From: a virus
Direction: 5' to 3' (one strand)
Length of the DNA stretch: 48,994 nucleotides
Virus record (IMG/VR): IMGVR_UViG_3300018080_000248
Location: 1-48,994 of that record
Both the position numbers and the translations under genes were made by a program. The notes under the pieces are model-generated. The model was not told where the DNA came from. It saw only the letters and a list, made by a program, of their open reading frames with translations, and did not search any database. Of this stretch, positions 1-48,994 are shown piece after piece. How positions within the stretch are numbered: the first letter of the stretch is position 1; every line of letters starts with the position of its first letter.

Positions 1-1
1 A

Positions 2-418
2 ACTATCGGTGAGTTTGAATTGATCGACCACGGAATAGAGCATTCCCAATACTTTCAGGGTTGCGGGGTTGCGTTTACCCGGTTCGCCAATGTCGTTACG
101 GGCATCGGCGATAACCCGGCCGAAGCTATCGACAATTGCCTAGAGCAAGTCGCAACGGATGGGTGGGATACGGAAGGCATGGAAGCGCGAATCATGGCGC
201 AAGAGGGGCTGAAGGCAATCCCCACAACGCCAAGCGTAGCGGCCGAATTCGGCTGCGATGAAACGGGCGAAGCGTACTACCACGTTTCGATTCGGTGGAA
301 CGAAGCCGAACCCGACAACCCGGCCGAATCGCGCTGCGATGCTTGCGGGCGAACCGATTGCCGCAATCATGCTTGCCTTGACGAAAACCTCTTGCCCCCG
401 CATTGTCGCCCCCTTTGA
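2..418 (+). CDS. Conserved hypothetical early protein, 5' end cut off by the window
   Basis: The frame is already open at base 2 and runs to a stop at 418, with no ribosome-binding site near the internal TTG at 20. The gene therefore most likely begins beyond the left edge. Readable motifs are an N-terminal GEFELIDHGIEHSQYFQGCG segment, a charged middle and a small Cys/His cluster near the end (CDACGRTDCRNHAC) that could bind zinc. I recognise this as a recurrent small hypothetical protein of phages and mobile elements, often near antirestriction genes, but its function is unknown. The 33 bases at 48962-48994 encode a plausible missing N-terminus. It is followed by an unknown cysteine-rich protein and, two genes on, by ArdA. 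Confidence 0.75.
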   Translation, partial: TIGEFELIDHGIEHSQYFQGCGVAFTRFANVVTGIGDNPAEAIDNCLEQVATDGWDTEGMEARIMAQEGLKAIPTTPSVAAEFGCDETGEAYYHVSIRWNEAEPDNPAESRCDACGRTDCRNHACLDENLLPPHCRPL

Positions 419-474
419 TCGACACCCGCGAACACAACGCAACCGACCACAACCGCCAACCGGAGATAACGAAC

Positions 475-1317
475 ATGACCGCAACCGACGCAACCGCCGA
501 CAAACTGGCCGAAATGCTCCAAGAGAACACGGGCCGTAGCTTCCTGGATTCGGGCGATTACTACGGCCGGAATTGGGAGCAAAACCAAGGGGCAGACTTT
601 GAATCGCAGCCTGAAGGCCGGCTCGAATTCTGGGAGCGCAAGGGGGAAGTGGACATTGTGCCCACCGTCAACGTCTACCACTTCCTGAAGGATCGGCTGG
701 AATACAACCCCGAACTAGACGAGCGCTACCGGGAATACGTCGAACGGGAAGGGCTGCGCCTTGACCTACCGTCGGCGCGGGCGTTTGTCGAACCCCTGGA
801 CGGCGCGGCCGGGATCTACGGGGAGGGCGAACCGCTGACCGTCAACACGTACAACGGGGAAGACTTGCTTTCCCAGATTCTGCAATACGTCTACTGGACC
901 GATGACGATGGGGCGCACGTCATGCTACAGATTCACGGGGGCTGCGACGCGCGGGGCGGATATACAACGCCCGTAGCTTTCGACGTAGCCGACTACGATG
1001 GGACGTCGATTTTCGACAACGCCCGCGCGTCGATCTATTGCGACGATTGCGGGAAGTATTGGGATACCGACGATAGTTGCCATTGGTATTCCGACGGGTG
1101 TTGCGGGCGGGGGCATACAGAATTGCAGGACTACCCCGCAACCGACCAACGCCCCGACTACCCCGAACGGCCGAACCCCGCGCAGCGTACTTTACCGATC
1201 GACCTACCCGACCAGCCCGAACCGTGCGCCGATGTGTTATGGGTTGACGAAGACGGAAACGGCCATTGTCCATATTGCGGGGGCACCCTAAAGATAGCCC
1301 AATACCCAACCGGATAA
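475..1317 (+). CDS. Hypothetical protein with zinc-ribbon-like cysteines
   Basis: The start is ATG 475, preceded by CGGAG at 461-465; upstream in-frame starts lack a good site. The 280-residue product opens with a motif I associate with a widespread phage and mobile-element hypothetical family (TGRSFLDSGDYYGRNWE). It has an acidic middle and a cysteine-rich part (CDDCGKYWDTDDSCHW..GCCGRGH), then CPYCGG close to the C-terminus. The paired cysteines suggest one or two structural zinc sites. No catalytic motif is visible. It belongs to the early block with ArdA, so an anti-defence or host-takeover role is possible but is only inferred from position. Confidence 0.8.
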   Translation: MTATDATADKLAEMLQENTGRSFLDSGDYYGRNWEQNQGADFESQPEGRLEFWERKGEVDIVPTVNVYHFLKDRLEYNPELDERYREYVEREGLRLDLPSARAFVEPLDGAAGIYGEGEPLTVNTYNGEDLLSQILQYVYWTDDDGAHVMLQIHGGCDARGGYTTPVAFDVADYDGTSIFDNARASIYCDDCGKYWDTDDSCHWYSDGCCGRGHTELQDYPATDQRPDYPERPNPAQRTLPIDLPDQPEPCADVLWVDEDGNGHCPYCGGTLKIAQYPTG

Positions 1318-1326
1318 CTTCCCTTG

Positions 1327-1369
1327 CCCGGCAGCGCATCCCAGGGAGTCGCGCCCCCGGCCGGGTTTT
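1327..1369 (+). terminator. Probable rho-independent terminator after the zinc-ribbon gene
   Basis: CCCGGC (1327-1332) pairs with GCCGGG (1360-1365) and is followed directly by TTTTGCTTTTCG. It lies ten bases after the stop of the preceding gene. The loop is long (27 nt), so a smaller inner fold is possible. Confidence 0.45.
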
Positions 1370-1453
1370 GCTTTTCGTTTCACTACTTCACCCTTGGAGA
1401 AGTTGCCCGGATTGTAATACTGAGATTAAACCTTACCGATGGGAAGAGGCGCA

Positions 1454-1705
1454 ATGAAAATGAAAGCAACCGACCTACGTAAAGGTATGACTGTAAAAAC
1501 CATTCGCGGTTGGAAGGTAGTCCAATCCTCTACTCGGACAAGTGAGGCATTACAGCGGGTGGCGTTTGTCGATGGAGACATTTGCCTATGCTCACCGGAT
1601 ACAGAATACACTACAGATAATATAGGCATAGACTTCGCAACAGAAGCAAGTTTCCAAGTTACTGCAATTCGAGCGTCTACATGCTTCGTAGTGATTCGTT
1701 ACTAG
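1454..1705 (+). CDS. Small hypothetical early protein
   Basis: The start is ATG 1454, chosen because GGGAAGAGG sits just upstream; an earlier in-frame ATG at 1439 would overlap that site. The 83-residue product (MKMKATDLRKGMTVKTIRGW...) is compact. Its early part (DLRKGMTV) resembles the beta-strand opening of small SH3-like or KOW-like domains, but I cannot assign a family. Codon use is more AT-rich than that of its neighbours, which may indicate separate acquisition. It lies directly before ArdA in the same direction. Function unknown. Confidence 0.65.
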   Translation: MKMKATDLRKGMTVKTIRGWKVVQSSTRTSEALQRVAFVDGDICLCSPDTEYTTDNIGIDFATEASFQVTAIRASTCFVVIRY

Positions 1706-1711
1706 CCCTTT

Positions 1712-1735
1712 CACCCCCTGGAGAATGCAACCATG
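1712..1735 (+). promoter_or_regulatory. Conserved early leader with ribosome-binding site, copy 1
   Basis: CCCCCTGGAGAATGCAACC runs directly into the ArdA start codon. The same leader precedes the genes at 2464 and 48962, and a degraded form is at 1389-1410. GGAG is the ribosome-binding core; the conserved flanking bases go beyond what translation alone needs. Confidence 0.7.
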
Positions 1736-2242
1736 AACGACACCCCTAGAATCTATGTAGCGTGCCTTGCGTCTTACAACGCGGGCCACTTACACGGCGA
1801 ATGGATCGACGCAACCGACGCCGATGTAATACACGAAGGGATTGCGGAAATGCTGGAGGCATCCCCGGAACCCGGCGCCGAAGAATGGGCAATCCACGAC
1901 TACGAGGGATTCGGGCCGATCAAGATCGATGAAAACGAAGACCTGGACGATCTAGCCGAGCTAGGCGCCGCAATCGAGGAGCATGGAGAAGCGTACGCCG
2001 CCTACGCCGATAATGTTGGCGTGGAGCACGCCACGGAAGAGGGCTTTCAGGACGCCTATTGCGGCGAATACGATTCGGAACGGGCATACGCCGAAGAACT
2101 GTTTGACGAATGCTATGCCCATGAGATTCCCGAGACTCTCCGCTGCTACATAGACTACGAAGCCTTCGCCCGCGACTTGTTCATGGGTGACTACTTCAGC
2201 GTAGAGGCCGATTCAGGCGTCTACGTGTTTCGTAACTGCTAA
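1733..2242 (+). CDS. ardA: Antirestriction protein ArdA
   Basis: ArdA proteins are elongated acidic DNA mimics that bind and inhibit type I restriction-modification enzymes during DNA entry. The 169-residue product carries the family pattern throughout: an opening IYVACLASYNAGHLHGEWID, then EEWAIHDYEGFG near residues 55-66, an acidic helix-rich middle, and a closing YIDYEAFARDL with YVF at the end. Aspartate and glutamate are very abundant, as expected for a DNA mimic. Length fits the family. The ATG at 1733 follows the conserved leader. It is early and would be made soon after infection. The flanking unknown genes sharing its leader are candidates for related anti-defence roles. Confidence 0.95.
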   Translation: MNDTPRIYVACLASYNAGHLHGEWIDATDADVIHEGIAEMLEASPEPGAEEWAIHDYEGFGPIKIDENEDLDDLAELGAAIEEHGEAYAAYADNVGVEHATEEGFQDAYCGEYDSERAYAEELFDECYAHEIPETLRCYIDYEAFARDLFMGDYFSVEADSGVYVFRNC

Positions 2243-2268
2243 CCGCTTACAGAAGGGAGAGTCTACTT

Positions 2269-2436
2269 ATGGATCTTGCGCACACACTGATTATCGAAAC
2301 CGGCAGGAAAGTCTACCGGGTGGCGCTGCGCGTCCCCCTGGACTTATTTGAGATTTGGCATAGGTTCGCCACCCCTGGACGGCGCCCCGTAGTAACATTG
2401 GCAATGAACGGGGTTGCCCGGGTTTCGTTTGTTTAG
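2269..2436 (+). CDS. Small hypothetical protein (55 aa)
   Basis: ATG 2269 is preceded by GAAGGGAGAG with good spacing and opens a 55-codon frame (MDLAHTLIIETGRKVYRVAL...RVSFV) ending at TAG 2434-2436. The product is mixed hydrophobic and basic without an obvious membrane segment. Its 3' end contains a CCCCG...CGGGG dyad followed by a T-rich stretch that resembles the terminator at 1327-1369. It sits between ArdA and the next leader, so it probably belongs to the same accessory early block. Function unknown. Confidence 0.6.
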   Translation: MDLAHTLIIETGRKVYRVALRVPLDLFEIWHRFATPGRRPVVTLAMNGVARVSFV

Positions 2437-2442
2437 CATTAT

Positions 2443-2466
2443 CACAACTTGGAGAATGCAACTATG
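2443..2466 (+). promoter_or_regulatory. Conserved early leader with ribosome-binding site, copy 2
   Basis: CAACTTGGAGAATGCAACT precedes ATG 2464. It matches the leader before ArdA (1712) and the leader at the right end (48943) at nearly every base. Confidence 0.7.
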
Positions 2467-3162
2467 AGAAGCAGAGTAAGGCACAGCGATACTATGGTGG
2501 CTATAGAGACTGCGCCGGCCACCGTTGATTTTAGTGACATTCTAGAGAAAACGCAGGTTATCCCCGATTATGATATGCAAGAAGCGCCGTGGGAGAATTG
2601 CGACGGATGGGAACACAACGTAACACAATACGTGACGTATCATGTGCTCGACAACGCGAGTGGTTCAGTTGTCACGCGCGATAAGGGGAGGGTGGTTATC
2701 TTCCTGCCCGACGATCAAGACTGGGGGATTTATGAGTATCTTCGCGAACGCGGCGCCACAAAGCAAGTGGCCCGCGAAGCTGTAGCGTCCGCCCGGCGCG
2801 AGGCACTCGCGCAGCTAGTCAAGTGGTATTCCGACGGCTGGGAATGGTGGGGCGTGACGTGTGAGTATTCTATTCTCAACGAAGCCTACTATGGGTCGTG
2901 CTGGAGAATCGATAATTTAGACTACGCCAAAGATTATGTTAAGGTCGAGATAGCCCTCGAAGTGGCCATGCAACTTGAGCAAGCCGGCTACACGGTTACC
3001 GGCAAACCGGAAGGTGAGCGCGGTCTAAGCGCGCAGTATTTCGGAACTATCGTGTCAAGCGAAGGGATTAAGAAAGCGTACTCCCGTCGCATCTTATCGC
3101 CGGAACGATGGAAAGAAGAATGGAAGCGAAATATGGCTTCGCAGAACTGGAAGGCAGAATAA
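2464..3162 (+). CDS. Hypothetical early protein, 232 aa
   Basis: The start ATG 2464 follows the conserved leader; a TTG at 2449 inside the leader is rejected. The product is acidic and rich in aromatic residues (WENCDGWEHNVTQYVTYHV; WYSDGWEWWG). It has a helical charged middle (ARREALAQLVKW) and a basic C-terminal tail (SPERWKEEWKRNM). I see no known motif. Its leader ties it to ArdA, so it is a candidate anti-defence or takeover protein. That is inference from context only. Confidence 0.75.
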   Translation: MRSRVRHSDTMVAIETAPATVDFSDILEKTQVIPDYDMQEAPWENCDGWEHNVTQYVTYHVLDNASGSVVTRDKGRVVIFLPDDQDWGIYEYLRERGATKQVAREAVASARREALAQLVKWYSDGWEWWGVTCEYSILNEAYYGSCWRIDNLDYAKDYVKVEIALEVAMQLEQAGYTVTGKPEGERGLSAQYFGTIVSSEGIKKAYSRRILSPERWKEEWKRNMASQNWKAE

Positions 3163-3176
3163 TTATTGCCCCGTGG

Positions 3177-3215
3177 GTAATATCCTCCCCCCCGCCGGTT
3201 ACTGGCAGATATTAC
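3177..3215. promoter_or_regulatory. Long dyad between early accessory block and winged-helix gene
   Basis: GTAATATC (3177-3184) is exactly complementary to GATATTAC (3208-3215). Inside lies GCCGG-TTA-CTGGC, a second small stem with one G-T pair. A T-rich run follows at about 3220-3237. It could terminate the upstream transcript or serve as a binding site for the winged-helix protein encoded just downstream. Confidence 0.4.
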
Positions 3216-3253
3216 GTGCTTCTCTTAATTCTTTTCTAACACCGGTGGAGTAG

Positions 3254-3649
3254 ATGCAGTTTCTTTTATCTGATAGTGACGTTACGCGCGCAATCCATGC
3301 TGCACACCGTCGGGCCGATGGGATGCTTATCGTTGACTTACCGGCTTCGCGCCTTCTGGACGGCGCGGAGCCACGTCCGGCGCTAACCTTCGACCCCGAA
3401 ACGAGGGTTGTTCATTGTAACGGAGTGAGCGCGCGTTTATCACCGACGCAATTCACACTGCTTCAGCACGTTTACACGCACGGACGCACAGCCTTTGAGA
3501 CCGCGCAAGATGTTGCGTGGCAGCGCCGGAAAGTAAGCGACGGCGCTATCCGTGCCGCGTGCAGCAAGACTAACGCGCAACTTTCTGCCGCGCATATCCC
3601 GGCTGAGCTATCCGCCTATCGTGCGCACGTCACCCTAGAATTCGTCTGA
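3254..3649 (+). CDS. Winged-helix DNA-binding protein (response-regulator output-like)
   Basis: ATG 3254 follows GGTGGAG with good spacing. The 131-residue protein has a central segment LTFDPETRVVHCNGVSARLS followed by PTQFTLLQHVYTHG. This is the typical pattern of the OmpR/PhoB-type winged-helix fold, where a beta-hairpin and the LTPxEFxLL motif begin the trimeric helix unit. The remainder (RKVSDGAIRAACSKTNAQL) fits the recognition helix. No receiver domain is present, so it is a stand-alone regulator. It probably controls transcription in the early region; adjacent dyads at 3177-3215 and 3656-3682 are possible targets. Confidence 0.65.
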   Translation: MQFLLSDSDVTRAIHAAHRRADGMLIVDLPASRLLDGAEPRPALTFDPETRVVHCNGVSARLSPTQFTLLQHVYTHGRTAFETAQDVAWQRRKVSDGAIRAACSKTNAQLSAAHIPAELSAYRAHVTLEFV

Positions 3650-3655
3650 GAATTT

Positions 3656-3682
3656 GCACCGTTTTCGGTGCGCTGCGCACCG
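3656..3682. promoter_or_regulatory. Overlapping palindromes upstream of the excisionase-like gene
   Basis: GCACCG (3656-3661), TTTT, then CGGTGCGC (3666-3673), T, GCGCACCG (3675-3682). The middle CGGTGC can pair with either neighbour, giving two mutually exclusive hairpins or three half-sites of one operator. Confidence 0.5.
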
Positions 3683-3732
3683 TCGGACTGATTAAGCTGT
3701 AATTATTGGTTGAGTTTTATTGGAGCGAAAAA

Positions 3733-3960
3733 ATGCAACTCTACAAGATCGAGGAGGTCGCCGAGCAACTTGGCGCAAGCAAACAGCAAGTTACTAGACT
3801 GCTTGCGAGTGAGGAGTTGCCGGCTATCGATATTAGTGCGTCTGCTGGCCGTCACCGGCGGTTATTGCGTGTGCGTGCCGATGACCTGGAAGCATTCCTC
3901 GAAAAGCGGCGTGTGTCGGCGCCGGTCCAGTGTGGTAGGCGAAGACGGAGGCGCAGGTAA
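3733..3960 (+). CDS. Excisionase-like helix-turn-helix protein
   Basis: ATG 3733 is preceded by TTGGAGCG. The 75-residue protein matches the excisionase/MerR-like HTH_17 pattern: MQLYKIEEVAEQLGASKQQVTRLLASEELPAI, then a basic wing (GRHRRLLRVRADDLEAFLEKRR). It ends in an unusual run of arginines (GRRRRRRR). Family members bind DNA as small winged helices and often act as recombination directionality factors or regulators. An integrase is present at 17542-18708, so a role in excision is plausible, though it is far from the integrase and could be purely regulatory. Confidence 0.75.
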   Translation: MQLYKIEEVAEQLGASKQQVTRLLASEELPAIDISASAGRHRRLLRVRADDLEAFLEKRRVSAPVQCGRRRRRRR

Positions 3961-3963
3961 AGG

Positions 3964-4161
3964 ATGGATAAAGAGGTCAGATTGATATGCGGTATCGATG
4001 AGGATTTTATCGGGTACGCTTCCGAATTCTTGCTACCACGCGACGACCGCCGCACCCTCGAAGAACAGCTTTTCTCTGCCGTGCAGCGCGCGGTGGAAGT
4101 AGTGGAAACCAGCGCTCAATCTAGCGATGGAGATGAATTTATCACAATCACAGTGGAGTAA
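3964..4161 (+). CDS. Small hypothetical protein (65 aa)
   Basis: ATG 3964 lies three bases after the previous stop with AGG close upstream. The acidic product (MDKEVRLICGIDEDFIGYASEF...ITITVE) has no recognised motif. It sits two bases before the Sak4-like ATPase gene, so it is probably co-translated with the recombination module. Function unknown. Confidence 0.65.
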   Translation: MDKEVRLICGIDEDFIGYASEFLLPRDDRRTLEEQLFSAVQRAVEVVETSAQSSDGDEFITITVE

Positions 4162-4163
4162 TT

Positions 4164-4952
4164 ATGACATTTAATCTCGATTCGATCACGCGAGGCTCTA
4201 CCTGCCGGCCACCCAGAATTATCTTACTCGGCGTTGAGAAAATTGGCAAGAGTACCTTTGCATCCGGTTCCGATGCGCCGATCTTTTTGCCAATCAAGGG
4301 AGAAGAGGGAATCGACGATCTCGATGTGGCGCAGTTCCCGACGGCCAACACATTGCACGATACGCTCACTGCATTGAGGACGCTCCAGACGGAGCCACAT
4401 GAATACGGCACAGTTGTCATTGATTCAGTCAGCGCGCTGGAGGCGCTCGTACATGCCGACGTGTGCCAAGAGAACGGCAACGTCGATAGTATTGAAAAAG
4501 TCGGCGGCGGTTACGCTAAAGGCTACACAGAATCGCTATCACGTTGGCGGCACATTACTGAATGGCTCGACGCATTACGTACCATGCGGAATATGGCATC
4601 TATTATCGTCGGTCACGTCACCGTCAAGCGTTTCGACGATCCGGCCGGTGATTCCTACGATCAATACCAGTTCGATATTCACGGCAAAGCAGCGAATTTG
4701 CTGTACCGTTGGGCCGACGTGATTCTGTTCGCAAACACGAAGGTTGTCGTGAAGAAAGAGGATGTCGGCTTTAATAAAGAGAAGGCGCGGGGCATCGATG
4801 TCACCGGCGGGGCCCGTTTTCTCTACACGCAAAAGCGCCCCGCTCACCCCGGCGGCGGCCGTGGCGCCTACGGACGGTTACCATACGAGCTACCGCTTGA
4901 TTGGAATTCTTTCATGGACGCAGTAACTACAGCGATGCAGGAGCGAAGTTAG
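4164..4952 (+). CDS. Sak4-like RecA-fold ATPase (single-strand annealing recombinase)
   Basis: This 262-residue P-loop ATPase has Walker A at residues 23-31 (GVEKIGKST) and Walker B as GTVVIDSVSAL. A Q/H-containing segment (ASIIVGHVTVKRF) and a C-terminal beta-rich part follow. The pattern matches phage AAA_24/Sak4 proteins, short RecA relatives that promote annealing of homologous single strands with a partner SSB. The next gene encodes a DUF669 protein, the usual neighbour and presumed SSB-like partner, which strengthens the call. The start at ATG 4164 has GGAG upstream. It probably acts in replication-linked recombination. Confidence 0.88.
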   Translation: MTFNLDSITRGSTCRPPRIILLGVEKIGKSTFASGSDAPIFLPIKGEEGIDDLDVAQFPTANTLHDTLTALRTLQTEPHEYGTVVIDSVSALEALVHADVCQENGNVDSIEKVGGGYAKGYTESLSRWRHITEWLDALRTMRNMASIIVGHVTVKRFDDPAGDSYDQYQFDIHGKAANLLYRWADVILFANTKVVVKKEDVGFNKEKARGIDVTGGARFLYTQKRPAHPGGGRGAYGRLPYELPLDWNSFMDAVTTAMQERS

Positions 4953-4990
4953 TAGAGCTAACCCACTTTTTTTACACGAGGAAGTAATCT

Positions 4991-5635
4991 ATGAGTAACG
5001 GCAATTTAAGTGCATTTTTCGGCGGCGAATTCGATCCGGCTACCGTCGAGCCACAGGCTGATTACGATGTCATTCCGCCCGGCAAGTATCCGGTGTTAGT
5101 CGAGAAGGCAGAGATCAAGCAAACGAAAGCCGGAAACGGTCACTACATCGAACTTATGCTCACCGTCCTGGACGGCCCTTGTAAGAATCGCAAACTCTGG
5201 GATCGACTTAATATCGACAATCCGAATCAAAAAACTATTGAAATCGCCAAGAAGACGGTTTCAGCTTTGTGCCGTGCTACTTGTGTCAGCCGGTTCAACG
5301 ACACAGATCAGCTTCTCGGCAAAATGTGCATCGCATCAGTTAAGGTCAAGGGCGATAACAACGAAGTGCGTACCTACTTACCCTTTCAAACCCCGCCTCA
5401 GCAACCCGTTGCGCCTCAGCAACCCGTTGCGCCTCAGCAACTTGTTGTGCCTCAGCAAGTAGCGACTCCTACCGGTCCAGTCGCCACGTCTTTACAAACG
5501 GCGCCCGTTGCGCCTCAGCAACCCGTTGCGCCTCAGCAACCTGTTGTGCCTCAGCAACCCGCGCAAACGGCTGGTCTGCGACCTTGGGAGAAGAATACTC
5601 AGCAACCTGTTGCACCGGATGGTATACCGTTCTGA
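4991..5635 (+). CDS. DUF669 family SSB-like protein with proline/glutamine repeat tail
   Basis: The N-terminal 130 residues match DUF669 (IPPGKYPVLVEKAEIKQTKAGNGHYIELMLTVLDG), a phage OB-fold-like protein linked to recombination ATPases. The C-terminal 80 residues are low-complexity QQPVAP repeats encoded by nearly identical 18-bp units. The protein ends in PDGIPF, like the acidic IPF tip by which bacterial SSBs recruit partners. This layout (core, flexible linker, tip) is what an SSB has. The start at ATG 4991 follows GAGGAAG. It lies directly after the Sak4-like gene and probably acts with it. Confidence 0.85.
   Translation: MSNGNLSAFFGGEFDPATVEPQADYDVIPPGKYPVLVEKAEIKQTKAGNGHYIELMLTVLDGPCKNRKLWDRLNIDNPNQKTIEIAKKTVSALCRATCVSRFNDTDQLLGKMCIASVKVKGDNNEVRTYLPFQTPPQQPVAPQQPVAPQQLVVPQQVATPTGPVATSLQTAPVAPQQPVAPQQPVVPQQPAQTAGLRPWEKNTQQPVAPDGIPF
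5396..5566 (+). repeat. 18-bp tandem repeats inside the DUF669 gene
   Basis: CCTCAGCAACCCGTTGCG occurs twice exactly at 5396-5431, followed by a variant copy and a partial copy. It recurs at 5513-5530 with two more variants to about 5566. A non-repeat spacer at roughly 5459-5512 separates two blocks. The units encode QQPVAP and likely expand and contract by slippage. Confidence 0.9.
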
Positions 5636-5645
5636 CTCTCCACTC

Positions 5646-5773
5646 TGCTCGCATGGATGTGAGCAAGAGGGTTGTCGCAACATCGGTTGTAGCTACCGAT
5701 GGGCTCCCCGGCTAAACGAGACTGAGACGCACAGCTACCGGCGCGCCGACTACCGACAACCCTCTTGCTCGTA
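5646..5773 (+). other. Multibranched intergenic RNA-like structure
   Basis: GAGCAAGAGGGTTGTCG (5661-5677) is perfectly complementary to CGACAACCCTCTTGCTC (5754-5770), a 17-bp stem extendable by wobble pairs to 20. Within it CATCGGT/ACCGATG (5681-5687 and 5694-5700) makes a hairpin. TGCTCGCA/TGTGAGCA (5646-5653 and 5658-5665) forms a competing 8-bp hairpin that uses part of the long stem. No credible gene is present. It may be a small RNA, a regulatory leader or a remnant mobile element. There is no convincing T-tract. Confidence 0.6.
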
Positions 5774-5819
5774 CCCCTCCGAAGACTAATAATGTGAACC
5801 TATTTACAGGGGAAGAAGT

Positions 5820-6221
5820 ATGCCGCAAGCTCCTACAGCTAACGGTTTCAAGTCGCTACGCAAGCTCGCAAGCGAGCTACTCGCAGCCAAGGCGGCCGAG
5901 TCCATTGCGAAGCAGGCGCGCATCGCAGTAGAGCATGAGATGGCAGCATTGGTGCCAGGTAACGACGAAAGCCAACGGACCATTTCGCTTGCCGATGGGA
6001 CGAGAATTACTGTCAAGCGTGGCTTAATTTACTCAGCCGACCTGGATGAGATCGAGAAGCTGGCTCTCGATCCGCCGATCAAGTCAAAAACGGTACGCGA
6101 ATTGGACCTGGAAATTTACAGGTGGTATCGCGACAACGACCCCAAGGCTTTTTCCGAGATCGCAAGACACGTCGAAACCAAACCGAGAAAGATTTTAGTC
6201 ACAGTAAAGGCGCCGAAGTGA
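5820..6221 (+). CDS. Conserved phage hypothetical protein, 133 aa
   Basis: ATG 5820 follows GGGGAAG. The product starts with a long amphipathic helix (SLRKLASELLAAKAAESIAKQARIAVEHEMAALV) and then a beta-strand section (QRTISLADGTRITVKRGLIYSADLDEIEKL). It ends in a basic strand (PRKILVTVKAPK). This coil-plus-strand layout is common in small proteins next to phage Sak4/nuclease modules, but their function is unknown to me. Its TGA overlaps the GTG of the radical SAM gene, so the two are translationally coupled. Confidence 0.75.
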   Translation: MPQAPTANGFKSLRKLASELLAAKAAESIAKQARIAVEHEMAALVPGNDESQRTISLADGTRITVKRGLIYSADLDEIEKLALDPPIKSKTVRELDLEIYRWYRDNDPKAFSEIARHVETKPRKILVTVKAPK

Positions 6222-6715
6222 AGAAACTGCGGCTCTTGTTGTTCCCTGACTGCGACCGTAATTGCAATGGTTGCTGTAATCGCGACTGGGATCTTGATGC
6301 GCTGCCGATGTGCCGGGACTTCAGCCCGTATGACGAAGTGCTGCTTACTGGCGGCGAGCCGATGCTACACCCAAATCTAGTGCATAGAGCGATTCGCCAA
6401 ATTCGTAGAACATCTGATGCTGATGTCTACCTATACACAGCTAACGTAATCCGTAATCACCGCACGCACGATGTATTGGCAGCCGCCGATGGAATTTGTG
6501 TCACGCTTCACGAGCAATGCGATGTAAGGCCGTGGCTGCGGTTCGCCTTTACGTCGCAGGAACTTACTGCTTATCGAAGTTGCCGGCTACATGTGTTTGC
6601 CGGCGTAAAACTGCCAAGAGTATTACCTGCTGACTGGCAAATCAAGGAAGGGTTGGAATGGCAGCCAGACTGTCCGCTGCCGGAAGGCGAAGTATTCATG
6701 CGATGGGAGCAGTAA
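6218..6715 (+). CDS. Short radical SAM protein
   Basis: The start GTG 6218 overlaps the previous stop (GTGA). The 165-residue product has the canonical CX3CX2C cluster motif at C12, C16 and C19 (CDRNCNGC). The GGEP motif is at about residues 45-48 (LLTGGEP). These bind a 4Fe-4S cluster and S-adenosylmethionine. It is much shorter than a full radical SAM barrel. Similar short forms include activases of the NrdG type and QueE-like 7-carboxy-7-deazaguanine synthases. No queuosine-type genes or ribonucleotide reductase are nearby, so the substrate is unknown. Its neighbour is an iron-sulfur nuclease gene. The stop overlaps the nuclease ATG (TAATG). Confidence 0.8.
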   Translation: MKKLRLLLFPDCDRNCNGCCNRDWDLDALPMCRDFSPYDEVLLTGGEPMLHPNLVHRAIRQIRRTSDADVYLYTANVIRNHRTHDVLAAADGICVTLHEQCDVRPWLRFAFTSQELTAYRSCRLHVFAGVKLPRVLPADWQIKEGLEWQPDCPLPEGEVFMRWEQ

Positions 6716-8043
6716 TGGCTGACGTAACCAAATACTTCCCGCAAGAGTCACCGATCGTTACGGCGATTTACGTCGCGTATAAACAGCGCGGCGATGCCGA
6801 GTCGAATCGTGGTTATCTAGGCGCTTCGGTCATCGGGCATTCGTGCGAGCGCTACCTCTGGTACACGTTCCGAGTATGTTGTAAAGAAGACTTTCCTGGC
6901 CGAATTTACAGGCTCTTTGAGACCGGCGACTTAGAAGAGATTCGCATGGTCAAGGATCTGCGGGATATTGGCTGCACCGTCCATGAAACCGATGAGCACG
7001 GCAATCAATTCGCGGTGTATGCTCTCGGCGGTCACTTCTCCGGCCACATGGACGGTGTAGCCTTGGGCATTCCCGGCGCCGAGAAAACGTGGCACGTTCT
7101 CGAATTCAAGACACACAACGCCAAGTCATTCGCAAAGCTCAAGAAAGATGGCGTCCAGGCATCGAAGCCTCAGCACTATGCGCAGATGCAAGCGTATATG
7201 CATGAGACCGGCATGAAGCGAGCCCTCTATCTGGCTTGCAATAAGAACACCGACGAACTTTACGCCGAGCGAGTGCATTATGACAAGAATTTCGCCTTAA
7301 ACCTAATGACGAAAGCCGAACGAATTATCACTGCAACGGCGGTTCCGGAGCGGATTACTACCCGTCAAGACTGGTGGGAATGTAAGTTCTGTTCAGCCCA
7401 CTCTCTCTGTTGGGGCATCGGAGAGACCGCGCTGCCCGTGCCGTCTATTAACTGTCGGCAGTGTTGCCACGCAGGACCCAAGCTAGATGGGCAAGCGCGG
7501 TGGGTTTGCGATAAGCATCAGCGCAGTTTATCCAAGAGAGATCAGGTTAAATGCTGTGATGACCATCTTGTGCTTCCTGGTCTACTCAGTTTCGCGGGAC
7601 CGACTGACTATAAAAAGGAGCCGAATGGCAATGAATATATTGAATTCACGAATAATGTAGACGGACAAAAGTGGAGGCACGGAAACTCCGCAGGATGTTT
7701 TGGAACAAACGAGCTTCGTACTATTCCCGCATCAGCGCTCACTAATCAGGCGATTACGACGGCCAAGGATCTTTTTGGTGCTAAAACAATCGACTTTCAT
7801 CCCGATGGTATCCTTCCACGTTATCCTGCGGAGGATTCTCGCATCATCTGGGAGGGCAACGCTAGCAAGCTGGCTGACGCATGGCTGGACACATACAACG
7901 AAGACATAATACAGCTTACGCCTGCCTCAAAATGTGAGGGCTTCAACTACAAGGCTGTCGAATTTACAGCAGACGGGCGGGGTCGTGTTGCAATCATCTG
8001 GACGAAAACCCGCAAAGCCGAGATTCGAGAGGGGATTGAGTGA
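6715..8043 (+). CDS. Cas4/RecB-like PD-(D/E)XK nuclease with predicted 4Fe-4S cluster
   Basis: The start ATG 6715 overlaps the radical SAM stop. In the 442-residue protein the nuclease core is visible: D113 (GHMDGV), E130 and K132 (LEFKTH), then QMQAYM. Four cysteines are arranged as in iron-sulfur RecB-family nucleases: C44 in an N-terminal helix, and C223, C226 and C232 in WECKFCSAHSLCWG. The enzyme probably resects DNA ends for the Sak4/SSB recombination system. The last 200 residues are extra to the usual Cas4-sized fold. They contain further cysteines (INCRQCCHAG; KCCDDH), perhaps a zinc-binding accessory domain. The next gene overlaps by GTGA. Confidence 0.85.
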   Translation: MADVTKYFPQESPIVTAIYVAYKQRGDAESNRGYLGASVIGHSCERYLWYTFRVCCKEDFPGRIYRLFETGDLEEIRMVKDLRDIGCTVHETDEHGNQFAVYALGGHFSGHMDGVALGIPGAEKTWHVLEFKTHNAKSFAKLKKDGVQASKPQHYAQMQAYMHETGMKRALYLACNKNTDELYAERVHYDKNFALNLMTKAERIITATAVPERITTRQDWWECKFCSAHSLCWGIGETALPVPSINCRQCCHAGPKLDGQARWVCDKHQRSLSKRDQVKCCDDHLVLPGLLSFAGPTDYKKEPNGNEYIEFTNNVDGQKWRHGNSAGCFGTNELRTIPASALTNQAITTAKDLFGAKTIDFHPDGILPRYPAEDSRIIWEGNASKLADAWLDTYNEDIIQLTPASKCEGFNYKAVEFTADGRGRVAIIWTKTRKAEIREGIE

Positions 8044-8462
8044 CCGAACAAAAACAAGAAAGCGAAATCAGTGAAGTAATAAAAAATCACATCAAGACAT
8101 TCAGTGCAGAACAAATAAGGGTATTAACACACAAGTCGATCAGCAGCGAGGAAGCTAATAGAATGCCACCGCAAGTATTCATGTCGCTTGTGCATGGTAT
8201 ACGGGATAATATGCTACTGGAGATCAGCGCGTACTTCGCTGGATTACTTGACCACAAGATCGACATCGAAGAGAGCTATCCGGCTGACTGGTGGCAGGCA
8301 TTTAAGGATCGGTGGTTCCCGAAATGGTTGCTCCGGAAGTACCCGGTGCAATGTCGGGAAATTATTATCCACAAGAAAATCTACAGGGCTGTGTGTCCGC
8401 ATGTTCATGCGGACCCGCCGGCCACGCACTTACGGTGGCTAGCGGAAGAAACATGGAGTTAA
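8040..8462 (+). CDS. Hypothetical protein, 140 aa
   Basis: The start GTG 8040 overlaps the nuclease stop. The product is helical with a tryptophan-rich middle (YPADWWQAFKDRWFPKWLLRKYPV). A similar tryptophan motif is common in small phage proteins encoded beside replication genes. It ends in a His/Cys segment (AVCPHVHADPPATHLRWL) that could bind metal. Function unknown. Confidence 0.75.
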   Translation: MTEQKQESEISEVIKNHIKTFSAEQIRVLTHKSISSEEANRMPPQVFMSLVHGIRDNMLLEISAYFAGLLDHKIDIEESYPADWWQAFKDRWFPKWLLRKYPVQCREIIIHKKIYRAVCPHVHADPPATHLRWLAEETWS

Positions 8463-8560
8463 GTATTAAGGGTCTGCTTAAGGCGGAATTACAAGGAAGC
8501 ATTGATTGAAGTGTTGCGGATCATGCCAAATTACAATGTCCTAGAAGGAGTTGAGATTTA

Positions 8561-8788
8561 ATGTCAAGTGAAGAGAGAATACAAAAAGATGAAGAGACAC
8601 AAGAAGATGAACTACTCGGGACCATGTGTAAAAACGAAATCCTAGCCGTAGCTATTACAGAGCACGTTGCGGCGTGGTATGTCGAATACATACAGTACCT
8701 TGGGTATGAATCACTGGATGCCGAAGCCATGTATTTCGACGTGTATTCGATCGTGAAAAACATCCTGGATCAAGGTAATGAAATCTAA
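8561..8788 (+). CDS. Small hypothetical acidic protein (75 aa)
   Basis: ATG 8561 follows AGAAGGAG. The product begins with a very acidic lysine/glutamate stretch (SSEERIQKDEETQEDELLG), followed by a helical, aromatic-rich part (AAWYVEYIQYLGYESL). No recognised motif. It precedes the helicase region and is separated from the previous gene by about 100 bp that hold only an 18-codon frame at 8453. Confidence 0.65.
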   Translation: MSSEERIQKDEETQEDELLGTMCKNEILAVAITEHVAAWYVEYIQYLGYESLDAEAMYFDVYSIVKNILDQGNEI

Positions 8789-8792
8789 ATAG

Positions 8793-8836
8793 CCTTCACC
8801 CTTCGTTCTTGTCAACTTGAAACGGAAGCCGCAATC
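8793..8836 (+). pseudogene. Degenerate extra copy of the helicase 5' end
   Basis: This stretch aligns with the start of the helicase gene (from about 8947). It would read FTLRSCQLETEAAIA against FTLRPYQLEAEAALD. The nucleotide match is 34 of 45 by hand, and differences fall mainly at third codon positions. The frame is not attached to a helicase body. It looks like a leftover from replacement of one helicase allele by another. Confidence 0.6.
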
Positions 8837-8933
8837 GCAGGTAGAGTTGGCCACTCCATGGCGAGTCGGGTCTGTACGCAGCGAAAAAACTGCGGCCATG
8901 AAAACAGGTGTTCCAGTCCTGTCCTGCGATTGC
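8831..8933 (+). other. Second multibranched intergenic RNA-like structure
   Basis: GCAATCGCAGG (8831-8841) is perfectly complementary to CCTGCGATTGC (8923-8933), with TTTT directly after. Inside are hairpins CGCAG/CTGCG around 8877-8894 and ACAGG/CCTGT around 8904-8922. It resembles the element at 5646-5773 in design but not in sequence. It is not a tRNA: the T-arm and anticodon loop do not fit. Confidence 0.5.
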
Positions 8934-8943
8934 TTTTAACCAA

Positions 8944-10584
8944 ATGACCTTCACCCTCCGCCCATACCAACTCGAAGCAGAAGCCGCGCTCGACAAGCAT
9001 ATTTGCGTAAAAACCACAAATCCGTGCGTAGTCCTCCCGACCGGCGCCGGCAAGAGCGTGTCAATGGCGTCTATAATCCGGCGATGGCACAACGACGCAC
9101 CGTGGATTCGTGGATGTATCTTGGCGCATCGCAAAGAGTTGGTTGAGCAAAACGCCGAGAAGCTCCGCATGGCGTACCCGGAAGGTGAGATTGGCATTTT
9201 CGCTGCCGGCCTTGGTCAGAAGGATTACGATTCGCCGCTCCTCTTCGCGTCGATCGACTCGATCTACAAGAAATCCGGGGAGTTTGCACCGTGGGATTTC
9301 ATCTTCGTCGATGAATCACACCGAATCCCGCCGAGTGGCGAAGGGAAGTATCGCACGTTCATTCGGGGATGTCGCCGATTCAACCAGGATCTCCGCGTCG
9401 TCGGCTGGACAGCCACTCCGTTTCGTATGGGTTGCGGCCCGATCTGCCACAAGGATCATATTCTCAACGAGATATGCTACGAAGCGAAGGTGACAGACCT
9501 GATTCAGCAGGGTTTTCTCGCGAATCTCAGATCGAAAGTCAGTGAATCGCAACCCGATCTAAGCAAAGTCAAACGGAATAGTGGCGGCGATTACGTTGTA
9601 CGATCGTTAGCGACGGCAACGAATAAATCGGCTATCGTTAGCCGCGCAATTCACGAAGCTGTCACTGTCATGGCCACAGAGGGCCGCGAGGCGGCTGTGT
9701 TTTTCTGCGTGGATATAGAGCATTGCAAGGCAGTTTCGGCTGAACTCGGCAAGCATGGTATCGTGGCGCCGTATATTACCGGAAAAACTAAGCACCACGA
9801 ACGAGATCGAATCGTGCGCGGCTTCAAGGCCAAGAAATTACGTGCAGTGTGTTGTGTAAACGTGCTAACCGAAGGTTTTGACGCTCCGCACATCGATTGC
9901 ATCGTATTGTTACGGCCGACGCTCTCGGCTGGCCTGTTCTCGCAAATGGTTGGGCGTGGTCTCAGGGTCAGTGCGGGGAAGCAAAATTGTCTCGTCTTGG
10001 ATTTCGCCGGTTGTATTGAAGAACATGGTCCACTCGATCTTCTCGGGACCGGCCAAAAGGTCGTAATGGCAACGTGCGCGGAATGTAGGGAGTCATTCAG
10101 CCGTGCAATTCGGGTATGCCCGGCTTGCGGCTGGGAGATTCCCAAGCAAGAAATCGACCGGCTCGAAGAAATCGAGCGCGAACGCCGAATGCACGGCGAC
10201 AAGGCATCCAAGCGGTCTATTCTGTCATCTCAACCTGAGACGCACCGGGTGGACGCAGTTATTACCTCTAGGCACAAGAAGCCAGGCTCCCCCGACTCAT
10301 TAAAGGTGCAGTATCGTTGCGGGCTGTCGATGTTTCGCGAGTGGATCTGCCTCGATCACGACGGGCCAGCGGGGCAGATTGCATGGAAGTGGTGGCTGAG
10401 GCGCTTTCCGCCATCTGGATCAGGAAAGAAACCTAGCGAGAGACCGACCGTAAACAGCGCGTTAGAAGACATGTTTTTATCGCAGTCGCTTCTCGACTGG
10501 ACCAAGACGATTACCGTGCGGAAGAACGGCAAGTATTTCGAGATCGTTGATTACAATCAGCCACTCTCAGGGGAGGCCAAATGA
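8944..10584 (+). CDS. DEAD/DEAH-like superfamily 2 helicase
   Basis: ATG 8944 is preferred because the protein then opens with MTFTLRPYQLEAEAAL, the usual Q-motif-like start of this family; a GTG at 8908 is an alternative. Motif I is LPTGAGKS, motif II is VDESH, motif III is WTATP and motif VI is QMVGRGLR. After the helicase core comes a zinc-ribbon-like CAECRESFSRAIRVCPACGW and a C-terminal extension of about 140 residues. At 546 residues it is a typical phage SF2 helicase, likely used in replication initiation or fork processing. Its stop overlaps the next start (ATGA). Confidence 0.92.
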   Translation: MTFTLRPYQLEAEAALDKHICVKTTNPCVVLPTGAGKSVSMASIIRRWHNDAPWIRGCILAHRKELVEQNAEKLRMAYPEGEIGIFAAGLGQKDYDSPLLFASIDSIYKKSGEFAPWDFIFVDESHRIPPSGEGKYRTFIRGCRRFNQDLRVVGWTATPFRMGCGPICHKDHILNEICYEAKVTDLIQQGFLANLRSKVSESQPDLSKVKRNSGGDYVVRSLATATNKSAIVSRAIHEAVTVMATEGREAAVFFCVDIEHCKAVSAELGKHGIVAPYITGKTKHHERDRIVRGFKAKKLRAVCCVNVLTEGFDAPHIDCIVLLRPTLSAGLFSQMVGRGLRVSAGKQNCLVLDFAGCIEEHGPLDLLGTGQKVVMATCAECRESFSRAIRVCPACGWEIPKQEIDRLEEIERERRMHGDKASKRSILSSQPETHRVDAVITSRHKKPGSPDSLKVQYRCGLSMFREWICLDHDGPAGQIAWKWWLRRFPPSGSGKKPSERPTVNSALEDMFLSQSLLDWTKTITVRKNGKYFEIVDYNQPLSGEAK

Positions 10585-10871
10585 GCAGCAAGAAAGATCC
10601 GTTTGTTACCGAAGTTATGCGGATCATAAGGCGGGAATTCTATCGCGTCCCGAAACGGGACCGCAAGACTGTGATTCTTGTTTCGCAGCGATTCCATCAC
10701 GCAGCAATCAAGAACATAAGGCGGGTAAATCAAACACTTGGCATAGATTTTATCCGCGACGACGACAAATCTGAGTGTTTCACATTCAAGGGACTTCTAT
10801 TAGCCCCAGCACCGTGGCTCACTGATTATGAATTCGAGTTCAGATTACCGCTCCGTAGGACCCAGACATGA
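10581..10871 (+). CDS. Hypothetical protein, 96 aa
   Basis: The ATG at 10581 overlaps the helicase stop. The product is basic (KKDPFVTEVMRIIRREFYRVPKRDRKTVILVSQ) with a strand-rich C-terminal half. No recognised family. Coupling to the helicase suggests a replication accessory role, but nothing in the sequence proves this. The next gene overlaps by ATGA. Confidence 0.7.
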   Translation: MSSKKDPFVTEVMRIIRREFYRVPKRDRKTVILVSQRFHHAAIKNIRRVNQTLGIDFIRDDDKSECFTFKGLLLAPAPWLTDYEFEFRLPLRRTQT

Positions 10872-11119
10872 CTAAACCAAAACGCGCCAATAATACCAAT
10901 CTGCCTCCACATTGGAAAGTACGAATTTGTCTTAGGCACGCTGCGATACTTCATGTGCTATGTGAGACTGAACCCATAGTGAGAGAAGAGAACGGAGTAA
11001 TACAGAATGTCGAAATTGAATACATCACAGGCACGGAGCACGGAGACACAATCGGGTTTATTGATTGGCGTGAAGTTGGAGCTATCAGTTGGAGGTTTGC
11101 GCCGCTTGCAACTGCATAA
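10868..11119 (+). CDS. Hypothetical protein, 83 aa
   Basis: ATG 10868 overlaps the previous stop. It has a basic N-terminus (MTKPKRANNTNLPPHWKVRICLRHAAILHV) followed by acidic beta strands (GVIQNVEIEYITGTEHGDTIGFIDWREVGAISW). No recognised family. It precedes the primase-polymerase gene. Confidence 0.68.
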   Translation: MTKPKRANNTNLPPHWKVRICLRHAAILHVLCETEPIVREENGVIQNVEIEYITGTEHGDTIGFIDWREVGAISWRFAPLATA

Positions 11120-11145
11120 CGAAACCTCAGTATAGGGACATCCGA

Positions 11146-13476
11146 GTGACCAACCTCCTTAAATACGCCATCTGGTACGCTGCCTTCGGCTGGCGAATCT
11201 TTCCGCTTCAGCCAGGCAAGAAGCAACCGATTACGTCGCATGGTGTCAAGGATGCTACGACTGACGAGGCGCAAATTCGCGCGTGGTGGGAGAAGTGGCC
11301 GAAAGCCAATATCGGGCTAGCTTGCGGCGGCGCGAGTGGCGTCTACGTCATCGATATTGACGTGAACGCAGACAAAGGGATTGACGGCTTCAGTTCCTTG
11401 AAGGAATTCCCGTCGTTGCCACCAACAACCTTTCAGCACACGCCACGCGGCGGTTTACATGCGTTCTACTATACTGACAATCCGCCGGCCAACAAAAATA
11501 ACTTCCGTCCTGGGGTCGATATACGCGGAGACGGTTATTACGTAGTTTTGGCTCCATCCGTTCTCGATCCCTATGACGGATGCCCGGAGGGGGGCGAATA
11601 TAAATGGGGAGAGGATAATTTACCGTGGGAATGTGAGCCGGTTGAGTATCCGGATTTTATGCGACCTACTAAGCCGGCGGCCAAACAAGAGGTATCACCG
11701 GTAAATATCGCACCTGGCACGGATACCAGGATGCGTTATTCTAATGATATTTGTCGTCGCGCTTCCTGTTGGCTCGCCCGATGCGATCCTGCCGTTCAAG
11801 GGCAAGGCGGACACGACAAGTTATTCTGGGCCGCACAAGGCATGGTAAGCGGGCTCCAGCTATCTGACAGCCAGGCGTACTCCCTGCTGGCCAGCGAGTA
11901 TAATCCCCGTTGCGTACCACCGTGGGATCTAGGCAATCAGAGAGATGAAAAGGATTTTCGTCGCAAGATCACCGAGGCGCGGAAGAATCCGCCTCGCGAT
12001 AAACCTCTCGGTTGGCTATTAAATGACCCGGACTACGCGCAAGCACCAGGGGTAGAGATAGATACTGCGAAGTTAATAGCGAATCACATTGAGAAAACAC
12101 ACCAGGAAGCTGCCGTCGATTCTTGCGATTACCGGATAAAGAAAGAAGCGCAAGACAGGGATGAGGCGGCGCGTGCTCGTGAGCTTGAATTCTTAATACA
12201 ACCCACCGGCCTACTCGGCGAAATCTGCTCGTGGATTAACGCAACTTCAATGAGGCCGCAGCCGTTTCTTACGCTCGGTTGTACGCTGGCCTTCCTTGGC
12301 GCGCTGTACGGAAGGAAAATCAAAGACGCGAATGACGGCCGGACAAATCTGTACTGCATGGGCGTAGCGCAATCATCGGCGGGCAAAAATAACGCACCCA
12401 AGCGTATACGTCGATTGTGCATGTATGCCGATTGTATTGACTTATTAGGTGGTGATAATTTCGCATCTGATTCAGCAATCGAACTCAGGGTCGCAAAGCG
12501 GCCAGCTACAATCTTTCTCGTAGATGAAATCGGACACCTAATGGCTCATCTAAAGAGTGGCAGTCCGCACCACACACAAATTGTGTCGCTGTTAATGAGA
12601 CTGTACTCCACTGCAAGTGATATTTACCTCGGTAAAGAGTATGCAGAGGAAGGGAAGCAGCGAACCATTATAGAACCATGCTGCTGCATCTACGGGATGG
12701 CGACACCCGAACGGTTCACTGACGGTATCTCACCCAAGGAGATCCAAGACGGGTGGCTCAGTCGGTGTTTAATGTTTCACTCCGATGAATATCCGCCGAA
12801 GAACCGCGGCGCTCGCCCAGTTCCTCCACCAGAAAGTATCGTCACGCAATGTGCAGAATGGTGGAAGCGCGGTAACGGCGAAACAGACGGCCATACGTAT
12901 TCGCAGTTTCAGGTGAAGACAGGTGAACTTGACGGGGCCCCGCAATTCGCTGAGGCACCACCGCAGCAAATTGTGGTCGAAGCCACGCCAGAGGCGGAGA
13001 GGGTATTTATTAAGTTTGACGACACTCTCACCGAATTTAGCCGAATAAATAACGATGCGGCTGTCATGTACGCAAAAGGCGAAGAGAATGCTCGCCGAGT
13101 CGCACTGATCTGTGCTGCCAGTGAAAACGCTAGTAAACCGGAGATTACTGCATCAATCGCTGATTACGCCTGCCGGTTAATTCAATTCTTGCTGGATTCT
13201 TTCCTCCGGGTCGTTGTACCCGAAATCGCGGAAAGTCAAATAGGAAAGAATAAACGCAGGATTGTAGCCATGATTAACAAGTGCGGTGTAGCTGGATGCC
13301 GACACAGGAAGATCACAAGGAAAACGCAATGGACGGATCAGCGATCGCGGAATAATCTGATTGGCGACTTACTTGAGGCTGAGGAGATTTTCCGGGAGCC
13401 GGACGGCCGTACTTTCCGGTACTGGACGCCCGAGCATTATATTGCCCTCAAGGCCAGGGAGGCAACAAAAGAATGA
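11146..13476 (+). CDS. Primase-polymerase with DUF3987-type helicase-like domain
   Basis: GTG 11146 with AGGGA upstream is preferred over an earlier TTG that lacks a site. Residues 1-180 match the bifunctional primase/polymerase domain: GWRIFPLQPGKKQPIT, then catalytic D70 and D72 (VIDIDV), H105 (RGGLHAFY) and D125 (GVDIRGDG). From about residue 360 the protein matches DUF3987, a P-loop domain fused to such primases. It has a Walker-A-like GVAQSSAGKNN and the acidic FLVDEIGHL. At 776 residues the fusion is standard length. It should lay primers and possibly unwind DNA at the phage origin. Its stop overlaps the RusA start. Confidence 0.93.
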   Translation: MTNLLKYAIWYAAFGWRIFPLQPGKKQPITSHGVKDATTDEAQIRAWWEKWPKANIGLACGGASGVYVIDIDVNADKGIDGFSSLKEFPSLPPTTFQHTPRGGLHAFYYTDNPPANKNNFRPGVDIRGDGYYVVLAPSVLDPYDGCPEGGEYKWGEDNLPWECEPVEYPDFMRPTKPAAKQEVSPVNIAPGTDTRMRYSNDICRRASCWLARCDPAVQGQGGHDKLFWAAQGMVSGLQLSDSQAYSLLASEYNPRCVPPWDLGNQRDEKDFRRKITEARKNPPRDKPLGWLLNDPDYAQAPGVEIDTAKLIANHIEKTHQEAAVDSCDYRIKKEAQDRDEAARARELEFLIQPTGLLGEICSWINATSMRPQPFLTLGCTLAFLGALYGRKIKDANDGRTNLYCMGVAQSSAGKNNAPKRIRRLCMYADCIDLLGGDNFASDSAIELRVAKRPATIFLVDEIGHLMAHLKSGSPHHTQIVSLLMRLYSTASDIYLGKEYAEEGKQRTIIEPCCCIYGMATPERFTDGISPKEIQDGWLSRCLMFHSDEYPPKNRGARPVPPPESIVTQCAEWWKRGNGETDGHTYSQFQVKTGELDGAPQFAEAPPQQIVVEATPEAERVFIKFDDTLTEFSRINNDAAVMYAKGEENARRVALICAASENASKPEITASIADYACRLIQFLLDSFLRVVVPEIAESQIGKNKRRIVAMINKCGVAGCRHRKITRKTQWTDQRSRNNLIGDLLEAEEIFREPDGRTFRYWTPEHYIALKAREATKE

Positions 13477-13871
13477 CTTCGGAATCAGTTGTCGTTATCC
13501 TGCCATTGCCGGTCAAAGTTTTGCAACCGAATTGCACGATCGGAAGTTTTGGCGGCCGGATGATGAAGGCTGCCGCTACGAAGCGGTATCGTCGCTTGGC
13601 GAAAGAAGCGGTAGAGGCAGAGTGTATCGTAACGACTCCGTGGGAATTCGCAAAAGTCGAGGCTGCGTTTTTTCACAAAGATGCGCGCCGACGTGATGAA
13701 GACAACGCAACAGGGGCCCTGAAGGCTGCGTATGATGGACTCGTGGACGCCAAGCTCGTTCCGGATGACGATTATCGGCACATGCGGCGCGGCACACCAG
13801 AATTCAGTGTCGATAAAGAGTTTCCTCGCGTCGAATTAACGATCACTAGAATCCTCCCGCCGGAAGCGTAG
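13473..13871 (+). CDS. rusA: RusA-like Holliday junction resolvase
   Basis: The 132-residue product has the RusA pattern: D70, then DEDN at 75-78, K84, D88, and the D98-D100 cluster in ALKAAYDGLVDAKLVPDDD. The acidic residues coordinate the metal that cuts four-way junctions. It overlaps the primase gene (ATGA) and completes the recombination set with Sak4, SSB-like, nuclease and helicase genes. It would resolve branched replication intermediates before packaging. Confidence 0.9.
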   Translation: MTSESVVVILPLPVKVLQPNCTIGSFGGRMMKAAATKRYRRLAKEAVEAECIVTTPWEFAKVEAAFFHKDARRRDEDNATGALKAAYDGLVDAKLVPDDDYRHMRRGTPEFSVDKEFPRVELTITRILPPEA

Positions 13872-13873
13872 GT

Positions 13874-14434
13874 ATGATGTCTCGAAAGCAAGAGGAGACC
13901 ATTCGCAAGCTCCTCGCAAACAAGAATACCTCCTATAGCGAAATTTCTCGCCGTGCTGGTGTGTCCTATAAGGCGGTGCAGCATGTACACTATGTCTGCA
14001 AGACAGTCAATTCGCTGCCGCCGCAGAAGCGCGAAGAAATTCGCAAGTTCATCCTGGCTGGGCTGCCAGATAGAGTCACTGTATCTCGTTCGCAAGTGCC
14101 TAGCAAAACGGTCCATGCCGTGCGTCGATTCTACTTCTTGCATCCACGTAAACTCGGCGGCAGGCGCACCAGGAAGTGTCCAACATGCGGGCTGATGGTT
14201 TCCGACGGCCAGCAAGAGCAACCAAAACGATTGCCGCGTAGAAACGCGAAGTTGCCACCGATAATCAACGAGGCCGGCGCATCTGAACTGTACCGAGTGG
14301 CGCAGGATATTTTAGGGCTCGATGAATTGCGTGTCATCTCAAATCCACTGTTCTTTTATTTAGCCAGGCGTGCTGAGAAAGTCGTAAAGAAAATAGATCG
14401 CGAGCACAAGGAATACTTTAAGGAGAATAAATAA
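13874..14434 (+). CDS. Helix-turn-helix protein with single zinc-knuckle-like motif
   Basis: Two adjacent ATGs (13874, 13877) open this 186-residue frame. Residues 5-40 form a HTH (EETIRKLLANKNTSYSEISRRAGVSYKAVQHV) like those in resolvase or small terminase N-termini. A basic middle and CPTCG follow; the partner cysteines are not evident. The C-terminus is a charged helix (RRAEKVVKKIDREHKEYF). It may be a regulator or DNA-binding accessory protein. The stop overlaps the phosphoesterase ATG. Confidence 0.72.
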   Translation: MMSRKQEETIRKLLANKNTSYSEISRRAGVSYKAVQHVHYVCKTVNSLPPQKREEIRKFILAGLPDRVTVSRSQVPSKTVHAVRRFYFLHPRKLGGRRTRKCPTCGLMVSDGQQEQPKRLPRRNAKLPPIINEAGASELYRVAQDILGLDELRVISNPLFFYLARRAEKVVKKIDREHKEYFKENK

Positions 14435-15141
14435 TGGCGAAAGTTCTAGTGATCGGTGATGTACATGCACCGGCAACCCATCCCGGCTACATGCAATTTT
14501 GCCAAGATTTATACTCGGAATGGAATTGTAATCAAGTCGTCTTTGTCGGCGATATTATCGATTTCCAGGCGATTAGCTTTCATGCTGCCAATCCACATTG
14601 CCCTAGCCCGGTCGATGAATACCATGCAGCGAAGCAAGAAATTCAGAAGTGGAGGGGGACATTTCGGTATGCGAAGGTGTGCATCGGAAACCACGACGAG
14701 CGCGTACTTCGTCTTGCGGAGTCTGTGAATATCCCGTCTTGCTTTATCCGGAATTACCGCCAGATATGGAGCACACCAGGCTGGGAATGGTCGCACGAGC
14801 ATATTATCGATGGAGTGTATTATTTCCACGGCACCGGCCAAGGGGGGATACATCCCGCATGGAACGTGGCCGGCAAGATGCTTATGCCCGTGGTTATGGG
14901 GCACTGTCACTCTAAGGCTGGAGTGAAGTGGCGCGCTAATCCGATGCAACGTATCTTTTCCGTTGACGTTGGCTGCGGGATCGATGTTGACGCCTACCAG
15001 TTTGCTTACGGTAAACACATAAAAGATCGCCCAATTCTGGCGGCTGCCGTCATTCTGGACGGCATACCGTACCATGAAATCATGCCGTGTGGAAAGGGAG
15101 AGAGGTATCACAAATCTAAGTTCAGGAGGAAGGTAACATGA
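14434..15141 (+). CDS. Calcineurin-like metallophosphoesterase
   Basis: The 235-residue product shows the whole motif set of the fold: GDVHAP at residues 8-13 (D-x-H), VFVGDIID, GNHDER, FHGTG and GHCHS. These bind a dinuclear metal centre. Phage members include phosphatases, nucleases and nucleotide hydrolases, and the substrate here is unknown. It may process nucleic-acid ends or nucleotides, given the neighbouring recombination and nucleotide genes. The start ATG overlaps the previous stop. Confidence 0.9.
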   Translation: MAKVLVIGDVHAPATHPGYMQFCQDLYSEWNCNQVVFVGDIIDFQAISFHAANPHCPSPVDEYHAAKQEIQKWRGTFRYAKVCIGNHDERVLRLAESVNIPSCFIRNYRQIWSTPGWEWSHEHIIDGVYYFHGTGQGGIHPAWNVAGKMLMPVVMGHCHSKAGVKWRANPMQRIFSVDVGCGIDVDAYQFAYGKHIKDRPILAAAVILDGIPYHEIMPCGKGERYHKSKFRRKVT

Positions 15142-15176
15142 GGGGCGAGTATAAGCCGTATGGATTTAACTATTAG
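15138..15176 (+). CDS. Possible 12-residue micro-ORF
   Basis: A near-ideal AGGAGG-type site (15124-15129) precedes ATG 15138, which overlaps the phosphoesterase stop. The frame reads MRGEYKPYGFNY and stops at 15174-15176. It may be a coupling leader that re-starts ribosomes for the DUF5664 gene 24 bp further on, or a real micropeptide. Confidence 0.35.
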   Translation: MRGEYKPYGFNY

Positions 15177-15200
15177 ATAATCGAGAACGAGGAAAGCAAC

Positions 15201-15578
15201 ATGAGAACATTTGACACTGGCGCTACACGAGATTCCGACGATACAAAACTCGATTACGAAGGATTCTTGTCACCGGTCGCGTTAAAGCGATACGCCATGT
15301 ATCTGAACGAGCATCGTATTCAGGCAGACGGCAAGATGCGGGATAGTGACAATTGGCAAAAAGGGATTCCGCTCGACACTTACATGAAGTCAATGTTCCG
15401 TCACTTCATGGATTTATGGTTCAGGCACCGTGGCTACTGCGTTTTTGACGATCGTGATACGCATGAGATCACGTCAGAGGAAGCGCTCTGCGCAGTTATC
15501 TTCAATGCCTTCGGGTATTTACACGAACTTCTCTCTAAACAGCGAACTCCTGCGGATTACGCACACGGAGAACAGTAA
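15201..15578 (+). CDS. DUF5664 family protein (dATP/dGTP diphosphohydrolase N-terminal-like)
   Basis: ATG 15201 follows GAGGAAAGC. The 125-residue protein has the family pattern: ATRDSDDTKLDYEGFLSP near the start, a middle segment DSDNWQKGIPLDTYMKSMFRHFMDLW, and a helical, acidic end. Related proteins are often annotated as dATP/dGTP diphosphohydrolase N-terminal domains in phages and are thought to adjust the purine deoxynucleotide pool. That activity is not proven for the family in general. A HAD nucleotidase gene follows, which supports a nucleotide-pool role. Confidence 0.8.
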   Translation: MRTFDTGATRDSDDTKLDYEGFLSPVALKRYAMYLNEHRIQADGKMRDSDNWQKGIPLDTYMKSMFRHFMDLWFRHRGYCVFDDRDTHEITSEEALCAVIFNAFGYLHELLSKQRTPADYAHGEQ

Positions 15579-15582
15579 GACT

Positions 15583-16179
15583 ATGAAAATCGAACGTATC
15601 TTCTTAGACCTCGATGATGTACTGAATTGCTTCACGATGTCCGCGCTGCAATACCTCGGTTGCCCGGTCACCGCGCACGATAGCAGCGACTATGATCCAG
15701 CCTGGGGCTGGGATATTGTTGCTGCGGTTAACGCGCTGCACCCGACCCGTCAGTTCACGACGGCCGAGTTTTGGGAGAGTATTCCTCGTAACTTCTGGGC
15801 AAACGTCCCGAAGTCACGAGAATGCGACTCATTACTTAGGACATGCGCCTGGAGCGTCGGGCCGAAAAACGTCTGCATCCTTAGTAGCCCAACACTCGAC
15901 CCGGATTGCATGGCAGGCAAGCTCGAATGGATACAGCGCACCATGCCAACATGGCTTCACAGGCAATTCCTGGTAGGCCCGTGCAAGCAATTCTGTGCGG
16001 GCCCACGATCACTGTTAATTGACGACGGCGATCATAACATCGAAGCATTCCGCGAGGCTGGCGGGATGACTTTTCTAATCCCTCGGCCGTGGAATGTTGG
16101 CCACAAAACATCACATGCAACGGCAATGGTGCGGTTGCGTCAACTGTTAAATGCCATGACTACTCCACTGGCTCCTTGA
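15583..16179 (+). CDS. HAD-superfamily 5'(3')-nucleotidase-like protein
   Basis: ATG 15583 is used because the protein then opens with MKIERIFLDLDDVLNCF, the DxD nucleophile motif of HAD phosphatases. The second motif is ILSSPT. The acidic third motif is LIDDGDHNIEAFREAGG. The size (198 residues) fits phage 5'(3')-deoxyribonucleotidases. It would dephosphorylate nucleotides, consistent with the DUF5664 neighbour. A start further upstream would overlap the previous gene heavily and is rejected. Confidence 0.85.
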   Translation: MKIERIFLDLDDVLNCFTMSALQYLGCPVTAHDSSDYDPAWGWDIVAAVNALHPTRQFTTAEFWESIPRNFWANVPKSRECDSLLRTCAWSVGPKNVCILSSPTLDPDCMAGKLEWIQRTMPTWLHRQFLVGPCKQFCAGPRSLLIDDGDHNIEAFREAGGMTFLIPRPWNVGHKTSHATAMVRLRQLLNAMTTPLAP

Positions 16180-16187
16180 GACTATAA

Positions 16188-16754
16188 ATGCTTGAGACAA
16201 CTTGGATCGGGGAACTTGCACGATGGATCGGTAAATGCTTTCCACGAATCCGGCACCTGGAATGTACCGATATTGGCGTGCTCATAAAACGAGGCGCGCA
16301 AGTACGGGTATTAGATCCCGGCCTATGGTTATTCTGGCCCATCTGGACTTCGTTCTATTGCCGGCCGGGGAATATCCAGACAGCAGACTTACCGACTCAA
16401 GCGCTCACGACTGTCGATAAGAAGAACGTCGTGGTCGGCGGAATGCTTCGTTATGAATTCGATCGATCCCCTGAAGCTATTCGGAAAGCTTTAGTGGATA
16501 CCGACGACGTGGAAGCAGCCCTCGTTGACGAGGCACTCGGCGTGTTCTGCGCTCACATTACGTCGCTGCCGTTAAATAAATTACAGACTGAACGGGCTAC
16601 TGTAAATCGCTCTTTAACCGGCAAGCTCGGGACGGCGCTATCCGTTTACGGGGTAAAGGTTCTGCGCGCTCAGCTTACAGATTTCTCACCCTGCTTAACA
16701 CTTAACCATGTTGGCTTCCTGAAGCGCACCTTAAATGCGGAGTATGAAGAATGA
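16188..16754 (+). CDS. SPFH/Band 7 (prohibitin-like) domain protein
   Basis: The 188-residue product follows the SPFH pattern: an early beta region IGVLIKRGAQVRVLDPGLWLFWP, then QTADLPTQALTTVDKKNVVVGGMLRYEF (normal SPFH proteins also say 'the LTTKDN.V.V...V.Y'), a helix (VEAALVDEALGVFCAHI) and a last strand (YGVKVLRAQLTDF). Cellular relatives (HflK/C, stomatin, prohibitin) form membrane cages around proteases. Here no clear N-terminal transmembrane helix is visible. Phage copies are uncommon and could act as decoys or modulators of host membrane complexes; this is inference. Its stop overlaps the methyltransferase start. Confidence 0.8.
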   Translation: MLETTWIGELARWIGKCFPRIRHLECTDIGVLIKRGAQVRVLDPGLWLFWPIWTSFYCRPGNIQTADLPTQALTTVDKKNVVVGGMLRYEFDRSPEAIRKALVDTDDVEAALVDEALGVFCAHITSLPLNKLQTERATVNRSLTGKLGTALSVYGVKVLRAQLTDFSPCLTLNHVGFLKRTLNAEYEE

Positions 16755-17518
16755 AGCACGCTTTGATTAACGATGACTGTCTTGAGTATCTTGGGAAAGT
16801 CAACCGTAGATGGGATACTATTTTTGCTGATCCGCCAGATAACATTGGCCGCAAATACAGTAGCTACAATGACAAGTTACCGGAAAGCGAGTACAAAGAA
16901 AAGCTCTGGGCGTGGTTATACGCCTTCACAGGCGCAGCTAATACGGTTTGGTTTAGCTTCAACGCTAAATGGCTACCGTATATCGGCCACATCTCTTTTG
17001 TTTTAGCAGGCGAGCGTAAACTTGAGATTAAACCGTGCGTCCAAACCTTCACGTTCGGTCAACACAATCACCATGATCTCGGCAATAATTACCGGCCACT
17101 CTGGCGGTTTCGCAATGGGAATTCGCCGTTATTTCCGGAGTATATCCGCGTTCCGTCATGGCGGCAAAAGAACGGCGACAAACGAGCCGATCCGCGCGGC
17201 CGAGTGCCCGGCGACGTATTCGACTTCCCAAGGGTAACCGGTAACTCCGGGCAGCGCCGTAAATGGCATCCGACACAGCTTCACGAGGGGCTTGTCGAGC
17301 GGTGCATCAAACTCACGACGCATACGGGCGGCTCAGTGCTTGATCCGTTTGGTGGCACCGGCACTGTCCTAAGAGTGTGTAAACGACTCAATAAGCCATG
17401 CACGGTCATTGAGGTTGATTCAGAATACTGTACGCATATTGCTGCCGAACACGAAATGGCACTCCATTCTGTTTCCACGGAATCTCGAACTTGGTTAATC
17501 GATTATTATCACCAATGA
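16751..17518 (+). CDS. DNA N4-cytosine or N6-adenine methyltransferase (beta class)
   Basis: The catalytic motif IV comes first (FADPPDN at about residues 25-31). The SAM-binding motif I comes late (LDPFGGTGT). This order is that of beta-class amino methyltransferases. WHPTQLHEGLVERCIKL precedes motif I as usual. At 255 residues it is a stand-alone enzyme; no restriction endonuclease is next to it, so it most likely protects phage DNA from host restriction or regulates phage DNA. The recognition site cannot be read from the sequence. It is the last gene of the early strand and faces the integrase gene 23 bp away. Confidence 0.88.
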   Translation: MKHALINDDCLEYLGKVNRRWDTIFADPPDNIGRKYSSYNDKLPESEYKEKLWAWLYAFTGAANTVWFSFNAKWLPYIGHISFVLAGERKLEIKPCVQTFTFGQHNHHDLGNNYRPLWRFRNGNSPLFPEYIRVPSWRQKNGDKRADPRGRVPGDVFDFPRVTGNSGQRRKWHPTQLHEGLVERCIKLTTHTGGSVLDPFGGTGTVLRVCKRLNKPCTVIEVDSEYCTHIAAEHEMALHSVSTESRTWLIDYYHQ

Positions 17519-17541
17519 TAAGAGTTACTGGCGTTTCGGGT

Positions 17542-18708
17542 TCATTCTTGATTGTATAACCAGCCGCGAACTTTGTCGGCTAAGACCTTCAGTCGGCTGA
17601 TCTCATCTAAATTCAATTGACGGTACGTTCGCTTCTGAACGCTCTTATTGGTGTGGCCCATCGTTAGGTCAATCATAGCCTGGTCCGGTACGGAGTCAAC
17701 TACCGTGGCGTAGGTGTGCCGCAGCGAGCCGAGCCCGACTCCCGCTGTGCGTTGGCCTATCTGCTCTAGAAGCCGACCGAACGCCGTAACCAACGATCTT
17801 GATCCGCTGTCATGCGTGTATGGCTTACCGTGTTGTGTAAGCAGTAATTGTTGTTCGCATGTCGCCGGGTGCTTGCGGTGATTGATCCAGTAATCCTTGA
17901 TCGCCCTCACGGTTTCCGGCCACAAGACCGCCTTACGTTGTTGCTTTGTTTTAACGCGCCGGAAATCGTGATAGGAAAATCCGCCCGCAGGATTATTAAC
18001 ATGAATACGGCTATGCGGTACGGCAATCGTGTCACCCGGATAGAATGCGCAGTTGATACCGAGAAGGATCGCGACCTTCATACCCGGCTTCGCGGCGGCA
18101 AGGGTCGCTAAGATCGATTCGCGATCTAAGAACCTCACAACCCCAGCTTCTTCTTGCTCCGCTTCGATCGCTTTAAGCTTAGGGGCCTTGAACCGTGGCC
18201 CAAAGTTGATCTCGTCGAAGAAGCCCATCCCCCTTGGCCCGCCCCAATTGAAGACAGCCCTCGTGGACATGATGATGTTCTTTTGCGTCCGCAGGCTTCG
18301 GCCAGATTCCTCAAGCTTAGTCGCGACCATCGCGAAGTGAATCGGGCTAAGCGACTCGACCGGCATCCCACTCAGGCCGGCATCGCGGAAAAGCGCGGGC
18401 AGCACGAGGTAATCTCGTCGCGTCCTACCGGCGAGCTTCCCGGCGGAGATCCTCGCGTCAACGTCACTTAGATGCTTCTCAAGGAGCTTATCAACCGTAA
18501 TGCCACTGTTGTGCGTCGGTGGCTGAATGCCGGCCAAGAGATAATCCCTCTCTTTTAGCCATAACTGCAAGGCGGCGTCTCGGTCGTCTAGTCGGCCGAA
18601 GTAATAGACCTTCCCATAAATCCTCTTGGACCATTGGCCGCTCGGGTGGACGGTCAACGGGAAGTCTGAATGCTTTCGTTTCCAGTCGCGGTGCTCATTC
18701 AGGGTCAT
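17542..18708 (-). CDS. int: Tyrosine integrase, planctomycete-like
   Basis: The ATG with GGAGG just upstream gives 388 residues; a further ATG four codons earlier contains that site and is rejected. The N-terminus (HPSGQWSKRIYGKVYYFG) is typical of integrases I associate with planctomycetes. In the catalytic domain I see SLRHTYATV (R330, H331), MGHTNKS (H352) and the probable tyrosine Y362 in KRTYRQ. The first catalytic arginine expected near residues 219-226 is not clear: the segment reads NCAFYPGD. It should integrate the phage DNA at a host site. It has its own promoter at 18753-18781. Confidence 0.9.
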   Translation of the reverse strand: MTLNEHRDWKRKHSDFPLTVHPSGQWSKRIYGKVYYFGRLDDRDAALQLWLKERDYLLAGIQPPTHNSGITVDKLLEKHLSDVDARISAGKLAGRTRRDYLVLPALFRDAGLSGMPVESLSPIHFAMVATKLEESGRSLRTQKNIIMSTRAVFNWGGPRGMGFFDEINFGPRFKAPKLKAIEAEQEEAGVVRFLDRESILATLAAAKPGMKVAILLGINCAFYPGDTIAVPHSRIHVNNPAGGFSYHDFRRVKTKQQRKAVLWPETVRAIKDYWINHRKHPATCEQQLLLTQHGKPYTHDSGSRSLVTAFGRLLEQIGQRTAGVGLGSLRHTYATVVDSVPDQAMIDLTMGHTNKSVQKRTYRQLNLDEISRLKVLADKVRGWLYNQE

Positions 18709-18752
18709 TGGTGCCTCCATCTCAAGGGTAGCTTATCAAGTTGTCTATCCCT

Positions 18753-18781
18753 ATTGTAGTTTGGCACCGATACCTCGTCAA
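18753..18781 (-). promoter_or_regulatory. int: sigma70-like promoter of the integrase gene
   Basis: Read on the minus strand it is TTGACG, a 17-base spacer, then TACAAT. The start point would fall near 18746, about 38 bases before the integrase start codon. Confidence 0.7.
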
Positions 18782-19205
18782 GCGTAGTGTCGAGCGTGAT
18801 AGAGGGGCACTAGGAAATAGGTGTCGTCGCAAGTCTAGTGGACATAAGAACTTACGCCACGCCTAAAAGTAGATGCAACGGGTGCTGTGCCCTTGCTTAA
18901 TTCCATTAAAACCCCACTTAACCTGTTGCGTGGCAACCACTTATGGAAATTCCAGAATTATTTCTGTTTTTCCAAGAAGCACCAATAGAAAGCAGTAAAA
19001 AGCAACAAGAATACCGTGCCGAGCGTGGCCACGCTCGGTTTCTCGGGGTAATGAATACGAAGCCCGCAGCCTGCTATCACGAGCCGTTAAGCGGCCATAC
19101 GCGGCCTCCTGAGGGCTCGCTGGCTGGATAGTCGCCGATCGCAAACGGCCTCGTATCGAGCGTCTGCTGCGTCTGTGAGCTATACTTGAATTAGAGGTAC
19201 TCACC
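18782..19205. other. Non-coding stretch around the integrase, candidate attP region
   Basis: No gene is credible between the integrase promoter and 19206. The stretch holds short dyads (GTTGC/GCAAC at 18925-18937; flanking direct repeats of CCACTTA) and a TAAG/CTTA dyad near 18845-18856. These are compatible with an attachment core and arm sites, but no core can be fixed without a host junction. A perfect 20-bp palindrome lies at 19019-19038. Confidence 0.35.
19019..19038. terminator. Perfect 20-bp palindrome, possible late-operon terminator or operator
   Basis: CCGAGCGTGG is followed immediately by its reverse complement CCACGCTCGG. It can fold as a 7-bp stem with a 6-base loop, followed on the plus strand by TTTCTC. 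It lies downstream of the last minus-strand late gene. T-tracts are weak, so a protein-binding palindrome is equally possible. Confidence 0.4.
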
Positions 19206-19622
19206 ATGCAACATATCGCTTTGCTCTCATTCATTCTTTGGTTGCCGGGCGCCGATGGAAAGGAGGCCGAGGGACGAGAGGCTGATCGAGCGCGAGAGGC
19301 CGAACGTCGTCGGCAGAAGATCGAGATAAACAAGAGGCACGAGGAGCTATGGGAGCTTCTTGAGATATTATACCCAGAGCTTGCCCAGCAGAGTCAACCG
19401 CTAAAGAACTTCTCTGCCCATGCGCCGGCCACTAAGAGGATTGCCGCCCAGGCAGCTTTAAGGGCACGCAGAATTAGCTTCCTACTATGCTGGAGGTCTG
19501 CTACAGCGCCTAGGATTCCTTCTTCCCTCTCCCCGGGCAGGCCGTACACGTCGGCCTGTAACCCCTGGACGGCTCCATCGCAAGCTTCAAACCTGGCGAT
19601 ATGTTCCCGTACCTCGACGTGA
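19206..19622 (+). CDS. Doubtful plus-strand ORF antisense to the last late gene
   Basis: ATG 19206 follows AGAGG and a TATACT box at 19181. The first 65 codons look coding: a hydrophobic start (MQHIALLSFILWLPG), then a charged coiled coil (DRAREAERRRQKIEINKRHEELWELL). The second half lies antisense to the gene at 19394-19678 and looks like its shadow. It may be a small convergent gene, a gene cut by rearrangement, or not real. Confidence 0.3.
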   Translation: MQHIALLSFILWLPGADGKEAEGREADRAREAERRRQKIEINKRHEELWELLEILYPELAQQSQPLKNFSAHAPATKRIAAQAALRARRISFLLCWRSATAPRIPSSLSPGRPYTSACNPWTAPSQASNLAICSRTST

Positions 19623-19678
19623 TAGCTTGCTAAATCGGCACGAAGGGCTTCCAGAGTTTTGGTTTCGGCGGCCGTCAT
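19394..19678 (-). CDS. Small coiled-coil membrane protein, possible lysis accessory
   Basis: The start follows CTGGAG. The 94-residue product has an N-terminal helical, charged half (TKTLEALRADLASYHVEVREHIARFE) and one C-terminal membrane segment (AAWAAILLVAGAWAEKFF). This build is common in phage accessory proteins near lysis genes, such as haemolysin XhlA-like or DUF1515-like proteins. It is the last gene of the late operon. Exact role unknown. Confidence 0.65.
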   Translation of the reverse strand: MTAAETKTLEALRADLASYHVEVREHIARFEACDGAVQGLQADVYGLPGEREEGILGAVADLQHSRKLILRALKAAWAAILLVAGAWAEKFFSG

Positions 19679-19741
19679 TTTATCTCCAGGATAACCTCAC
19701 GGAGGGCCGGCGTAGGGTTTGCACCCCAGCCGGCGAATCTC

Positions 19742-19799
19742 CGTAGGAGGAAATCTTACTTATTGAGCATCGTAGGAGGAAATCTTATTTATTGAGCAT
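19742..19799. repeat. 29-bp tandem duplication at a gene end
   Basis: CGTAGGAGGAAATCTTACTT (then ATTGAGCAT) at 19742-19770 is repeated at 19771-19799 with one base changed. The second copy contains the last codons and stop of the membrane protein at 19785. It appears to be a recent duplication of the 3' end. Confidence 0.9.
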
Positions 19800-20189
19800 C
19801 GCGATTTCAGGCGGCGTATTGCTCGCCTTAACGAGAGCCTCATTGAGCTTGGACTCAATAATGCTACGACCGTCTTCGGTGTCAAGCTTCGCCTTCAGCA
19901 CGCGCTCGAAAATCTGCCCAAACTCTTCGAGTACCGCCGTCTCGCCGGCAAGGAAAGTCTTACCAACGTCCTTTAGCTTCGCGGCCATGGCGCTGTAGTC
20001 GCCGACTGAGTAATCGACGAGGAACTCGGAAGTCTTCGTTAGGCCGTACTCGCTGAGCTTCAGGGCCATTTGGGCGGCGCCTCGACGACGCTCCTCACGC
20101 GCGGTGTCCTTTTTTAGCAACCAACTAATACCAACCTTACCGGCGCCAGCGCCGACGATACAAAGCAAAATCACTTCAAGCAAACTCAT
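19785..20189 (-). CDS. Membrane-anchored hypothetical protein, holin candidate
   Basis: AGAGG precedes the start. A single N-terminal membrane segment (LLEVILLCIVGAGAGKVGISWLL) is followed by KKDTAREERRRG and a helical soluble domain of about 100 residues. It lies among envelope and lysis genes. A one-span holin or a membrane-anchored partner of the hydrolases is possible; the large soluble domain is unusual for a holin. The stop codon lies in a 29-bp tandem duplication. Confidence 0.65.
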   Translation of the reverse strand: MSLLEVILLCIVGAGAGKVGISWLLKKDTAREERRRGAAQMALKLSEYGLTKTSEFLVDYSVGDYSAMAAKLKDVGKTFLAGETAVLEEFGQIFERVLKAKLDTEDGRSIIESKLNEALVKASNTPPEIAMLNK

Positions 20190-20231
20190 TGGGGACCTCT
20201 TCTTCAGTTTGTGGTGTTATTCAATACCTAG

Positions 20232-20963
20232 TTACGATGTAAGTGTTTTCCATTTGCCGACAATTCCACCGGCGCCGCCGCCAAGGATGGATAGCAGCGA
20301 CAAAAGAACCGTAATACCAACTGGCACGCCCCGGTCAGGTTTCGGTTCGGGCTTAGACGGCCTAGGGGTCACTGGAGGCTGCACCGACGGATCAGGCGCC
20401 GGGCATATATCGCAGTCTTCCTGCTGATGCTGTTCCTGGTGCCGATACCGATACGGCAGTAGCGGCCGTCGAAAAATCGGGAAGATCGGGAAGATCCGCC
20501 CATCGCGATTAAAGATCGGTCCACCGGCCATGTGAGAAGCGTAAGCCACTTCGCTCAAGAGATCCCCTGCGTCATCGGGCACTGCCGCTCCGCTGACTTC
20601 GTATACCACGTAGCCATCGGATTTCTGCACCCTAATAGTAGGAAGCTCCGTTACGTTTTTCGCATACCTATCCTTGAAGGCTCTACTGTCAGTCGTGATG
20701 CGGTGAAAGTGAACTTGTGACTTCAATTCAGCCAGGTCCGCATTCTCATCGAACCACGCTAGAATTTCCGTGTGTCGATCTCCACCGTCACCAATGACGC
20801 TCATAAACCATTTGTCGCTATCTTGCGGGAGATTGAACACGCGCTCTCGGGCAATCGGCTCGGCATCTGGCTCGGCGCCTGTTGCTACCTTGAAGGCGCA
20901 TAGCATTAACACAAACACAAGGGCCCCGGCGCCCCAGATAAACCATTCATTTTTCGGTTGCAT
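20232..20963 (-). CDS. Membrane protein with thioredoxin-like middle, no CxxC
   Basis: The start is set at the ATG giving MQPKNEWFIWGAGALVFVLML, after AAAGAGAG. An N-terminal membrane segment is followed by a domain of about 110 residues. Its order (WFMSVIGDGGDRHTEILAWFDEN; FHRITTD; LPTIRVQKSDGYVVYEVSG) resembles a thioredoxin fold, but the active-site CxxC is absent. Then comes a His/Gln and proline-rich linker (RHQEQHQQEDCDICPAPDP) and a second membrane segment (VPVGITVLLSLLSILGGGAGG). It may span the envelope as a lysis or host-modifying factor. Function unknown. Confidence 0.68.
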   Translation of the reverse strand: MQPKNEWFIWGAGALVFVLMLCAFKVATGAEPDAEPIARERVFNLPQDSDKWFMSVIGDGGDRHTEILAWFDENADLAELKSQVHFHRITTDSRAFKDRYAKNVTELPTIRVQKSDGYVVYEVSGAAVPDDAGDLLSEVAYASHMAGGPIFNRDGRIFPIFPIFRRPLLPYRYRHQEQHQQEDCDICPAPDPSVQPPVTPRPSKPEPKPDRGVPVGITVLLSLLSILGGGAGGIVGKWKTLTS

Positions 20964-20977
20964 TTCGTACTCTCTTT

Positions 20978-21520
20978 CTAGTATGGGTAAGGTGCATGAG
21001 GCGAATATACGGGTGTTACCGCCCACCCGAAACTGGCCTGCCATTCACGAATAAATTCTTTGCGAGGCAGCCAGGTAAATTTAGAGATGTCATTATTATC
21101 AAGAAGCGTAGCCCACTCGCTATCGAGATGAACGAGGGTTACCATGTGCGCACCGCCGTTGACGGTGACGCCGCAGCCACGACGGGTACGGCAAGCCCAT
21201 TCCAAAAAGCGAACGTCCCCGTCGATTGTGTAAGCATACCGAATCCCCCGGCTATCCATCTTTCGTGCAATGGACGTAGCCCACTCCCCACCGTAGAACT
21301 CGCTCCTCCACGCTCTCGCTGCCTCGCTGCGATTCTGCCAGCGAAGCAGTGTAACCAACGAAGCATGTACGCATGATCCACCAGCGTAATTCGCCTCTCT
21401 CATATCGGGCGGTATGTTAATTGCCGGCCACTCGGTTGCGAAGGTCGGGTAATCACCTCGGTATGTATTGCAGCCACAGACCAAAGCCAAGAGGACTACT
21501 GCTACTGCTAGTTCTTTCAT
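20978..21520 (-). CDS. C39-like cysteine peptidase lipoprotein
   Basis: The 180-residue product starts with a lipoprotein signal (VLLALVCGC, lipid-modified C17). The mature part has a papain-like triad pattern: C50 in NYAGGSCVHASLVTLLRWQ, H125 in NGGAHMVTLVHLD, and N/D in LLDNND. This resembles the C39 peptidase family. It would be anchored in the envelope and could cleave a peptide or peptidoglycan cross-link. It is co-translated with the permuted NlpC/P60 gene (ATGA overlap), so the two hydrolases probably act together in lysis or envelope remodelling. Confidence 0.78.
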   Translation of the reverse strand: MKELAVAVVLLALVCGCNTYRGDYPTFATEWPAINIPPDMREANYAGGSCVHASLVTLLRWQNRSEAARAWRSEFYGGEWATSIARKMDSRGIRYAYTIDGDVRFLEWACRTRRGCGVTVNGGAHMVTLVHLDSEWATLLDNNDISKFTWLPRKEFIREWQASFGWAVTPVYSPHAPYPY

Positions 21521-22074
21521 TTGATTCTTTCTGGTTTCTCGACGATCCCAAGCCGCCTTAACTTGCGCATCAGGTTATTAGGCGACCAACGGGAAGCATT
21601 GGTTGTATTAAAGATCCCGATGTGAGATAATTGCTCTGCTACGAATTCAGAACAAAAGAAAGACGAGAGGTTCTCTCCTCTGAGCACCCCTTGTATCGCA
21701 GCCCAAATTTTTCCACCTGCATGAAGGGCGCCTGTGCTGTCGTAGCTACGCCCCAGCATACTATCAGAATGCGCACAAAGGCGTGCGCATTCATGTAGGT
21801 ACAATGGTCTAGCCAACCGGTAGACCCAAACTTTTCCGTCATATAATCGGATACCGGTCTTGAGAGGCTGAGAACGAACGCCAAATCCGTGCGCGCTATC
21901 AAAGAGCCGAAGGCCCCGCTTGGATGAGTTATTGTAGCCAACGATCCCGACATGCGACAAACTCCAGAATGGAATACCGAATGAACACAAATTCACGCCA
22001 GCGCTAATCCAGTGATGACCAGAAAAACCGATAATATCGCCAGGTTTGATACAATCCAGAATTTCAGATGACAT
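21517..22074 (-). CDS. Permuted NlpC/P60 (YiiX-like) hydrolase
   Basis: The 185-residue product has the permuted papain-like layout of the YiiX/YaeF family: KPGDIIGF at the start, histidine H41 in LSHVGIVGY, and the cysteine C141 late in FFCSEFVAEQL. Family members are probable peptidoglycan or amide hydrolases, and some act on lipids. No classic lysozyme, amidase or transglycosylase is visible in the late operon, so this is the best endolysin candidate. No signal peptide is present, so it would need a holin for access. It overlaps the C39-like gene. Confidence 0.8.
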   Translation of the reverse strand: MSSEILDCIKPGDIIGFSGHHWISAGVNLCSFGIPFWSLSHVGIVGYNNSSKRGLRLFDSAHGFGVRSQPLKTGIRLYDGKVWVYRLARPLYLHECARLCAHSDSMLGRSYDSTGALHAGGKIWAAIQGVLRGENLSSFFCSEFVAEQLSHIGIFNTTNASRWSPNNLMRKLRRLGIVEKPERIK

Positions 22075-22153
22075 GCGAAAGCTCGTAGAGAAAAGGGAAA
22101 ACGATACCCACCATTATACAAGGCCGAGTTTCTTGCTTTCTAAAAGTGCCGCG

Positions 22154-25100
22154 CTAATTGCTTTTTGGCTCCGTCCACCAAAGGACCATTCTATCCCGCA
22201 ATTCAGCGGCATACTCTCTGGCAATCCGTAGTTTCTCGCGCTGCTCGTTCGTTAGATACTGGTACTCGAATTTCCATTCGTCTGCCTCATTGAGTCTAGC
22301 CGCGATCGGATCAACTCGCTGAAGGTAACCAGTAAACTTCCGGAGGCTCGTGAACCTGTGCCGCTCAACGAAAGCTCTTTTCCACTCCAGGAAGGCCGCC
22401 TTATTGTCATTGATTGCAGCCTCGCGGGCCGGCTTGTACTCGCTTATCGGATACGACCCCTTCTCTGGCGCCCCCTGCTGTTCCAGATAGCTATTGCGCA
22501 GATCGTAAATCTCACTCAGCGCAGTAACCCTCGGGTCTACAACGCCATGCAAATACCGCTGAAGATAATGCGGCCTCGCCCGATCGCCGGTTTCAGTAAG
22601 CGCCCCTTTGATCTGCTTATACTCCTCGGCCAGCCCGAGCGTATTTGCAGTGGCCTCCCCACGATCAATCGATCGCGGCTCGAACGGCGTCGGGAAGAGT
22701 GACTTCCCGGTAAGAACCTCGAAACTCGTTTTAGCTTCGGGACGAAGCAATCCGACGAACTTCTCAATTGGTGCCTTTAGTGATTCCTTCCCAATATCCT
22801 TCCAATCGATCTGGCCATTCTTGGCCTTTGGTAGCATGGCGATCGCCTCATTCACGCCAAACCACTCCAGCAAATCGCCGAGTGCCCCGACATTTCGGAA
22901 GACTTTAACTGTACCATCGGAGTTACGCCCCAAGAGGACGTGCGGGTTTGCCCGGTCATAAGGCGGCAGGTCTCGCTCGTCATCTTCACCGGTAACCGCA
23001 GGGATCAAGAGGTTATTCCACGCCCACAGCATACCGTACATCATGCCGATTCGGGCAACCGCAATCTTGGCTAGCACTGCTCCGGTAGCCGTTCGCCCCT
23101 TACCGGCGCGAAATGCATTTTCCAGAATACGCGGATACCGCTTCGCATTGATCTCGACGAATGACCAAAATGGAAACAAATGTTTCCGAAAGTAATCTCC
23201 CATTACTGTCATGTTGCCATAGTCGCCAAGCAAATTCCGCGATAAGTGCGCGGCAGCAGCTTCATCACCAAACCGTCGCTGGATTTCTTTGACAGCCACC
23301 GCACGAGATGCCCCAAAGTGATCCAGCCGCCCTTCTTTGACGAGCCTTAGGTAATGCTTAAATGCAGCGTGTCGCAGAATGTTCTCACGAAACTCAGTAC
23401 CAGTCTTCGCTACCCGCATGTAAGCAGTAACCGGATTTGCATTGTAGCGAGCCGCTCCCTTCTTGAACCGCTTGAACAATGGCATATCACCGAACTTCTG
23501 AACTTCCGTGCCCGCGAAGCCGGAATTTATCACGCCATAATCACGCGAGGCACGCAAATCATCTGTCAGTGATTCATTCGTAAAATGAAATTGCTTGAGT
23601 TCACGTAGCGCCGGCAGGATTTCAAGTAATGCTCTCGGCTCAGCAGCAAGCATTGGGTCCAAGTCGCCCGAAATGTTTCGTAGATTATATCCAATAATCC
23701 GCTTCGGATTCATTAAGGTCCACGCCTTCCAGGCATTTACCATGTCCGCATTGATCTGCGTTAACCAATGCGCCTTAGGGGCCTGAGCGTCATCCTCTAA
23801 TTGATCCACAATCTCCTTAGGAAAAGCAAGGATCTCTGAATTCTCGCCGCCATCCATAAGCTCAAGCTCACCGTCAGATAAATCTAGGTCCTCTGCAATG
23901 GCTTGCTTAAATTCCTCCATGACATGATCCTGGATAGAAACCGCAGTACCAAACAATGACTTCCGGCTTATGATCCTGTACCCCTCTTTTTCAGCCACCG
24001 CGCGAAGCGTGCTCTCCTTCTCCTTGGCTTGTTCGGTAAACTCCTTAGCTTTATTGTATTCCTCTACCAATTTGCCGGAATACTGCTTATTCGCCAAGGC
24101 AGTATGCGCATCGGCCATCCAAGCAATCTCCGGCTCCAAATAACTCGTGTTGTAATCAAACTCTTCTCCGAGACTCTCCGCTCCCTTCACTCGCTTTTTC
24201 TGGAACGTCTTCTTTTTAGATAAGGTCGTTCCGCCAAGGCTGCGACGATAGGCATTACGATACAACAATACTTGCTGGTGGACATAAGAATCCACATCCT
24301 CCAGCGCACTCTCGGACAATAACTCCTCAGATACGAGCCGCTCAGTAAGCCGGCCAACCATCTCCTGCCGGGCTTGAATCGCTTGCTTCACTTCAGGGGT
24401 AGCTTCCACTATCGCAGCGAGCCGTGATTCATACTGCTCTACTTCCTCTACTGACTCGAATCCCAACCGAAGTGGTTCCGCATCCTCCATATAGAGCGAC
24501 CGCAATTGATTTCTCGTGACAAGATAACGCTCAAACAATTCAAGTTGCGTCGGCCCAAGCTCTTGCGTAATACCCGCAGCCTGGCGCACGGCTTCATCTA
24601 AACCGGCATTCGGGGCATTGCGCCGTAACCGCCAAACTTCATTGGCCGTCACTAGTTCTTTAGGAAGATTGATCTGTACTCGCGTGGCAGCGTGCCATAA
24701 CGACTTAATCTTATCGGCTTGCCGCGCCCAAAAACCAGGGGTCTTCTGCGAGAGACCATGCGCCGCCTCGCGCCGTCGCTCGAATTCCAAATTAGGAGAC
24801 TTCATTACCTCCGTAGCTTCTTTGCCGACTAAGCCTGCTACTTGATCCTGGTACACCTTAACTTGCTTAGCACCGGACTCTTCAGCTAGGAAATCAGCGA
24901 CCTCTTGCCGTAAGCCGGCCTCCTCCGTTTCGCTCCCCGGGGGGGCAACCCTTTGCTCTGTCGCAGGAGTTTCGGAAGTCTTAGCCCAAACCTCAGCCAT
25001 TTCTTTGACGGCAGCGAGCCGATCTTTTCGTGTGACACCCCTCTCAGCCGGTAGTCCGAGCCGTTTCCATTCTTTCCTGGATGGCGCTTTATTCTCGCTT

Positions 25101-26242
25101 GCGAATTTCTGAATTTGCTCCCGTGCCTTGGCACTCTGAATTTGCCCGGCAATATGTAATCCACCGCCAAAAAGACTGATTGGCAACAGCGGCAAGGCAG
25201 CCTCTCGTGATCCAGCCAACGCCTCCTGGGGGACCTCAGCCAAGCTGCGCCCTTCGGTCTCACCCTCCAACGCAGCACCACTCAAACTCGCGATCGACTC
25301 TACAGCGGCCTGCGCAAACTCTTCGCCGACCTCGCCGAGATACTCGGCCCCGAACTGGCTGGCGGTCCCGATCGCCTTCTTACCGCCCTCGCTGGCCAGC
25401 TTTGCCGTTGCCTTGTCTGCAATCTTCTTGCCCGTTGCCGCTAATCCACCCTTACCGAACCCTGGTATCGGCACAGCGGTTTCGATCACTCCCGACACCC
25501 CGGCAGCCAGGGTAGCAATCGCCGTTGCGGAACGTGGCTCGACGCCCTCAGACACAAGTCGCTCGCGAATCGGGGCAAGCATCTGCGTACCGGCTTGCGT
25601 GGCTAGGCCAGCCTTTCCGGCGACGTTGTATGCCTGCGCCCCGAGTGCGATCTGCGGAGAGAGCTTTGCACTACCGCGAAGCGTTCTCCATGCGATATTG
25701 TCTTTGTTTTGGTTTTTGGGATCACCACTCTGGTAGGCCGCCTCAAGTAACTGCTGGAACTTCAACTCCCCTTGATCTTTGTCACCACCACCAATAACCC
25801 GGCCGAGCCCAGCGTAGCTCTCACCAATATCTATAGCGCCTTCCGAGATTGCTTGCGGTAGCTCATATAACTTTTCGCCGAACTTACGTACGAACCCCTT
25901 TTTTGCTGCGTCTTTCCGTTTTTTCCACCCAACAGCCTTAGAGGCATCCATTACTCGCTTTGCAAGCCACAAGCGATCTTCGCGGTTCGTAATCTCCTTT
26001 GCTGCTCTACGCGCAACCTCATGCCTGCGTGGACCGTGGGAATCAACGAGCTTCCACCCGTACTGCTCCATGAGCATCTTCCGCCTACGCTTCCGATTAT
26101 CCTCTTCATAGCCGGCGCGCTTACGATCCTCACTGAGCCGCTCACGAATACGCTCAGCATCGGATCGTTCCTTATCGGCCTCGGTAGACTCCTGGAGCCA
26201 CCGAAGCTCAGCTACATCAGAGAGTTTAAGGCTATCGCCCAT
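22154..26242 (-). CDS. Large internal virion protein (ejection protein, LPD type)
   Basis: The ATG with GAGGAG upstream gives 1362 residues. The N-terminus is a charged coiled coil (EADKERSDAERIRERLSEDR). The middle has a large hydrophobic, small-residue region. The last third has the pattern I know from large polyvalent proteins of short-tailed phages (NLLGDYGNMTVMGDYFRKHL, then FPFWSFVEINAKRYPRILE) and a probable membrane segment (RIGMMYGMLWAWNNLL). Such proteins are injected to extend the tail across the envelope. No transglycosylase motif is seen. It overlaps the preceding gene by 11 bases. Position after the fibre and nozzle genes fits a T7-like internal virion protein. Confidence 0.8.
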   Translation of the reverse strand: MGDSLKLSDVAELRWLQESTEADKERSDAERIRERLSEDRKRAGYEEDNRKRRRKMLMEQYGWKLVDSHGPRRHEVARRAAKEITNREDRLWLAKRVMDASKAVGWKKRKDAAKKGFVRKFGEKLYELPQAISEGAIDIGESYAGLGRVIGGGDKDQGELKFQQLLEAAYQSGDPKNQNKDNIAWRTLRGSAKLSPQIALGAQAYNVAGKAGLATQAGTQMLAPIRERLVSEGVEPRSATAIATLAAGVSGVIETAVPIPGFGKGGLAATGKKIADKATAKLASEGGKKAIGTASQFGAEYLGEVGEEFAQAAVESIASLSGAALEGETEGRSLAEVPQEALAGSREAALPLLPISLFGGGLHIAGQIQSAKAREQIQKFASENKAPSRKEWKRLGLPAERGVTRKDRLAAVKEMAEVWAKTSETPATEQRVAPPGSETEEAGLRQEVADFLAEESGAKQVKVYQDQVAGLVGKEATEVMKSPNLEFERRREAAHGLSQKTPGFWARQADKIKSLWHAATRVQINLPKELVTANEVWRLRRNAPNAGLDEAVRQAAGITQELGPTQLELFERYLVTRNQLRSLYMEDAEPLRLGFESVEEVEQYESRLAAIVEATPEVKQAIQARQEMVGRLTERLVSEELLSESALEDVDSYVHQQVLLYRNAYRRSLGGTTLSKKKTFQKKRVKGAESLGEEFDYNTSYLEPEIAWMADAHTALANKQYSGKLVEEYNKAKEFTEQAKEKESTLRAVAEKEGYRIISRKSLFGTAVSIQDHVMEEFKQAIAEDLDLSDGELELMDGGENSEILAFPKEIVDQLEDDAQAPKAHWLTQINADMVNAWKAWTLMNPKRIIGYNLRNISGDLDPMLAAEPRALLEILPALRELKQFHFTNESLTDDLRASRDYGVINSGFAGTEVQKFGDMPLFKRFKKGAARYNANPVTAYMRVAKTGTEFRENILRHAAFKHYLRLVKEGRLDHFGASRAVAVKEIQRRFGDEAAAAHLSRNLLGDYGNMTVMGDYFRKHLFPFWSFVEINAKRYPRILENAFRAGKGRTATGAVLAKIAVARIGMMYGMLWAWNNLLIPAVTGEDDERDLPPYDRANPHVLLGRNSDGTVKVFRNVGALGDLLEWFGVNEAIAMLPKAKNGQIDWKDIGKESLKAPIEKFVGLLRPEAKTSFEVLTGKSLFPTPFEPRSIDRGEATANTLGLAEEYKQIKGALTETGDRARPHYLQRYLHGVVDPRVTALSEIYDLRNSYLEQQGAPEKGSYPISEYKPAREAAINDNKAAFLEWKRAFVERHRFTSLRKFTGYLQRVDPIAARLNEADEWKFEYQYLTNEQREKLRIAREYAAELRDRMVLWWTEPKSN

Positions 26243-27422
26243 AATACTCCTCAACCACCTTGCGGATCTCGTTATACGCCGGCTTCAGTTCATCAGGGAT
26301 CTCGTCGTATGATTTGTATTGCTTCCGATATACGTCATACAGCGACAAAGCAGACCCTTGCTTTAACGGCATCTCTTTACGTTTCTGGGAGACGGGTATA
26401 CCCTGCGACTCTAAGGCCGACCACCACTGACTCTCTTCGCCGGTCGGTTCGACAGGCTGCTGCGGCTGCTCGGGTGACTGAGGGGGCAAGGGAAGCGGGC
26501 GATCTCCTTCGTACCCGTATTTCTCGTGTAATGCCTGCTGGACCTCAGCCCCTTGCTCCTCGGGGTTCACTTGCGACCCATCGCCATAACGAGCCTTAAT
26601 TCGCCTCTGGACTTCAGCAGCAGGCAGAAATACCTCCTTGCCGGTCAAGGGATCTTTAATAGTCGTCTTCCAGAGTTCATCCTCAAATCGTTGGCGAGCA
26701 TCCAGTTGTTTTACCATCAAATCATGCCGCGCCTCCATTTCAGCAGCTTCCGGCCCCTGATCCCATCGCTGAATAAGCTTCGACATTCCGGTTTCCGGGT
26801 CCGTTGTGAGAATCGAACCATCCTCGCCACGCCATACTTTCCCAGGCTCCTTACCCTCCTCGAATTGGAGTTTATTCGGATCGGCCGGGAATGCAGACGG
26901 CTCAATCTGAGCTTGCTGCATATCAATTTGACGAAGCGCAATTTCTTTTTCTTCCGGCGAAAACCGAGTGCTAGATTGGACTGCCCGCCGAGCATTATTA
27001 AGCCTGGCAATCTCCTGTCTTTGCCCAGCATCAAACTTGTACTCGAACTGATTCGCTGCAATCTTCGCCTGCTCCTGCATCTTGCTGATAGCGAGATCAT
27101 ACTCCTGCTCTTGCATTTGCTGACCGAGGCCAGCCTCTAAGGCAGTGCGCTTCATTGCGTCATCGGCCGATTGTTTCTCTAAATCGGCTCGCGCTTCAAT
27201 ATCCCGTATCTGCTTTTCACGCGCCGCCCTAAGCGCTGCCCCACGCGCCATCGCAGACGGTAATGATCCGCGTGGTCGATGCCCGCTCACCCTCGGCAAA
27301 CCTTGTGGATCTACTCTCGGCGCCTGAGGCGCCCTGGCTTGCATCGCACCGGCTAGAGCGGCGAGTCCAGTTAGCGCAGAAAGATCGCCGTCACCAGCAT
27401 CATGTCGTACCGTAATTGGCAT
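26232..27422 (-). CDS. Coiled-coil internal virion protein
   Basis: The 396-residue product has an N-terminal Gly/Ala/Pro region, then a long coiled coil (ALRAAREKQIRDIEARADLEKQ). A strand-rich middle (GKVWRGEDGSILTTDPETG) and a proline/glutamine linker (PPQSPEQPQQPVEPT) follow. No enzyme motif is visible. Its place just before the large internal protein suggests it is packaged with it and ejected together. A sharp role cannot be assigned. Confidence 0.7.
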   Translation of the reverse strand: MPITVRHDAGDGDLSALTGLAALAGAMQARAPQAPRVDPQGLPRVSGHRPRGSLPSAMARGAALRAAREKQIRDIEARADLEKQSADDAMKRTALEAGLGQQMQEQEYDLAISKMQEQAKIAANQFEYKFDAGQRQEIARLNNARRAVQSSTRFSPEEKEIALRQIDMQQAQIEPSAFPADPNKLQFEEGKEPGKVWRGEDGSILTTDPETGMSKLIQRWDQGPEAAEMEARHDLMVKQLDARQRFEDELWKTTIKDPLTGKEVFLPAAEVQRRIKARYGDGSQVNPEEQGAEVQQALHEKYGYEGDRPLPLPPQSPEQPQQPVEPTGEESQWWSALESQGIPVSQKRKEMPLKQGSALSLYDVYRKQYKSYDEIPDELKPAYNEIRKVVEEYYGR

Positions 27423-27428
27423 ATCACG

Positions 27429-28022
27429 TTATCCTAACCGAAGGTTACTGAGGGCATTCACAATCCCGCCTGCACCGGCACCGCCGCCCCCCTGGCCGAG
27501 CATTCCTGCTAATTTCAGAATAATATCCGACTGAGGATACTCGTCGGTTCGGCGCTCCATAATCCCGAGTTTGGTTTGCTGCATCTGATCGGCGGCCCGG
27601 TTAAGCGAAGCGTGCTTCTCGCGATTGATACCCATCTGCATTGTCGGGGCAATTGTTGTGTTAGCTAACCCGAGTCTCGCGAGACGCTGCATTACATCGG
27701 ACGACTGCTGGCCATAATCTCCGCGTATATCAGCCATACGCTGCCCGGTTGTTTGGTCGGCGATACCTAGCATCTGCTGGTAACGCTGCTCGTTAGCAGC
27801 CTTCGCCTCGCCGTATGCTTGGTTGTATTGGTCAATCATTCCAGACAACCCGGTAGCACCCTGCCTCGCGGCAGCGGCTTGCTGACCGTAGATTTTCTTC
27901 TGCCAATCCCATTGCTCCTGCGCGAGCCTTTGCTGCATCGCAGCGCCGGAATCGTAACCAACTTGCGACAACCCGAATGGACCCCGCGTAACCGAGACAC
28001 CAGGCCGACCCCTACCTACCAT
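27429..28022 (-). CDS. Glutamine-rich coiled-coil virion protein
   Basis: GGGAG precedes the start. The 197 residues are dominated by Gln/Ala helices (QQRLAQEQWDWQKKIYGQQ; QQAAAARQGATG) and end in a glycine stretch (GQGGGGAGAGG). Such small helical proteins precede the large internal proteins of many podoviruses and form part of the ejected core. Function assigned from composition and position only. Confidence 0.7.
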   Translation of the reverse strand: MVGRGRPGVSVTRGPFGLSQVGYDSGAAMQQRLAQEQWDWQKKIYGQQAAAARQGATGLSGMIDQYNQAYGEAKAANEQRYQQMLGIADQTTGQRMADIRGDYGQQSSDVMQRLARLGLANTTIAPTMQMGINREKHASLNRAADQMQQTKLGIMERRTDEYPQSDIILKLAGMLGQGGGGAGAGGIVNALSNLRLG

Positions 28023-28042
28023 TTTTTTCTCCCGTATTTTTG

Positions 28043-28993
28043 CTATGAATTGATTACTGTCACTTCACCCGTTCCGCCATCGATTGTCAGCCAATCTTCC
28101 CAGTCCCATGCACCAGACGGATGTATTGGCCATTCGGTGTTCTTTGTGTACTCGACTTCCTGCCCGCCGCTACCGTACATCACAAGTGTCATGTCGATTG
28201 TCATTATTGTATTCGCAACATACGACGAGCCCAACTTGATCGTGTACGTGTCATCAATAAAGGCATCACAGCCAATCTTAAACGTCTCTTTATTCCCGTA
28301 GGCAAGAGTTACCGTGAAGTCTCCATATTCAGATTCGTAATCCGTCCTACTGGCACCACCGGCATTAACCCACGCCGACCCGCGCTGTTCCGTCGAGTCG
28401 CCACCATCAATGCCGAATCTCGCTTGCCACCTGCAATTTGTGTAATTCGGGCCAGGGTCATCGCCGTCGGGATGCGGCGTATGAACGACCGTAAGCGATG
28501 CTATCCAGGTGTATACTACCACGACATCTATCTCGTGCGTCTGCGTAACCGTACTCTGGTTAAGCGGCTCGCTTGTTGCGGTCAGCACGATAGTATCACC
28601 AATATCACTGGCATCAATATCGAATATAATATCCGCAGTGCCGCCCCAGAAATCATCGCCAACGTCGCTGTACGAGTCAGAGAGTGAAGCAAAGAATTCA
28701 CTTCCTCCGCTGAACTTCATTTGTACTTCAGACGAATCACTCTTCCTTGTCGCCGTGTACGTTAATGACTCGCTTGGCTCCTGGGTTACATAGGTATCGT
28801 GATCTGCGAGCTTGAATTCAATTCCACTTGCCGTATCGTCAGGCATAATCTCCGTTGGCCCGGACGCAATGAACGACAACTCAGGTATGTACCCGGGTGG
28901 AAACGGCCCTGGGAACGGCCAATCTATATTCCACCCCGACGGCACATCCGGCGTTGTATCGGCGGCAGGTTTTGCAGTATACGCACCAGACAT
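28043..28993 (-). CDS. Beta-rich virion protein, probably surface exposed
   Basis: The 316-residue product starts with a proline/glycine head (SGWNIDWPFPGPFPPGYIP) and continues with repeated beta-strand segments (ESLTYTATRKSDSSEVQMKF; DTIVLTATSEPLNQSTVTQT) that resemble Ig-like folds of phage surface proteins. It has no ribosome-binding site of note and starts five bases after the fibre gene stop, so it is likely coupled. It may be a secondary tail or adhesin protein. Confidence 0.65.
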   Translation of the reverse strand: MSGAYTAKPAADTTPDVPSGWNIDWPFPGPFPPGYIPELSFIASGPTEIMPDDTASGIEFKLADHDTYVTQEPSESLTYTATRKSDSSEVQMKFSGGSEFFASLSDSYSDVGDDFWGGTADIIFDIDASDIGDTIVLTATSEPLNQSTVTQTHEIDVVVVYTWIASLTVVHTPHPDGDDPGPNYTNCRWQARFGIDGGDSTEQRGSAWVNAGGASRTDYESEYGDFTVTLAYGNKETFKIGCDAFIDDTYTIKLGSSYVANTIMTIDMTLVMYGSGGQEVEYTKNTEWPIHPSGAWDWEDWLTIDGGTGEVTVINS

Positions 28994-28998
28994 GATGT

Positions 28999-30852
28999 TT
29001 ACACAATCGAAGTGGTAATTCCGTTAGTTACCGTAACTGTCTTGCCGTCAGTTGTCGTGAAGGTCCCGCTTGCCCCAGCGGAACCAGCGACCGAATACGA
29101 TCCAGCATCAATCTCATCATCTGCCGTAGCGCCAATTAACACCTTCCCGGAACCAGCTTCGTCCGGGTCAATAACGAGGTTTGTGTCATCGTAGTAAATC
29201 GTTGCGTCCTTGCCGGTGCCGAAGATTGCCTTGTAATTATCGTCCACATGAATGTTGCCAGCAACCTGAAGCGCCTCATCTGGCGCAGCCACACCGATAC
29301 CAACGTCACCGGCTGAATAAATCACGCCTCCGTCGGTATGAATCGCGAACGCATTACTGGTACCGAGCCCGGCACCGATGATCTGGAGCCCGTATGTATT
29401 TCCGAATGAACCAGCCGAACTTTGGTCAACTAATTCAAGCTTGATTCCATATCCATTTGTGATATTACCGGCACCAGGGCGAATGAACATCCTGTAATTT
29501 GCGCCGTAAGCATTATCGAGATCCCCAGAGCCCTGATGCCGAAAGATTCCGTATGCTCCGTAGATCCCAGTAGCGGTATGATTGCCGGTCCATGAGCCGT
29601 TTGTATCGCACCGGTAATAAAATGCGTACATCGCCTTAGTGGTATTCCCAGCGCCAGACGGCCCAAACTGAAAGTCGGACCTAATGCCAACACCAACCTT
29701 GGTTAGGTCAGTCTCCGCTCGGTAAATATCACAGCCGGCATTCTCGGTTGTCGAGACACCACCGGTAACGCCGATTGCAAACCTAGCGCCAACCGGCATA
29801 GCCAAGCCGCCACTGCCGACTGCAAGCGGATTGATTACAAGATTCACACCGCTGTAATAAATCTCCGCATCATCAGCAGCACCAAAGAACAGCTTCGCAT
29901 TGTCGGCACGCAAATACCAATGGTCGCTACCGATGATACTATGCGCGCCAGTCGTCCAATCGGCAGACAGCGGCACGGTGCCATCGGCTTTCAGATAGCC
30001 ACCCAAAGCATGATCCCCCCAGCCATAAGCCGTATCCCAATTTGTTGCGTTCCACGATGCATCCCCCTTGATCGCGGTAATCGCCTCCGCGTCAGTATAC
30101 TTAGTATGATGCGCGTCAGAAATCGCAGCATGTGTCGCTATGCTGCCAGTGACTTCATACAGTCCCGCGTGATCTCCCCATCCGTAGGCGGTATCGTAAT
30201 TCGCATGATTATATGTAGATTCATGCGCAGCAACAGCGCCGGCGCTCTCATACAATCCAGCATGATCGCCCCAACTATAAGCTGTATCGTAGTTCACATG
30301 GTTATACGTAGACTCGTGATTATTACTCAACCAAGTTACCGCACGAGCATCGGTATGATACTGCGAGTGATCGTCATCACCTAAACCAGTCAATGAATGG
30401 TGATCTAACGTAATGCTTGTCGCCGTATGCGTATGCCCCGGATCGGCTCCGCTCGTGACGTTAACTCCAGCTATTGTTCCAGTTGTCGAAAGGTTTTCGT
30501 CACCAAAACTAATCGCACCTGTATCGCTAGTAATCGTGGCGGCATCAACTGTAATGTTATCGACAACTAACGACCCGCCCGTAATAGAGCCAGTTGTTGA
30601 AAGGTTTTCATCACCAAAGTTGATTGCACCCGTATCGCTCAAGATCGTAGCACCATCGATTGTGATATTATCAACAGTAAGCTTCGTAAGTGATGTTAGC
30701 TCCGTTCCCCACGCCGGCAATGACCCGACACCGGTAGCAACCAAGACTTGACCGACCGCACCCTGATCGATAATATCAGCCTGGTTATTCAATCGCGCGA
30801 ATGCACGGCGAACCTCCTCAGGGCTGTGCGTATTAGGAATTCTATGATCCAC
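28999..30852 (-). CDS. Tail fibre protein with repeated trimer-type motifs
   Basis: The start GTG overlaps the previous stop (TAGTG). The 617-residue product has a tandem N-terminal repeat (VDNITIDGATILSDTGAINF and VDNITVDAATITSDTGAISF). It then has repeats built on YDTAYxWGDHAGLYE, a spacer seen in trimeric fibres. A C-terminal beta region contains GVGIAAPDEALQVAGNI, the motif common before fibre tips or chaperone domains; no intramolecular chaperone follows. It should be a trimeric receptor-binding or attachment fibre. Confidence 0.85.
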   Translation of the reverse strand: MDHRIPNTHSPEEVRRAFARLNNQADIIDQGAVGQVLVATGVGSLPAWGTELTSLTKLTVDNITIDGATILSDTGAINFGDENLSTTGSITGGSLVVDNITVDAATITSDTGAISFGDENLSTTGTIAGVNVTSGADPGHTHTATSITLDHHSLTGLGDDDHSQYHTDARAVTWLSNNHESTYNHVNYDTAYSWGDHAGLYESAGAVAAHESTYNHANYDTAYGWGDHAGLYEVTGSIATHAAISDAHHTKYTDAEAITAIKGDASWNATNWDTAYGWGDHALGGYLKADGTVPLSADWTTGAHSIIGSDHWYLRADNAKLFFGAADDAEIYYSGVNLVINPLAVGSGGLAMPVGARFAIGVTGGVSTTENAGCDIYRAETDLTKVGVGIRSDFQFGPSGAGNTTKAMYAFYYRCDTNGSWTGNHTATGIYGAYGIFRHQGSGDLDNAYGANYRMFIRPGAGNITNGYGIKLELVDQSSAGSFGNTYGLQIIGAGLGTSNAFAIHTDGGVIYSAGDVGIGVAAPDEALQVAGNIHVDDNYKAIFGTGKDATIYYDDTNLVIDPDEAGSGKVLIGATADDEIDAGSYSVAGSAGASGTFTTTDGKTVTVTNGITTSIV

Positions 30853-33185
30853 TAGGCGTTTCTCCTGCGACCAGCTTCCTTAGCGGTGATAACCACTTGT
30901 TCAAACGCCCATCTCTTTCCAGATGATCCGGTTACCTTTAAGACGCAAGCCTGCCCGCGACACGCCGGGTAATTTGCATTGTTCAATCCTTCGGTCCAAG
31001 TGCCGGTATCCGAAGATGATGCACTGATAGCGCCCTCAAAGGTCAGCGCCGGCTGTAATGCCCACGTTACGTCTCCACTGTCAGCGGCCATGACAGCGCT
31101 CATGCTTACAACCGATCCGACATACGTATCCTTTGCCAGCGGGATCGGGCCGATCATTACGTAGCTCGTAAATGCTGTGCCACAATCATTGCCGGCCAGA
31201 TGAGTGAAACGACGAAGCCGCCCGTCACGGCAGCCGAGTACGGTCCCAGACTCCTCAATCGCCGTCGCCTGTAGCGTGCAAGTAGCCGTGGGTTCGTGAT
31301 CGGAGGCAAGCGTTATCGGCCAGAACGTCTTGCCGCCCCAGTCAAACCACCAATGTACGCGCGTGTTGGATGATTCCGGTGTCAGAAAGATATTGACCCC
31401 GCGATCCTCAACGTCATATTCCAACGAGACGGTATGCATATTCGGGTCGATGTTCCGCATTTCCGCCGGAAGCACTTCTTCGGAAAGCGGGATCGGATAC
31501 GAATTACTACCGGGAGCCAGCACGTAAAGCCCGCCGAGCGACATGAAGATCAATTCGCCAGACGGTCCCATACACCATGCGTTTGGCCCGACAATCCCAA
31601 TCGTGCGACTTACGGCACCTAAGGGACCGCCAAAGGCAGGATCACCGGCCATACGCCAGAGAGACGTGCGGCAGCCGAAAATTAAATAGTCGTCGCTGTG
31701 CGTGATCTGCGCCACAATGGGATCGCCTGGCACGCCTGTATCACTTGCCGTTCCCGCAACCGCCCGCTGGCTGTCGGTCTGCGAATAATCGAAATCATCC
31801 TCGTCGTTCTGCCGACTCGCGTACCAGGCGTGCGGAGCGATCTCGGCACCAGAATACACCAACCGCCCTAAATAGCGACTCACTAATGGGCAACCCGTAG
31901 GCACCTGGCCGGTTGTTGCGGTATGAATCGAAATCGTATCCGTGGACGGATCATACACTTTCGGCGCTCGCTCGATTCGATACGAGCACGTCCCGTCGCC
32001 GGGCGCCGAAGAAAGCGTAAGTGCCCCGGCGGCAATGGAAGCAATTTCATAAGTCCCGGCAACCGTGTTCCCTCCAACATTGGAGATTACGCACACGTCG
32101 GAATCGGTATCGATCCCCAGCGTCGTCCAGTCCTGGCCACCCCCGTCATCGAGATCCGAGCCCGATACCGTACCATCCGTACCTGTATCGCGGAGGTCCC
32201 CGTAATCGGCAATATAGAGCTTCTGCCCACTCTGCGCTGCGGTAAGCAGCGTGTCGCTGCGTACCGTCAAATCGGAAGTCACCACGGTAAGCTGCCCATA
32301 CGGGCCTTCCGTGTAAAGATCACCACCGGCGGACGCGACCAGTACGGACCTTAGCGACGGTACAACACCAGTCGAATAATACTGGACCCGAAAGACGTTC
32401 GCCAGGCAAAGACCACTGTCTACCGTGCAATTCATCCCGAAGCCGACACGAGAGCCGGTATGCGCGTCCACTGTCCCCGTAAGGATCTGCGTACCGCACC
32501 AGTATACCGTAACGGTCGTGCCGCTTACGGTCGCAGACAACCAGCCAGGATACACGGAACTCAGCGTATCGTCGGCCGTGTCTACTTCAGTTCCGAGACC
32601 ACCTGTATACGACCACAACGAAGCCGTGTATGCTCCGGTCGTGCCCGTTGCCACCAACTCGATGAACACGCCGTCTGTAGCGTAGGCCGGCGTCGTATCG
32701 TCCAGCCGCAAGTAGAGGCGATATTTTCCATGCCATGCACCGTTCCACGGAGCGAGGAACATCTCCACGGTATAGGTTTGCGCCGTATCGATCGCCAACG
32801 CGCTAGCAACTACTTCACCCTCGCTGACAGTCGTATCCACAGCAGCAAGCGCAGACGGTAAGATATTCGGTACGTCGCTCGCCCAACTGGCTTGTGCCCA
32901 TGCGGCAGCAAGCGATGTACCACTGAACGTGTCGGACCAGGCGGTGAATCCATCGCCGAGTGCGAGGGTCATTGGCGCAAGAAGGCGCACGTCCGACCCG
33001 AGATCATCGTCATGCGAATATATCAACCCCGGCCGACTACCGCCACGCTCGCGTCCTTCGAGCGTAGCGGCCCCCCGTACATTCAGACAATCTGGCGTCG
33101 AGTAAGGCCGCTGTTGGCGATAAGCGCCGGCCCGATTCAACCCAGCCAAAGGAAATGGTACGTGAAGTGGACGCTTCTTCGCCAT
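30852..33185 (-). CDS. Tail nozzle (tail tubular B/gp10-like) protein
   Basis: The 777-residue product starts with PLHVPFPLAGLNRAGAYRQ, then STPDCLNVRGAATLEGRERG with GGSRPGL. I associate this opening with phage tail tubular B or stabilising nozzle proteins. The body alternates beta-propeller-like segments with repeated acidic turns, and the C-terminus has an exposed strand region. It lies directly before the fibre gene, as in T7- or P22-like tails. No enzyme motif is seen. Confidence 0.75.
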   Translation of the reverse strand: MAKKRPLHVPFPLAGLNRAGAYRQQRPYSTPDCLNVRGAATLEGRERGGSRPGLIYSHDDDLGSDVRLLAPMTLALGDGFTAWSDTFSGTSLAAAWAQASWASDVPNILPSALAAVDTTVSEGEVVASALAIDTAQTYTVEMFLAPWNGAWHGKYRLYLRLDDTTPAYATDGVFIELVATGTTGAYTASLWSYTGGLGTEVDTADDTLSSVYPGWLSATVSGTTVTVYWCGTQILTGTVDAHTGSRVGFGMNCTVDSGLCLANVFRVQYYSTGVVPSLRSVLVASAGGDLYTEGPYGQLTVVTSDLTVRSDTLLTAAQSGQKLYIADYGDLRDTGTDGTVSGSDLDDGGGQDWTTLGIDTDSDVCVISNVGGNTVAGTYEIASIAAGALTLSSAPGDGTCSYRIERAPKVYDPSTDTISIHTATTGQVPTGCPLVSRYLGRLVYSGAEIAPHAWYASRQNDEDDFDYSQTDSQRAVAGTASDTGVPGDPIVAQITHSDDYLIFGCRTSLWRMAGDPAFGGPLGAVSRTIGIVGPNAWCMGPSGELIFMSLGGLYVLAPGSNSYPIPLSEEVLPAEMRNIDPNMHTVSLEYDVEDRGVNIFLTPESSNTRVHWWFDWGGKTFWPITLASDHEPTATCTLQATAIEESGTVLGCRDGRLRRFTHLAGNDCGTAFTSYVMIGPIPLAKDTYVGSVVSMSAVMAADSGDVTWALQPALTFEGAISASSSDTGTWTEGLNNANYPACRGQACVLKVTGSSGKRWAFEQVVITAKEAGRRRNA

Positions 33186-33188
33186 CGG

Positions 33189-33566
33189 CTATTCGCCTCC
33201 GAAGAATGGCTCCAGCATAGCGAGATCAGAAACCGAGAGAACATCGTCCTTGCCATCGAGAACAGAAACGACTTCATCAAAGTCAAGATCGATCTTTTGG
33301 AGCGACACCTCTTGTGACATGATTTCATTGAGTTTCCCGACGTATTCCGGCATCATGGGGCTGTCGGGCTCAATCGACGCTTGCTCGCCCTCTTTGGTCC
33401 CGGTAATTTCGTGAATCAGCGCCACGCGCTGTTTCTCGGCAACCTCGTACTCCGCATCAACTGCCTTCGTGTATTTAAGGATCTTGTACGCGACTGCCGG
33501 CTTCATATTTACGGCAGAAAGCTTACGCCACGACGGCATCGACTGAAAAATCTGACCGAGCAACAT
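33189..33566 (-). CDS. Small acidic virion-module protein
   Basis: The 125-residue product is mainly helical and acidic (AVDAEYEVAEKQRVALIHEITGTK; MSQEVSLQKIDLDFDEVVSV). It is similar in build to DUF1617-type phage proteins. Its position between a terminator and the nozzle gene makes it the first gene of the tail block. Function unknown. Confidence 0.7.
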   Translation of the reverse strand: MLLGQIFQSMPSWRKLSAVNMKPAVAYKILKYTKAVDAEYEVAEKQRVALIHEITGTKEGEQASIEPDSPMMPEYVGKLNEIMSQEVSLQKIDLDFDEVVSVLDGKDDVLSVSDLAMLEPFFGGE

Positions 33567-33603
33567 AGTAATACCTCTCTTCTGAAAAGGAAAGAAACAA
33601 AAA

Positions 33604-33655
33604 CCCGGCGGCCAACAGGGCAGGGTTATCCCTACCGGATTTACGGCCGCCGGGA
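33604..33655 (-). terminator. Rho-independent terminator after the 684-residue protein gene
   Basis: CCCGGCGGCC (33604-33613) and GGCCGCCGGG (33646-33655) form a perfect 10-bp stem. On the minus strand it is followed by TTTTTGTTTC. A smaller internal dyad (AGGG/CCCT) lies in the loop. Confidence 0.85.
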
Positions 33656-33667
33656 GAAACTCACGAA

Positions 33668-35722
33668 CTATCGATACAACGCCAAGTAATACTGCTTACC
33701 GTCGTAATAAACTTTAATTCTAGCATCCTGCGTCCCAGGAACCGAATCTGTCGTAACGCACGTTCCGGCGTCGGAATTGAACGTCTCGTCGAAATAGAGC
33801 AACTGATCGTACCCGGAGGAGGTAGTCTCGAAACCAATGAAAGCATCTGGCCGCGAACCTCCGGTGGTGGCAATAATACCATACTCCTCGCCACCAACTG
33901 CGCAGTTAATTTGATTGTCGATCCACAGCGGAGCCACATTGCCATTACAGACGCTAGTAGCATCAGCGCCAACTTTTGCCCAAATGGACTTTAGACCTTG
34001 CATCCAGCTAGTGCTGGCCGCCAGATACTTGCCAGCATTCAGCATAGCAAAACAGTTCAGTGCTTCGACATTCGTTGGCCCGGGCGTACTGGCATCCGAA
34101 TCAGCGTAAAGCTGGCAAGCGACGTTACTGCTAGAACAGTCAGTAAGCGCCCTTACAAACATTTGCGCAGAGACTCCACCGCCAGCACCAGGCTTTCCAT
34201 ACATCCTAAAGAGCCCACCACCATCGTCAAACTGAGCCTCCGTACCCCAAGTGCCAATATACAGCGCTTTATTACTACCAAGACCAGCACTTGGCTGAAT
34301 ATCAATCACATGGTCCGAGAACTCGCCGGTAAAGTTGATCCCATTACCTGTATACGTACCGGCCATACTAATGCCAGTGGTGCAAGAGCCAATACTGATA
34401 GCAGTCGTGGTCGCACTAGCTTCAATCGCAATGCCAGTCGGCCAGGTCATCTTGCCGGAAGTCTTCTTGATCCGGAGACCGGCCATTGTGCCGCTGATAG
34501 TTGCGTCGGCATGGACGCTCGAATCGATCAAGACACCATTCAGGTGACCGGTAGAAAGCTCAAAATTCGTGTCGGCCTCAACCGCCGCCACAACAGCCGC
34601 CGTCGAAGTTGAAGCTGCACCACCGATGACAGTTCCGGTTTCAGAAATCTCCACGTAACCATACAGACCGGCATGACAGCCATCAGCCAAATCCTTCTTG
34701 ACCCGCAACTTGCCGAAAATACTGATATGGCTGCACTGTGAAGTCTGGTCGGCCGAAACCTCGTAACGAGAATACACACCGGCAGTCGCACCAGTAGCAC
34801 CGGACTCAATGTTCGCGGTCGATTCACAATGCACTTCCATTGCATACGGAGTCGCGGTTGCAACCGGAATACCAGTTCCTTGCACACCCATCCGGAACAA
34901 GCCGGAAGTTTGAATGTCGATCGCATAGGTCGTAGCGGCCGTGATCGTTAAAGCGTTCGTGGAATTCAGAATCGAGATCCCCACCGGCCAGTCGGCCGCT
35001 CCGGCGGCCTTATCGATCAAGATACCAGCCACAGTGCCGGTCGCAGTGAGCGTACCGGAGCCGGTCGTCTCGACATGAACGCCAGCCACCTCACCACCGC
35101 TTGCGGCAGTCAACGCAGTGCCAATCTCCAGGCTTGCCGAGAGACAAGAGAGGGTCGCACCGCTCTTGGAGATCGACGTGCCGGCGACTTCGATGTAGCC
35201 CTGGACCGGAGCGTAGATTCCGGTCTCTACGTCAACGAGATCGAGCAACTTCAACTGCCCACGCGCCGGCAGAATCGTCGAGCCAGCAACGTCCACCGTA
35301 AGCAGGATTCGTGACAGCATACCGCGAACCACGCCAGCGCTACTGAGGGCTACGCCGGCATCGTCATACAGCAGTGAGAAGGGACGATTGTTCGTCGAAC
35401 TGAGCGTGACACCTTTACTGGCCGAACTCGAATACGTACCGGTCTCCAGTAGCCGTGTGCCGAAGGCGTCGGCAACATCCTGTAAATCAGCGAGCGTCAA
35501 GCTGCCGCCGGGGCTTTCGATACGGTTAAAATCACAAGACGTGATACTGCCCTCATTGAGATAAAGCGCCGTCCCAGCACCGCCATCGGTGTGCTGAAAA
35601 AGGCACCCGGTCTGGTAGCCGTCGGTGCCGTCGGAAGGGACGGTTGCACCACTTGCGAACAAAAAACCCCGAGTCAATTCGGGTTTCTCCATCTTGAGGA
35701 GACTACAAATTCGATCAATCAT
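33668..35722 (-). CDS. Large beta-rich structural protein, possible capsid fibre
   Basis: The start follows GGAAAGG. The first residues form a short amphipathic head (MIDRICSLLKMEKPELT), followed by about 640 residues of alternating short beta strands and glycine/threonine turns. Repeated motifs of the type ATxxGVxIxxxA occur, such as GTVAGILIDKAAGAADWPVG and GTMAGLRIKKTSGKMTWPTG. These look like beta-helix repeats. It is separated from the tail genes by a terminator and follows the head genes, so it could be a head fibre rather than a tail fibre. Function assigned from composition and place. Confidence 0.7.
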   Translation of the reverse strand: MIDRICSLLKMEKPELTRGFLFASGATVPSDGTDGYQTGCLFQHTDGGAGTALYLNEGSITSCDFNRIESPGGSLTLADLQDVADAFGTRLLETGTYSSSASKGVTLSSTNNRPFSLLYDDAGVALSSAGVVRGMLSRILLTVDVAGSTILPARGQLKLLDLVDVETGIYAPVQGYIEVAGTSISKSGATLSCLSASLEIGTALTAASGGEVAGVHVETTGSGTLTATGTVAGILIDKAAGAADWPVGISILNSTNALTITAATTYAIDIQTSGLFRMGVQGTGIPVATATPYAMEVHCESTANIESGATGATAGVYSRYEVSADQTSQCSHISIFGKLRVKKDLADGCHAGLYGYVEISETGTVIGGAASTSTAAVVAAVEADTNFELSTGHLNGVLIDSSVHADATISGTMAGLRIKKTSGKMTWPTGIAIEASATTTAISIGSCTTGISMAGTYTGNGINFTGEFSDHVIDIQPSAGLGSNKALYIGTWGTEAQFDDGGGLFRMYGKPGAGGGVSAQMFVRALTDCSSSNVACQLYADSDASTPGPTNVEALNCFAMLNAGKYLAASTSWMQGLKSIWAKVGADATSVCNGNVAPLWIDNQINCAVGGEEYGIIATTGGSRPDAFIGFETTSSGYDQLLYFDETFNSDAGTCVTTDSVPGTQDARIKVYYDGKQYYLALYR

Positions 35723-35779
35723 GTAAACGACCTTTCCGGTTAATAAAAAATGAAACTGGTACTTGAACCCAGCAGTTGG

Positions 35780-36043
35780 TTACTTCTTCTTTTTCTTCTT
35801 TGGACTGAGAGCTTTATTCAGCGCCGTCAGTCCAGACGAATACTTTGTAAGAGACTTCCTCAGCTTAGACGCTTTCTCCGAACGCTGCTGCTGCGGAGTC
35901 GGCTTAGATTTCTTTTTCTTCTGTGCTTCCGCGTAAGCTCTCGCCCTCTTTGCGGCGGCAACAGCCGGGTCTTTGCCTGCATCGCGAAGCGCCTTATCTC
36001 GGCGCTTTGCAGCGGCAAATTTTTGAGCTTCAGTCAATGCCAT
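35780..36043 (-). CDS. Lysine-rich small head protein
   Basis: ATG 36043 is preferred (CGGAGATAAC upstream). The 87-residue product is very basic, with runs such as EAQKKKKSKPTPQQQRSEKA and a tail of PKKKKKK. Such proteins can neutralise packaged DNA or bind to the capsid interior. It lies between the adaptor and the beta-rich protein genes. No family assigned. Confidence 0.65.
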   Translation of the reverse strand: MALTEAQKFAAAKRRDKALRDAGKDPAVAAAKRARAYAEAQKKKKSKPTPQQQRSEKASKLRKSLTKYSSGLTALNKALSPKKKKKK

Positions 36044-36059
36044 GTTATCTCCGATTTCG

Positions 36060-36344
36060 CTACGCGAGGTAGCCATTCAAGCTCACCTCAACGTCACCAG
36101 TCTGGTACGTCAAGGAAGCGGTGTTACCAATGATGTTAACCTGAGCACGCGCTGCCGCACCTGCCAGATGTACGGTATCGCCGATCTCCTGTAAGATCAC
36201 GCCCTCGTCAGCAACAGCATCTTCATCAATCCCGATAGCGCACGACACGGCATTCTGGAGCATGATTACCACCCGTTCGCGATATATATCAGCCGCCAGC
36301 ATCTCAGCGCTACTAGCCGTTCCAGTTGCCTTTCCACTAGTCAT
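36060..36344 (-). CDS. Small virion-module protein (94 aa)
   Basis: Its ATG overlaps the adaptor stop (TAATG). The product has a helical start (EMLAADIYRERVVIMLQNAVSCAIG) and a strand-rich end (AQVNIIGNTASLTYQTGDVEVSLNG). It could be a small head-completion or decoration protein; no family is recognised. The spacing suggests co-translation with the adaptor. Confidence 0.65.
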   Translation of the reverse strand: MTSGKATGTASSAEMLAADIYRERVVIMLQNAVSCAIGIDEDAVADEGVILQEIGDTVHLAGAAARAQVNIIGNTASLTYQTGDVEVSLNGYLA

Positions 36345-37327
36345 TAAATAGACTCCCCTTTATAAGTGATTGGATAATCGCCGCCGGTCCAGCCGTGACG
36401 ATATACTGACTCAGTAGACTCACGGTGCCCCATTTGACCATAAGTACGAGCGCCACGCTTTCGATCGCGAGCGATAGCATCGAGCAAGAGTCGTCCAAAC
36501 TGTTCGTTATGATAACCAGACTCGTCGTTGATACGACGCTCAGCAACCGCGAGGCACGACTCGGTATACAATTCCGCAAGCTGCATTCCGCCAAGTGGAT
36601 ACGGATAGCTGTCACTCAGCGCACCACTGTACGCCTCATATTGATAGTAGAGCGTCTTCGCTACATCGGGGCCGGGGAAGAAAAGAACTTCCTGCCGCTG
36701 CCCGGTAGCACCGGTCGATGACTTGTATCGAATGGCTGCGTAACGAGGATAGCCGACGTAAGTATTACTTGCACGCATCGCAAGTAACTGTGCAACGGAT
36801 ATGATCTGAATCGATTCTAACTGCTCGTCTGGCCCATAATGAATATCACCGATACACCTGCCGAAATCATCAGGTAAATCGTAAGTCCACTGGGACACGC
36901 TATACGAGGCAGCGGAGGCCACGGTAACGGACGTATCATCGAGTGTGACTTGCGTATCACCGTCACGGGTATCGATAGAATACACGCTACCATTCACCGA
37001 TAACTCGCCGGACGCCGCCCACGAAGGAAAGGTGCCGTCAACCAACGTCACAACGCCACTAGCAATAGTGACTGTACCGGTTGAATAGTAGGCAACGATA
37101 GACAGCGATTTAGTGGGCCGCAGCCAAGACCACTCGTAACCGACGAGATTAGCTCCGATAAGCTCTCCGGTGGCCGGCGGATAGTACACCAGCCGAACAC
37201 CGGACTGGACGAGGCCCTCGATCTCCGACTCCTGCGCTGAACTCCACCCGGAACGTCCGTAGCCAAGGAAGAAGCCGACCTCGACTTTCAACTCAGGGAA
37301 ACCAACCGAAAGACCACTCTCAGCCAT
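36344..37327 (-). CDS. Head-tail adaptor protein (gp4/gp11-like)
   Basis: The 327-residue product starts at ATG 37327 (MAESGLSVGFPELKVEVGF). It has a conserved aromatic block (VRLVYYPPATGELIGANLVG; GYEWSWLRPTKSLSIVAYYS), a beta-hairpin middle and a helical C-terminus (RRINDESGYHNEQFGRLLLDAIARDRKR). I recognise this layout from head-tail connector proteins of short-tailed phages. It should join the portal ring to the tail. Placement after capsid genes supports it. Confidence 0.75.
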   Translation of the reverse strand: MAESGLSVGFPELKVEVGFFLGYGRSGWSSAQESEIEGLVQSGVRLVYYPPATGELIGANLVGYEWSWLRPTKSLSIVAYYSTGTVTIASGVVTLVDGTFPSWAASGELSVNGSVYSIDTRDGDTQVTLDDTSVTVASAASYSVSQWTYDLPDDFGRCIGDIHYGPDEQLESIQIISVAQLLAMRASNTYVGYPRYAAIRYKSSTGATGQRQEVLFFPGPDVAKTLYYQYEAYSGALSDSYPYPLGGMQLAELYTESCLAVAERRINDESGYHNEQFGRLLLDAIARDRKRGARTYGQMGHRESTESVYRHGWTGGDYPITYKGESI

Positions 37328-37352
37328 CAATTTATCTCGCAGTGAAAAACGA

Positions 37353-37386
37353 CCGCAACCGAAAGAAGAGAGTATTTCGGTTGCGG
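37353..37386 (-). terminator. Terminator after the decoration-like gene
   Basis: CCGCAACCGAAA (37353-37364) and TTTCGGTTGCGG (37375-37386) form a perfect 12-bp stem with a 10-base loop. On the minus strand TCGTTTTTCAC follows. Confidence 0.85.
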
Positions 37387-37415
37387 CCTATTGGCCCGCC
37401 TTTCGGCGGCTGACC

Positions 37416-38237
37416 TTATGCAAGTGCCGGACAAGTCTTCGTAGCGTTACGCAAGTTCCAGGCGCCGCTCCATGCAAGCACGACACTCGTGCCAACAGTC
37501 GTCGCGGAGCCAGCAAACGTAACGGTCGCGATCGTCTCGTCTGCCAGCGAGGCGTTCCGCCCGCTAGTGACAGTAATCACGAAATCATTCGTGGCGATCT
37601 CGGTAGTGATAATACCAAACTTCTTCCGCAATCCCTCGATCGCGCCATCAGCCAGCGTGTACGTACAATCACCGGTTCCAATCGTGGCGCCGGTAACAAG
37701 CGTAGTACCACCAACCATAACAGTGCCGATCGCATCGTTATCAACAATGTCAAGCACTTCGAGGCCGCCGGACGGACGGCTAGGGGGATCGAGCTTCGCG
37801 AGGCAAGTGCCGGCAGCCAAACTGCGATCTACGGTTTGCAACGGAACGCAAGAGCCCTCGCCCTCCAGCCCTTCGTAGCGAAAAGAGCCGTTGGTAGCGG
37901 TAGTGCCCGTAATCTCGAACGTCAACCGGCCAACGCCGATCGTCGAGTCAGCGCGAGACAGCACGTTACAGATCGATCCGGGCTTATAGATTTCGATGAA
38001 CCGTCCACCGGAACGGGCGGCGTAAGGCCGAGAGGCAACGCCCGCGAAATACTGCGCGTTGGTGACAGACGGAACTTCGACGCGGTTGAATCGGCGGGCG
38101 TCCGCCTCTGAGGCCGTGCCATAATCCCAGTTATAACAGACAGCTTGACCTTCGAGCAGCGCGGTCGAGCCCTCGAACCAGACCGTCTCCGAATAGACGC
38201 GACCCTGTTTAATGTGGCCATTAAGAGATTCGTTCAT
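37416..38237 (-). CDS. Probable capsid decoration protein
   Basis: The start follows AAAGAGGAAT. The 273-residue product is beta-rich with repeated GT and TG turns (GQAVCYNWDYGTASEADARR; DNDAIGTVMVGGTTLVTGAT; TVTSGRNASLADETIATVTF). This is typical of a head decoration protein (DUF2190-like). It is directly downstream of the major capsid gene and has its own terminator, consistent with a high but separately set dose. Confidence 0.6.
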   Translation of the reverse strand: MNESLNGHIKQGRVYSETVWFEGSTALLEGQAVCYNWDYGTASEADARRFNRVEVPSVTNAQYFAGVASRPYAARSGGRFIEIYKPGSICNVLSRADSTIGVGRLTFEITGTTATNGSFRYEGLEGEGSCVPLQTVDRSLAAGTCLAKLDPPSRPSGGLEVLDIVDNDAIGTVMVGGTTLVTGATIGTGDCTYTLADGAIEGLRKKFGIITTEIATNDFVITVTSGRNASLADETIATVTFAGSATTVGTSVVLAWSGAWNLRNATKTCPALA

Positions 38238-38276
38238 TATTCCTCTTTCATTTTTGTTGTTGTTTTGGAACCAAAC

Positions 38277-38313
38277 GGGTAGCCGGCGCTTTACGACGAG
38301 GCGCCGGCTACCC
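38277..38313 (-). terminator. Long-stem hairpin after the major capsid gene
   Basis: GGGTAGCCGGCGC (38277-38289) and GCGCCGGCTACCC (38301-38313) form a 13-bp perfect stem with an 11-base loop. On the minus strand it is followed by GTTTGGTTCC, so the T-tract is weak. It may attenuate transcription or stabilise the upstream mRNA end. Confidence 0.65.
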
Positions 38314-38331
38314 TATGAAACTAACCTACGA

Positions 38332-39375
38332 TCACGCAGGATTGTGATAAACAGCCTGTCTCCGCAAGTTGGAGCAGATCATATTCAGGGTGGCGTCGAG
38401 ATCAACGCGGCTGACAAGGTGCTTATTAGGCACCATGTATGGATTCGTCAACTCGTTTTCCCAACCAGCTAGCACGCCGATTGCCATCCACATCCAGTCA
38501 ATCGTGTAAACCGGATTTTCGCTGTCGTCGTCGAGCTTCGGCACATACGTCACGGGCGTACCCTTAAACAACGTGCGCCCATCCTTCGACGCCAAATCAT
38601 TACCGAGATTCATGTTTTGACTCTCAAGAACCTCTTCCATAATTCCGATCACGGAGTCACCCGTATAAACGCCATTCCTCATCGCGCCAAGATTCGGCTG
38701 CGCGTGCGAAATCGGCGAGCGGAATCGAGTCTGACGGTGCCCACGCCGCATCTTGCGGATCAAGTCCTCTTTCCCGATCGCCTCGTACGGCGCGCCATAG
38801 TTAGCCCACCGTGGATAGTCCGTCGAAGACTTGCCGGCGCGACCGTTACTAAACCCAGACGGGTCCAGACCATTAAAGCCCTCGCTCGCGGCTTTCGTGA
38901 CCCAGTACGTCATCCCGTAGGGCGTCTTCTCATCGCTGGAATCCGTCGGCTTCGACCATAGAAGTTCTTCCAGCAACTCGTAAAACGAGACCATCATACC
39001 GACATACTTCGTCTTGATGTAATCGGCAATCGCTACGCCACCGCGCTGAAACGCCGGTTCACGCTTATCGTAAATGTAAGAGGCGTTAACGTGGCGCGGC
39101 TGAACCTTCATGGTAACCATCGTATCGTCGATCGTCGTTCCATCCGACTCATACATCGCAACCGTCCGCGCCGAATGGTTGTGATCCATCTGCGCATCGA
39201 AGCGCCAGTCGTTGCCGCCCTCAAACACTTTCTTCTTTCCCTTCCACATTTCGCGCACGGCAACGTGGTCGGTCAGATCGGTCTGGAGATCGAGAAAAGC
39301 GTCTCGTTCAACCAGCTTGTCTTGAGTCAGCAAAACAGCGTCGTCAATGCTGGAATAAGGTAGTCCCTGGCCCAT
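38332..39375 (-). CDS. Major capsid protein
   Basis: GGGAG lies just upstream of ATG 39375. The 347-residue product (MGQGLPYSSIDDAVLLTQDK...) has an extended N-terminal part, a middle with strands and helices (IADYIKTKYVGMMVSFYELLEELLWS), and a beta-rich end (GRTLFKGTPVTYVPKLDDDS). It lies after a scaffold gene and before a decoration gene. Its size and strong terminator fit a major capsid protein, likely HK97-fold. The identification rests mainly on location and layout. Confidence 0.8.
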   Translation of the reverse strand: MGQGLPYSSIDDAVLLTQDKLVERDAFLDLQTDLTDHVAVREMWKGKKKVFEGGNDWRFDAQMDHNHSARTVAMYESDGTTIDDTMVTMKVQPRHVNASYIYDKREPAFQRGGVAIADYIKTKYVGMMVSFYELLEELLWSKPTDSSDEKTPYGMTYWVTKAASEGFNGLDPSGFSNGRAGKSSTDYPRWANYGAPYEAIGKEDLIRKMRRGHRQTRFRSPISHAQPNLGAMRNGVYTGDSVIGIMEEVLESQNMNLGNDLASKDGRTLFKGTPVTYVPKLDDDSENPVYTIDWMWMAIGVLAGWENELTNPYMVPNKHLVSRVDLDATLNMICSNLRRQAVYHNPA

Positions 39376-39417
39376 GTGTTATTTTCTCCCGTGTTACCCC
39401 GTCAGAATCCCTCGCTC

Positions 39418-40434
39418 CTAGATGCCGAATTTCTCTTTAAGCACCTGCGCAGCTTCTTCCTCCGGAGAAAGTTTTACTTGTTGTTTGTGCCCGCTAGCAC
39501 GTTGAATGTGCTGCGTACTACGCTTCGCCAATTTATTGGCCAACTCTTTCTCGCCCATTTGCGCGAGTTCATCGTGAAGCACAACCTTTACAGCCACCTC
39601 AAAGAGTTGATCTCTAGGCGGGACAGATTTACCGGCAGCTTCGTAGCCGGAAATCAGTACGGCAACGTGATCTGCGATTTGATCTCGCTTCGCAAGCTGC
39701 GAACTTCCCGGGGCCAAGTCGCCGTATTTTCCTGTCCCCAGGGCATCGGCGAAGTCCTCGCCGAGATTACTGACTTGTTCATCGAACCATTGCTCGACTT
39801 CGCGTGCGCCGGCCGCCTGGCTCGCCTGCATCGCCAACTTCCGCTCATCACGAAACTCATCAATGGATTCCTGCTGCTTCCGGATGACATCCTTCAGCGC
39901 AGTAAAATACTTAATAGCCTCTTCGCCATACACTTCGGGGTCAAGTTCCGGAAGATCGGCAAGAAGATCCTCTTTATTGTCCTCTTCGTCGCCACCCTCG
40001 TCATTTTTGTTAACAGTGGCCTGCTGAAGCGTGTCCACCACGCGCAGAAGCGACTCATCAGAGGTAAACGCCATCGCGTCATCAAGCGAAATACCGGCTC
40101 GCACCGCTTGCTCAAGCGCATGGCTACTAACCTTAGACGAGGGCGAGGGTGAAGACGCTGCCCCGTCTTTACCCTCATCTTCACCCTCGCCCTCGTCTCC
40201 GTCCGTGCCTTCGCCCTCTCCGTCCGCGCCTTCGTCATCGTCTCTATCTTCGCCCTTATCTTCACCTGCACCTTCGTCTTCGCCTGCGCCCTCGTCTTCG
40301 TTTTCGTCGCCGTCCTTAATTTCCTTCTCGTCTTCGCCTGCGCCCTCGTCTTCGTTTTCGTCCTGCTTAGGCTTTACGAATACCTCGTCAATAGCGGCGT
40401 TCATTTCAGCCTCAAATTCTTCCGGTAGCGGCAT
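39418..40434 (-). CDS. Capsid scaffold protein with very acidic low-complexity region
   Basis: The start is set at the ATG after AGAGGA. It encodes 338 residues. The first 80 contain a run of Glu/Asp/Gly repeats (DENEDEGAGEDE, DEGADGEGEGTDGDEGEG). Then come long helices (ISLDDAMAFTSDESLLRVVD; DVIRKQQESIDEFRDERKLA) and a final LSPEEEAAQVLKEKFGI. Acidic, helical proteins between portal and capsid genes are scaffolds that help shell assembly and then leave. The DNA encoding the acidic stretch is itself a low-complexity repeat. Confidence 0.85.
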   Translation of the reverse strand: MPLPEEFEAEMNAAIDEVFVKPKQDENEDEGAGEDEKEIKDGDENEDEGAGEDEGAGEDKGEDRDDDEGADGEGEGTDGDEGEGEDEGKDGAASSPSPSSKVSSHALEQAVRAGISLDDAMAFTSDESLLRVVDTLQQATVNKNDEGGDEEDNKEDLLADLPELDPEVYGEEAIKYFTALKDVIRKQQESIDEFRDERKLAMQASQAAGAREVEQWFDEQVSNLGEDFADALGTGKYGDLAPGSSQLAKRDQIADHVAVLISGYEAAGKSVPPRDQLFEVAVKVVLHDELAQMGEKELANKLAKRSTQHIQRASGHKQQVKLSPEEEAAQVLKEKFGI

Positions 40435-40450
40435 CTTTTGATCCTCTCTT

Positions 40451-40807
40451 CTAAGTTCCGAAACTTGCCTTATTACAAAAGCCACGTAGCTTTAGCATTT
40501 TCTTCTGGTGGTTTGCGTCACGGTAAACCGGGTTGCCGTCACCGGTTACTTCACAATCGGCTCCATGCTTCTTGAAGAACGCGCGAAGCTCACCGGCCTG
40601 ATGGGCACTCACGCCTGATCCGATGCACTCGATCGGCCAGTTGGCAGAATGATTTGATCCGCCGGCCTTCTCGGCCATGAGATCACGGGTTGCATATTCA
40701 CCGTCTTCGGTAGTAATATGCGGAGGAGCCATCCCCATTGGAAAAAGCTCCTCGACGGTCTCGCCAGCTTCGGTTGTGTAGCAGTAAATCGGAATAGCTA
40801 TCTCCAT
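40451..40807 (-). CDS. Hypothetical protein between portal and scaffold
   Basis: The 118-residue product starts with strands (MEIAIPIYCYTTEAGETVEELF) that resemble a zinc-ribbon or FmdB-like opening, then has a histidine/cysteine segment (HQAGELRAFFKKHGADCEVT). The tail is basic with one cysteine (MLKLRGFCNKASF). It may be a head accessory or morphogenesis regulator. Function unknown. Confidence 0.65.
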   Translation of the reverse strand: MEIAIPIYCYTTEAGETVEELFPMGMAPPHITTEDGEYATRDLMAEKAGGSNHSANWPIECIGSGVSAHQAGELRAFFKKHGADCEVTGDGNPVYRDANHQKKMLKLRGFCNKASFGT

Positions 40808-40871
40808 TCAGCGAAAAATCCCATTAAACCTCTATTTTACCTAACGGCAAAATCTACAAACCGAAAAACTC

Positions 40872-42596
40872 TCACGTCTGAGCGACTTCCGAATCCTGCG
40901 CATCCTTACCCAAAAGTAATTGCTGAGTGACAGCCGAGGCCCCCTCCCGCGACATTCCAGGGCGCCCCACCTGCTCGTAAGTCCGCGTCGTATTGGCCGG
41001 CATCCCCGATTCGGCTACTGCGGCAGAGGGGGTGGGAGTCTGCTCCATGAACGTCACAATCTCCCCGACCTCTTGCATATCAGAATAACGAGCGATGATT
41101 TCCAAGAGCCGTTGGACATCGATATTCCCGCCGGCTTGCTGAATCAACGGAGCAAGTGGCAGGATGTAATTCTGGACAATCGCCCCAAGCTTCTGTAGCT
41201 TCAGTCCAGGCGAATTGTCCTGTAATGAATAAACATCAATATCAAGATCGTAAAGCGAGAAATCGCCAATCTTACTCTCTCGGCCCCAAGGCACCGGAAT
41301 CACAATATCAGACCCCGGGATCGGCTTCTCTAGAATTCGCCGCTTCACCGGATCGTGCCACTCGTAATACGCCAGCGCACGAAACACTTTACGCACCAAC
41401 TCGACAACTCGCGTACTCATATCACGAAGCTGCGCGCTGGCCGCCTCACTAAGAAGTTTGTCTTGAGTAGCTGTCTCAGCCATAGTGCCGAGGCCGCCGA
41501 GGCTGTCCAGGTTGCCGGCGAAATACGATGAGAGGTCTCGTACTTGTAGGTAAAACGCCAACGTCTTTCCGTTCACTCCACCTGCAACGAGCCTCTTGGG
41601 GTCTTGCCCGTTGTATGTAATACCATCACCGTCACTAGCTTTCTTGAATTCCTCAACACTCTCCTCATTACCGCCAAGAAATCCGAGAACACTCTTTTCG
41701 CTATCCGCTTGATTGCCAAGTTTGCGGAAGAGTGCGTTACCGAGGTCATGTAAATCAGACCAGATCGCCATCGGCGGAAGCGGGAGGAGGTTTCCGGGGA
41801 CATCTGCGAAACCGAGCTTCGGGTAAGGCCCTTCTTCCGGACCATCCCACTCGACGATATTCAGAACCTTCTTACTTCTGACGCCCATCGTTACGAGCAA
41901 CCGCTCGTCTGGGAGCCAAATGTCACGCAACCAAATTCGCTCCTTAAACACGTCGGCACTCTCTTGCGTCGATACTCCTTCGGCACGGTTCTCACCGTTC
42001 GGACCAATAACAGTATGCTCATCCGGCTTTAGTCCATTCCGTGCCTTCTTTTTAATCCAATCAGATTCCATCACGTTATCGAAATTGAGCCAGTACATAT
42101 TCCCTTCGTACTGAATCTTACTGATTTCTTTTGCCGACATATCCACGAAGTAATCATCCAACGTAACGAGATCAACGAAGGATTCGCCGTATGGCTGGCC
42201 CATCGCTTGCGATACGGTGTGAAGCCCAACCTTCAGGATTCCGGTGGAGAACAGCGCTTCCGTTACGAGCTTCCGCAACACCATCGCCAATCCGATCTCC
42301 TTCGGAATCTGATTGACGGCAAGTTCCAGATTAGCTGCCGTCGGCTTTAATTCCGCCTGTTTTGTCGCCATCATGGCACGAGGCGCCGGCGGGGATAACG
42401 TGCGGCCGTACACGTCCACTGCCATCTTTGCGAAATTCACGGGTACAGGTTTATCAGATCCGCCCTCAGCGTAATGCGACCCGGTAAAACGATGGATGTT
42501 TTCAAGTCGCTTCCTACGGGGAAATGCCATCTGGCGATTTGACCACTCAATACTTCTTTCAAGACGCTCGATCTGCTTACTTGACAACGGATTCAT
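40872..42596 (-). CDS. Portal protein
   Basis: The 574-residue product has the layout of phage portals: an N-terminal helical clip (SSKQIERLERSIEWSNRQ), a middle with the stem and wing (VTEALFSTGILKVGLHTV), and a conserved tunnel-loop area (YFAGNLDSLGGLGTMAETAT, QDKLLSEAASAQLRDMSTRV). Its ATG overlaps the TerL stop (ATGA). Placement between TerL and scaffold is canonical. It forms the dodecameric DNA channel of the head. Confidence 0.88.
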   Translation of the reverse strand: MNPLSSKQIERLERSIEWSNRQMAFPRRKRLENIHRFTGSHYAEGGSDKPVPVNFAKMAVDVYGRTLSPPAPRAMMATKQAELKPTAANLELAVNQIPKEIGLAMVLRKLVTEALFSTGILKVGLHTVSQAMGQPYGESFVDLVTLDDYFVDMSAKEISKIQYEGNMYWLNFDNVMESDWIKKKARNGLKPDEHTVIGPNGENRAEGVSTQESADVFKERIWLRDIWLPDERLLVTMGVRSKKVLNIVEWDGPEEGPYPKLGFADVPGNLLPLPPMAIWSDLHDLGNALFRKLGNQADSEKSVLGFLGGNEESVEEFKKASDGDGITYNGQDPKRLVAGGVNGKTLAFYLQVRDLSSYFAGNLDSLGGLGTMAETATQDKLLSEAASAQLRDMSTRVVELVRKVFRALAYYEWHDPVKRRILEKPIPGSDIVIPVPWGRESKIGDFSLYDLDIDVYSLQDNSPGLKLQKLGAIVQNYILPLAPLIQQAGGNIDVQRLLEIIARYSDMQEVGEIVTFMEQTPTPSAAVAESGMPANTTRTYEQVGRPGMSREGASAVTQQLLLGKDAQDSEVAQT

Positions 42597-44449
42597 TGAC
42601 CAATTCTCCAGGAGTTACTAAGTTCTCGGTTTGCTTTCTGCTTTTTCTTTTTGCGCATTTCCATTCGCCAGGCGAGACAACCGACCGGAATCCGTGGTTT
42701 CGTTGGTGGTGGCGGCTTACTGCGGGTACGCTCCATGATCCCTTTCCAAGCAAGCGCATCACCCATTGCGCGGTCGCCGTGGTTAGCTTTCGCGCCAGAC
42801 GGATCATTCTTTGAGGCAGCGCGCGAATGCGTTACGGAACCATCCGGACTAAAAATATATTCCAAAGTTTCTTCGAGCGCCTCTTTAGAACGGTTGACTG
42901 CGATACTTTTTTCGATCGCCGCGCGATACCCGCTCATTATCACCAACTTCGACTCTCTTGTTTGCGCTATACCCGGAATGTCGGATACTTTTTTGGAAAT
43001 GGCTTCCTCGCGTTTACGGTAATAAATATCCGTATACCCAAGTTCCACTAAACGACTCCCGAACTGCCTGCCCGGGCCGCCGCTCTCCCAAACCGCGAAC
43101 GCATTTCCGACCCACCGGCCAATCGCGAAGGCTTGCTTCGCGAGTGATTCAGGGCGAATAAACGGATTCGTATATTCGGCAACCTTTTCGTGCAACGTAC
43201 AATCCCATACTTGAATCGTTGAATTACTCGCCCCCGTACCGGCTGCTACGTCAATCCCGAACGAATACTTATGCTCTTTAGGTGGATTACCATCTCGATC
43301 GAGCAGAAACCATAAGCGCAAATTACCGCTTGGATCTTCGCGAAATTTAATCGGCTCCCCAGTCTTCGTGTCATATTCAAGATCGCCCACTAAGATCGGC
43401 GGCCTGGCGTGATCGCGAATCGCTTGCCGCACAAGGTCAGCATTAAAGAATTGATAACCGGACCCCAGGAAATCCATATCGAGTTCCTGAGCGATTTCTT
43501 GAGCGCTGCCCCGCTTACATTCGTTGTCGTACCACGGGCTGCGAAGCTTGCCGTCGAGAATCGGAGTGAATCCTGCCTCGTCCCCCTCACTACGCTTGAC
43601 TGCCTTATCGAACCCCGCCCGGTCAAGCACCTTCAACTTACCGTGTTCATCAGTCGTGTAGAGGCCGATCGACTTCTCGGGGTGTTGCGACCAGTGCATC
43701 CGTATTTTCTCGCACGAACTTTCATACAAGTCGTAAAAAGAATTACCCGTACCCTGCGGCGTAGAGTTCCAGATCCGGCAATTCGTAGCGTCCCGCGTGG
43801 CAGCTAGGATTGCCGGGCCGTTCTCAACTGCGGCAAATTCGTCATTGATAATTGCCGTGCGACGGTCACCACGAGCAAAGTTTTTATTAGTAGATTCACC
43901 ATCGATAACCGAACCCATCTCTGGATTTTCAGCGTGCATCGCGCGACGGTGAACATTCTTATCGTACCCGACGGGTTTCAGCCAGTGCGGCAGATTATCG
44001 AGAAAATAATCAAACTTCCAGAACATCGACTTCGGGTTACCGCTCTGATCGACGTACTCCTGGACGCGGGAACCGAGCAGAAATGAGGTTCCGCGCCGCG
44101 CGTACCACGCCCACAGCACGGCACACACGCACACCCAAGAAGCCCCCATGTCACGCGACTTGACAATCAGCTTATCCTTTACTGCGAACGCCCGAATCAA
44201 TTCGAGAACCGCGCCTTCCTGAAACGGGTAAAGAATAAACGGGACTTTCGAGAATGGCCTGTCGGCTTTAGGCGCATAAGTCCAGCCAAACCCGTTAATA
44301 AAAAAGAGCGGATCTTGCCTGCACGCCCCAATAACCACGTCTGCAAAATCAAGGTCCTCTATAACCCGCTTATGCACCGCGGCGCGCCAACGGAAATTAT
44401 CGCGAATCCCCTTCGGGACGTGGTGATTAAAAGGAGTGCTAACCCGCAT
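42593..44449 (-). CDS. terL: Terminase large subunit (TerL)
   Basis: The start ATG 44449 lies inside the end of the protease gene. Walker A is KSRDMGASW at about residues 97-105. Walker B is TAIINDEF with the catalytic D/E at about 203-204. The nuclease domain begins near YSFGIDVAAGTG, whose aspartate binds metal. At 618 residues it has the expected size. The enzyme packages the DNA concatemer. It is coupled to the portal gene. The secreted protease gene directly upstream is out of the usual order. Confidence 0.93.
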   Translation of the reverse strand: MRVSTPFNHHVPKGIRDNFRWRAAVHKRVIEDLDFADVVIGACRQDPLFFINGFGWTYAPKADRPFSKVPFILYPFQEGAVLELIRAFAVKDKLIVKSRDMGASWVCVCAVLWAWYARRGTSFLLGSRVQEYVDQSGNPKSMFWKFDYFLDNLPHWLKPVGYDKNVHRRAMHAENPEMGSVIDGESTNKNFARGDRRTAIINDEFAAVENGPAILAATRDATNCRIWNSTPQGTGNSFYDLYESSCEKIRMHWSQHPEKSIGLYTTDEHGKLKVLDRAGFDKAVKRSEGDEAGFTPILDGKLRSPWYDNECKRGSAQEIAQELDMDFLGSGYQFFNADLVRQAIRDHARPPILVGDLEYDTKTGEPIKFREDPSGNLRLWFLLDRDGNPPKEHKYSFGIDVAAGTGASNSTIQVWDCTLHEKVAEYTNPFIRPESLAKQAFAIGRWVGNAFAVWESGGPGRQFGSRLVELGYTDIYYRKREEAISKKVSDIPGIAQTRESKLVIMSGYRAAIEKSIAVNRSKEALEETLEYIFSPDGSVTHSRAASKNDPSGAKANHGDRAMGDALAWKGIMERTRSKPPPPTKPRIPVGCLAWRMEMRKKKKQKANRELSNSWRIGQ

Positions 44450-45332
44450 TTTGCCCCATAACGCTACTAATGAATTCAACAATCACCTGAATCAAACTCT
44501 TCTCCTCCCTGGCTTCTTTCCCCGGTGGATCACCCCATTTGTCGGTATCACCCTCGCGATCGCGACACCTGCGGAGATAACTGTCAGACGGCCACGGAAC
44601 GATCTTACCAGGCACAGGCACATCCCGATCAACCGCCCAGAGGCAATCATGCTTGGCAGCCCAGGTATAAAGCCGACGGGTTGGCTCGATAGTGTTTATC
44701 CTATGGCCGTTTGTCATTCCCATAACCAAGAGGCCAACGATCCCTCCGGTCTCAGCGTCCACAACCGGCCCACCCGAACAGCCGCCACCTGCCGTAAGGT
44801 CCACTTGATCCAAGTGGCGCCCGACCTTAACGAGCCCGAGAACAGGCTTGCACCATTGCTCTACAGCAGAGATTCGTCCAAAGAAGACGAGCCGTTCGTT
44901 CCAGTCCCTATCGAAGGGGCTCCCGCAATGAATGATTTTCTGCCCGACTTCAATGCAATTGAACGCCCGATAAAATTTAGTATCCGCTACACCGTCGAGA
45001 CGCACGTCCCCCTCGCACAATTCCAAAAGCGCAAAATCCGCGTCGTACAGCATGTCACCGCCCCTGAGTACCCTTGCCTTTCCGCTTCGCTCTCCCTGCC
45101 TGATAGTAACTTCTCGGTACGTACCATCGGGATTAACGAAGATGCTAGCTACGTGGCCAGCCGTCCAGATAAAAGTGCGTTCGCTGCGAGTGAACATAAC
45201 ACCTGAACCGTGACCGTAACCGTCGGTGACAATAACGGTATTCTGCCTGAGATCCTCAGCGACACCGCCAAAGACAGTCGCACAAAAGAGCAGGGCAACG
45301 ATGTAAATAAACAAGACAAAAAGCGCTTTCAT
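44439..45332 (-). CDS. Secreted trypsin-like serine protease
   Basis: A signal peptide starts the protein (MKALFVLFIYIVALLFCATVFG). The catalytic triad is visible: H60 (WTAGHV), D99 (DADFALLEL) and S186 (GGGCSGGPVV). The 297-residue product has the two-barrel trypsin layout seen in bacterial S1 proteases. It is not a normal prohead protease. The gene lies between the two probable terminase genes, so it is expressed late, but its signal sends it to the envelope or outside. It may process surface proteins during release or block superinfection; this is inference. Confidence 0.85.
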   Translation of the reverse strand: MKALFVLFIYIVALLFCATVFGGVAEDLRQNTVIVTDGYGHGSGVMFTRSERTFIWTAGHVASIFVNPDGTYREVTIRQGERSGKARVLRGGDMLYDADFALLELCEGDVRLDGVADTKFYRAFNCIEVGQKIIHCGSPFDRDWNERLVFFGRISAVEQWCKPVLGLVKVGRHLDQVDLTAGGGCSGGPVVDAETGGIVGLLVMGMTNGHRINTIEPTRRLYTWAAKHDCLWAVDRDVPVPGKIVPWPSDSYLRRCRDREGDTDKWGDPPGKEAREEKSLIQVIVEFISSVMGQNAG

Positions 45333-45356
45333 GGACGTGTCCTCGTTGTAAAAAAT

Positions 45357-45650
45357 CTACGTAAACAATTCTTGCTGCTTCCACTTAGCGGCAAATTCGT
45401 ACTCGCAAGCCCCGGAACAAAAGAAGTGCGGCAAACGGCCGTTGCCAACGTCAAACCACCCGACCGTCAATCCGTCCCCCTTAGCGCAAGCGGCCGATGG
45501 TGTTGTGCGCGCACGAGTAACCGGGAACTTCCAGCCGCATTGCTCGCAACAACCAACAAGTTCAACCTTGCGCTTCAAGCTTCCGCGCCGAGGGTGCTTA
45601 GGTGTCTTACAGCGAGTAAACGGGCGCCTGTTTGGTTTCGTTTTAGTCAT
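45357..45650 (-). CDS. Zinc-binding hypothetical protein
   Basis: The start overlaps the probable small terminase gene by eight bases. The 97-residue basic product has CCEQCGWKFPV and a later CSGACEYEF, enough for one zinc site. An HNH nuclease is unlikely, since the conserved His-Asn pair is missing. It may be a DNA-binding accessory protein of packaging. Function unknown. Confidence 0.68.
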   Translation of the reverse strand: MTKTKPNRRPFTRCKTPKHPRRGSLKRKVELVGCCEQCGWKFPVTRARTTPSAACAKGDGLTVGWFDVGNGRLPHFFCSGACEYEFAAKWKQQELFT

Positions 45651-46425
45651 TGGTTTCTCCGCCTCTCTTCTCCTCGATGTCGAGTTCAGCTAAGTAATCA
45701 TTTAGTTCTGCGATCGACCGCTGGCTATCTTTACGAAGGCCCGCCCTGTTCTCGGCGTCCTTGTCAACTTTCGTTTCCATCTGCCCGACTTTCCCCATGA
45801 AGTCCTTGGGTTCATCAATCGCTTGCCGGTAGAGATACCACGACGCATCATTCGGACACGTCTCGGGCGTGATGCCGGCACGCAAGAAAGCGCCGGCTGC
45901 CGTCATCGCCCAGCGAAGGTTGTCACGATACGTCTGATCGATCCCTTCGACCGTGACTTGAGACTCGTCGTGGCTGATATTCTGGCCGAAATGCTTGATC
46001 TTAGGATGACTCTCCGGATTCGGATCGAAGTGGCTTACGTCGTACTCACGAAAGAGCCGCAGCAAGCACGTATACTCTTTCGAGGCCCTTACGATCGCCT
46101 CGTTGTGACTCAAATTGCCGCCATCCTTGGATTCAAGAGCTTCGACGCGCGCTTTCCACGAGTGGTACGTTGGTTTCTCGGGGCTCGTATCTTGCCGCCA
46201 GAGAACTGATTTCGCACGGCTGGAGAATTCAGCGATATTAGCACCACTGGCCTTCTTAGGTGTCTTCTTTGGACGGCTTCGTAACCCCCGGGTCGTGCGG
46301 AGATTCTTAATCGTGCGATCGCACACCCCGAATTCACGAGCCAACGCGCCCTGCGTCTCGCCGGCAAGCCAGCGATTACAAACCTCGTCGCGCTGGGCGT
46401 CTGTCAGTTTACTTCCCGACGACAC
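45643..46425 (-). CDS. Probable terminase small subunit (HTH protein)
   Basis: GTG 46425 follows AAAGGAGG. The 260-residue protein begins with a HTH (LTDAQRDEVCNRWLAGETQG, then ALAREFGVCDRTIKNLRTTR) like those of small terminases. A basic linker (SRPKKTPKKASG) and a long helical C-terminus (RKDSQRSIAELNDYLAELDI) follow. Small subunits bind the packaging site and hand DNA to TerL. The order (HTH protein, zinc protein, protease, TerL) fits, although a separate regulator cannot be excluded. Confidence 0.65.
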   Translation of the reverse strand: MSSGSKLTDAQRDEVCNRWLAGETQGALAREFGVCDRTIKNLRTTRGLRSRPKKTPKKASGANIAEFSSRAKSVLWRQDTSPEKPTYHSWKARVEALESKDGGNLSHNEAIVRASKEYTCLLRLFREYDVSHFDPNPESHPKIKHFGQNISHDESQVTVEGIDQTYRDNLRWAMTAAGAFLRAGITPETCPNDASWYLYRQAIDEPKDFMGKVGQMETKVDKDAENRAGLRKDSQRSIAELNDYLAELDIEEKRGGETND

Positions 46426-46610
46426 GCCCTGCCTCCTTTATGCTCTTCATCATATTCATCGAGCACCTTATGTATCCTGGCTACATCGCAATGAAAAACT
46501 GTCTTCTGCCGCTTGCGAGCCTCTAGAATATCCTGGTAAAAAGCGATCGTCCGCTGAAAATCCTCTTCATCTTCAGTGTATTTCCGAAGCTTCGCAACCG
46601 AATCGATCAC
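46404..46610 (-). CDS. Small hypothetical protein (68 aa)
   Basis: GTG 46610 follows CTGGAG. The acidic, helical product (VAKLRKYTEDEEDFQRTIAF; LDEYDEEHKGGRAC) overlaps the terminase small gene start by 22 bases, and contains its ribosome-binding site. Function unknown; likely a packaging-module helper. Confidence 0.6.
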   Translation of the reverse strand: MIDSVAKLRKYTEDEEDFQRTIAFYQDILEARKRQKTVFHCDVARIHKVLDEYDEEHKGGRACRREVN

Positions 46611-46653
46611 TATACTGTCTCCAGCCAGGTCGTCTTACTCTTCCGAAGCGCTT

Positions 46654-46953
46654 CTAGGGCGCGTCGGGAGCCGGCTGCTGCATCGCATCGGCGACAACAT
46701 CATCCATCGCCCCGTTCATCTGCTTCTTGGATTCGAGCTTCTCTTCCAGCGCACTTGCGAACGGATTCCGTGGCCGCTCCTCTACCTCTAGCGCCAACCC
46801 CATCGAAACAAGATCACTCCAAGTCACGAGCCCTGAATTAACTCGCAATCGTGCAATGCTGTAACACGCCGCGCACAACCCACGACATTTCTTCGGTTCG
46901 TCGCAACCTTCAACCAGGCACTTCGGCCTTTCACAATGCCTCACTTCGTTCAT
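46654..46953 (-). CDS. Small zinc-finger protein, first gene of the late operon
   Basis: ATG 46953 follows GAGGAG. The 99-residue product has a tight cysteine set (CERPKCLVEGCDEPKKCRGL, then CAACYSIARL) that suggests one or two zinc sites. The C-terminal half is acidic and helical. As the first late gene it might be a regulator or DNA-binding packaging factor. Function unknown. Confidence 0.68.
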   Translation of the reverse strand: MNEVRHCERPKCLVEGCDEPKKCRGLCAACYSIARLRVNSGLVTWSDLVSMGLALEVEERPRNPFASALEEKLESKKQMNGAMDDVVADAMQQPAPDAP

Positions 46954-47361
46954 CACTACGTTTCTCCTCGTTTAGAAACTCAACTGTTCAGTCTTCCATT
47001 TTACTAACGAGCACATTAACCAAACCTAAAACCTCTCACGCAAACAGTGTATAAAGGTCCACACATCAACGACTTACACGAAATCGTGGAATGCACTCGA
47101 AAGAAGGACGCGAAGCGAAACCGATCTGGTTGCTCTCCATGCGCCCGTAGCGGCTTTTCGGAAACCGGCGACCCGATAGACCCTCGGCCGATCGGAGGCT
47201 CCGGACGAGCGGCTCACGAGCCCTGGTGAGCCGGCCAGGCGATTGATCTAGAGGCGGTCGAGGAGCCGAGAATATACCCCACCTTTGGTTTTCTGCCACT
47301 TATAGTAGGGGTATCCACCACCTGTGACATTGTCTTTCCATCAGTTTTGGTAGCTTGACAC

Positions 47362-47390
47362 CTTAACTCCTTTGCTAGCAAGGAGTTAAG
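47362..47390. promoter_or_regulatory. 29-bp near-perfect palindrome
   Basis: CTTAACTCCTT (47362-47372), TGCTAGC, AAGGAGTTAAG (47380-47390). No T-tract follows on either strand, so a protein-binding or replication dyad is more likely than a terminator. Confidence 0.6.
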
Positions 47391-47490
47391 TGCTAAGTGT
47401 CCAAATATCCGTCAGGGGCTAAAGAGAAAACCCTGGAGGGCCCAAAAACAAGAGGAATCAAGAACATGGTTAGGACACCAGGACACAAAG

Positions 47491-47580
47491 AAAAAAGAGG
47501 AGAGAGGAGTATAATAGTAATATATATATAATATATATATATATATTATATTTCTTATTTCCTCTCTTTTCTCTCCCCCC
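47491..47580. other. AT-rich tract with purine/pyrimidine inverted arms, candidate origin
   Basis: AAAAAAGAGGAGAGAGGAG on the left is mirrored by a pyrimidine run around 47558-47576 (TTTCCTCTCTTTTCTCTCC). About 50 bp between them are almost only A and T. Such an easily melted tract suits a replication origin or strong promoter element. Confidence 0.45.
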
Positions 47581-47926
47581 AAAATAACTGTCAATTTTTC
47601 CCCTATGCCGCCATACAGACGTGCTGGACGCTTAGCTAGTTACACTGAGGGTAAATAGGGTGTCCCTACCTCACTACGTCGAATAGGGGCCCCATCTAGC
47701 GAGAACGGCTTCTCCGACTGGCCGGCGTCAGTTGGGGCCCCGGTCGATCAGTTGAGAAATTACCGTGGCGCCGGAGGCGGGGTAAGTATTACGGGGCCGG
47801 TTGTTCGGCCGGGGGGCGATTATAAGATATTGAGGTGTTGGGGCCCCCTGTAGTCTTTACGATCCGTATAACCCTACTGCCCAAAGGGTCGAGCACCCGC
47901 TGTACCCATGCTGTAACCTCTTGATA

Positions 47927-47972
47927 CCACTACACTTGCAGTATGGACTACGCTCGCAAGCCAGTGTAGTGG
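47927..47972. promoter_or_regulatory. 10-bp dyad next to the operator array
   Basis: CCACTACACT (47927-47936) is complementary to AGTGTAGTGG (47963-47972). A GTGTAGT/ACTACAC pair also links it to the first operator copy. Confidence 0.55.
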
Positions 47973-47976
47973 GGGA

Positions 47977-47997
47977 GTGTCATCACTTTGACTACAC
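47977..47997. promoter_or_regulatory. Operator-like palindrome, copy 1
   Basis: Fits the consensus GTGTCATCAATATGATGACAC imperfectly (right half TTTGACTACAC). Part of a four-copy array before the repressor gene's 3' end. Confidence 0.6.
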
Positions 47998-48002
47998 CGC
48001 GA

Positions 48003-48023
48003 GTGTCGTCAATTTGATAACAC
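48003..48023. promoter_or_regulatory. Operator-like palindrome, copy 2
   Basis: GTGTCGTCAATTTGATAACA followed by C; both half-sites match the consensus with few changes. Confidence 0.65.
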
Positions 48024-48046
48024 GGGGAATTAGCCCCCCCGGCGCA

Positions 48047-48067
48047 CTGTTATCAATATGACGACAG
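48047..48067. promoter_or_regulatory. Operator-like palindrome, copy 3
   Basis: CTGTTATCAATATGACGACA followed by G; the two halves pair at nearly every position. Confidence 0.65.
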
Positions 48068-48088
48068 GTGTCATCAATATGATGGCGC
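48068..48088. promoter_or_regulatory. Operator-like palindrome, copy 4
   Basis: GTGTCATCAATATGATGGCG followed by C; it directly abuts copy 3, and the left half is the consensus. Confidence 0.65.
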
Positions 48089-48149
48089 CCGGCTAGCATC
48101 CGCCAAGCGCCCGGTTGTATTACACATTGTCCACCTGGCGGACACACCA

Positions 48150-48374
48150 CTAGCATCCCCCGCACCCTTCGCAATCTTGATCAACTAGCTCACCCACTTT
48201 GCAACGTAACCCCTTCGCAACCTTGCGTAGTGTCTCAATCGTCACCCCTTTCTTTACGCCACGTTCAACCGCGCTTAGGTGAGATTGCCGTATTCCCGCT
48301 CTCTTGGCTAGCTCCTCTTGTGTTAGCCCTTGCGCTAACCTCATAAGCTTGATTCGGCGTGAGAAGTCTACCAT
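48150..48374 (-). CDS. Cro/CI-type repressor (HTH_3)
   Basis: ATG 48374 with AGAGGTG upstream gives 74 residues. The product is a single XRE-family domain: SRRIKLMRLAQGLTQEELAK, then RAGIRQSHLSAVERGVKKGV and TIETLRKVAKGLRCKVGELV. A tail DQDCEGCGGC with three cysteines follows. No dimerisation or protease-sensitive domain is present. It is likely the Cro- or CI-like switch of a temperate phage. The four palindromes at 47977-48088 lie 3' of this gene; the upstream region (48380-48560) also has small repeats that may be targets. Confidence 0.85.
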   Translation of the reverse strand: MVDFSRRIKLMRLAQGLTQEELAKRAGIRQSHLSAVERGVKKGVTIETLRKVAKGLRCKVGELVDQDCEGCGGC

Positions 48375-48503
48375 TGTACACCTCTTACTTAGTAGTTGCC
48401 TAGCTATCCGTATCTGAAGTGATAATCGGCACAATCGGCACCGCGCTTGAGAAAAACAGATATTTTCCCTAGTTTCTTCTGGACTATTCCGCCAGCGCTA
48501 CTT

Positions 48504-48530
48504 TTTATGGGGTACTGTTTATTGGGTACT
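48504..48530. promoter_or_regulatory. Direct repeat in the early promoter region
   Basis: TTTATGGGGTACT (48504-48516) and TTTATTGGGTACT (48518-48530) differ at one base and are 14 bp apart. It lies just upstream of the first early micro-ORF and may be a regulator site or promoter part. No strong sigma70 promoter is clear here. Confidence 0.4.
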
Positions 48531-48568
48531 CACCTCGCAACTACCACGCAACACAGGGAGAACCAACT

Positions 48569-48661
48569 ATGATCGTTACGCTATCGCTACTCGCGTTGTC
48601 TTGTTGGGTAGGTGTTTGGCTTATCCACACTTCAGATCCTTGTATGGTAGGGAGGTTCTGA
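48569..48661 (+). CDS. 30-residue membrane micropeptide
   Basis: ATG 48569 follows CAGGGAG. MIVTLSLLALSCWVGVWLIH forms one membrane helix, with a short tail TSDPCMVGRF. The ribosome-binding site of the next gene (GGGAGG) lies inside its last codons, which suggests coupling. It is the first candidate gene of the rightward early transcript. Function unknown. Confidence 0.5.
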   Translation: MIVTLSLLALSCWVGVWLIHTSDPCMVGRF

Positions 48662-48664
48662 GCT

Positions 48665-48811
48665 ATGAACGGCTTCATTTGTAAACGCGAAGTACTCTTG
48701 TACCCCGCGCAGATAATCCGCGCTTTCGGTTTGCGGGTGTTCGTCCATTGCCTAGTGGCCAGTAAAGGGGCTACGTTCCTTTCGATCTTGTCAGACTGTA
48801 ACCGTATCTAA
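48665..48811 (+). CDS. 48-residue early micro-ORF
   Basis: ATG 48665 follows GGGAGGTTCTGAGCT. The product (MNGFICKREVLLYPAQIIRA...LSDCNRI) is basic, with a hydrophobic middle. The stop overlaps a further ATG (TAATG). Function unknown. It contains the first copy of a 16-bp direct repeat. Confidence 0.5.
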   Translation: MNGFICKREVLLYPAQIIRAFGLRVFVHCLVASKGATFLSILSDCNRI

Positions 48812-48833
48812 TGGGGGTTCGGTTTGCGGGTGT
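48725..48833 (+). repeat. 16-bp direct repeat pair
   Basis: TTCGGTTTGCGGGTGT occurs at 48725-48740 and 48818-48833, in different reading frames. The frame difference argues against a repeated protein motif. Confidence 0.85.
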
Positions 48834-48846
48834 ATCGTTCGTATGA
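48811..48846 (+). CDS. Possible 11-residue micro-ORF
   Basis: ATG 48811 overlaps the previous stop (TAATG) and encodes MGVRFAGVSFV before TGA 48844-48846, which itself overlaps the next ATG (ATGA). It may serve only as a coupling step. Confidence 0.25.
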   Translation: MGVRFAGVSFV

Positions 48847-48923
48847 CCCGTAAATGGCTGGAGGAGTGTGGCGCGCCTACTTGCGCTTGTGGCGAGAAAA
48901 TGTTTCCGGTTGAGACTGAGTAA
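48843..48923 (+). CDS. 26-residue cysteine-containing micro-ORF
   Basis: ATG 48843 encodes MTRKWLEECGAPTCACGEKM plus FPVETE. The cysteines (CGAPTCAC) suggest a small metal site. It is coupled to the preceding short frame. Function unknown. Confidence 0.4.
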   Translation: MTRKWLEECGAPTCACGEKMFPVETE

Positions 48924-48942
48924 GCGCGTTTACACACATTAA

Positions 48943-48964
48943 CACCCTGGAGAATGCAACCATG
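48943..48964 (+). promoter_or_regulatory. Conserved early leader with ribosome-binding site, copy 3
   Basis: CACCCTGGAGAATGCAACC runs into ATG 48962. It matches the leader before ArdA (1712) closely, linking the right end of the window to the left end. Confidence 0.75.
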
Positions 48965-48994
48965 GGAACTACTACACAACCAGACTGGGAACTA
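48962..48994 (+). CDS. 5' end of an early gene cut by the window edge
   Basis: ATG 48962 after the conserved leader opens MGTTTQPDWEL and is still open at the last base. It is probably the missing start of the gene at 2-418. Direct joining of the two ends puts the two parts one base out of frame, so the junction needs one base removed or a few added. Confidence 0.55.
   Translation, partial: MGTTTQPDWEL

Follow-up and report, generated by a model that had tools for sequence, protein, structure and literature searches.

A candidate RNA switch downstream of ssb

The gap behind the gene for a single-strand DNA-binding protein (SSB) in an environmental phage very likely holds an undescribed regulatory RNA switch, judged by comparison of homologous sequences. 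The element lies at positions 5646-5776 of the window, by which we mean the whole of the 48,994-base virus record IMGVR_UViG_3300018080_000248, and sits between two DNA-replication genes. Upstream is a DUF669 SSB gene (4991..5635, plus strand; Pfam DUF669, 2.5e-16; PHROG 6015, 4.8e-33). The downstream gene (5820..6221, plus strand) has no assigned function; it matched phrog_2480 at 2.4e-4 and no NCBIfam family, and its product gave a confident structure model without a PDB match. The 184-nt gap between them (5636-5819), whose open frames are all short and overlapping, contains no recognisable gene, in agreement with an earlier sequence-only reading of this stretch, and ends in a likely ribosome-binding site (AGGGGAAG, 5808..5819, plus strand), recognised by its sequence, which precedes the ATG at 5820.

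Several other features of the neighbourhood were recorded. The C-terminal tail of the SSB gene (window 5400-5560) carries 18-nt repeats coding P-V-A-P-Q-Q, of low complexity and variable among relatives. A small 4Fe-4S/radical-SAM-like gene (6218-6715; Fer4_12, 2.2e-5), QueE-like as judged by eye only, lies between the 5820-6221 gene and a Cas4-like exonuclease. Farther away, at the border of two gene blocks, a minus-strand frame (17542-18720) resembles a tyrosine recombinase, which suggests that the phage may be temperate.

The element is built around a 17-bp perfect inverted repeat (5661-5677/5754-5770), for which the chance expectation in the window is about 0.0003 (spacer of at most 100 nt). 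The repeat extends outward to 5655-5677/5754-5776 through two G-U pairs, one A-C mismatch and a further three pairs, and so forms a long stem, stem B, with 23-nt arms. On the plus strand, the 5' arm comprises strands s1' (5659..5665) and s2 (5666..5677), and the 3' arm strands s2' (5754..5765) and s1'' (5766..5772), followed by ACCC (5773..5776), which in this state partners the loop bases GGAU with one A-C mismatch. Competing with the long stem is an 8-bp hairpin formed by TGCTCGCA (5646-5653) and TGTGAGCA (5658-5665). When A5653 and T5658 are taken as part of the loop, this becomes hairpin A, in which strand s1 (5646..5652, plus strand) forms 7 bp with s1' around the six-base loop AUGGAU (5653..5658, plus strand; family consensus ANGGAN). 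Loop bases 5655-5658 double as the start of stem B. Because hairpin A and stem B both use 5659-5665, the two folds are mutually exclusive; s1' is the toggle strand, and s1'' the rival of s1 for it.

The perfect repeat, a 7-bp hairpin enclosed by it (5681-5687/5695-5701) and the hairpin competing with the long stem had all been described in the sequence-only reading and were found again here; the most conserved part of the element, the ANGGAN loop, is absent from it. The inner hairpin and a GC-rich arm make up the centre (5678..5753, plus strand), which was defined by folding and by alignment with relative L008. The centre is similar to that of L008 only, being replaced or short in the other elements, and is therefore not part of the conserved core. 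The RNA fold beats 200 of 200 shuffles, with z of -3.35 and -3.59 on the two strands, and the element is single-copy in the window. Rfam 15 gave no family at or above the gathering cut-off for the window; microRNA matches that appeared at permissive thresholds were far below cut-off and were rejected.

Evidence for conservation of two folds

Relatives were gathered through the SSB, AAA and Cas4-like proteins and the protein of the downstream gene (5820-6221). In many of them the three-strand design recurs, with differing sequence, at the junction of ssb and the downstream gene, and 19 distinct elements were collected in all, with the order s1 - ANGGAN - s1' - s2 - centre (4 to 82 nt) - s2' - s1'' - NYCC. 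The SSBs of the carriers are mostly ~44-66% identical to that of the window, so the conservation is deep.

For covariation analysis the 19 elements were aligned with the register set by structure and an artificial spacer of ten A linking the arms. In this alignment 91.7% of cells were paired in hairpin A (68.6 in shuffles) and 90.8% in stem B (66.1 in shuffles), percentages that lean upward because the elements were partly found by complementarity, and that the joining of arms in structural register also favours, so that the specificity controls weigh more. Double-changed cells numbered 28 in hairpin A, compared with 6.7 in shuffles, and 104 in stem B, compared with 29.1; the lower part of stem B, whose strand is common with hairpin A, had 35 (9.7 in shuffles). 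None of 500 shuffles matched the observed pairing percentages or double-change counts. Slid registers all dropped to 26-50% paired, and 5000 whole-strand swaps between elements never attained the observed pairing. Thus s1' covaries with both s1 and s1'', and s2 covaries with s2'. We regard it as almost certain from these comparisons that both folds exist and are conserved, which bears out the earlier proposal of a structured RNA with competing folds. It is the alternative folding itself, not one fold alone, that is backed by covariation in three strands, and such evidence is rare.

Specificity was also apparent in scans. A search for the toggle over 3.4 million bases, both strands, returned 13 distinct matches just after ssb and three elsewhere, the latter being two further copies and a cut copy of the L008 element; eight control loops gave 0-1 matches. 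When the long stem was ignored, ANGGAN hairpins of at least 6 bp occurred after ssb in 11 distinct cases, compared with a mean of 0.375 over the 64 middle triplets. An ANGGAN loop together with a shared strand makes a simple rule for finding more of these elements. Scans of viral contigs with the exact stem or the exact hairpin were discarded, as they returned mostly chance matches beyond the true relatives.

The nearly invariant letters are few. Across the 19 aligned elements they are restricted to A.GGA.G, in the region of the loop, and to the CC that ends the 3' arm, of which the last C is invariant and the preceding C nearly so. The ANGGAN loop is present in 19 of 19 elements, and within C-ANGGAN-G in 17; the loop A stands opposite U in nine elements and opposite C in ten. 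The pattern is suggestive of a protein that recognises the loop, and we think it rather probable that a protein binding the ANGGAN hairpin exists. In two relatives (L055 and L058) the ANGGAN hairpin stands alone, with no long stem, which marks the loop hairpin as the core.

These observations bear on the idea that stem B is the functional part, an intercistronic hairpin for RNase III processing or mRNA stability that separates the stability of the ssb message from that of the downstream message, with hairpin A merely a folding aid. All copies do have a long, nearly perfect double strand of free sequence, and many phages with this gene module, cultured ones included, have some strong hairpin after ssb. 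The covariation between s1 and s1', the near-invariant loop and the lineages that have only the ANGGAN hairpin are left unexplained by it, however, and we consider it improbable.

Still less can be said for the earlier suggestion that the repeat is the remains of an inverted-repeat mobile element, or for a DNA-level site such as a cruciform or recombination site. The 23-nt arms and the occurrence of more than one copy, at different junctions, in some phages would be in keeping with such an origin. Against this, the stems share little sequence yet keep their pairing, the sequence being replaced pair by pair while orientation and place relative to ssb stay constant, which makes a transposable leftover unlikely. 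The element is also asymmetric, its loop hairpin being confined to the 5' side on the sense strand, and the near-invariant loop is meaningful on one strand only; no target duplications or antisense insertions were seen. We give this explanation hardly any credence.

Distribution of the element

Some records have more than one copy. In record G003 there are four, after ssb and at three further gene junctions, all in sense orientation, and record G020 has two, also sense and between genes. Two weaker extra copies in L223 alter the closing pair as well. In an SSB tree of few columns and weak support, the element is scattered inside one part and absent from large groups outside it. In cultured phages that share the gene module, plain hairpins occupy the ssb junction, and querying cultured phages directly with the DNA of the element gave no match. 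Searches of genome contigs and of Verrucomicrobiota for prophages bearing the element found related AAA and SSB genes, further searches adding few; the loci scanned held no element.

A number of variant loci were noted. On the minus strand of L223, at 6711, a 7-bp ACGGAG hairpin that lacks a clear long stem lies in a fourth neighbouring junction of record G003. The loop ATGGAC caps another hairpin, more than 9 bp in length and again without a long stem, at a different junction, 3' of the homologue of the 5820-6221 gene, in L269 (3616) and in L086 (8241). In L053 (5290), the sister of L051, stem B and AAGGAT are kept and the s1:s1' hairpin is lost, a natural broken toggle. The near-identical contigs L002 and L003 have a single C/T difference at the ssb/downstream junction, in the 3' arm of stem B, where the T gives an A-U pair and the C a mismatch. 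Finally, ARAGORN did not confirm apparent tRNA-like sequences that lie in the L038 and L048 gaps.

Energetics and a proposed mechanism

Constrained folding favoured stem B over hairpin A in 19 of 19 elements, by 3 to 22 kcal/mol (3.7 in the window), and the nascent hairpin A was computed at -8 to -17 kcal/mol. With the flanks up to the start codon added, the two states of the window became nearly equal, at -70.9 (A) versus -69.7 (B), whereas the other elements still favoured B. By calculation, stem B is the thermodynamic fold and hairpin A the kinetic one; because B is the stabler overall and A is stable when nascent, A is expected to appear first and then to give way to B, unless something retains it.

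In most copies the element is in sense orientation just upstream of the ribosome-binding site, and 12-43 nt separate the end of stem B from the next start codon. Together with its repetition at other junctions of some relatives, this makes regulation of the next gene, one of the roles offered in the sequence-only reading, the best fit. The predicted accessibility of the ribosome-binding site, with means of 0.48 in A and 0.50 in B, showed no consistent change from one state to the other; sequestration of the site by s1'' was rejected on account of this inconsistency, and control of translation is inferred from position only.

The reading that we favour, and hold to be reasonably likely, is a cis-acting, intercistronic two-state switch that operates co-transcriptionally and has an RNA-binding protein of CsrA-like kind as its reader. 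That a protein binds, which protein it is, and that the output lies in translation (or processing) of the downstream gene are what we infer. During transcription, hairpin A (s1-ANGGAN-s1') would fold first and expose the ANGGAN hexaloop. Once s1''-NYCC has been made, ~60-110 nt later in most copies, s1' could be captured into stem B by branch migration, and this longer and stabler stem would also pair and conceal the GGAN bases. Binding of the ANGGAN hairpin by a protein (CsrA/RsmE-like, and either host- or phage-encoded) would keep state A, in which s1'' stays unpaired immediately 5' of the next ribosome-binding site. In the absence of the protein, state B would close a helix ending at the short distance from the start codon given above.

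A bolder version, which we put forward tentatively, is that the element defines a new phage RNA regulon, in which a single replication operon has the same three-strand toggle at several of its junctions, the reader is a novel protein that binds the ANGGAN loop in bacteria mostly devoid of CsrA, and the delay between A and s1'' serves as the regulatory window. An RNA acting in trans from this junction, as a small RNA or as a protein sponge titrating a host CsrA-like protein, seems very unlikely. It would account for the CsrA-like loop, and CsrA-binding small RNAs have been proposed for TwoAYGGAY and Bacillaceae-1 (PMC4333381). Each element has only one loop, though, usually with one element per phage, the loop is concealed in the stable fold, and the fixed place before a ribosome-binding site argues for action in cis.

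Comparison with known systems

The plain intercistronic hairpins that follow ssb in other Sak4/DUF669/Cas4 phages share the genomic place of the element; they have neither the ANGGAN loop nor the shared toggle strand.

The loop is of the kind found in CsrA/RsmE hairpins (hcnA leader, RsmZ, CsrB), which have an ANGGAN hexaloop, usually closed by C-G, as in the element. Unlike these, the element has one site, is phage-borne, and contains a three-strand toggle whose long stem hides GGAN. CsrA usually needs two sites; there is one hairpin per element, and a GGA often lies within the downstream ribosome-binding site. The consensus bound by RsmE/CsrA is A/U-CANGGANG-U/A (PMC5864733), and the loop of the element with its C-G closing pair fits CANGGANG, the outer A/U flanks not being conserved. 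Twenty-seven phage records and three genomes carrying related genes were searched for a CsrA family gene, and none was found. CsrA was present in 15 of 145 sampled genomes from the phylum of Cerasicoccus, a related-prophage host that may not be the host of the window phage. By analogy the partner might belong to the CsrA family itself, which we consider doubtful.

RNAs with AYGGAY loops, such as TwoAYGGAY, are predicted to bind CsrA (PMC4333381). TwoAYGGAY (Rfam RF01731) resembles the element in its hairpin loops and differs in having two such hairpins, where the element has one; the toggle is a feature of the element that is not described for TwoAYGGAY in the literature consulted. The RF01731 covariance model matched nothing in the window at gathering score and nothing in 11 element-bearing loci at permissive E-values.

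The two-state design follows the same overlap logic as ANTAR-responsive antiterminators (eut, nasF and amiE leaders), which have an A1/G4 hexaloop and a 3' arm overlapping a longer downstream hairpin, as in the element, and in which a loop-binding protein decides between the folds. They are defined by A1 and G4 in the loop, a distal arm that overlaps a longer hairpin, and two hexaloop hairpins, P1 and P2 (PMC3369936). A U-tract after the longer hairpin makes it an intrinsic terminator. The element could accordingly be an attenuator of this type, with A as an antiterminator stabilised by a loop-binding protein, B as a terminator or pause hairpin, and binding leading to read-through downstream. 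ANGGAN does have A1 and G4, seven T follow stem B in L043, and at this position more distant relatives have plain hairpins and then stretches rich in T. Of the 20 copies, however, 18 have only 0-3 T in the nine bases after stem B (the exceptions being L043 with eight and L045 with six), and a second hexaloop hairpin (P1) is missing within ~95 nt upstream in 16 of 20. A search for an ANTAR gene gave no match in 16 phage records, although it was a weak search that gave none in control genomes either. On balance we find an ANTAR-type attenuator unlikely.

With the second hairpin and the U-tract missing, and CsrA not found, the element is filed in neither the ANTAR nor the CsrA family. By analogy, it probably works like both of these systems. 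It offers a connection, open to testing, between phage replication genes and an RNA-binding protein of the CsrA-like or ANTAR-like kind in lineages of uncultured phages.
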